Assembly (NCBI GenBank): GCA_002163245.1 | Contig: MAAL01000026.1 | Location: 1 to 37,351, forward strand | Length of the DNA: 37,351 bases | Direction: 5' to 3' | Source: Gammaproteobacteria bacterium 42_54_T18 | GTDB lineage: Bacteria; Pseudomonadota; Gammaproteobacteria; Pseudomonadales; Ketobacteraceae | Shown here: piece after piece, positions 1 to 37,351 of the stretch | Layout of the letters: each line of letters begins with the position of its first letter | Numbering within the stretch: the stretch's first letter is position 1 | The notes under the pieces: generated by a model | What the model was told of the DNA's origin: nothing | Databases searched by the model: none | The model's input: only the letters and a program-made list of their open reading frames with translations | Made by a program: the position numbers and the translations under genes

Positions 1-2
1 AG

Positions 3-95
3 CTGAACCTTTTTGATCGAAGAAATTTGTACGATTTGTTCTCGCCACCAATTGATGACGAGCCAGATAAAAACAAACAGTTGTCGATGTTATGA
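3..95 (+). CDS. 3' end of an unidentified gene (partial)
   Basis: An open frame enters from the left edge and ends in TGA at 93-95. It gives 30 residues with an acidic, lysine-containing tail (PPIDDEPDKNKQ). The product cannot be named from this fragment. It lies on the same strand as the histidine kinase that follows about 110 bases later, so the two could be co-transcribed. Nothing but the open frame supports it as coding. Confidence 0.3.
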   Translation: MNLFDRRNLYDLFSPPIDDEPDKNKQLSML

Positions 96-206
96 AACTG
101 TGGGACAGCAGTGATTTGGCATATAGCGAAGCCTTTATAAATCGATGAAAATTACACCAATAAATCCAAAAAATCATACAGCTTGGGTTACTGGAGATCA
201 TTCTAC

Positions 207-2117
207 GTGAGTAAACAAAAAATCGATAATACGATCAACACCAAAAACCAAAGCGACCCATCAAATGATAAAGAAAAATCTCAAGCATTAGAGATATTTC
301 AAGAGCAAATACGTGAGCTCTATTCTAACGTACCCTTAACGACTGGGTTGGCGTTTTCCGGTGCGAGCATCATGGTTTTTTTAGTCTGGAACTTGGTTAA
401 TACTCATGAACAAGTAGCCGTTTTATTATGGCTAAGTGCCTTTGCATTGTTAGCTTTAGTTCGAATCATCACTTTTTTTGTATTTTCACGACATGAGCAT
501 AAAATTGACATCGAAGGAATACCACTTAATCCGACTTATTGGGCCCGACTCGATGTTTTTCTAACAGCCATTTATGGGTTTTTATTCGGAGTGTTTTTCT
601 TATTATTTTATGATACTCAAAATTACGGCCTATTTTATCAAATACAAATGGCAACCTTTCTTTTTTGCATGATTTTGGCATCCGCTAGTTTCTTATCCAT
701 TAATCTTCCCAGTTACATTGCATTGGCCTTAGGAAGTGGATCCGTTGTTTGCATTCGGTTGCTTGCAGAAGCTGACTGGTTTCATCTCACTATGCTTCCC
801 GCACTATTTCTTTTTAACATTATCGTTTTTAATTTTGTTAAACGATTAAATCGACGCTTTAAAGAATCTATTCAGGCTCGAATGGAAAACCTTGATCTTA
901 TACAAGCATTGGTTGAAAAAAAGGAAATGGCTGAAAAAATCAGTATTGGGAAATCCCGATTTATTGCCGCTGCCGGTCACAACCTGCGACAACCATTACA
1001 TGCTATCTCTCTCAGTGCCAGTAATCTTGGCCACTTCATCAATGATGAGAAAGGTCACCGCTCATTATCAACAATCAATAAATCTGTTGCTGCACTAGAG
1101 GCTATGTTTAACAATTTATCCTATATATCTCGTTTTGATTCGCGGGAAATGCAAAGTGAGATGTTAAATTTCTCGTTATCGGATGTGCACCAAAAAATTT
1201 TTGAAAAGTATCAAGCTACTGCAAAAGAAAAAAATATACATTTTTCTATCGAAGAAAGTAACGAATATACATACTCCGATCCCGAACTGTACGGTGTGAT
1301 ATTAAATAATCTTGTCAGCAATGCGATCTGTTTTACCAACGCAGGAAGTGTTTGTGTATCGACACACAGACAAAATGACAGTATCAAAATACAAATATCT
1401 GATACAGGGGTTGGTATAGATAACGATATGCAAACAACAATATTTGATGAAAACTACCCTTTGGAAAACCCCAAACAACAACATTCCAGTGGGCTTGGCT
1501 TAGGCTTGGCATTGGTTCATCGCTTAGTTTCTATCTTAAGTTTAGACCTTCAGTTCAGCTCCTCCCCAAATGGGACTAACTTTTCTCTGTATATTCCTAT
1601 CGGCAAAAAATCCGGTATATCCGACCCTCAAGCACTTGACCCCAACATCCCTCCGCAAAATCCAAAGTACAAACCCTCTATTCAAGGACTTTGTGTCTTA
1701 ATCATCGATGACGATCAAGCTATACGAGAAAGCATGACGGTATTATTACAACAATGGGGATGTGTTGTCCTATGCGCTCATTCGAGCACAAGTGCAATAC
1801 AGCTGTTAACCGATGCCACACTACGCCCTAAAGCGATCGTTAGCGACTTTCAGTTACAAAACAGCCAAACCGGTATCGACGCTATCCGTAACATACGTGA
1901 ATTCTGCAACACACCGTCACTACCCGCCTTAATCATTACGGCAGACAGAAGTGTCGATTTTAAACGCCAAGGCCTCAACGAGACAGATTTTTTATTGCAC
2001 AAACCGGCAAAACCAGCAGCAATACTCGCATTTTTAACCCATGCAGCAACGGTTGAGAAAGCCCCAATTAGCCATAAAGACACTCAACAGGTGAGGGTTA
2101 ACGGTATGAAAATATAG
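207..2117 (+). CDS. membrane-bound hybrid sensor histidine kinase
   Basis: Two-component hybrid kinase of 636 residues. I chose the GTG at 207 because GGAG lies 10 bases upstream; an in-frame TTG at 183 has no such site. Residues about 40-215 are hydrophobic with roughly six membrane segments and no obvious extracytoplasmic sensor domain. The HisKA H-box reads AAGHNLRQPLHAI, with the phospho-accepting His near residue 258. The HATPase domain shows NLVSNA (N box), DTGVGI (G1) and GLGLGLAL (G2). A C-terminal receiver domain (about 500-620) has acidic residues IDDD, a phospho-accepting Asp near residue 547 (VSDFQ) and the conserved Lys in HKPAKP. The signal and output are unknown. The receiver could act as a phosphate sink or pass phosphate to an unlinked regulator, since no response regulator with an output domain is in the window. 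Confidence 0.9.
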   Translation: MSKQKIDNTINTKNQSDPSNDKEKSQALEIFQEQIRELYSNVPLTTGLAFSGASIMVFLVWNLVNTHEQVAVLLWLSAFALLALVRIITFFVFSRHEHKIDIEGIPLNPTYWARLDVFLTAIYGFLFGVFFLLFYDTQNYGLFYQIQMATFLFCMILASASFLSINLPSYIALALGSGSVVCIRLLAEADWFHLTMLPALFLFNIIVFNFVKRLNRRFKESIQARMENLDLIQALVEKKEMAEKISIGKSRFIAAAGHNLRQPLHAISLSASNLGHFINDEKGHRSLSTINKSVAALEAMFNNLSYISRFDSREMQSEMLNFSLSDVHQKIFEKYQATAKEKNIHFSIEESNEYTYSDPELYGVILNNLVSNAICFTNAGSVCVSTHRQNDSIKIQISDTGVGIDNDMQTTIFDENYPLENPKQQHSSGLGLGLALVHRLVSILSLDLQFSSSPNGTNFSLYIPIGKKSGISDPQALDPNIPPQNPKYKPSIQGLCVLIIDDDQAIRESMTVLLQQWGCVVLCAHSSTSAIQLLTDATLRPKAIVSDFQLQNSQTGIDAIRNIREFCNTPSLPALIITADRSVDFKRQGLNETDFLLHKPAKPAAILAFLTHAATVEKAPISHKDTQQVRVNGMKI

Positions 2118-2146
2118 CAAATTTATTGCTGAGTTAAATTTTAGGC

Positions 2147-2180
2147 AAAAAAAACCGGTAGTCTTGGGGAGAACTACCGG
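2147..2180 (-). terminator. intrinsic terminator, minus strand
   Basis: An 8-bp GC-rich stem (CCGGTAGT/ACTACCGG, 10-base loop) is followed on the minus strand by an uninterrupted run of eight T (the A run at 2147-2154). It would stop transcripts from selO or from the small-RNA candidate. On the plus strand there is no T-tract, so it does not obviously serve the histidine kinase gene. Confidence 0.7.
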
Positions 2181-2264
2181 CTGGATACCACCCTCTGTGG
2201 GAGGGTAGCGGATTGCGGCTGAATCACTCGCTAATTCAGCCTATCTGGGAACGTATACCTTAGC
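2147..2264 (-). ncRNA. candidate small RNA or structured 3' UTR, three stem-loops
   Basis: Read on the minus strand, three hairpins follow one another. The first pairs 2234-2241 with 2217-2224 (GGCTGAAT arms). The second pairs 2201-2206 with 2190-2195 (ACCCTC/GAGGGT). The third pairs 2173-2180 with 2155-2162 (CCGGTAGT/ACTACCGG) and is followed directly by eight T. This is the architecture of a Hfq-type sRNA ending in an intrinsic terminator. The last loop exposes TCTCCCC, able to pair with Shine-Dalgarno sequences. A possible -10 (TAATAC, complement of 2271-2276) would start a transcript near 2264, but I see no convincing -35. The alternative is that it is the 3' UTR of selO, which ends about 115 bases upstream on the same strand. 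Confidence 0.4.
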
Positions 2265-2378
2265 TTCAAAGTATTAGAGGGGCATGTTTGCCATTAGTTC
2301 ATAAAAAATTGAAATAAATTTACAATTAACCCTTCACGAAGAAATCAACGCCCTACCCAGTCAGTCCTCACCTTCTTC

Positions 2379-4046
2379 CTAAGAACTACAGGATAACATT
2401 GAGCAGCCTGCTCGATGACGCGCCCATTCCGGCCGCTTCTCTGCTAAATGGCTTTTTCCTTCTTGCTCCGTATAAGGTTTTTTTAATACTTCCATCAATT
2501 CTTCGACACCCGAAAAATCCCCGTTATCGGCTTTATCAATCGCTATCTGAGAAAGGTAGTTACGTAATACATATAACGGATTAACCGCGTTCATTATTTG
2601 TTTACGCTGAATATTAGTCAGCCCTTCAGGTTCACAACGTTTTGCATACCGCTCAATCCATTGGTGCAACTGTAACCCGTACTCTTCGGTTAATTGATCA
2701 GGTTGATAATAAGCATCAGCCAACAACGATACATAACCTTTAGACGCTATTGCTTCTGACGATGTAACATCAACCTCAGCTAAACATCGATAGAACAACG
2801 TCATATCTGTTTCTACAGACTGTAACAGGGATAATAAATCCGTAACCAAAACAGCATCATGTGAATGCTGTTCTTCTGATAACACTGTTTTTTCGGATAA
2901 TGGTGTTAGACCTAATTTTTCTAACTGCATGACCAAATGCCGTGCCTGATAATTTTCAGCAAACTGATTTAACGTTGCTTCTAGTGCTTTACGACCCTCA
3001 TCACTATTTTCGTCATCAACAAGAGGAAGAATGGCATTCGCAAGTTGCAGTAAATTCCAATGAGCGATTTGAGGTTGATGCTCAAAGCGATAACGTCGAT
3101 TAGCCTCATCGGTGGTATTCGGCGTCCAGGTAGGGTCATAATCTTCTAACCAACCATAAGGGCCGTAATCTATTGTTAGTCCTAATATCGACATATTGTC
3201 TGTGTTCATCACACCATGAACAAATCCAACGCGCATCCAATGTAACACCATATCCAACGTACGTTCACTGACCTCTTTATACCACTGCAAGATATTTTCT
3301 TTTGTCGGTTCACCTATGTGTGGAAAATCTGTGGTGATCGTATAATTCACCAATTTTTTAACTAAATCTAGATCACCGCGAGACGCAGGTAACTGAAAAT
3401 TACCAAACCGTGTAAAACTTGGCGCTACACGGCACACTACGGCACCCAACTCTGGCTTTGCGTTGCCGTCATAAAACATATCTCGAACAACGGTATCACC
3501 GGTTAACGTAAGACTTAACGCCCGAGTGGTAGGCACTCCCAAGTAATGCATCGCTTCACTGCATAAAAACTCTCGTACCGAGGAGCGTAATACCGCTAGA
3601 CCATCAGCATTTCGGGAATAGGGAGTGATACCCGCACCTTTTAACTGCAAATACCAACGTTCATTTCGTTGGTTAATCACTTCCCCTAGATTAATCGCCC
3701 GACCATCACCTAATTGCCCTGCCCAATTTCCAAATTGATGGCCGCCATAACACATAGAAAATGGCTGCATATCGGGTAGCAATTCATTACCCGAAAATAC
3801 ACGAACAAATTGAGGTGACTCACAACTTTCATCAGATAGATCAAACAAACCCGCCACGTCTTTCGAGTAAGCAACTAAAGCAGGCTTTTCTGTTGCAGCT
3901 GGTTTCACTAACGAGTAGTACGCATCTTCCACTTGACGACAGAAATTACCTGTTTCTGGATCACCTGGTAATTCACGAACAAAACGATTATCAAAACACA
4001 ATGTATCCAGTGTGATAGGTCTTATTGATGATGTTGTTTTGTTCAT
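2379..4046 (-). CDS. selO: SelO/YdiU protein adenylyltransferase
   Basis: Pseudokinase-fold enzyme that transfers AMP from ATP to Ser/Thr/Tyr of target proteins (AMPylation) and is linked to redox homeostasis in the characterised family. The 555 residues are full length. Family landmarks are GGHQFGNWAGQLGDGRA, LQLKGAGITPYSR (nucleotide-binding Lys), SSVREFLCSEAM and GVMNTDNMSILG (catalytic and metal-binding Asp/Asn). The C-terminus ends CSMLSCSS, matching the conserved C-terminal cysteine (selenocysteine in animals) region. AGGG lies about 10 bases before the ATG. It is the last gene of a compact minus-strand run after polA and the DUF2237 gene, 15 bases from the latter. Confidence 0.95.
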   Translation of the reverse strand: MNKTTSSIRPITLDTLCFDNRFVRELPGDPETGNFCRQVEDAYYSLVKPAATEKPALVAYSKDVAGLFDLSDESCESPQFVRVFSGNELLPDMQPFSMCYGGHQFGNWAGQLGDGRAINLGEVINQRNERWYLQLKGAGITPYSRNADGLAVLRSSVREFLCSEAMHYLGVPTTRALSLTLTGDTVVRDMFYDGNAKPELGAVVCRVAPSFTRFGNFQLPASRGDLDLVKKLVNYTITTDFPHIGEPTKENILQWYKEVSERTLDMVLHWMRVGFVHGVMNTDNMSILGLTIDYGPYGWLEDYDPTWTPNTTDEANRRYRFEHQPQIAHWNLLQLANAILPLVDDENSDEGRKALEATLNQFAENYQARHLVMQLEKLGLTPLSEKTVLSEEQHSHDAVLVTDLLSLLQSVETDMTLFYRCLAEVDVTSSEAIASKGYVSLLADAYYQPDQLTEEYGLQLHQWIERYAKRCEPEGLTNIQRKQIMNAVNPLYVLRNYLSQIAIDKADNGDFSGVEELMEVLKKPYTEQEGKSHLAEKRPEWARHRAGCSMLSCSS

Positions 4047-4061
4047 AAATCGATATCCCTA

Positions 4062-4442
4062 CTAGTTTAAATCTGCAGCAAACTTACGCAATACTGACAA
4101 AGGAACAATTTCCAACGCCTTTTTATGAGTTCGTGTTAAATGTACTCTTGGCGCCATATCCTGATCAAAAGCCTCTTGCCAACGCGCCGCACACAAACAC
4201 CAACGATCACCTTCGGTTAAACCCGGAAAACCATACTCTGGCATTGGCGTTGAAAGATCGTTGCCGCGAAAACGGGAATATTCCAAAAAATCTTTGGTAA
4301 TTGCTATACAAACCGTATGAGAACCAACATCCTGCTCATTGGTGTTACAACAACCATCCCGGAAAAAACCCGTTAATGGCTCTTCACTACAAGGTTCTAG
4401 CGGTTCATCAAATACATTCAATGGTTCATCTTTTTCAATCAT
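4062..4442 (-). CDS. DUF2237 family protein
   Basis: Small protein of 126 residues, recognised by the family signature PLTGFFRDGCC followed by HTVCIAITKDFLEYSRFRGNDLSTP and PGLTEGDRWCLCAARW. No function is established for the family to my knowledge. Conserved cysteines (EPCS, GCC, WCLC) suggest a metal site or redox chemistry, which is inference. It starts 2 bases after the polA stop, with GAGG inside the end of polA, and is followed by selO after 15 bases, so the three are probably co-transcribed. There is no signal peptide, so it should be cytoplasmic. Confidence 0.85.
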   Translation of the reverse strand: MIEKDEPLNVFDEPLEPCSEEPLTGFFRDGCCNTNEQDVGSHTVCIAITKDFLEYSRFRGNDLSTPMPEYGFPGLTEGDRWCLCAARWQEAFDQDMAPRVHLTRTHKKALEIVPLSVLRKFAADLN

Positions 4443-4444
4443 GA

Positions 4445-7162
4445 TTAATGTGCCTCATCCCAGTTATCACCAATACCCACATCCACAACCAAAGGAATGG
4501 ATAAATCTGCTGCTGCGCTCATCTGCCGTTTTAGTCCTTCAACCACAACATCCATTTCCTCTTCTGGTACTTCCAGAACCAATTCATCGTGCACTTGCAT
4601 AATTACACAAGATTTAAGTTTTTCATCCTTAAGCCACTGATCCACAGAAATCATCGCTCGTTTTATAATGTCTGCAGCCGTACCTTGCATCGGTGCGTTA
4701 ATAGCCGTACGTTCTGCCGCCTGTCGTCGCATACCATTAGTAGAATTAATCTCCGCCAAATACAATCGACGTCCAAACAATGTTTCAACATAACCATCAT
4801 CTGCAGCACTGGCTCGAATACGTTCCATATAATCATGAACACCAGGGTAACGCGCAAAGTAGGTATCAATATATTCCTGAGCTTCGCCTCGTAGAATACC
4901 AAGATTTTTTGCCAAACCAAAAGCAGACATACCGTAAATCAAACCAAAATTAATCGCCTTGGCATTTCGACGCTGCTCAGTCGTTACTTCATCAATATCA
5001 ACACCAACAACTTCCGCCGCTGTTGCCTTATGGATATCCAAACCATCATTAAATGCCGCAACCATACCTTCATCACCCGATAGGTGGGCCATAATACGCA
5101 ATTCAATTTGAGAATAATCCGCAGCCACTAACTTGCAACCAGGTTTAGCAATAAACGCTTGGCGAATTTTTCTGCCCTCTTTTGAGCGCACTGGTATGTT
5201 TTGCAGGTTTGGATCAGAAGAAGAGAAACGCCCCGTTGCTGTTCCTGCTTGATGATAAGACGTATGAATTCGACCACTTCTACGGTGAATCAACTCTGGC
5301 AATTTATCGGTATAAGTGGATTTTAATTTACTCATGCTTCGATATTCCATGAGTATTTTTGGCAATGGAAAATCCAAGGCCAACTCCTGCAATACCGGTT
5401 CCGCCGTTGATGGTGCACCTTTAGGTGTTTTCTTAATAACCGGCAGGCCTAGCTTTTCATACAGAATCTCACCCAACTGTTTTGGGGATGACAAATTAAA
5501 CGGTTGGCCCGCCAATTCATGTGCTTCTGCCTCAATCTCTTGCATACGAACCGCCAAAGACTGGCTTTGACAACGCAACATATCGGCATCAATTAATGCC
5601 CCCGTGCGCTCAATATGAGAAATAATAGGCATCAAAGGAATTTCAATATCTTTAAACACAGAAACCAACGTTGGTTCTTTTTCTAACTTTGACCAAAGCA
5701 CGTTATGCAAACGAAAAGTAATATCCGCATCTTCCGCAGCATAAGGCCCTGCTTGTTCAATATCAATTTGATCAAATGTAAGTTGTTTTTTACCCTTACC
5801 CGCAATATCTTCAAAATGAATCGTCTTATGGCCCAAATATTTTAATGCCAAACTATCCATATCATGGCGGGTAGCCGTTGAATTTAAAACATAAGATTCC
5901 AACATGGTATCAAACGCCACACCATTAATGTCAATATCATAATTACCCAAGACGTTTTTATCGTATTTTAAATTTTGCCCTACTTTCTTTGGGCTATCCG
6001 CAGCAAGTAACGGTGCTAATTTTTCCAACACCCAATCTCGTGACAACTGCTCTGGCGCACCAGGGTAACGATGATCAACAGGAACATAAGCCGCTTTGCC
6101 CTCTTCACAACAAAACGACAAACCGACCAACTCTGCTTCCATATAATTTAAGCTGGTAGTTTCCGTATCAAACGCAAACACATCACTGGCAGCCAATACT
6201 TCCAGCCACTTCTCAAATTCTTCTTCGGTGTAAATAACCTGGTAATCAGTTTCAATATCCGCAATCGGAGCCTCTGCTTCTTCAGCATCACCCGAGTCAG
6301 CTGAAGAAACTTCTCCTATCCAGCTTTTAAACTCTAACTCTTTATACAAGGCTAACAATGCCGATTTATCCGCAGGCTCCATCACCAAATCGGCGATACC
6401 AACATCCAACTCTACATCCAATTTAATAGTTGCTAAATCATAAGACAATGGTAACTGCTCTAGGCTATTGCGTAGATTTTCACCCACCTTACCTTTCACC
6501 TCATCAGCATGCTCCATCACACCTTTTAAGGAACCAAATAACGTTAACCACTTAACCGCGGTTTTTGGACCACACTTAGGCACACCGGGAATATTATCAA
6601 CGGTGTCACCCATCAACGCGAGATAATCAATAATCTGATCCGGCTCAACGCCAAATTTATCCTTAACTCCCGGCAGATCCATCACCGTATCGGTCATGGT
6701 ATTCGCCAGTGTGACATGCTCCGTCACCAACTGCGCCATGTCCTTATCACCCGTAGACACAACAGTATGAATACCTTTCGCTGACGCCTCGGCACATAAC
6801 GTACCAATAACATCATCCGCCTCAACACCATCAATAATTAGCATTGGAAAACCTAAGGCTTTAATACACTCATGCAATGGCTTAATCTGACTTCGCAAAT
6901 CATCCGGCATAGGAGGGCGATTCGCTTTGTACTCAGGAAACATATCATCACGAAAGGTTTTACCTTTAGCATCAAAAATTACCGCCACTTGATCTGACTG
7001 ATAATCCTTCATAAGGCGCTTCAACATATTAAGCACACCTTTGATCGCACCCGTTGGCTGACCTTGTGAAGTAATCAGCGGCGGCAATGCATGAAACGCG
7101 CGGTAAAGGTATGAAGATCCATCCACAAGCACTAAAGGCTTGGTTGTTGAAGGGTTTGACAT
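4445..7162 (-). CDS. polA: DNA polymerase I
   Basis: Full-length 905-residue enzyme for Okazaki fragment maturation and repair synthesis, with all three activities apparently intact. The 5'-3' exonuclease (about 1-290) shows LVDGSSYLYRAF, DGVEADDVIGTL, GDKDMAQL and the helix-hairpin-helix GVPKCGPKTA. The 3'-5' proofreading domain keeps its acidic residues: D332 and E334 (FAFDTET), D401 (YDKN) and D478 (AAEDADIT). The polymerase domain has ADYSQIELR (D683), the O helix around RRNAKAINFGLIYGMSAFGL and QVHDELVLE (D858). An acidic linker (about 285-300) joins the domains. It is first in the run polA-DUF2237-selO. Its upstream region contains the inverted-repeat element at 7268-7376. Confidence 0.98.
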   Translation of the reverse strand: MSNPSTTKPLVLVDGSSYLYRAFHALPPLITSQGQPTGAIKGVLNMLKRLMKDYQSDQVAVIFDAKGKTFRDDMFPEYKANRPPMPDDLRSQIKPLHECIKALGFPMLIIDGVEADDVIGTLCAEASAKGIHTVVSTGDKDMAQLVTEHVTLANTMTDTVMDLPGVKDKFGVEPDQIIDYLALMGDTVDNIPGVPKCGPKTAVKWLTLFGSLKGVMEHADEVKGKVGENLRNSLEQLPLSYDLATIKLDVELDVGIADLVMEPADKSALLALYKELEFKSWIGEVSSADSGDAEEAEAPIADIETDYQVIYTEEEFEKWLEVLAASDVFAFDTETTSLNYMEAELVGLSFCCEEGKAAYVPVDHRYPGAPEQLSRDWVLEKLAPLLAADSPKKVGQNLKYDKNVLGNYDIDINGVAFDTMLESYVLNSTATRHDMDSLALKYLGHKTIHFEDIAGKGKKQLTFDQIDIEQAGPYAAEDADITFRLHNVLWSKLEKEPTLVSVFKDIEIPLMPIISHIERTGALIDADMLRCQSQSLAVRMQEIEAEAHELAGQPFNLSSPKQLGEILYEKLGLPVIKKTPKGAPSTAEPVLQELALDFPLPKILMEYRSMSKLKSTYTDKLPELIHRRSGRIHTSYHQAGTATGRFSSSDPNLQNIPVRSKEGRKIRQAFIAKPGCKLVAADYSQIELRIMAHLSGDEGMVAAFNDGLDIHKATAAEVVGVDIDEVTTEQRRNAKAINFGLIYGMSAFGLAKNLGILRGEAQEYIDTYFARYPGVHDYMERIRASAADDGYVETLFGRRLYLAEINSTNGMRRQAAERTAINAPMQGTAADIIKRAMISVDQWLKDEKLKSCVIMQVHDELVLEVPEEEMDVVVEGLKRQMSAAADLSIPLVVDVGIGDNWDEAH

Positions 7163-7267
7163 GTTTACAATCCAATCTGTTTAAAAAACCAGCACAAAAC
7201 AGTTACGCTGGAATAAAATTCATTGCTACTTTTCCGCTACTCACAAGATATCGAAAATTCACGATTA

Positions 7268-7376
7268 GCGCCGAATTTGATGCATTATTTCAGAAATCTC
7301 TGAGGCAAGGACGCCGAAGAAAGCATACAGGGATGTACTAGCTGCGGTTTCTGAAATAATGCATCAAATTCGGCGC
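7268..7376. repeat. 109-bp palindromic element with 29-bp inverted arms (MITE-like)
   Basis: Positions 7268-7296 and 7348-7376 are perfect inverted complements: GCGCCGAATTTGATGC... against its exact reverse complement ending GGCGC. They are separated by a 51-base core containing AAGGACGCCGAAG and CAGGGATGTAC. The pairing is far longer than a terminator and has no T-tract. The core resembles short dispersed repeats I have seen in marine gammaproteobacterial intergenic regions, which would make it a non-autonomous mobile element, but that cannot be checked here. I found no second copy in the window. It sits between the polA start and the panP terminator and could form a cruciform or a long RNA hairpin. 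Confidence 0.75.
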
Positions 7377-7429
7377 GAACTCTGAGATCCGCTGATCCAC
7401 TAAATAGGTATTCGTTTTCTAATAAGCCC

Positions 7430-7451
7430 AAAAAAGATAACCCATGCTATC
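7430..7451 (-). terminator. intrinsic terminator of panP
   Basis: On the minus strand the arms GATAGC and GGTTATC pair around ATG, with one G-U pair, and are followed by six T (the A run at 7430-7435). It lies 50 bases past the panP stop and reads away from it, so it probably ends the panP transcript. Confidence 0.65.
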
Positions 7452-7501
7452 ACGGAGCCCCTCTAAGGGGGAGGTAGGGAACGGAGATTCTACCGTAACA
7501 A

Positions 7502-9151
7502 TTACTCCGCTGGCATATCACACAAACAAGCAAGCTCAGCCATACACACCTTACACGAATTACTGTCAGCAATTTCCAACTGCTCCATAATAATGGCCCG
7601 TAACACATCCATACTGGTCAACGGATTCGCCAACACCACCCGAAATACCACCGAAGGATAATTACCATACTTGATCGGCGTTAATGTAGTACGCGATACA
7701 AAAGACTTACCATGGGCACGCTGCGCTTTCTGAATACGCTTAGTTAGGCGATTTAGCACATCCAATATCTTATTCCGCTTCCCCTCAGACGCTGTTGCCA
7801 ACGCCTTCTGTACATAAGCAGGCACAAATCGGTACGTCAAAATATTCAATTCGGGAGCCGATATTAGCTCAAAATCCTCTTCACGATTAATCATATCCGC
7901 AAAAGAACGCGCCTTATTAATCCCCTCATCAATCAGGATTTCGTACCCACTACGACCGATAATTTTTAGGCCCGACTGCAACAACATCGCCATTCCGGGG
8001 CGCGAACCTTCCAAGGTATAGCTGCCCAAGTCCTTAGAACCTTTACGGATAATATATTCCGCATGATGCTCAATGCTTGAAACAATGGTGGGTTCTTTAA
8101 ACAACACCAAACCCGCACCCATTGGCACATACATTTGCTTATGAGCATCAATCGTCACAGAGTCTGCCCGCTCAATGCCTTTTAGAATATGTTTGTAGGT
8201 ATTGGAAAATAACGTCGGGCCACCCCACGCTGCATCCACATGATAATGACAACCAATTTCTTCAGCGACATCAGCCATCTCATCTAATGGGTCAACAGAG
8301 CCGGTTTCAGAGGTCCCCGCCACGCCAATAATCGCCATTACCTTGATATTTCTAGCGGTTAAATCAGTAACTTTTGCCCGTAAATCAGCGATATCCGCTT
8401 TATTATCAACATCCGTTTTTATAGCAACCAGGTTATCACGGCCAAACCCTAAGACATCCGCTGCTTTACCTAACGAGTAATGACCCCGCTCCGTAACCAG
8501 TACCGCTACACCGTCGTACCCATAGTGTTTTAACGCACCATACATACCGGAATAATTCACCCCGCGAAAATCACCAGCAGGGGCCAACAGTTTGTTTCGC
8601 GCCACCCACAGTGCAGTCAGGTTCGCAATTGTACCGCCTGAGCAAAATGAACCTAATGAATGACCCGCTTCATGCATCCACTTAGTATAAAAATCACCAT
8701 CGTTTTCATACACCAAACGATGCATCATGCCCAGCACTTGGCGCTCTAAGGGTGTAAACGCTTTAGAGGTTTCAATCTTTACCAAGTTTTGATTAAGTGC
8801 CATCATGATTTTTGATAGCGGCAACATAAAATAAGGAAGGGCAGAGGTCATATGCCCGACAAAGCTAGGGGACGAGGTATGTACAGACTGAGCAACCAAC
8901 TTATCCAATAAAAAATTAGCTTGCTGAGATACAAATATCGGCTTTTCAGGAATCTCCGAATCAACAAAGTCTTTTTCTAACTCAGGCAACTCTTTTTCTA
9001 CAGCCACTACATGTTGCTGTAGAAAGCCCACCAGATTTTCTGATATCTGTTGTTCAATTCTACCGAGTTTTGAGTTGGGTGCTTCCGGTACCGTAAATAT
9101 TCGGTACATCGCTTCCATACTCGCATCTGCGTACTTCATGTCTCTTGTCAT
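7502..9151 (-). CDS. panP: PLP-dependent aspartate 1-decarboxylase, PanP type
   Basis: Group II PLP decarboxylase of 549 residues that resembles the PanP family, which makes beta-alanine from aspartate for pantothenate and CoA synthesis in bacteria lacking pyruvoyl PanD. The PLP lysine is K338 in DAHKQMYVPMG. The cofactor-stacking His is in ERGHYSLGKA (H224), and the PLP-pyridine Asp region is YHVDAAWGG. The substrate-side segment HTSSPSFVGHMTSALP is typical of the wider glutamate/aspartate decarboxylase superfamily. The C-terminus carries a cysteine cluster (SCKVCMAELACLCD). AGG lies 7 bases before the ATG. No other pantothenate gene is nearby. Glutamate or another amino acid as substrate cannot be excluded from sequence alone. 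Confidence 0.85.
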   Translation of the reverse strand: MTRDMKYADASMEAMYRIFTVPEAPNSKLGRIEQQISENLVGFLQQHVVAVEKELPELEKDFVDSEIPEKPIFVSQQANFLLDKLVAQSVHTSSPSFVGHMTSALPYFMLPLSKIMMALNQNLVKIETSKAFTPLERQVLGMMHRLVYENDGDFYTKWMHEAGHSLGSFCSGGTIANLTALWVARNKLLAPAGDFRGVNYSGMYGALKHYGYDGVAVLVTERGHYSLGKAADVLGFGRDNLVAIKTDVDNKADIADLRAKVTDLTARNIKVMAIIGVAGTSETGSVDPLDEMADVAEEIGCHYHVDAAWGGPTLFSNTYKHILKGIERADSVTIDAHKQMYVPMGAGLVLFKEPTIVSSIEHHAEYIIRKGSKDLGSYTLEGSRPGMAMLLQSGLKIIGRSGYEILIDEGINKARSFADMINREEDFELISAPELNILTYRFVPAYVQKALATASEGKRNKILDVLNRLTKRIQKAQRAHGKSFVSRTTLTPIKYGNYPSVVFRVVLANPLTSMDVLRAIIMEQLEIADSNSCKVCMAELACLCDMPAE

Positions 9152-9436
9152 GGTGCTGCCTAGTAGAGTTTGCCTAAATATTACTTTGCTGATCGCTAAA
9201 GGCGCCTATTTTAACCACAAAGAGACTTTTCAGCGAATTTTTTCTGACAACAACAACATATCAAAATATTTATCTTTAAAATCAATACGTTAATAGACGG
9301 ATAATGAGTCAGGTTTTTATGCCAAAAAGGAAAAATAGTTAACAAACCTTCCTACATTCTACAAAATACTAGCATACGTATACTAATCCAGGTATTTACA
9401 CCCAATAAGGAAAGCAAGTCATCTAATCGCTCCCGA
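9152..9436. other. AT-rich panP upstream region with a near-palindrome
   Basis: A 285-base, AT-rich, non-coding stretch between the panP start and the end of the esterase gene. A 16-base near-palindrome, TAGCATACGTATACTA, lies at 9370-9385 and matches its reverse complement at 14 of 16 positions. It lies about 220 bases upstream of panP and immediately downstream of the esterase, so it could be an operator for panP or chance. I see no open frame or strong hairpin terminator here. Confidence 0.4.
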
Positions 9437-10492
9437 CTACCTCTTGATCAATTCCCGTATCAGTTCAGTAGTATGTTTAACCGCAACTTCCGCCGCCTCA
9501 ATATGCCCAGTCATAGTGACGTAAGCATGCATTAGATGACTATATTCGTGGTACCGCACCGATACACCCTCAGATTTCAGAAGTTTTGCATACGCCTCCC
9601 CTTCATCTCGTAACACATCAAACCCCGCCGTAGTAATAATGGCGGGAGGTAACTTTTCAAGCCACTTCCCCTCCGCTAGGCCCGGAGACGCTTTAATTTC
9701 CTGTTTATGGGCATCACACCCCATATACATTCCATTGAACCAATTGATGGTATTACCACATAAAGGTAGGCCTTCAGATTGTGTGTGGTGGGTTAACGTA
9801 CAATTTCGCATATCCGTTGCAGGATAGATTAAGACTTGAGCACTAGGGGCAGGTAACCCATTTTTCACTGTTTGCTGACTCACCACTGCGGCTAGATTCC
9901 CCCCAGCGCTATCCCCAGCAACATACACATTGTTCTCATCACCACCGTAATGCGAAACGTTATTTTTTAACCACAAGAAACTATCCACCGCATCATCCGC
10001 CGCCGCTGGATATTTATGCTCTGGGGCTAATCGATAGTCCACGGATATCACAATATGATTTAGGTCTTCTGCAAACCCTGAACACAACGCATCAACAGTA
10101 TCCGAACTTCCTACCGACCAACCACCACCGTGGTAATAGACCATCACCGGAATAGGCTCATCGGTCAGCTGTGGAGGGTTAAAAATACGAATAGCCACTG
10201 AGCGGTTCCCTGCTGCAGAGGATAACCTAATCGTTCTATTTTTTACCTTAACGGATTCTCGACGCTGGCTATCCAACAATTTTGAGCTTTCAACGTACAG
10301 AGTTCGAGCAAGTTTTATGGGGAACGAGTATAAAGGGCTTTCTGTTGCATAAACCCTTGCGACTACATGCAATTGTGGATCTAACGCTCGACCTTCCCAA
10401 ACATACGGTTTGCTGCCTGCTATTACCTCAAGCTGTCTAGGTGGTAACTTTAATGCTACGCGTGATAGGGCATTTTTAATTCGATCTAACAT
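9437..10492 (-). CDS. alpha/beta hydrolase, HSL (family IV) esterase-like
   Basis: Hydrolase of 351 residues with the hormone-sensitive-lipase family hallmarks. These are the oxyanion-hole motif YYHGGGW (about 119-125), DYRLAPEHKYPAA, nucleophile S195 in AGDSAGGN, acid D292 in GFDVLRDEG, and His about 322 in SHLMHAY. Such enzymes cleave short to medium acyl esters; the natural substrate is unknown. I chose the ATG at 10492 (MLDRIKNAL) because AGG lies 7 bases upstream. An in-frame ATG at 10576 would add 28 residues but has no ribosome site. The N-terminal 80 residues before the catalytic domain are not recognised. It is alone between panP and the divergently read DUF2782 gene. Confidence 0.85.
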   Translation of the reverse strand: MLDRIKNALSRVALKLPPRQLEVIAGSKPYVWEGRALDPQLHVVARVYATESPLYSFPIKLARTLYVESSKLLDSQRRESVKVKNRTIRLSSAAGNRSVAIRIFNPPQLTDEPIPVMVYYHGGGWSVGSSDTVDALCSGFAEDLNHIVISVDYRLAPEHKYPAAADDAVDSFLWLKNNVSHYGGDENNVYVAGDSAGGNLAAVVSQQTVKNGLPAPSAQVLIYPATDMRNCTLTHHTQSEGLPLCGNTINWFNGMYMGCDAHKQEIKASPGLAEGKWLEKLPPAIITTAGFDVLRDEGEAYAKLLKSEGVSVRYHEYSHLMHAYVTMTGHIEAAEVAVKHTTELIRELIKR

Positions 10493-10660
10493 GGCAAAAC
10501 CTATGGGCTGGAAGAGATAACCTGTATGCAGATAATTTACTCCAAGAGAATAATCGTAAACCCAAGGCAAGGGCAATAAATGATGCTTATCATTTGTCGC
10601 ATATAGTGAATAACAGTAAACTGTTATTAAAGCCCTTTGTACCTGCTTATGGAGTTCATA

Positions 10661-10948
10661 ATGCGCATATTCATTGTGATATTGTTACTGATACCCCTCT
10701 CTGTATTCGCGAGAGTAGAGCCTTATGATGAGCGCTCTGACATTCAACCGGAGCCTAAAGTTACTATTGTAAAAGATGGTGATAAAGAAATGCGGATACA
10801 CCAAATTAACGGCAAGGTGTATGGCATTAAGGTGATACCGAAAATAGGCAAACCCTATTACCTTGTTGACCCCAACGGCGATGGTAAGTTTATTCGCAAT
10901 GATTATGATCGTATTCAAGTACCAGAGTGGACGTTATTAACATGGTAG
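10661..10948 (+). CDS. DUF2782 family periplasmic protein
   Basis: Small exported protein of 95 residues. The start ATG at 10661 follows GGAG by 6 bases, whereas an earlier in-frame ATG at 10637 would prepend residues before a clear signal peptide. The signal peptide is MRIFIVILLLIPLSVFA, probably cut before RVEPYDE. The mature part (VTIVKDGDKEMRIHQINGKVYGIKVIPKIGKPYYLVDPNGDG) matches what I know as DUF2782, a small family found near polA and znu genes in pseudomonads. Its function is unknown. The stop codon overlaps the start of the next gene (ATGGTAG), suggesting coupled translation. Confidence 0.8.
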   Translation: MRIFIVILLLIPLSVFARVEPYDERSDIQPEPKVTIVKDGDKEMRIHQINGKVYGIKVIPKIGKPYYLVDPNGDGKFIRNDYDRIQVPEWTLLTW

Positions 10949-11856
10949 AGACAGAGATGGTAGAAGAAGAAAAGAAAAGCACAGAAGCAACAGAGACAAT
11001 AAGCGACAATACCGTTATCACCGGTACTTTGGCTAAAATGCGCAACCTGCTTGCAGGGGATGACAACCGTTTCGACACCCCCAGTGTTGCTTACGAACTA
11101 CCAATGGGTGAACAGAGTATCGCTTTAAACCCACTTATTGGACATTCGATTCGACTACATTTCACAGGCCAAATTTTTTGCTCCCACTGTGGTCGCAAGA
11201 CCAAAAAGAGTTTTAGCCAAGGTCACTGTTATCCCTGTTTTAAAAAGCTAGCCAGCTGTGACATGTGTATCATGAAACCCGAAACCTGCCACTTTGATCA
11301 AGGTACTTGTCGGGAGCCTGAATGGGCACAGGATTTTTGCTTTAAACCCCATTATGTCTATTTAGCAAATTCATCGGGAATTAAGGTAGGCATTACCCGC
11401 GGCACCCAAATCCCCACACGCTGGATGGACCAGGGGGCAGTGCAAGCGCTACCCATCATGAAAGTAAGCGCTCGCAAACTCTCTGGGCTAGTAGAAGTCA
11501 TAATCGCAGAACATGTATCAGATAAAACAAACTGGCGCAAAATGCTTAAAAACGAGGTTGAGACCTTAGATCTCAGGGCAATTCGCGATCAACTTTTAGA
11601 AGCCTGCGATGAACAGCTACAGGCACTAAAAAAGGAACATGGGGACGATGCAATGCAGTGGTTAGATGAGGAGCCCATCGACATCCATTACCCAGTAAAG
11701 GTATACCCGACTAAAGTCACATCCTTTAACTTTGACAAAAACCCTCTGGTAGAAGGCACACTCATGGGTATAAAAGGCCAATATTTGTTATTAGATACTG
11801 GTGTAATAAATATTCGAAAATTCTCAGCGTATGAAGTCGAACTGTCTTACAACTAA
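10942..11856 (+). CDS. DUF2797 family cysteine-rich protein
   Basis: Cytoplasmic protein of 304 residues, placed in DUF2797. After an acidic N-terminus come nine cysteines in pairs or singly between residues 80 and 133 (CSHC, CYPC, CDMC, then three single ones). They are likely to bind zinc or another metal. Next comes YVYLANSSGIKVGITR, an Arg in TRWMDQGA and a Glu near residue 185. That order resembles a GIY-YIG nuclease core, which is my inference. The start at 10942 overlaps the DUF2782 stop; ATG 10957 and GTG 10927 are alternatives. The C-terminal 80 residues contain a beta-rich segment (EGTLMGIKGQYLLLDTGVINIRKF) typical of the family. Confidence 0.8.
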   Translation: MVETEMVEEEKKSTEATETISDNTVITGTLAKMRNLLAGDDNRFDTPSVAYELPMGEQSIALNPLIGHSIRLHFTGQIFCSHCGRKTKKSFSQGHCYPCFKKLASCDMCIMKPETCHFDQGTCREPEWAQDFCFKPHYVYLANSSGIKVGITRGTQIPTRWMDQGAVQALPIMKVSARKLSGLVEVIIAEHVSDKTNWRKMLKNEVETLDLRAIRDQLLEACDEQLQALKKEHGDDAMQWLDEEPIDIHYPVKVYPTKVTSFNFDKNPLVEGTLMGIKGQYLLLDTGVINIRKFSAYEVELSYN

Positions 11857-11865
11857 CATTGTTAA

Positions 11866-11882
11866 CGGGCCCACTTGGCCCG
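11866..11882. terminator. GC-rich hairpin between convergent genes
   Basis: A 6-bp perfect stem, CGGGCC/GGCCCG, with a 5-base loop sits between the ends of the DUF2797 gene and znuA. Neither side has a T-tract, so it would be a weak or Rho-assisted bidirectional terminator at best. Confidence 0.4.
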
Positions 11883-11899
11883 CAGCAGCACACTTCATC

Positions 11900-12859
11900 T
11901 TAGCTGTGACATGCTAAAATTTTATCGTACGCCTGCTGTAACATGTCTTGGTAACTTTCCCGCCCCCAGCCCAAACTGTCAATGACGATTTGGCGCAAGG
12001 GGGTGGCAGCCTCAATTTTATGAATAATAGAGACATTGGTATTTGTTTCCGCCACAACACAGACCACCTGGTTCACTTTTACCTTTTGCTTCAAAGCTAA
12101 TAAGGTTTTAATGCCAGGGCGGTGATCATCATCCAATGCCACCCTAGCGGCAGAAACCACACCTAAGTCAGACTCTAAATACTGCAAACCATCGTGAAAT
12201 ATAATAAACGATGGCTGTTGTTTCATCGCTTTTATTTTGTTATTCGCTAACAACGCCCTAACAGGCTGCATTGCCTGTGTAACAATCGAGCTTTTGTCAC
12301 TCTTAACATCCAAGGCAGTCATAACCCGTGCCGCTATAACGCCTGCATTATCAACTGACCACCAAATATGAGGATCAAACTGCAACATCTCATCATGGCC
12401 ATGCTCATGCTCGTGATGCTTATCGTCCTCATGTCCTTCTCCATTTTCAAGCAACGCTCTAAATGCCAAACGTTTAAGCCCTGCCAACTGACTTATATCG
12501 ATCACTTTATTTTGGTCAGCTCTAGCAATAACGGACACCAAATAGGGCTCCACTACAGGCCCCATCCAAAGAATCAAATCAGCTTGCAACACCCGAACGA
12601 TATCGGACGGCTTTAACACATAGTCGTGAGGAGTTGCCCCTGGGGGTAAGAGAGTACTCACTTCAAGCTCAATATCATGCCGTAACAACGGCTTCTGCAA
12701 CGACATTACAATTAATTGTAACGGCTTAAGGGAGGCTAATATGGAGGGGGGACTAGAGGCAAAACTCATCGTCGAAAACGACGTAATCCCCAGAAAAATA
12801 CCAATCAGCAGCTGTACCATGGGTACCTTTACTCGACTCACGCTTTTTGTGAACACCAT
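11900..12859 (-). CDS. znuA: zinc ABC transporter substrate-binding protein
   Basis: Periplasmic zinc carrier of 319 residues that delivers Zn2+ to ZnuBC. The N-terminus is a signal peptide (hydrophobic IGIFLGITSFSTMSFA). Metal ligands are visible in TPHDYVLKPSD, FDPHIWWS and IFHDGLQYL, and a histidine/acid-rich loop (HEDDKHHEHEHGHDE) lies before the second, as in zinc-type family members. The ATG at 12859 gives the signal peptide a basic n-region (K, R, K). An in-frame ATG at 12820 has a better ribosome site (AAAGG, 6 bases) but would remove all positive residues, so the start is uncertain. It is divergent from znuCB, with about 110 bases between. Confidence 0.93.
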   Translation of the reverse strand: MVFTKSVSRVKVPMVQLLIGIFLGITSFSTMSFASSPPSILASLKPLQLIVMSLQKPLLRHDIELEVSTLLPPGATPHDYVLKPSDIVRVLQADLILWMGPVVEPYLVSVIARADQNKVIDISQLAGLKRLAFRALLENGEGHEDDKHHEHEHGHDEMLQFDPHIWWSVDNAGVIAARVMTALDVKSDKSSIVTQAMQPVRALLANNKIKAMKQQPSFIIFHDGLQYLESDLGVVSAARVALDDDHRPGIKTLLALKQKVKVNQVVCVVAETNTNVSIIHKIEAATPLRQIVIDSLGWGRESYQDMLQQAYDKILACHS

Positions 12860-12860
12860 T

Positions 12861-12917
12861 CTTTATACCGTTGCCCTTTATACCATTATTGAAAAGCAAG
12901 ATTACCACAACCGTGGT
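12861..12917. promoter_or_regulatory. znuA/znuC divergent control region
   Basis: Two direct copies of CTTTATACC (12861-12869 and 12876-12884) lie one 15-base period apart. On the minus strand they read GGTATAAAG, the upstream one as TGGTATAAAG, which looks like an extended -10 for znuA. A palindrome ACCAC-AACC-GTGGT follows at 12904-12917. I do not see the usual gammaproteobacterial Zur box (a palindrome around TTATA..TATAA), so the zinc operator is not confidently placed. Confidence 0.35.
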
Positions 12918-12969
12918 CGAAAGATGATAAGATAGCCCGCCATTCCTATCCTCCAGAGATAATGCTCCG

Positions 12970-13767
12970 ATGACCACCCCGATTGTTCAACTTGATGATG
13001 TTTGCCTCAGCATAAGAGGGCAGTCATTGCTGAACCATATCAATATGGCGCTAAACCCTGGGGAGATTATGACCGTTATTGGCCCAAATGGTGCCGGAAA
13101 GTCCAGTTTGCTTAAAATTGTGCTGGGCTTATACAAGCCCTCATCAGGCAAACGCCGCATTCATAAGCGATTGCGCATTGGCTACATGCCTCAACAGCTG
13201 CAAATAGACCCTAGCCTCCCTCTCACCGTGCAACGTTTTTTGGCCCTAGCGGGAAACTCCAATCATCAAGATATTGAAACCGCATTAAAAGATGTGAATG
13301 CTCTTCAAACCATGACACGCCCTATCCAATCCATATCTGGCGGAGAGTTTCAACGGGTATTACTCGCCCGGGCATTGTTAAGAAACCCAACATTACTTGT
13401 GTTGGACGAACCCGCTCAAGGTGTTGACTTACATGGCCAACAAGAACTGTATCAATTATTGGCTAGCATTCGGGACAAACGCCAATGCGCGATTTTAATG
13501 GTGTCTCATGATTTACACTTTGTGATGGCAAGAACCGATCAAGTAATCTGCTTAAACCAGCATGTTTGCTGCTCAGGGACCGCAGACGCCGTAGCGAACC
13601 ACCCAGAGTATTTGGCCTTGTTTGATCAGGGCATCGAAAAAGATTTTGCTGTATATACCCACCACCATGACCACCACCACAATATCCACGGCGACGTGGT
13701 GAAAGATAACCTACCCGCATTCGAATCCAACACCAACAAGGGCTGCTCAGAGCATCACCATGATTGA
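12970..13767 (+). CDS. znuC: zinc ABC transporter ATP-binding protein
   Basis: ATPase of the zinc importer, 265 residues, working at the inner face of the membrane with ZnuB. It has Walker A GPNGAGKSS, signature SGGEFQRVLLARA, Walker B LLVLDEPAQGVD and the switch His in VSHDLHF. The C-terminus carries a histidine-rich tail (THHHDHHHNIHGD, then EHHHD at the very end), which could sense or buffer zinc. It overlaps znuB by 8 bases, so the two are co-translated, and it is divergent from znuA. Confidence 0.95.
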   Translation: MTTPIVQLDDVCLSIRGQSLLNHINMALNPGEIMTVIGPNGAGKSSLLKIVLGLYKPSSGKRRIHKRLRIGYMPQQLQIDPSLPLTVQRFLALAGNSNHQDIETALKDVNALQTMTRPIQSISGGEFQRVLLARALLRNPTLLVLDEPAQGVDLHGQQELYQLLASIRDKRQCAILMVSHDLHFVMARTDQVICLNQHVCCSGTADAVANHPEYLALFDQGIEKDFAVYTHHHDHHHNIHGDVVKDNLPAFESNTNKGCSEHHHD

Positions 13768-14545
13768 GATTATTGCCCCAGCACTGATCATCGGCTTAAT
13801 ACTGACGGCTATCGCAGGCCCTCTAGGTTCCTTTATTGTCTGGGGAAGAATGTCGTATTTTGGCGATACCCTTGCACACTCCGCTTTACTCGGGGTTGCT
13901 CTCGGATTATTCCTATCCCTTGATCCTATTGCTGGGGTCGTCATTGTCACCGTGTCCGTAGCTATCCTCTTAAGTACCCTACAAAAACAACGCAATATCA
14001 GCAGTGACGCACTATTGGGCATTGTTGCTCACGGTACCCTAGCATTGGGATTAGTGCTCGTAAGCCTTAAAGAAGGTGTCAGGGTTGACTTACTAGGACT
14101 GTTATTTGGTGATTTATTAGCCGTCACCTTTTCAGATGCCTTATGGGTTGGTGGCTGCGCACTACTACTCGCCATTGTCACAAAACTTATTTGGAATCCG
14201 CTACTTAACATTTTAATCAACAGCGACTTGGCCCGTGCAGAAGGCCTCGCTGTAGATAAAATTCGCATGGTTTACATGATCTGCTTGGCATTGCTGGTAG
14301 CGATTGGAATGAAGGTTGTGGGAGCATTACTCATTACCGCATTGCTTATCATCCCCCCCGCCGGCGCTCGAAGGCTTGCAAGCACACCAGAACAAATGGC
14401 TCTTCTTGCCAGTTTGATAGGTATGACATCAATTATTCTAGGAATGCTGGCATCATTACAGTGGGATACACCCGCAGGGCCCAGTATCGTATTAAGCGCC
14501 TGCTTGTTATTTAGCCTGACCCTTACAAGGGGAAACCAGTCTTAA
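13760..14545 (+). CDS. znuB: zinc ABC transporter permease
   Basis: Inner-membrane channel subunit of 261 residues with about eight hydrophobic helices. Family landmarks are GPLGSFIVWGRMSYFGDTLAHSALLG near the N-terminus and MKVVGALLITALLIIPPAGAR in the later helices. It belongs to the ABC-3 family, which covers zinc and manganese importers. Zinc is inferred from the histidine-rich ZnuA and the gene order. It overlaps the end of znuC. Confidence 0.95.
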   Translation: MIEIIAPALIIGLILTAIAGPLGSFIVWGRMSYFGDTLAHSALLGVALGLFLSLDPIAGVVIVTVSVAILLSTLQKQRNISSDALLGIVAHGTLALGLVLVSLKEGVRVDLLGLLFGDLLAVTFSDALWVGGCALLLAIVTKLIWNPLLNILINSDLARAEGLAVDKIRMVYMICLALLVAIGMKVVGALLITALLIIPPAGARRLASTPEQMALLASLIGMTSIILGMLASLQWDTPAGPSIVLSACLLFSLTLTRGNQS

Positions 14546-14616
14546 CAAGAAAACCAGTAATTTATGTCTACACTTATCAGTAAACGAGACGTCATTAAAA
14601 ATATTTGAGAGCAATT

Positions 14617-15543
14617 ATGTATAAGTCGTTTATCACGTTCATTTCAATTTCAGCCCTCGCAACGCTAAGCCTTACTGGTTGCATGAACCTGCGAACCGGG
14701 CCTCAACTTCAAGAAACAAACACCGTAGACACTGCACCACCCTCAACGACAGACTTAGAAGAAGCCATTCAACGTGATATTGCAAATTGGCGGCTCTCCT
14801 CCCCCAAAGATAACAACGCCGCAGAGAAGCTGGTCATCTTAAAAGAACTAAACCCCACCAACATCGAAATCCTTAGGATTGAATCTCAAATAGCGCAGCG
14901 TTATATCCAGCTCGCTAACAAAGCGCTCGCCAAACAGAAAGTACCTAGTCGAACGACATTAAATAAAGCGCTCAGCTATATTAAAAAGGCTCGTACTATT
15001 ACCCCAACGTCGACGTTATTGAATAAAAAAGAAAAACAAATCAATGAACTCATCAGTATTAACACCAAGAAAAAACGGTTACAAGAAGCCAAAGCTAAAG
15101 CCAAGAAGAAAAAACTCGCAGAGCAAAAAAAACGTGACGCTAAACTAGCCTTAGAAGCAGAAAAAGCAAAACAAACGGCTATGGAAAATGAGCTTATTAA
15201 CAGCGCCAACAATATGGCTCTTGATGCCAACAACCCACCATCATCGCTAGCAATGCGAAAACCTGTAGCTAACACACCCGCCAGCAGCGATGACTTGTTA
15301 ATGTTTAAACAAGTCGACGTCGACAACCAATCATTAACTCTGGGCCTAGAACTGGAGAATCTCAGCCGTCGAATTGTTAACCGCAACGCTGGTGTAATCG
15401 TTCACGCGAACTCAGAAGAAGACTTTCGCTGGATTAACGGCTCATTAAAAACCTACATTTACTTATTAGATTCTAATTTTCACCTAAACTCTACGTCTAA
15501 AATTGGCCCTCAAGAACACCCAAGTATTGAACTCATTCAATAA
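14617..15543 (+). CDS. lipoprotein with helical repeat and Lys-rich coiled coil, unknown function
   Basis: Protein of 308 residues that I do not recognise. The N-terminus is a lipoprotein signal ending LSLTGC, so Cys22 should be lipidated. CMN after cleavage (no Asp at +2) predicts outer-membrane sorting by the usual rule. Residues about 45-135 look like a TPR-type helical repeat (ALSYIKKARTITPTS). Residues about 135-195 are a Lys/Ala/Glu-rich coiled coil. A linker leads to a C-terminal domain of about 80 residues rich in beta strands (QSLTLGLELENLSRRI). ATG 14617 follows GAGAG, while TTG 14605 is less likely. It ends 3 bases before the MATE gene, so the two are probably one transcript. Confidence 0.7.
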   Translation: MYKSFITFISISALATLSLTGCMNLRTGPQLQETNTVDTAPPSTTDLEEAIQRDIANWRLSSPKDNNAAEKLVILKELNPTNIEILRIESQIAQRYIQLANKALAKQKVPSRTTLNKALSYIKKARTITPTSTLLNKKEKQINELISINTKKKRLQEAKAKAKKKKLAEQKKRDAKLALEAEKAKQTAMENELINSANNMALDANNPPSSLAMRKPVANTPASSDDLLMFKQVDVDNQSLTLGLELENLSRRIVNRNAGVIVHANSEEDFRWINGSLKTYIYLLDSNFHLNSTSKIGPQEHPSIELIQ

Positions 15544-15546
15544 TGA

Positions 15547-16917
15547 ATGAGTTCTCCCGTTAACCACACAGCCAAGAGCACTGTCAAAAATATCACCCCA
15601 AAATATCACCGGCAGATTTGGGCATTTGCTTGGCCAATGATGCTCGCAAATATTACTGTACCGTTATTAGGTTTAGTTGATACCGCTGTGCTAGGGCACT
15701 TGGAACATTCCAGCTATCTAGCCGGAGTGGCCATTGGTAGTAATATTTTTACTTTTGTATTTTGGGCGTTTGGTTTTTTACGTATGGGTACCACAGGTTT
15801 AATCGCGCAAGCCTATGGCAAACAAGACACATCGCAATTACTACGAACACTGATCCAATCCGTAGGGCTCGCATTATTCATTGGCATTGTGATTATTGCC
15901 AATCAAACCTGGCTAATCCCATCAGCTATTACCTTAATGGATGGCAGCCAACAAACCCAAACATTAGCGGCGGCTTACTGTAATGTCCGCATATGGGGAG
16001 CCCCTGCCACGCTAATTCAGTACGCATTAATCGGCACCTATATTGGTTTACAAAAACCCAAAGCATCTCTTGTTATTCTTATTAGCATTAATCTACTGAA
16101 TATTATTTTTGACCTATGGTTTGTGGTACTTCTGGAATGGAATGTTGTTGGTGTCGCGTTGGCCACAGTGTTAGCAGAATACATTGGTGTATTTATTTCA
16201 TTAGGTTATCTCTATTATTATTTCTACCAAAAGCCGACGTTAACCTCATGGTCACTAAAATCACTTATGAACCGGCGTGATTTATCCCGATTTTTTAGCG
16301 TCAATGGGGATATTTTTATTCGTACCTGTTGTTTGTTATTTGTGTTTGCGTTTTTTACCTCGCAAGGCGCAAAGCAGGGTGATGTAATTTTGGCAGCCAA
16401 CGCGGTGTTACTAACGTTTCTATTACTTATTTCCAATACTTTGGACGGCTTTGCTAACGCAGCAGAAGCAACAATAGGGGAGTTTATTGGGAAAATAGAA
16501 AATAAACACTCAACAAAAAAGCAATTGATAATATTTGTTAGATCCGCATTACAATGGTGTGCCGGTTTTACCGCATTATTAATGTTGGTTTTTTATCTTT
16601 CTGGATCATCAATCATCGCGTTATTAACCGATATTGGCGACGTACAGGAAACCGCAGATCAGTACCTAGCCTGGTTAATACTCATGCCAGCGCTTTCTTG
16701 TTTAAGTTATCTTTACGACGGAGTCTTTGTCGGTGCAACGCAAACGCGCTCAATGCGTAATATTATGGTGATATGTTTATTCGTGATATTTTTGCCGCTG
16801 TGGAAACTCACACAACCCTACGGAAATCATGGATTATGGTTTGCATTCAGCGCCTTTATGCTAAGTCGTTCAATATTAATGAACCTGTCCTACCAGCGCT
16901 TTCTACGATCCCTGTAA
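15547..16917 (+). CDS. dinF: MATE family efflux transporter, DinF-like
   Basis: Inner-membrane multidrug/toxin exporter of 456 residues with about 12 hydrophobic helices. The N-terminal signature IWAFAWPMMLANITVPLLG-LVDTAVLGHL, followed by FLRMGTTGLIAQAYG, is that of the DinF branch of MATE antiporters. Members exchange cations (H+ or Na+) for organic cations or other toxic compounds; the substrate here is unknown. The start ATG at 15547 lies 3 bases after the lipoprotein stop, which supports co-translation. It converges with yheV. Confidence 0.9.
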   Translation: MSSPVNHTAKSTVKNITPKYHRQIWAFAWPMMLANITVPLLGLVDTAVLGHLEHSSYLAGVAIGSNIFTFVFWAFGFLRMGTTGLIAQAYGKQDTSQLLRTLIQSVGLALFIGIVIIANQTWLIPSAITLMDGSQQTQTLAAAYCNVRIWGAPATLIQYALIGTYIGLQKPKASLVILISINLLNIIFDLWFVVLLEWNVVGVALATVLAEYIGVFISLGYLYYYFYQKPTLTSWSLKSLMNRRDLSRFFSVNGDIFIRTCCLLFVFAFFTSQGAKQGDVILAANAVLLTFLLLISNTLDGFANAAEATIGEFIGKIENKHSTKKQLIIFVRSALQWCAGFTALLMLVFYLSGSSIIALLTDIGDVQETADQYLAWLILMPALSCLSYLYDGVFVGATQTRSMRNIMVICLFVIFLPLWKLTQPYGNHGLWFAFSAFMLSRSILMNLSYQRFLRSL

Positions 16918-16956
16918 GCGCTGGTTAATCTTCTCTATTATCTATCTTTATCAGAA

Positions 16957-17259
16957 CTACTTTATTAGCTTCACTGTGCTTACTTGTACCACACCCAAAG
17001 CATCCGCATCTTTCTCTGCATTAATAGCACGAACATCTTCTTCTTTCGGACGCTGACTCACATACCCGCAAGACACACACTCGGCAATATCTTCTCCGTC
17101 CTGTTTATAGGTAACAATTTTATCCAGCTTCTGACATTCTGGACACACTGCTCCAGCAATAAAGCGACGAGATTTTTTTGGTGCCGCATTGCTTAACTCA
17201 ATCTTATTTGGCTCAGTCTTATTTGGCTCAGTATCACCCATATTTGTCTCTTCCTGCAT
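16957..17259 (-). CDS. yheV: YheV-family zinc-ribbon protein
   Basis: Protein of 100 residues whose core is a four-cysteine zinc ribbon, CPEC...CVSC, followed by GYVSQRP, as in the YheV family encoded directly after prlC in many gammaproteobacteria. Its function is not established. GAGG lies 5 bases before the ATG, 12 bases after the prlC stop. The N-terminus before the ribbon is longer than usual and contains a tandem duplication (TEPNK twice, from a near-identical 15-base repeat around 17208-17237). Confidence 0.88.
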   Translation of the reverse strand: MQEETNMGDTEPNKTEPNKIELSNAAPKKSRRFIAGAVCPECQKLDKIVTYKQDGEDIAECVSCGYVSQRPKEEDVRAINAEKDADALGVVQVSTVKLIK

Positions 17260-17271
17260 GCTAACCTCAAC

Positions 17272-19338
17272 TCAAGCCGTTAACCCGGAATGTCGTAATA
17301 ACGCATCAACATTTGGCTCTCGACCACGAAAGGCAACAAATAATTCCATTGGCTCTTTTGAACCACCTTTCTCCAGAATATTTTGTTTAAATGCATCGCC
17401 GGAGGTTTTATCAAAAATGCCATTTTCCTCAAATAACGAAAACGCATCCGCCGACAATACTTCCGCCCACTTGTAGCTGTAATAACCTGCCGCATAACCT
17501 CCAGCAAAAATATGGCTAAAGCTACATTCAAAACGATTAAATTCTGGTGGTGTTATCACAGCTACCTGTTCTCGAATATCATCAAGCACATGATGAATGC
17601 TGACTTTATCGATTTGATGCTGCTGATAATAACAGTGAATGGAAAAATCAAATAAAGAGAATTCTAATTGACGCACCATTTGCATCGCCGACTGAAAATT
17701 CTTTGCTGCTAACATTTTATCCAGCATGTCATCAGGTAGCCCTTCGCCGGTTTCATAATGACCTGACATCATAGGGATTGCGTCTTTTTCCCAACACCAA
17801 TTTTCCATAAATTGACTGGGTAATTCCACCGCATCCCATGCAACTCCATTGATACCGGACACGGCACTTTCTTCCACCTGAGTTAACATATGATGTAAAC
17901 CATGACCAAACTCATGGAACAAAGTGGTCACTTCGTTATGAGTTAACAACGCGGGTTTTCCATCCACTGGACCATTAAAGTTACAGGTAAGAAATGCTAC
18001 GGGTAATTGCAACTCTCCACTTGAGGTTCGACGGCGCACCTTACAATCAGCCATCCAAGCCCCGCCACGTTTATGCTCGCGAGCATAAACGTCCAGATAA
18101 AACGTTGCAATCTTCTCTCCTTGGTTTTCACTGTCATTACTTAACACATGAAACAATCGAACATCAGTGTGCCAAGTATCAAAGTCTGAAACCTCTTCAA
18201 AACTCACATCAAACAATCGAGATGCAACAGCGAACATACCCTCTAACACTTTGTTGTAGGGAAACCAAGGACGTAGCTCTTCTTGAGAAATAGCGTATTT
18301 CTCTTGTTTTAATTTTTCACTATAAAATGCAATATCCCAAGCGTACAACGTATCGGTTTTATAGTTATTTTGTGCAAACTCTTGCAACTCAAACAGTTCA
18401 TTCCGAGCAGCAGGCAACGATTTACTCGCCAAATTATTAAGGAATGAAAATACCTGATCCGTATCCGTTGTCATTTTGGTAGCAATAGAACGCTCAGCGT
18501 AATTGTTAAAATTCAGCAGCTGAGCAATCTCATCTTTTAGCGCCAAAATTTCAACCATAAGAGGGCTATTATCCCACTCACCGGCATTGGGTCCTTGCTC
18601 TGATGCGCGCGTTGTATAAGCGGTATACATTTCTTGGCGAAGCGCACGATTCTCACAGTAAGTCACCACAGCGATATAACAGGGGATATCCAACGTCAGC
18701 AAGTAACCCTCAAGCTCTTTGGCCTCCGCAGCCTGCTTAGCCGCCGCTAATGACGATGCGGGTAACCCTACAAGTTCACTCTCATGCTCAACACACTTCG
18801 ACCATGCCTGAGATGCATCCAGTACATTCTCTGAATATTTGCTAGACAGCTCCGACAAACGTTTCTTAATATCCCCAAACCGTTGTTGCTTCTCTGGCGC
18901 TAAATCAATACCTGATAACGTAAAGTCTCGTAACGCGTTATCAACAACTTTTTGCTGCGCATCATTTAATGAAACAAACTGGCCGGAGGTTTTTAATGAC
19001 GAGAAAGCATCAAACAATTCACGATGTTGCCCCAACTCTGTACTGTACTCAGATAATTTTGGCAAACACGCGTTATAAGCATCCCGCAACACATCACTGT
19101 TCGCTACCGCATTAAGGTGGCTTACCGGTGACCACATTTGCTCTAATTTATCTTCCATCTCAGCATAGGGCTGCAAGAAATTAGCAACCGTTGCCCCCTC
19201 AGAACCTGCCACAGCAAGAATATCAATGAGCTGTGCTCTGTTATCCGACAAGATTTGATCAAGAGCAGGTTCAATATGTTCTGGAAGAATAGAAGAAAAG
19301 GCGGGTAGCTGACCAAAAACGAGAAGAGGGTTCGACAT
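17272..19338 (-). CDS. prlC: oligopeptidase A (M3 metallopeptidase)
   Basis: Cytosolic zinc peptidase of the thimet family, about 688 residues, that degrades short peptides including cleaved signal peptides. The zinc site HEFGH is at residues 475-479 within TTLFHEFGHGLHHML, with the third ligand Glu in the following helix (ELPSQFMENWCWE). I set the start at 19338 (MSNPLLVFG), where GAGAA lies about 9 bases upstream and the length matches the family. An in-frame ATG at 19371 would add 11 residues. It is followed by yheV. Confidence 0.95.
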   Translation of the reverse strand: MSNPLLVFGQLPAFSSILPEHIEPALDQILSDNRAQLIDILAVAGSEGATVANFLQPYAEMEDKLEQMWSPVSHLNAVANSDVLRDAYNACLPKLSEYSTELGQHRELFDAFSSLKTSGQFVSLNDAQQKVVDNALRDFTLSGIDLAPEKQQRFGDIKKRLSELSSKYSENVLDASQAWSKCVEHESELVGLPASSLAAAKQAAEAKELEGYLLTLDIPCYIAVVTYCENRALRQEMYTAYTTRASEQGPNAGEWDNSPLMVEILALKDEIAQLLNFNNYAERSIATKMTTDTDQVFSFLNNLASKSLPAARNELFELQEFAQNNYKTDTLYAWDIAFYSEKLKQEKYAISQEELRPWFPYNKVLEGMFAVASRLFDVSFEEVSDFDTWHTDVRLFHVLSNDSENQGEKIATFYLDVYAREHKRGGAWMADCKVRRRTSSGELQLPVAFLTCNFNGPVDGKPALLTHNEVTTLFHEFGHGLHHMLTQVEESAVSGINGVAWDAVELPSQFMENWCWEKDAIPMMSGHYETGEGLPDDMLDKMLAAKNFQSAMQMVRQLEFSLFDFSIHCYYQQHQIDKVSIHHVLDDIREQVAVITPPEFNRFECSFSHIFAGGYAAGYYSYKWAEVLSADAFSLFEENGIFDKTSGDAFKQNILEKGGSKEPMELFVAFRGREPNVDALLRHSGLTA

Positions 19339-19379
19339 ATAAAAGTTCTCTAGGGTATGAGTTAAGAGCATTTTATTGG

Positions 19380-19428
19380 TTACTTATCGGTATTAGCCCT
19401 GCGTGCTTCTAAATTTTACGATAAGTAA
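19380..19428. repeat. 10-bp inverted repeat between aroE and prlC
   Basis: TTACTTATCG at 19380-19389 is the exact complement of CGATAAGTAA at 19419-19428, with 29 bases between. It lies downstream of aroE and just upstream of the prlC start. There is no T-tract, so it may be a paired operator for prlC or a weak hairpin. Confidence 0.4.
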
Positions 19429-19487
19429 AAATGCCTTTGAGGGTAGTTTAACTCAATTCACCCTATGAGGCTCAACCCTTTAACACC

Positions 19488-20300
19488 TCAACCCTTCAAA
19501 GAAGCAATCACCTGGCCCGTTGGTGGCATCAAACCACGCCACAACCGGAACGACTCCGCGGCCTGCTCAACCAACATACCCAGCCCATCATAGGTTGCAG
19601 CAGCCCCTAAATTAGTAGCCCACTGATTAAAAGGCGTCACTTCAGTACTGTACATCATGTCATAACAGCGGGAATACTCACCCACAACACTCTCTGGAAG
19701 TGGCGGCACATCCCCACTCAAACTCGCCGATGTACCATTAATAATCCAATCAAACGGCTCACCTGCCAAATCATCAAAAGCACAAGCTTCTATTCGGCCC
19801 ATATCAGAAAACTGATCGGCCAATGTCTGCGCCTTCTCCAACGTTCTGTTAGCAATAACCACTGACGCCGGATTTTCCTGTAACAAAGGGGCAAGTACAC
19901 CTCGAACAGCACCACCAGCACCCACAACCAATACACGTTTATTGGTAACACGACCATCATGGTTATTTGCTATATCACGCATCATACCCACACCATCAGT
20001 GTTATCCCCACGAATACGCCCATCAACTAAACATATCAACGTATTAACCGCTCCCGCTCGCTGAGCACGCTCACTTAGCTCATCCGCCAACTCATACGCT
20101 TCCTGCTTAAAAGGAATGGTGACATTAAGGCCTTTACCACCTTCGGTAAAAAACGCTGTCACAGCGTCTGCAAACCCATCTTCTGGCACTAACATCGCCG
20201 AATAGGTAAGATCTTGATCACTTAGGTGAGCAAATTCTTTATGTATAAGTGGAGACCTACTGTGTTTGATGGGGTTTCCCATCACTGCATAACGATCCAT
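19488..20300 (-). CDS. aroE: shikimate dehydrogenase
   Basis: NADP-dependent enzyme of 270 residues that reduces 3-dehydroshikimate in aromatic amino acid synthesis. Visible features are YAVMGNPIKHSRSP (substrate site), catalytic K65 in NVTIPFK, D102 in GDNTDG, the Rossmann motif VGAGGAVRG and NRTLEKA (NADP phosphate binding), and the C-terminal GLGMLVEQAAESF. It follows hemF on the minus strand with an 80-base gap, the last member of the LysM-dprA-purE-tsaC-hemF-aroE run. Confidence 0.97.
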   Translation of the reverse strand: MDRYAVMGNPIKHSRSPLIHKEFAHLSDQDLTYSAMLVPEDGFADAVTAFFTEGGKGLNVTIPFKQEAYELADELSERAQRAGAVNTLICLVDGRIRGDNTDGVGMMRDIANNHDGRVTNKRVLVVGAGGAVRGVLAPLLQENPASVVIANRTLEKAQTLADQFSDMGRIEACAFDDLAGEPFDWIINGTSASLSGDVPPLPESVVGEYSRCYDMMYSTEVTPFNQWATNLGAAATYDGLGMLVEQAAESFRLWRGLMPPTGQVIASLKG

Positions 20301-20379
20301 AAAACATTTACTTTTTGTCGATGAATATCAGAATTCTTGTATAAAACGTACAAATATCACTGTGAACTTATCACCAGGC

Positions 20380-21868
<1,489 letters not shown>

Positions 21869-21893
21869 ATGATGTAGCTGACCGATGGAGATA

Positions 21894-22400
21894 CTAACTG
21901 CTTAACTTCTCTTGCAAGGCAACATCTTTAGCAATAACCGCTGCAGCACTTTCTGCACGATCCGCCAGTAAACGCTGAGCTAACTCTGCATCTGCTAATG
22001 ACATCATTTGACCCGCTAAATAAGCCGCATTTTTTGCACCCGCTTTACCAATAGCAACTGTTGCAACTGGGATACCACCAGGCATCTGTACAGTGGATAA
22101 CAACGCATCCATACCGTCTAGAGATCCAGATACAACCGGAATGCCGATAACAGGCTTCAACGTGTTAGCAGCAACGGCACCCGCAAGATGAGCAGCCATA
22201 CCAGCAGCACAAATAAAGACAGAACAGCCACGTTTATCTGCATCAACAACATAATCATGAGTAGCGACAGGAGTACGGTGTGCAGAGGTCACTTTAACCT
22301 CGGCAGGAATTTGAAGTTGCTTTAACACATCAATTGCTGACTGTACGGTAGGCAAGTCTGAATCAGACCCCATTAGGATTGCTACAAAAGGCTTGGACAT
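21894..22400 (-). CDS. purE: N5-carboxyaminoimidazole ribonucleotide mutase
   Basis: Class I PurE of 168 residues, which rearranges N5-CAIR to CAIR in purine synthesis. Hallmarks are [19 protein letters not shown] (catalytic His), AGMAAHLAG and [36 protein letters not shown] precedes the ATG. The usual partner purK is not adjacent: tsaC follows, and an untranslated 100 bases separate purE from dprA upstream. Confidence 0.97.
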
Positions 22401-22504
22401 ATCATCACCTGTTCTATTGGTTATATACTGTTGAACGTTTAATCGAGCTTAAAAAAAACAACTATAAGGCTTAAAAAAGCGGCACGGTAACCCACTGTGG
22501 ATAG

Positions 22505-23680
22505 CTATGCAAGCAAATATCCCCCATTACCACCAATAATTACACCATCTAACTCCAGCATAACAAGAGCAGAGTTCACTTCAGCAACACTAATACCCGT
22601 TTCTGACACCACAAAATCAACGTTACAGGGGTCATGCTCCAATAAGCTAAGTATCTGAGCTTCCGTTGATTTTTCTGAATAATTGCCATGTTTTGACGCC
22701 GAGGATAACTCTCGACAGTCACCGTTTTCCACTTCAACCGCACCCAGCTGATAGGTTGATAACAGCGGTAATAGTTCTTCCACCACATGCTCACCACTTT
22801 CCACCAACTTCGCTCCTTGACGAATAAGCTCATGACAGCCTTTCGCCAAGGGGTTGTGAATAGAACCCGGAATAGCAAAGACCTCACGCCCTTGCTGAAC
22901 CGCCTCACCGGCCGTAATCAACGAACCGCTTTTTTTCGCCGCCTCAACAACCAAAACACCCATGCTCATACCGCTAACAATACGGTTACGTCGAGGAAAA
23001 TATTCCGCCCGAGGCCCGGTACCAATAGGGTATTCGCTGACTAACGCTCCGTTTTCAACCACTTTATCAGCAAGTACTTGATTGGCTCGTGGGTATACCT
23101 GATCCAAACCATGGGCAAGAACCGCAACCGTATAACCTTCTGCAGCCAAAGCTCCTTGGTGAGCAGCGCCATCGATACCTTTAGCCAACCCACTGGTAGT
23201 AATAAAACCCTGGCGAGCAAAGTGCTGAGAAAAATTGTATGCCGTATCCAGCCCCGTTCGGGTAGGGTTACGGCTACCTACAATGGCGATTTGAGGAAAA
23301 GCGAGAGTATCAACATCACCTTTTACAAATAATAGAGGTGGAGCTCCTGCCACCTCCTTTAGCAAAGATGGATAGGAAGATTCTGGGCACAATACAATAT
23401 GGTGGTTGTCTGAGTCATGCCACCAACGAAGATCTTCATCTACATGTCGATTAATAGACGTTGGGCTACTTTTCGATAACATACCCCGTTGAAATGACTT
23501 AATCTTTTCAATTTGTGCTGATTTCAATCCCACTTTTTCCAAGTCGGCACTAGGAAGTGCAAACAAACTGGGCAGGTCACCTTCGCAGTGTGTGAGTAAC
23601 TTATGAAATGAGACAGGACCTATTCTAGGGACGCGCCAAAGTGCCAACCAATAAGGCACGTGATCTTCCATGATATGCAT
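22505..23680 (-). CDS. dprA: DNA-processing protein DprA
   Basis: Protein that loads RecA on incoming single-stranded DNA in natural transformation. Length is 391 residues. The N-terminal region (LALWRVPRIGPVSFHKLL) is helical and SAM/HhH-like. The Rossmann core shows AIVGSRNPTRTG, TSGLAKGIDGAAHQGAL, VLAHGLDQVYP, FPRRNRIVSGMSMGVLVVEAAKKSGSLITA and REVFAIPGS. The C-terminal 60 residues look like the winged-helix DprA domain (ILSLLEHDPCNVDFVVSETG). It follows the LysM gene across a strong terminator, so it probably has its own promoter in 23681-23737. Confidence 0.95.
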   Translation of the reverse strand: MHIMEDHVPYWLALWRVPRIGPVSFHKLLTHCEGDLPSLFALPSADLEKVGLKSAQIEKIKSFQRGMLSKSSPTSINRHVDEDLRWWHDSDNHHIVLCPESSYPSLLKEVAGAPPLLFVKGDVDTLAFPQIAIVGSRNPTRTGLDTAYNFSQHFARQGFITTSGLAKGIDGAAHQGALAAEGYTVAVLAHGLDQVYPRANQVLADKVVENGALVSEYPIGTGPRAEYFPRRNRIVSGMSMGVLVVEAAKKSGSLITAGEAVQQGREVFAIPGSIHNPLAKGCHELIRQGAKLVESGEHVVEELLPLLSTYQLGAVEVENGDCRELSSASKHGNYSEKSTEAQILSLLEHDPCNVDFVVSETGISVAEVNSALVMLELDGVIIGGNGGYLLA

Positions 23681-23737
23681 TGTTTATCCATTGCCAACTA
23701 ATATTGTTAGCCACATAGACGCTAATACCACAAACAA

Positions 23738-23777
23738 AAACGTAAAAGGCCCGCATTAATGCAGGCCTTTTACGTTT
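23738..23777 (-). terminator. strong intrinsic terminator of the LysM gene
   Basis: A 14-bp perfect stem (AAACGTAAAAGGCC at 23738-23751 against 23764-23777) encloses a further GCATTAATGC palindrome. On the minus strand it is followed by TTTTTGTTT. It lies 19 bases beyond the LysM gene stop, so it separates that gene from dprA. Confidence 0.88.
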
Positions 23778-23795
23778 CCACTAGCTTACGCTTAA

Positions 23796-24848
23796 TCAGT
23801 TAGGGTTTTTTACCCTATCCAATACAGACAGCGGTGCACTAGATTTAAGAATCAAACCGTAGGATGTTTTCTCAAACGTTCTGAATATCATCATCATTCC
23901 ACGACGATGGTCAGGTAATTTTAATAGCTCTTGGGTAAACCGATCCTTAACGACTTCACCCTTTGCAAAAATCGCCAAAACATCACCAATTTCAACCCCT
24001 TCACGGTTACCACGGTTAATCACCACCACATCGTACAAGCTCACGTTTTTCACACCACTGAAGACATGAATGATCTGGCCATCAATTTCTTCGGCTGGGG
24101 CTTTCGGGAAGAAAGTAGAATTTACCTTGCGCTGTTCCGTCGCTAACAAACGATCTCCCACTCGAATATCTTCTTTAGAACTCTGTACTTTGAAACGCGC
24201 TATATCACCTTCTTCACTTTCATAACGCACAATACCTAAATCCAACGCTGCAAAGCCCAGCATTTCTTTGGTCTCAGGATCTAAGTAAGTCGGACCACGA
24301 CGATATACGCCATAAGCCTTATCGTTTTCACTCCAATCACCACGGGCATACAGATAACTACCCACACCCATGATAATATGCTCTTCATCACCGGCGAGAA
24401 CGTAAGGTGCATCACTTAGCTCGTCCTTATCCAACACACGGTTATTCACTAGAAAACTTTGAATATGCTCCAAGGGAATCGCCGGAATTACCGTATCAAT
24501 CGGTGTGATGCGGGCTTTAGGGGTTAATTTAATGGTATCGCCAGGCTTAAACTTTAAGACGCGAGGCCCTTTTTCAACATTTAGATAAGGCTGACCATCC
24601 ACGTACACCAAACGTAAAGTATCTCCTGGATAGATTAAATGTGGGTTATCTATCTGAGGGTTTACAAACCACAACTCAGGCCACAACCAGGGATTTTTCA
24701 GAAATGCATTGGAAATATCCCACAACGTATCGCCTGAGCTCACGTTATAGGTGGTTGGATGATTATCTTTCAGCTCAACATCAGCGGCGGCTTGAAGGGA
24801 AAAACCCAACAGTCCAACCCCCAACAATCTGAGAAATGATTTCATCAT
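23796..24848 (-). CDS. LysM peptidoglycan-binding domain protein
   Basis: Exported protein of 350 residues. The start ATG at 24848 has AAGGG 9 bases upstream and begins a signal peptide (KSFLRLLGVGLLGFSLQAAA) cut near ADVELKD; a more distal frame start at 24953 is not credible. One LysM domain follows (YNVSSGDTLWDISNAFLKN-PWLWPELWFVNPQIDNPHLIYPGDTLRL). The remaining 270 residues match the conserved family whose gene stands next to dprA and opposite def in many gammaproteobacteria, with no catalytic domain visible. The role is likely cell-wall binding in the periplasm; the exact function is unknown. Confidence 0.9.
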   Translation of the reverse strand: MMKSFLRLLGVGLLGFSLQAAADVELKDNHPTTYNVSSGDTLWDISNAFLKNPWLWPELWFVNPQIDNPHLIYPGDTLRLVYVDGQPYLNVEKGPRVLKFKPGDTIKLTPKARITPIDTVIPAIPLEHIQSFLVNNRVLDKDELSDAPYVLAGDEEHIIMGVGSYLYARGDWSENDKAYGVYRRGPTYLDPETKEMLGFAALDLGIVRYESEEGDIARFKVQSSKEDIRVGDRLLATEQRKVNSTFFPKAPAEEIDGQIIHVFSGVKNVSLYDVVVINRGNREGVEIGDVLAIFAKGEVVKDRFTQELLKLPDHRRGMMMIFRTFEKTSYGLILKSSAPLSVLDRVKNPN

Positions 24849-25185
24849 GGTGAGAATCCCTTTATCATTATTAAACTGTATTATTAAATCTAGATTATTC
24901 GTTCTAGTATTACCTGTGCCAACAGCCTGCCCAATAAGCAGCCTATTTTCCACAAATTAGTGGTCAATATGTTCGAGAATGCCGCCGAAGTGCTATAAGC
25001 ACAAGGCATTCTCTTTAAATATAGCCCTTTTATAGAAAAGCTTGGGAACTGTTACACATTTGCTTTCATTGTAGACGAATTTTTACGTTCAAAATGAGCA
25101 ATTGCAATACAAACATCATCTTAGCAACTTTTATTCGTGTTTTACGATAACCTAATCAACAACTTGATCACAACTGACGAACATT
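24849..25185. other. LysM/def divergent intergenic region with double hairpin
   Basis: A 337-base non-coding region that must hold promoters for both the LysM gene and def-fmt. The notable structure is an inverted repeat GAGAATGCC (24975-24983) with GGCATTCTC (25005-25013), inside which GTGCT-ATA-AGCAC (24990-25002) forms a second stem. No T-tract flanks it. I could not place -35/-10 elements with confidence. Confidence 0.5.
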
Positions 25186-25701
25186 ATGGCCTTATTAGAT
25201 ATTTTAGAATTCCCCGACCCACGACTTCGCACCAAAGCAAAAGCGGTAAAGAATGTTAACGATGGCATCCGCACACTTGTGGATGACATGTTAGAGACCA
25301 TGTACGAGGCCCCTGGCATTGGATTGGCGGCAACCCAAGTTAACGTTCATCAGCGCGTAGTGGTGATTGATGTTTCTGAAGAAAAGAATCAGCCACTGGT
25401 GCTCATCAACCCTACGTATGAGGTTATTGAAGGTGAGCAGGAATATGACGAAGGCTGCCTTTCTGTGCCAGGTTATTACGAAACCGTCTCCCGTTCCGAG
25501 AAAATTCTACTAAAAGCCACTGATCGTGACGGCAACACCTTCGAAATGCAATGTGATGAGCTGCTGGCTATCTGTGTCCAACATGAAATTGATCATCTAA
25601 ACGGTATTTTATTTGTTGACCATATCTCCAAGCTAAAACGTGAGCGAATAAAAGCTAAGCTGGTCAAAGCCCACAAGGCTGAGTTGAAAAGTCGACGCTA
25701 A
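25186..25701 (+). CDS. def: peptide deformylase
   Basis: Metalloenzyme of 171 residues that removes the formyl group from new N-terminal methionines. All three family motifs are present: [19 protein letters not shown] (metal Cys) and QHEIDHLNG (two metal His and catalytic Glu). It is followed after 109 bases by fmt. That gap contains a 6-bp inverted repeat (GTTAGC/GCTAAC, 25745-25763) and no obvious terminator, so def-fmt-rsmB is probably one operon. Confidence 0.98.
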
Positions 25702-25810
25702 GTGCACTATTCATCAATATTCGCGCTATAGGCCTAAGCCATACGTTAGCCTCACGTGCTAACTTTCACACATTTATTGCCTGTACCCTGGTAATTATTG
25801 GAATTCAGCT

Positions 25811-26776
25811 TTGAAGCAACCTCAGAATAACACTCCCTCGCTTAATATCGTATTTGCCGGCACTCCTGACTTTGCCGCCTCGGTAATGACAGCAATTCTC
25901 AACAGTCCCCACAATATCATTGCCTGTTATACGCAACCTGACCGCCCCGCAGGTAGAGGCCGTAAATTAACCGCCAGCCCAGTAAAGGCCCTGGCACAGG
26001 AACATGACATCCCTGTTTATCAGCCTCTTAACTTTAAACAAGATGAAGACCTGAAGCAGTTACAGGCATTAAACGCAGATCTAATGGTGGTCGTTGCTTA
26101 TGGCATCATATTACCTAAGGCCGTTCTCGAAGCACCGCGGCTCGGTTGCATTAACGTACATGCTTCACTGTTACCCCGTTGGCGTGGTGCCGCTCCAATT
26201 CAGCGAGCCATTGCAGAAGGGGACAACGAAACCGGCGTTACCATTATGCAAATGGATGAAGGTCTAGACACTGGAGCCATGTTAAGCAAAGTGATCACCC
26301 CCATCAGCCCATCGGACACCGGTGGATCACTGTTTGATCGACTTGCCGAATTGGGAGCCGAAGCCTGTGTATCTTCATTAAATGCATTCAGTGTAGGGGA
26401 GACAAGTGCTGAACCTCAGGATAACGACCTCGCCAATTACGCTCATAAGTTAAGCAAAGAAGAAGGTCGTATTCAGTGGAATCTGCCCAACCACCAGGTT
26501 CACAACCTCATTCGAGCGTTTAACCCTTGGCCAGTAGCACACACAGAAATGGACGGCAAAAAAGTTAGATTCTTTGATGTTGAAATCGTTAGTGGCAACG
26601 CTCAAAGTGCACCCGGCACCATCCTTGACGCCAATAAACAAGGCCTTACTATAGCAACCGGTTCTGGCGCAATACGAATTACCCGTATGCAGCTTAGCGG
26701 TGCAAAACAATTACCGGTTACCGATATTCTAAATAGCCGAAAAGAACAATTTTCCGTCGGGAAGCAGTTTATCTAA
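25811..26776 (+). CDS. fmt: methionyl-tRNA formyltransferase
   Basis: Formylates initiator Met-tRNA using 10-formyl-THF; 321 residues. Motifs are VFAGTPDFAAS, TQPDRPAGRGRK (loop for tRNA), INVHASLLPRWRGAAPIQRAI (catalytic Asn and His) and MQMDEGLDTGAML (catalytic Asp), then the C-terminal OB-like domain. The only sensible start is TTG at 25811, with GGA about 8 bases upstream; no ATG or GTG lies between it and the conserved region. Its stop shares bases with the rsmB start (TAATG). Confidence 0.96.
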   Translation: MKQPQNNTPSLNIVFAGTPDFAASVMTAILNSPHNIIACYTQPDRPAGRGRKLTASPVKALAQEHDIPVYQPLNFKQDEDLKQLQALNADLMVVVAYGIILPKAVLEAPRLGCINVHASLLPRWRGAAPIQRAIAEGDNETGVTIMQMDEGLDTGAMLSKVITPISPSDTGGSLFDRLAELGAEACVSSLNAFSVGETSAEPQDNDLANYAHKLSKEEGRIQWNLPNHQVHNLIRAFNPWPVAHTEMDGKKVRFFDVEIVSGNAQSAPGTILDANKQGLTIATGSGAIRITRMQLSGAKQLPVTDILNSRKEQFSVGKQFI

Positions 26777-28155
26777 TGGCCATAAATGAACGAGCACTAG
26801 CAGCACAGATATTAAATGACGTATTGCCTCTTAAAAAAGGTCAGGTTCACAACGGCCGGTCGTTATCCGCACTTCTGCCCAAAACCTTAACCAAATACCC
26901 CGATGCAGATCGACCTCTACTACAGGAATTATGTTTTGGTGTCTGTCGCTGGTTTATTCGGTTAGATAAAATAGCCAGTCTGGTGACTCATCACCCATTC
27001 AAAACACGAGACAGCGATATTCACGCTTTATTGTTAGTCGGTATTTATCAAATACTCTATCTACGAGTCCCCGATCACGCCGCTATCTCCGAAACGGTTG
27101 AAGCAACCCGTCAAATGGACAAGGCATGGGCAGCTAAAGTCATTAACGGTACTTTACGTCGACTACAACGAGAAAAAAACGAGCTCGAACAATCACTGCC
27201 CGACAATCTCACCGTTCAATCAGCCCACCCCAAATGGTTGGTGGATATGATCAAAGCTGCCTGGCCAGAACAGGCCGAACGTATTGTGAGTAACAATAAT
27301 ACCCAAGCCCCCATGACCATCCGAGTAAACCCTCGGCACAATCAGCGGGAAAGCTATTTACAACAGCTAAAACAGAAGGGTATTCAAGCCAAACTCTGTG
27401 AGTTTTCAACCTGTGGCATTCAACTGGAAAAAGCCTGCTCCGTAGAAAAACTACCTGGATTCGATCAAGGCCACTGCTTTGTGCAAGATGAAGCTGCACA
27501 ACTATCCGCTAAATTACTCGATGCCCAACCCGGTGACAGAGTGCTGGATGCCTGCGCCGCACCCGGTGGTAAAACTACCCATATCGCCGAATTACAACCA
27601 GACCTCACCGCATTGGTGGCACTTGACGCTGATGAGCAACGCGTCACCCGTATCCATGAAAATCTACAACGCCTGGCATTAACCGCAGAGGTTCACGCGC
27701 AATCCTTGGAAAGCTTCACTCAACAGTACCTAGAACAGCCCACCGATAAAACCGCGGAAGATAATATCGATAACAAAAACGATATTCCTCTTTTTAATCG
27801 TATTTTATTGGATGCCCCCTGTTCCGCCGTAGGTGTCATTCGTCGTCACCCCGATATTAAATGGTTACGAAAACGCACCGATATCAATGCCCTCGCGGAA
27901 ACACAATTATTGCTATTAAAAAACGCATGGACACTGCTCGCCCCCGGCGGCACATTACTGTATGCCACCTGTTCGATATTACCCCACGAAAATGAGCGTG
28001 TTGTTCACACCTTTTTAGCAGAACAAAACGATGCAAAGGAACAGGTGTTGGATGTTACCTGGGGCCAAGCGGTGTCCGTTGGTGTGCAATTGTTACCGCA
28101 AAAAGATGGTCATGATGGATTTTATTATGCGAAATTATTGAAGGCTGAGAATTAG
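26776..28155 (+). CDS. rsmB: 16S rRNA (cytosine-967-C5)-methyltransferase
   Basis: SAM-dependent rRNA methyltransferase of 459 residues. An N-terminal NusB-like RNA-binding domain (about 1-140) is followed by the methyltransferase with DACAAPGGKTTH (SAM site), LDAPCSAVGVIRRHPDIKW (one catalytic Cys) and YATCSILPHENE (second Cys). It overlaps fmt by one base and is followed after 8 bases by hrpB, so translation is coupled through this run. Confidence 0.97.
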   Translation: MAINERALAAQILNDVLPLKKGQVHNGRSLSALLPKTLTKYPDADRPLLQELCFGVCRWFIRLDKIASLVTHHPFKTRDSDIHALLLVGIYQILYLRVPDHAAISETVEATRQMDKAWAAKVINGTLRRLQREKNELEQSLPDNLTVQSAHPKWLVDMIKAAWPEQAERIVSNNNTQAPMTIRVNPRHNQRESYLQQLKQKGIQAKLCEFSTCGIQLEKACSVEKLPGFDQGHCFVQDEAAQLSAKLLDAQPGDRVLDACAAPGGKTTHIAELQPDLTALVALDADEQRVTRIHENLQRLALTAEVHAQSLESFTQQYLEQPTDKTAEDNIDNKNDIPLFNRILLDAPCSAVGVIRRHPDIKWLRKRTDINALAETQLLLLKNAWTLLAPGGTLLYATCSILPHENERVVHTFLAEQNDAKEQVLDVTWGQAVSVGVQLLPQKDGHDGFYYAKLLKAEN

Positions 28156-28163
28156 GAAGCGTT

Positions 28164-30584
28164 GTGACAACCACCCCTATCAGTGCAATCCAAGGTGAAT
28201 TCTTAACACAACTTCCACACCATCACCTTATTGTAGAAGCAGACACCGGGTCGGGAAAATCCACCCGGCTCCCACTATGGATCGCCAACCACAACCCCAC
28301 AAAAAAAGTGCTGGTCATTGAACCACGTCGTATCGCCTGTGTAGCACTCGCCACTTACGTCGCCACCCTAGCCAACTCAAAACTCGGTCACGACGTTGGA
28401 TACGCCATCCGCTTTGACCAAAAATTTAATAACACCACCCGTATCCTTTTTGTCACCCCCGGAATCGCCCTACGTTGGCTAGCAGATAATCAACTATCTG
28501 ATTTTGCCACCATCATGATTGATGAATTCCACGAACGTCGATGGGATACCGATTTACTACTGGCGTTGCTAAAAAATAAAAATCAACATCGGCTAATCAT
28601 CACCTCCGCAACCATCAAAGGCCAACAACTTGCAAACTACCTCGGTGGAAAATGCCTGACCAGTGAAGGTCGCATGTTTCCCGTCACAACAAGCTACCAT
28701 TGCACACAACCGCAACAAATGCCAAGCACCGCCAACCTTGATAAACGCATCCAACAAGCCTGCAAAATTGCCATAGATCAGCTCGAAAAAACAAAAACAA
28801 GTCACGACATATTGGTATTTTTACCCGGTAAAAAAGAAATACAAAATGCAGCACAACAATTAAAAGAATTTGATGCTGACGTCATTGGTCTATCCGCCAG
28901 TACGAGTCCAAAAGATCAGCAACGAGCCCTTAATCAACAAGCCAGGCGACGTATTATTTTATCCACTAATGTCGCCGAAACATCCTTAACCATTCCTAAC
29001 ATTGGTGTTGTTATCGACAGCGGCATGGAACGACGAACTCACCAACGTAATGGTCGTACCGTACTGGGTTTAGATCCCATATCCAAAGCCAGTGCCGATC
29101 AACGAAAAGGCAGAGCAGGGCGCCTGTTTGAGGGTGTTTGTATTCGTTTGTGGGGAGAACACGCTCCACTTATCGACTCGACACCACCAGAAATATTACG
29201 TGAAGAGTTAACCGAATTAGTACTGGCATCTGCTTGTAATCAAGTGCCCATAAACGACTTGGTTTTTCCAGAACCATTACCCAAAAAATCCCTTGATGTT
29301 GCGACCACACGTTTATTGGCAATGAACGCTATTGATACCTATGGGCTTGCCACCAAACACGGAAAACAACTTTACCCGCTGCCCATTGATTCACTTTTCT
29401 CTCATTTAATCACTGCCATGCCTAACGAAAGCTGCAAAACAGCCATGGTAGATTTGATCGCGGCACTTAGCATTAATCAATCCCTAATTCCCGTATTCAA
29501 AAGTGAACAAGCAAGACAAAATCTTGTTCAATGGGAAAATCGTGATTGTGATGCAATGACACTGATACGCATCATTCGCCAACCCAGCCCTGAAGATATT
29601 CTGATAAATGAAAAATTACGAAATGACGCACGCGTGCTTTCTCAACAAATCCGAAAAACGCTCCACCTTCCTGCCCTCAATATAAAGCCTGCATCAGATA
29701 AAAAAGCGCTTGATGTTAACCGTCAGCAATTTATTGAAGCAATCATCCAGGCAACGCCTGAGCTAATATTTATTCGCCGTGCTAAACGTCGAAATGCATT
29801 GGGAAATGGTTACGGTGAAGCCGTTATTAGCGATAACAGCCGCCTGCAAGATAATATCGAAGCCTGTATTGTCTTCGACCAGCATAATTTACCCGGAAAA
29901 GGCTTAAGAGAAACCATTGCCATCGCAACATGCCTTGCTCCTATTAAATTTACCGACATTATTAACGCAAATCTACATACCGAACAATTAGGGGATATTC
30001 ACTGGAGAAAGCAGCAACTTTTAGTACAAACACAGTTGAGCTATGCCGGTAGAATTATCGATAATCAGGAATCAAAACCCGAAGGGCAGTTTGCGAGACA
30101 AGCAATCACTCAACTGATTCTAGAAAACCGTATTTTCCCTGGGCTGAACCTTCAACTTCAAGAAGATATTAATGCTTTTGCACTGTATCAATCGTTAAAT
30201 ACATCAACCAATAACACATTACAGACTAGTCATCATTCAAACCTATCAGATAACATTCCTGATTCAGAAAAAACGTGGTTATTGGAAAAGTTACAATCAT
30301 TAGGTGTAGAAACCAGTGACGACTTACAACTTATCGATGCATCGGACTTACAATTTAACGGCATTCCCGAGTGGGAAAAGCCATCATTCTTAGATCGCTT
30401 TCCACAAATAGTAACCCTTAGCGATGTAACATTATCTGTTCACTATGCCATAGGTAATAAACAAATCACTCTAAACAAAATAAATGGTGATAGGAAAACC
30501 GACCCCAAACGTTGGGAGCTGCCTACTTGGCAGGGATGGCGCATTCGTTTTAAAAAAGCGAGTCGCATTGTGGACATTAAGTAA
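28164..30584 (+). CDS. hrpB: ATP-dependent helicase HrpB (DEAH family)
   Basis: Cytosolic DEAH-box RNA helicase-like ATPase of 806 residues, typical HrpB length. Motifs are ADTGSGKSTRLPLW (Walker A), EPRRIACVALA, DEFHERRWDTDLLLAL (DEFH variant usual for HrpB), TSATIKG, VFLPGKKEI, STNVAETSLTIP and QRKGRAGR. The HA2-type helical region and the HrpB-specific C-terminal domain (ending LPTWQGWRIRFKKASRIV) follow. The start is GTG 28164 with AGGAAG upstream. The biological role of HrpB is poorly defined. It may be co-transcribed with rsmB and converges with the next gene. Confidence 0.95.
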   Translation: MTTTPISAIQGEFLTQLPHHHLIVEADTGSGKSTRLPLWIANHNPTKKVLVIEPRRIACVALATYVATLANSKLGHDVGYAIRFDQKFNNTTRILFVTPGIALRWLADNQLSDFATIMIDEFHERRWDTDLLLALLKNKNQHRLIITSATIKGQQLANYLGGKCLTSEGRMFPVTTSYHCTQPQQMPSTANLDKRIQQACKIAIDQLEKTKTSHDILVFLPGKKEIQNAAQQLKEFDADVIGLSASTSPKDQQRALNQQARRRIILSTNVAETSLTIPNIGVVIDSGMERRTHQRNGRTVLGLDPISKASADQRKGRAGRLFEGVCIRLWGEHAPLIDSTPPEILREELTELVLASACNQVPINDLVFPEPLPKKSLDVATTRLLAMNAIDTYGLATKHGKQLYPLPIDSLFSHLITAMPNESCKTAMVDLIAALSINQSLIPVFKSEQARQNLVQWENRDCDAMTLIRIIRQPSPEDILINEKLRNDARVLSQQIRKTLHLPALNIKPASDKKALDVNRQQFIEAIIQATPELIFIRRAKRRNALGNGYGEAVISDNSRLQDNIEACIVFDQHNLPGKGLRETIAIATCLAPIKFTDIINANLHTEQLGDIHWRKQQLLVQTQLSYAGRIIDNQESKPEGQFARQAITQLILENRIFPGLNLQLQEDINAFALYQSLNTSTNNTLQTSHHSNLSDNIPDSEKTWLLEKLQSLGVETSDDLQLIDASDLQFNGIPEWEKPSFLDRFPQIVTLSDVTLSVHYAIGNKQITLNKINGDRKTDPKRWELPTWQGWRIRFKKASRIVDIK

Positions 30585-30652
30585 TTCTTCAATTCAAAAA
30601 ATAACGTTAATATCCACAGAGCTCAATTTAAAATAACTTAATATAGAAACAT

Positions 30653-31405
30653 TTAATGCAAACAACACTTCTTATATTTTTTACCACTACCACAAGGACA
30701 AAGATCATTTCGACCTACTTTAGGTTCAGCGACTTTAGGCTGTAAAGTTGGATCAGATGCCAGTTTCTGCTCATACAATTTCCTACCCGTAAACGCATAG
30801 GCCTTTAATGTATTTGGCAATAGCCGTAAAAAATCCTCATAGATTTCCTCAAAAGTAACATCGTCACTTTCAATCAGCTCTTCATGTAGATTCCGTGAAA
30901 AATCTTCATCCGAAAAGAAACTTAGCATAACGGACTTAATAGTATGGTCTTCTTCTAAGACATCAACCATTGCCTCTTCCCACACCTCACCTAACCATTC
31001 AGATGCGTCAATAAATCCCTGCGACCACTGCCCAAGATCACTATCCATACCAAAATTCCCAGACATCGAATCACCTAACTTCAATGCCTGAGGAAATTCT
31101 GCAGACTCCCCCTGAATTTGATCCATCATATAGTTAAAAAAGTCGATCAATACTTGAAACGTCTTTTCATCGTCAAAAATGGCTTGGGTCACGGCATCAT
31201 TTTCACCAAATAGACTGGGAACCCACTCTGCAGGGCCAATCGCGATCGGAGCACTACAAAGACCAAACAAAAAGCCATGAATCACATTAAAACTCATTGG
31301 AAAGTCATGCTCTTCACTAAGAGCCATTACCTTTGTCAGCCCTGTAGCAAAGGTTTTTTCTTGTTTTGCTTTCTTTGAATCTAGCGTTCTATCCAACATA
31401 CTCAT
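30653..31405 (-). CDS. YecA/UPF0149-like protein with C-terminal SEC-C zinc motif
   Basis: Protein of 250 residues. The body ([23 protein letters not shown]... [18 protein letters not shown]) matches the YecA/UPF0149 helical family. The end ([19 protein letters not shown]) is the SEC-C zinc finger shared with SecA. In this family such a finger is thought to aid ribosome or nucleic-acid contact, but no specific role is known for this one. There is no signal peptide. It lies alone, converging with hrpB and divergent from trkA. Confidence 0.85.
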
Positions 31406-31725
31406 AGTCTTATCTCTTTGATCATCACCTGGTAAGAAAAAAACTTTCTATAAAATCATCTACATAGTAAGTGACCACATAGTGTACATTACCTCGTTAC
31501 GTGACAACACCCGCCCTTGAGACAAAATCCATATTGATCCGCTGGAGCTACTTAGATTAGTGCTGTACCCAAAATGTGCCCAAACATTGTGCTCAGATTC
31601 ACTACAAACAACGATTCTCCACCTGCCAGGGATATGCTATTCTGATTAGCATTCATTCGACGTTATAAAAGCTACAAAAGTTAACAACGTTTTCTTGATC
31701 TCCATATATTTTAAGACCTTCAATT
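31406..31725. other. UPF0149/trkA divergent intergenic region (320 bp)
   Basis: Non-coding region with promoters for both flanking genes. I see the trkA promoter candidate near its right end (31634-31669), but no terminator, RNA gene or further open frame that stands out. Confidence 0.6.
31634..31669 (+). promoter_or_regulatory. candidate trkA promoter with overlapping inverted repeat
   Basis: TTCTGA (31640-31645) and TTATAA (31663-31668) are 17 bases apart and could be -35/-10 elements. A near-palindrome, ATGCT-N9-AGCAT (31634-31652), covers the -35 and might be a repressor site. The start codon of trkA lies about 50 bases downstream of the predicted start point. Confidence 0.4.
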
Positions 31726-33102
31726 ATGAAAATCATTATCCTGGGTGCAGGGCAAGTAGGCGGCACTCTTGCGGCAAACCTCGCCAGCGAACATAACGAC
31801 ATCACGATTGTTGATACTGATGGCGATCGTTTACACGAACTTCAAGAACGTTATGATATTCGCACCATTCAGGGTATGGCATCTCACCCTACAGTACTGC
31901 ATCAAGCAGGGGCCGATGATGCAGATATGCTTATTGCCGTAACCAATAGTGATGAAATAAATATGGTTGCCTGCCAAGTAGCCTATTCATTACACCGAAC
32001 ACCCACCAAAATTGCCCGCGTACGTTCCACCAGTTATCTAAATAAAAGCAAGGGGCTCTTTAATAACGACGCCTTTCCTATCGATGTAATCATCAGCCCC
32101 GAGCAAGAAGTAACCAATCACATAAAACGGTTGATCGAACACCCTGGTTCACTACAGGTGCTCGATTTTGCTGGAGGAAAACTACAACTCGTCGCTGTTA
32201 AGGCCTATTTTAACGGACCATTAGTCGGACGAGAATTGCGTTATTTACGCCAGCACATGCCATCCGTTGATACCCGGGTTGCCGCAATCTTTCGCCGTGA
32301 CCGTGCCATCATTCCTGAAGGCACCACCATTATTGAAGCCGATGATGAGGTATTCTTTATTGCTGCCCGAAACCATATTCGCGCCGTAATGAGTGAACTA
32401 CGTGGCCTTGAACACAACTATAAAAAGATCATTATTGCTGGCGGTGGCAACATCGGTGAACGGTTATGTGAAGCCATTGAAAACCGCTACCAAGTCAAAG
32501 TAATTGACAGAAATGTTGATCGCTGTCGTTATCTGGCGGAGAAACTTGCACGCACCATTGTGATAAAAGGCAACGCATCTGATCAAGACCTTTTATTAGA
32601 AGAAAATGTTGAAGATGTTGATGTCTTCCTCGCTGTCACCAATGACGATGAAGCTAACATCATGTCATCAATGTTGGCCAAACGGCTCGGCGCTAAAAAA
32701 GTCATGACACTTATTAATAACCCCGCTTACGTGGACCTTGTTCAAGGCGGGGATATCGATATTGCGATCTCACCACAACAAGCCACTATTGGTAGTTTGT
32801 TGACCCATGTTCGCCGCGGTGATGTTGCGAATGTTCACTCCTTACGCCGTGGTGCCGCAGAGGCCATAGAAGCGATTGCCCATGGTGATGAAAACTCATC
32901 CAAAGTTGTCGGTAAAATGATCGGGGAAGTGGACTTACCAGAAGGCACCAATATTGGTGCCATTGTACGTAACGATGAAGTATTAATAGCTCACGATGAT
33001 GTTGTTATTGAATCTGGTGACCACGTTATCTTATTCCTAGTGGATAAACGCCGCATCTCTGATGTAGAGCGACTTTTCCAAGTGGGTATTACCTTCTTCT
33101 AA
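31726..33102 (+). CDS. trkA: Trk potassium uptake regulator TrkA
   Basis: Cytoplasmic NAD-binding regulatory ring protein of the Trk K+ uptake system, 458 residues. It is built from two RCK units. The first Rossmann motif is [13 protein letters not shown] near the N-terminus, and the second is [13 protein letters not shown] around residues 235-250, each followed by a TrkA_C domain (for instance [10 protein letters not shown] and [13 protein letters not shown]). It is followed by trkH after 12 bases. Confidence 0.97.
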
Positions 33103-33114
33103 CCGAGACCGACC

Positions 33115-34566
33115 ATGCATCCCGCTATTATTTTACGTGTTCTTGGCGTGCTATTAATGATCTATAGCACCACCATGTTACCGCCTGTTGCTGTTGCACT
33201 GTATTATCACGACGGTGGTCATGTACAATTTCTTACCGCATTTGGCATTACACTGATTTCCGGCCTTATCTGTTGGCTGCCAGTACATAGCAGCCGGGAT
33301 GAATTACGGGTAAAAGATGGTTTTTTAGTGGTTGTCCTATTTTGGACCGTACTGGGTTTGTATGGCGCAATTCCTTTTTTACTCGGTGACGAACCCAATA
33401 TGAGCGTGGCCGATGCCGTTTTTGAATCCATCTCTGGGTTAACAACAACAGGTGCAACGGTTCTTCAACAGTTAGACGGTTTACCCAAATCAATTTTGTA
33501 CTATCGTCAACAGCTTCAATGGCTGGGTGGCATGGGTATCATTGTATTAGCCGTAGCGATACTACCGATGCTTGGTATTGGCGGCATGCAGCTATATAGG
33601 GCAGAAACACCTGGCCCAATGAAAGACCACAAATTAACCCCCCGTATTGCGGAAACGGCAAAAGCCTTATGGACGCTTTACGTGTGTTTGACCTTTGTAT
33701 GTGCCATTACCTACTGGGCATTAGGGATGGATGTATTTGACGCAGTCTCCCACAGTTTTTCCACTATCGCCATTGGTGGGTTTTCCACACACGATGACAG
33801 TATTGGTTATTTCAACAACCCTGCGATTGAAGTAGCAACCATCATTTTTATGGCCATTGCCGGTATTAACTTTGGCCTACATTTTTTGGCATGGCGCCGT
33901 AAAGAGCTTACCCACTACTGGGCCGATCCAGAACTACGCTTTTACTTTCAAGTACTTATCGGGATTTCAGCAATAGCCTGCACCGTATTATATTTCAACG
34001 GCACCTATGAAAATCATTGGGACGGCATGCGCCACGCTATATTTCAAACCGTCTCGATCGCAACGACCACGGGTTACTCTGTAGCTGATTCTTCACAATG
34101 GCACCCCCTTATTCCCACCGCATTACTAATGGGGAGTTTTATAGGTGCCTGTGCGGGTTCTACCGGGGGCGGCATAAAAGCCATTCGAATGTTGCTAATG
34201 TTTAAACAAGGCCTCAGAGAAATGCGCCGATTAATGCACCCTAACGCCATCATGGTGATTAAGCTTAATAACAAAGCCGTGCCTGACCGGGTCATCGAAG
34301 CCGTATGGGGATTCTTTGGTATTTATCTAATGGCTTTTTGCGTGCTTTTTCTCGCTATTCTCGCCACTGGCATTGATTTTGTCAGTGCGTTTTCAGCTGT
34401 TGCCGCCTGTATGAATAATTTGGGCCCAGGATTAGGAGAAGTTGCTCTTAATTACGCATCCATCTCTGATACAGCCAAATGGATTCTATGCTTTACCATG
34501 TTATTAGGGCGATTGGAGATATTCACCTTACTAATACTGTTTACCCCAATGTTTTGGCGTCACTAA
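33115..34566 (+). CDS. trkH: Trk potassium uptake transporter TrkH
   Basis: Membrane channel subunit of K+ uptake, 483 residues. The pore loops are recognisable as SISGLTTTGATVL, TIAIGGFSTHD, SIATTTGYSVAD and AACMNNLGPGLGE. SFIGACAGSTGGGIKAIR marks the intramembrane gate/loop region. It works with TrkA in osmotic adaptation and turgor control. It is co-transcribed with trkA, after which a separate promoter starts the next gene. Confidence 0.97.
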   Translation: MHPAIILRVLGVLLMIYSTTMLPPVAVALYYHDGGHVQFLTAFGITLISGLICWLPVHSSRDELRVKDGFLVVVLFWTVLGLYGAIPFLLGDEPNMSVADAVFESISGLTTTGATVLQQLDGLPKSILYYRQQLQWLGGMGIIVLAVAILPMLGIGGMQLYRAETPGPMKDHKLTPRIAETAKALWTLYVCLTFVCAITYWALGMDVFDAVSHSFSTIAIGGFSTHDDSIGYFNNPAIEVATIIFMAIAGINFGLHFLAWRRKELTHYWADPELRFYFQVLIGISAIACTVLYFNGTYENHWDGMRHAIFQTVSIATTTGYSVADSSQWHPLIPTALLMGSFIGACAGSTGGGIKAIRMLLMFKQGLREMRRLMHPNAIMVIKLNNKAVPDRVIEAVWGFFGIYLMAFCVLFLAILATGIDFVSAFSAVAACMNNLGPGLGEVALNYASISDTAKWILCFTMLLGRLEIFTLLILFTPMFWRH

Positions 34567-34658
34567 CCTAAGCATGTTCGCTATCTAGACTTCAATCTAA
34601 TTCACAAATGCTAGACTGTAAATAGTTCACATTTTGTTCAATTATTACTCACCACCTA

Positions 34659-34687
34659 TTGACGTGGGATTATTTCCCACTTAAATT
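34659..34687 (+). promoter_or_regulatory. promoter with palindromic spacer before the fusion gene
   Basis: TTGACG at 34659-34664 is followed after 16-17 bases by TTAAAT/TAAATT (34681-34687). The predicted start is about 35 bases before the GTG. The spacer is almost wholly the palindrome GTGGGA-TTATT-TCCCAC (34664-34680), placed where a repressor or a MerR-like activator would act. As RNA the same bases would form a 6-bp hairpin, so a weak terminator for trkH is the alternative reading. Confidence 0.5.
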
Positions 34688-34729
34688 AGAGTGCTTACTC
34701 CTCAGTACCCCATCTTCCGGAGAACAATT

Positions 34730-37162
34730 GTGGCAGGTAACACATCGTATTCCTTACCACCGTGGCTTTTGCTACTCACACTAACCATTGGCCTATTAAT
34801 AAGCCATCTCTTACTGGTGCCTTTTAATAGCCAGTCATTGATACCTGAGAATATTACTCAAGTAGCGCTCAACATGACCTTTGAGCCAGAAGATACCGAT
34901 GTCCGTTTAAATACCTTTTTACCAAAATCCAATCATCGACAAACGCTCATCAATGAAACCAATCTTGCGCCCAATATGGAGTTCCACGAACAAGATAATG
35001 CATTAGGACGTCTGGGGAACTGGGCAGGTACAGATCAAAGCCGTTCTGTTCACTATCAAGCGCATCTCACGACAACAGCCACTCGATACGAAATCCCCAG
35101 CGATCTGTTAATCCCTGAAGGTTATGATTCCAGCTTAGAGGCTTATTTATCGGCTACCGATGCTGTTCAAGTTAAACACCCAGAAATTGAACAGCTATGG
35201 AAAAACATTGCACCCAAAAGTGATAAACATGTATTGGATGTGTTAGGTGCCATTTACGATTACACCTATAACGACATTACGACTGTACCGTTTAAAGGGG
35301 TTACTGATTCTCTTACCGCATTGCGATTGGGAGAGGCCAGCTGTAACGGAAAAAGTCGTCTATTTATTTCCCTAGCACGTTTGAACAACCTTCCTTCGCG
35401 CTTAGTCGGAGGTCTCATTCTGAATACTGGCACTAAAAAAACCTCCCATCAGTGGGTGGAAGTTTTCATCAACAACTATTGGGTTCCTTTTGGACCAACC
35501 AATGGCTATTTCGCAGAGCTGCCTTCTCATTATCTAGAGCTCTATCGTGGAGATTTATCGCTTTTTAAACACAATCGCAACATCAATTTTGACTACGCTT
35601 TTACCATATCTCAAGACACCATCTCACCAGCCCTATACCAGCATCAGGAACCATCAGTTGCCAAAAATATTAATGCAGCGGTGTTATTGCAAAACTTGGG
35701 GCTTAACCCAAAAACTACCAGTATCTTTTTGTTGTTCCCTCTCTGTACATTATTGATTACTTTTTTACGCAACGTTGTAGGACTAAAAACCTTCGGTATA
35801 TTTATGCCGATGTTAGTTGCCGCAGCATGTTTCTCTATTGGCCTTACATTAGGGCTAATAAGTTTCTTATCGGTTTTATTATTGGCATTTATTTTCCATG
35901 CATTGCTGGATAAATTACATATTCTAAAAGTTGCAAGGCTAGCATCAATCATTACTATTATTACATTACTGTTTATCGTAACCCTGTATTTTATCGACAT
36001 AAAGCACCATGAACAGTTTGGTATGTTGACGTTATTTCCTGTTGTTATCATCAGTTTTGTTGCCGAACGTTTACATCAACTATCTGCAGAAAATAACTGG
36101 TCTGATATGGTAAGCATCAGCATCGGTACTGTGTTCACCATTGTTATGTGTTTTCTAATATTTAACTCCATTTTACTACAAGGGATATTTGCCTTGTATC
36201 CAGAGCTTCTACTACTTGTACTGTCCATCCAAATGTATATCGGAAGCTGGTCTGGAATACGTTTATCAGAAATCATTCGATTTAAAAATCTTCTTTTGTT
36301 AGATGCTAATGCTGTTGTTGGTATTAACAGTAGAAACAGAGATTTTGTGTATAAGCACAATAAAAAGTCATTACTTACTTTAGCAGCAGATAAATTAGCG
36401 GCAAAAGTGGCCTTACAAAAATTCAATATTCCTGTACCAGACACATTAGCATCTTGTTCTGAGCACAAAGAAATTGAGCAAATGATGCTAATGATACAAG
36501 ACTTATCACGCTTTGTTATCAAACCCAACAAAGGATCTCAAGGAAATGGCATTCTTGTCATCATTGACAAAGATGATGACCTTTATATCAGTGCATCAGG
36601 TAAAAAATGGAACAATACCGCCATCAGACAACATATCAATGAAATACTATCAGGTATCTATTCACAGGATGGTGACACTGACACTGCTTATATCGAACCC
36701 CTGATTCAACAACATACTTCACTTCAATGTTTAGCACCTTACGGACTAAGTGATATTCGAATTGTAGCCGGCAAAGGAAAACTCATCAGCGCCATGTTAC
36801 GTATGCCAACGAAACGTTCATCCGGCAAAGCCAACCTTCATCAAGGCGCAGTGGGTGTCGCAATTGATCTGGACACGGGTATCACGACACGATGTTCCAT
36901 CAAAGGTCAGAGCATTACCCACCATCCAGACAATGGGGAATGTCTCGTGGGGGTTAGCATTCCCTTTTGGAATGAAATAACCACAATGGCAGAAGACAGC
37001 TATCGTGCGATTCCATTGGGATATTTAGGCGTTGATGTTTGTTTAGATAAAGACAAAGGTCCGCTTATTTTAGAAGTAAATGGACGACCTGGATTGGAAA
37101 TTCAAAATGTACACAACAGAGGTTTTGGAAATGAATTATCTTCATCCATTAATGCGTCTTAG
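34730..37162 (+). CDS. inactive-transglutaminase/7TM protein fused to an alpha-L-glutamate-ligase-like ATP-grasp domain
   Basis: Single polypeptide of 810 residues. I chose GTG 34730 because GGAGA lies 7 bases upstream; GTG 34691 would add 13 residues. Order of parts: one membrane helix (about 12-30), a periplasmic region ending in a transglutaminase-like fold (about 165-280, with Cys205 in EASCNGKS and His240 in SHQWVE), seven more helices (about 330-505), and a cytoplasmic RimK-like ATP-grasp domain (about 520-800). The ligase shows FVIKPNKGSQGNG (ATP Lys and glycine loop), ADIRIVA-like SDIRIVAGKG, a cationic loop MPTKRSSGKANLHQGA, and LEVNGRPGLEI (Mg2+ ligands). In pseudomonads I know the 7TM protein and the ligase as separate neighbours, so this is a fusion or an unsplit ancestor. 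The ligation substrate is unknown. It follows trkAH but has its own promoter. Confidence 0.88.
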   Translation: MAGNTSYSLPPWLLLLTLTIGLLISHLLLVPFNSQSLIPENITQVALNMTFEPEDTDVRLNTFLPKSNHRQTLINETNLAPNMEFHEQDNALGRLGNWAGTDQSRSVHYQAHLTTTATRYEIPSDLLIPEGYDSSLEAYLSATDAVQVKHPEIEQLWKNIAPKSDKHVLDVLGAIYDYTYNDITTVPFKGVTDSLTALRLGEASCNGKSRLFISLARLNNLPSRLVGGLILNTGTKKTSHQWVEVFINNYWVPFGPTNGYFAELPSHYLELYRGDLSLFKHNRNINFDYAFTISQDTISPALYQHQEPSVAKNINAAVLLQNLGLNPKTTSIFLLFPLCTLLITFLRNVVGLKTFGIFMPMLVAAACFSIGLTLGLISFLSVLLLAFIFHALLDKLHILKVARLASIITIITLLFIVTLYFIDIKHHEQFGMLTLFPVVIISFVAERLHQLSAENNWSDMVSISIGTVFTIVMCFLIFNSILLQGIFALYPELLLLVLSIQMYIGSWSGIRLSEIIRFKNLLLLDANAVVGINSRNRDFVYKHNKKSLLTLAADKLAAKVALQKFNIPVPDTLASCSEHKEIEQMMLMIQDLSRFVIKPNKGSQGNGILVIIDKDDDLYISASGKKWNNTAIRQHINEILSGIYSQDGDTDTAYIEPLIQQHTSLQCLAPYGLSDIRIVAGKGKLISAMLRMPTKRSSGKANLHQGAVGVAIDLDTGITTRCSIKGQSITHHPDNGECLVGVSIPFWNEITTMAEDSYRAIPLGYLGVDVCLDKDKGPLILEVNGRPGLEIQNVHNRGFGNELSSSINAS

Positions 37163-37259
37163 CACCATATTTTCCAAAACAGGTGTTCCACTTGTGGTAA
37201 TTGCAAGTATTTTCACTCTTTGTATCACACTGGTAGAATATCATGGCGAACGCATCTAA
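37131..37259 (+). CDS. small single-pass membrane protein candidate (42 residues)
   Basis: Open frame overlapping the last 32 bases of the fusion gene. AGAGG lies 8 bases before the ATG at 37131. The product has a basic N-terminus (MNYLHPLMRLSTIFSKTG), a single hydrophobic helix (VPLVVIASIFTLCITLV) and a short tail EYHGERI. It fits a coupled small membrane protein of a ligase-associated system, but no homologue is recognised and such frames occur by chance. Confidence 0.4.
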   Translation: MNYLHPLMRLSTIFSKTGVPLVVIASIFTLCITLVEYHGERI

Positions 37260-37287
37260 ATCATTGATTCTGTAAGGTGTCTATCTG

Positions 37288-37351
37288 ATGTCAGAACCCT
37301 CCAGAGATAGTCCTTATCCCAGCCAGCTCTTTTTCGTTTACATTCAATCCC
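37288..37351 (+). CDS. start of a further gene, truncated by the window
   Basis: ATG at 37288 with AAGG 10 bases upstream opens a frame that runs off the right edge. The 21 visible residues are MSEPSRDSPYPSQLFFVYIQ and one more; too few to identify. It follows the fusion gene on the same strand and could belong to the same transcript. Confidence 0.45.
   Translation, partial: MSEPSRDSPYPSQLFFVYIQS

Follow-up and report, generated by a model that had tools for sequence, protein, structure and literature searches.

A transglutaminase-like membrane protein fused to a RimK-like ATP-grasp ligase, possibly the core of an unrecognised polymer machine

The window, by which we mean the whole 37,351-nucleotide contig analysed here (MAAL01000026.1, Gammaproteobacteria bacterium 42_54_T18), carries near its right end a single gene for a transglutaminase (TG)-like domain, a seven-helix membrane (7TM) domain and an ATP-grasp ligase. 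What could a ligase do when tied to a membrane protein with a domain on the opposite side? The original prediction placed the two halves in adjacent genes of pseudomonads, and these are indeed rloB and rloC of the RloABC system of Pseudomonas aeruginosa, in which RloB, a 7TM protein with a TG fold, is paired with RloC, a RimK-like ATP-grasp protein (PMC12239564, cited throughout from its accessible part). Pseudomonas lacking all three RloA proteases fails to grow at low osmolarity; the rloA1-3 mutant grows there again once rloB or rloC is lost as well. RloA itself cleaves stretches of 8 or 10 glutamates and leaves those of six or fewer uncut (PMC12239564). Based on this rescue and cleavage specificity, RloB and RloC probably make a glutamate-rich product that needs processing outside. 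No measured product of any RloC was found in the literature, the accessible part of PMC12239564 included. The present locus bears on that product. A match to an inactive transglutaminase also appears in a vesicle screen (PMC12096838, accessible part).

Domain organisation of the fused protein

The gene was predicted to hold a helix, a TG-like domain, seven helices and a complete ATP-grasp domain in one frame, and ORF analysis, Pfam and an AlphaFold2 model all agreed. It is a single open frame of 810 amino acids on the plus strand (34730-37162; TAG stop at 37160-37162), as are all the genes and codons located below. Its alternative GTG starts are at 34691 and 34730, and a GGAG motif resembling a ribosome binding site lies 7 bases 5' of the second (34719-34722, plus strand). 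Pfam matches follow in the order Transglut_core (residues 167-256, E 2.3e-13), 7TM_transglut (PF14402, residues 289-521, 35594-36292, E 2.7e-38) and ATPgrasp_ST (PF14397, residues 535-803, 36332-37138, E 2.5e-63). Two of the three families proposed as a check, 7TM_transglut and ATP-grasp, were thus found, and the third, Transglut_i_TM, matched weakly at E 0.24. The model, for which 41 fused sequences served as input, reached a mean pLDDT of 84.6 and a pTM of 0.71, and shows in order an N-terminal helix, an alpha/beta domain, a helix bundle and an ATP-grasp domain. The helix (residues 11-29, 34760-34816), delimited by DSSP on the model and by hydropathy, was taken to run from the cytoplasm to the periplasm, and the TG-like domain (residues 40-298, 34847-35623) would be periplasmic. 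Counting this helix and seven membrane stretches from a cytoplasmic N-terminus, the model and hydropathy support a cytoplasmic ligase domain; the predicted domain order and topology are supported.

The top-scoring NCBIfam family was TIGR02291 (RloC), at 282 bits below its curated cut-off of 314, and NF052267 (RloB) scored 100.9 bits, far below its cut-off of 900. The order of a TG-fold domain followed by a 7TM_transglut domain is that of RloB. A phmmer search of the fused protein against sequences of solved structures returned no match, but a profile did. For the ligase it matched RimK chains (5zct, E 5.8e-10), with the DIR, NLHxG, GVDI and EVN motifs aligned between the two, and Foldseek also gave RimK for this half; 5zct is titled a poly-alpha-L-glutamate peptides synthetase. 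Residues K559, K598, D675, R677, R691, D769, E782 and N784 are identical in 41/41 fused sequences, and we take these eight positions to be the ATP-grasp catalytic residues. From its sequence the ligase looks intact, and probably this cytoplasmic enzyme strings amino acids together. RimK, which is found with RimB and makes poly-alpha-glutamate, shares the fold and all four motifs, but it stands alone in the cytosol (PMC12239564), whereas the present ligase is part of a membrane protein.

The best solved fold for the periplasmic half, by Foldseek (E 4.7e-14) and by profile, was 3isr of Cytophaga hutchinsonii, titled a putative TG-like cysteine protease; the profile aligns the regions of the TG Cys, His and Asp with those of 3isr. 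The 3isr chain has fewer than 300 residues and lacks the 7TM and ligase parts of the fused protein.

Distribution and phylogeny of the fusion

A scan of genome contigs yielded 224 confirmed loci, and counts were made on the best 80 of these 224. The ligase and the membrane part share one frame in 47 of the best 80, 29 are split and four are cut by a contig end; 45 of the 47 fused loci are unbroken and two (L147, L151) are broken further upstream. A survey of fused and split forms, proposed with the prediction, thus found a fusion that recurs and is not universal. Its carriers include named strains of Kangiella, Aliikangiella and Pseudomaricurvus, and named strains of Marinifaba and Thalassomonas are also among the best 80. 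Two loci (L104, L105) belong to the genus of the source organism and were taken as records of genomes G001 and G003.

Closer to the window, 57 genomes were compared, its own (G000) included. The unbroken fusion is present in G000 and G003. In G001, of the same genus, the fused gene lies on two contigs whose pieces overlap at residues 544-568; G002, of the same genus, has the split canonical form, and G004 gave no match to the fused protein. A genome of the same order (G025) carries a piece of the TG-7TM part of the type found in the window (hereafter near type), truncated where its contig stops; a ligase frame stands apart, on a different contig. Among 369 genomes sampled from the class, with up to three candidates scored per genome, the near type was found in nine, the source included, at more than 480 bits as against at most 191 for the others. 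The source and G235 have it fused and the other seven split.

In an unrooted tree of the ligase region (102 sequences; the split L165 was too short and was left out), 48 fused sequences, that of the window included, form one side of a branch with support of 100/100. Another branch (100/99) sets apart 26 canonical sequences, and the 28 split catalytic-type sequences need two changes on the tree. The fused clade spans Gamma- and Alphaproteobacteria. Our literature search, which took in neither preprints nor most subscription papers, found no description of an RloB-RloC fusion, of a catalytic form or of the neighbouring genes described below; a 2009 ATP-grasp survey (Iyer) reportedly may describe the split pair, and with it part of the present findings. 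In the accessible part of PMC12239564, "fused" is used once, for the join of TG and 7TM domains, and "fusion" never.

The transglutaminase-like domain and RloA

The prediction called the transglutaminase inactive, and here the alignment contradicts it. We compared 81 lineage proteins (those of the best 80 of 224 loci and the window) with 47 canonical RloB proteins. Cys205 (codon 35342-35344) is Cys in 81/81 of the lineage and in 0/47 canonical RloB, where this column falls in a weakly conserved stretch and is a gap in 5/47; His240 (codon 35447-35449) is likewise His in 81/81 and 0/47. The loss of both TG residues that characterises RloB is therefore not seen in this lineage. The third position of the Cys-His-Asp triad, residue 255 (codon 35492-35494), is Gly in the window and Asp in most relatives (D in 61, G in 17 and C in 3 of 81, that is, Gly or Cys in 20/81). 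The count for Cys over the 80 loci is partly circular because Cys is in one of the two patterns used for the scan; His and the third residue are in neither. In a set of 11 sequences obtained by protein and profile searches before the scan, eight of them independent of the scan beyond its seed set, Cys and His are present in 11/11 and the third position is Asp in 8/11, the three Gly being those of the window's own genus. Judged by these residues, the TG domain does not belong to the inactive class.

Canonical RloB lacks Cys and His and has the secreted retropepsin RloA adjoining; in the present loci, some of them fused, both residues are kept and RloA is missing. An RloA profile, for which matches had to contain the D[TS]GA motif so as to leave out antisense frames, found RloA in 0/76 catalytic-type loci within the stretch examined per locus, 64 of which reach at least 1.5 kb upstream. 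RloA adjoins in 20/21 canonical loci; some of the RloA seeds come from the genomes of these 21 loci, where PF05618 also shows the neighbouring genes.

Searched over whole genomes, PF05618 was found in none of G000, G001, G003 and G004, the last of which also gave no match to the fused protein, and once in G002 with its canonical form (completeness of G000, G001, G003, G002 and G004, in that order: 96, 84, 96, 91 and 87%). Among nine further near-type genomes, G025, G251, G126 and G357 have no PF05618, G156, G235 and G371 have one such gene each, elsewhere in the genome, and G354 and G088 have two and also carry a canonical RloB. All 21 canonical-only genomes have at least one. We also searched for RloB and PF05618 in 48 genomes, of unstated completeness, from a list of 50 named loci. 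In four of the 48 a canonical-scoring RloB (238-361 bits) is present as well, always with PF05618 adjoining. PF05618 is absent from 20 of the other 44, and 17 have RimB-like or RimB-RimK forms that lack a hydrophobic N-terminus (for G447 this covers one of its two matches). The remaining seven are Hyphomonadaceae with additional weak, divergent retropepsin-like matches elsewhere, with a signal-peptide-like N-terminus in 3/3 genomes examined. Since the canonical and catalytic types are separate clades, the exchange of TG residues for RloA amounts to one or two events.

Two observations were made on these proteases. The divergent retropepsin-like proteins of the Hyphomonadaceae L209-L211 have signal-peptide-like N-termini, form a tandem pair in L210 and occur in genomes whose fused locus has no adjoining barrel match. 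A RimB-type retropepsin and a RimK-like ATP-grasp domain lie in one frame of 462-513 amino acids in the genomes of L185, L187, L188, L191, L194, L195, L197-L200, L202-L204, L207, L208 and L212.

Neighbouring genes and the proposed machine

A TPR gene is next downstream in 46/46 fused and 27/27 split loci with at least 400 bases left (73/73), and in 69/73 its product carries, close to the N-terminus, a hydrophobic stretch such as a membrane anchor would have. The TPR match was found in 0/25 canonical loci (25 of 26 with at least 1000 bases after the ligase gene). Where at least 3.6 kb are left, a gene matching a barrel profile lies downstream in 27/40 fused and 20/23 split loci (47/63). It is missing in 13 of these fused loci (eight Hyphomonadaceae, four Kangiella and Hydrogenovibrio UBA654) and in three of the split ones (L175, L179, L180), and the matches in L160, L161 and L178 are weak, at 45-55 bits. 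Some seed records of the barrel, TPR and catalytic-RloB profiles are themselves among the 80 loci (L105, L152, L157, L174 and L176), and these match by construction. The model of the L105 barrel (pLDDT 88.2) has an N-terminal helical stretch and 16 strands; its fold matches were porins in general, with AlgE and PgaA among the matches listed, and the barrel profile found no match among sequences of solved structures.

In the window the TPR gene is present as its first 37 codons (37131-37241), overlapping the end of the fused gene, with 84% identity over 38 residues to the TPR gene of G001; the DNA is 87.5% identical to L090 up to base 37237. There the gene is cut by a repeat of 110 bases (37242-37351), lying where the rest of it would be, and the contig stops at 37351. 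Copies 98-100% identical to this repeat end four other contigs of the genome, so an insertion, a deletion and an assembly gap look the same here. A query from a same-genus genome recovered neither the remainder of the TPR gene nor a barrel gene from the source assembly, and the operon may be interrupted in the source organism or just unassembled.

Upstream, trkA and trkH had been taken as a hint of osmotic adaptation. This did not hold: among the best 80 of 224 loci, 52 of which reach at least 4 kb upstream, only L104 and L105, both of the window's own genus, have these genes, and we rejected an osmotic role through trkAH on this ground. The canonical system does have an osmotic link, known from published experiments on rlo (PMC12239564). 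An anti-phage defence function was also rejected, PADLOC giving no match. Other upstream genes include a TPR lipoprotein-like gene in the split loci L152, L157, L162 and L167 and one similarity cluster in L119, L120, L125, L137, L139, L140, L148, L150, L165, L173 and L176. The longest member of the cluster, of 1416 amino acids in L148, appears by eye to be a large sensor whose binding domain is periplasmic, and may be a regulator.

The prediction left two functions open, sensing outside with ligation inside or the handing over of a chain through the membrane, and the TPR gene with its frequent barrel favours the second. With genes for a scaffold and, in many cases, an outer-membrane pore adjoining those of its relatives, the fused protein may form the centre of a polymer machine that has gone unrecognised. 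Our preferred reading, held tentatively and at a little below even chances, is that the protein unites a catalytic RloB-type protein with its RloC-type ligase and is the core of a machine spanning the envelope, which would make an amino-acid polymer, probably poly-glutamate, and export it. The cytoplasmic ATP-grasp domain would join amino acids, most likely L-glutamate, into a chain that could cross by way of the seven-helix domain or alongside it. In the periplasm the TG domain, with its Cys and His, might then cut the chain, or move it to an acceptor via a Cys acyl-enzyme, taking over the job of the secreted protease RloA of the canonical system. The product would be carried outward by the TPR protein, together with the outer-membrane barrel where there is one. 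What the analysis shows is the fusion in a single clade, the kept residues, the conserved neighbours, the lack of an adjoining RloA and the predicted folds; we infer the product, its transport through the helices, the TG chemistry and the export. The kept residues and the TPR/barrel neighbours suggest a concrete function that can be tested, in which an amino-acid polymer would be made, processed and exported. The fusion itself ties the ligase and the membrane protein into one path, and the predicted single device across the membrane is supported. Of the earlier interpretation, then, the domain order, topology, split pair and single device stand, and the inactive TG domain and the trkAH hint do not.

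The machine recalls synthase-dependent exopolysaccharide systems. Those of alginate (AlgK/AlgE), PNAG (PgaA) and cellulose (BcsC) combine an inner-membrane synthase, a periplasmic TPR scaffold and an outer-membrane barrel. The gene layout of the relatives' loci is similar, but exopolysaccharide synthases are glycosyltransferases and the putative synthase here has an amino-acid ligase fold. The RloABC system, for its part, has RloA beside RloB, and the present loci have TPR and often barrel genes downstream. It is conceivable, if rather doubtful, that these genes represent an unrecognised Gram-negative secretion class for a non-ribosomal polyamide such as poly-alpha-glutamate, consisting of ligase, channel and catalytic TG-like domain, joined in one chain in the window, with TPR scaffold and barrel, with rlo as a relative in which the TG domain is dead and a protease has taken over. 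The system was seen from Pseudomonadota to Bacteroidota, Spirochaetota, Myxococcota and Nitrospirota (partly in MAGs, with their binning taken as is). Counting against an export machine are the loci lacking a barrel in spite of room for it, the Gly at residue 255, the porin-general resemblance of the barrel, the cut TPR gene and missing barrel of the source assembly, a TG/RloA exchange of one or two events and the PF05618 or retropepsin-like genes elsewhere in the genomes.

The absence of a barrel match in 13/40 fused loci with room also fits an Rlo-like device for envelope stress without export, in which the ligase would glutamylate a membrane or periplasmic partner, the TG domain would trim it and the TPR protein and barrel would be the modified envelope parts. 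Canonical RloB and RloC do affect cell shape, osmotic growth and antibiotic sensitivity (PMC12239564), but a TPR gene next in 73/73 loci with room, with a barrel in most, resembles a polymer export layout, and we consider such a device unlikely, if worth serious attention. It is improbable that a surface polysaccharide is decorated or exported here, with the ATP-grasp domain attaching amino acids to a sugar polymer that the TPR/barrel pair would export. The Pfam name of the best ligase family, "Sugar-transfer associated ATP-grasp", and the presence of AlgE and PgaA among the barrel fold matches would agree with this; yet the ligase has the motifs of RimK, a glutamate ligase, and an unsystematic look at the conserved clusters recognised no glycosyltransferase, one glycosyltransferase-like frame lying downstream in L127. 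The title of 3isr, the nearest solved TG relative, as a putative cysteine protease could also mean that the TG domain acts as a protease that processes some exported protein, the ATP-grasp domain making something else. That the two act on different molecules is decidedly improbable, as one covalent fusion, whose carriers in Gamma- and Alphaproteobacteria form a single clade, speaks for a common path.

An assembly or sequencing artefact at the junction, for which no support was found beyond the same-frame canonical genes of eight relatives with a single stop between them, has a negligible probability and was rejected: the same join in 47 fetched loci, unbroken in 45 of the best 80 of 224 and in named strains, within a clade supported at 100/100, makes a missed stop or frameshift at 36290-36330 very unlikely. 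In those eight genomes (G002, G015, G017, G021, G034, G043, G044 and G055) canonical rloB and rloC are, in this state, one step from fusion.
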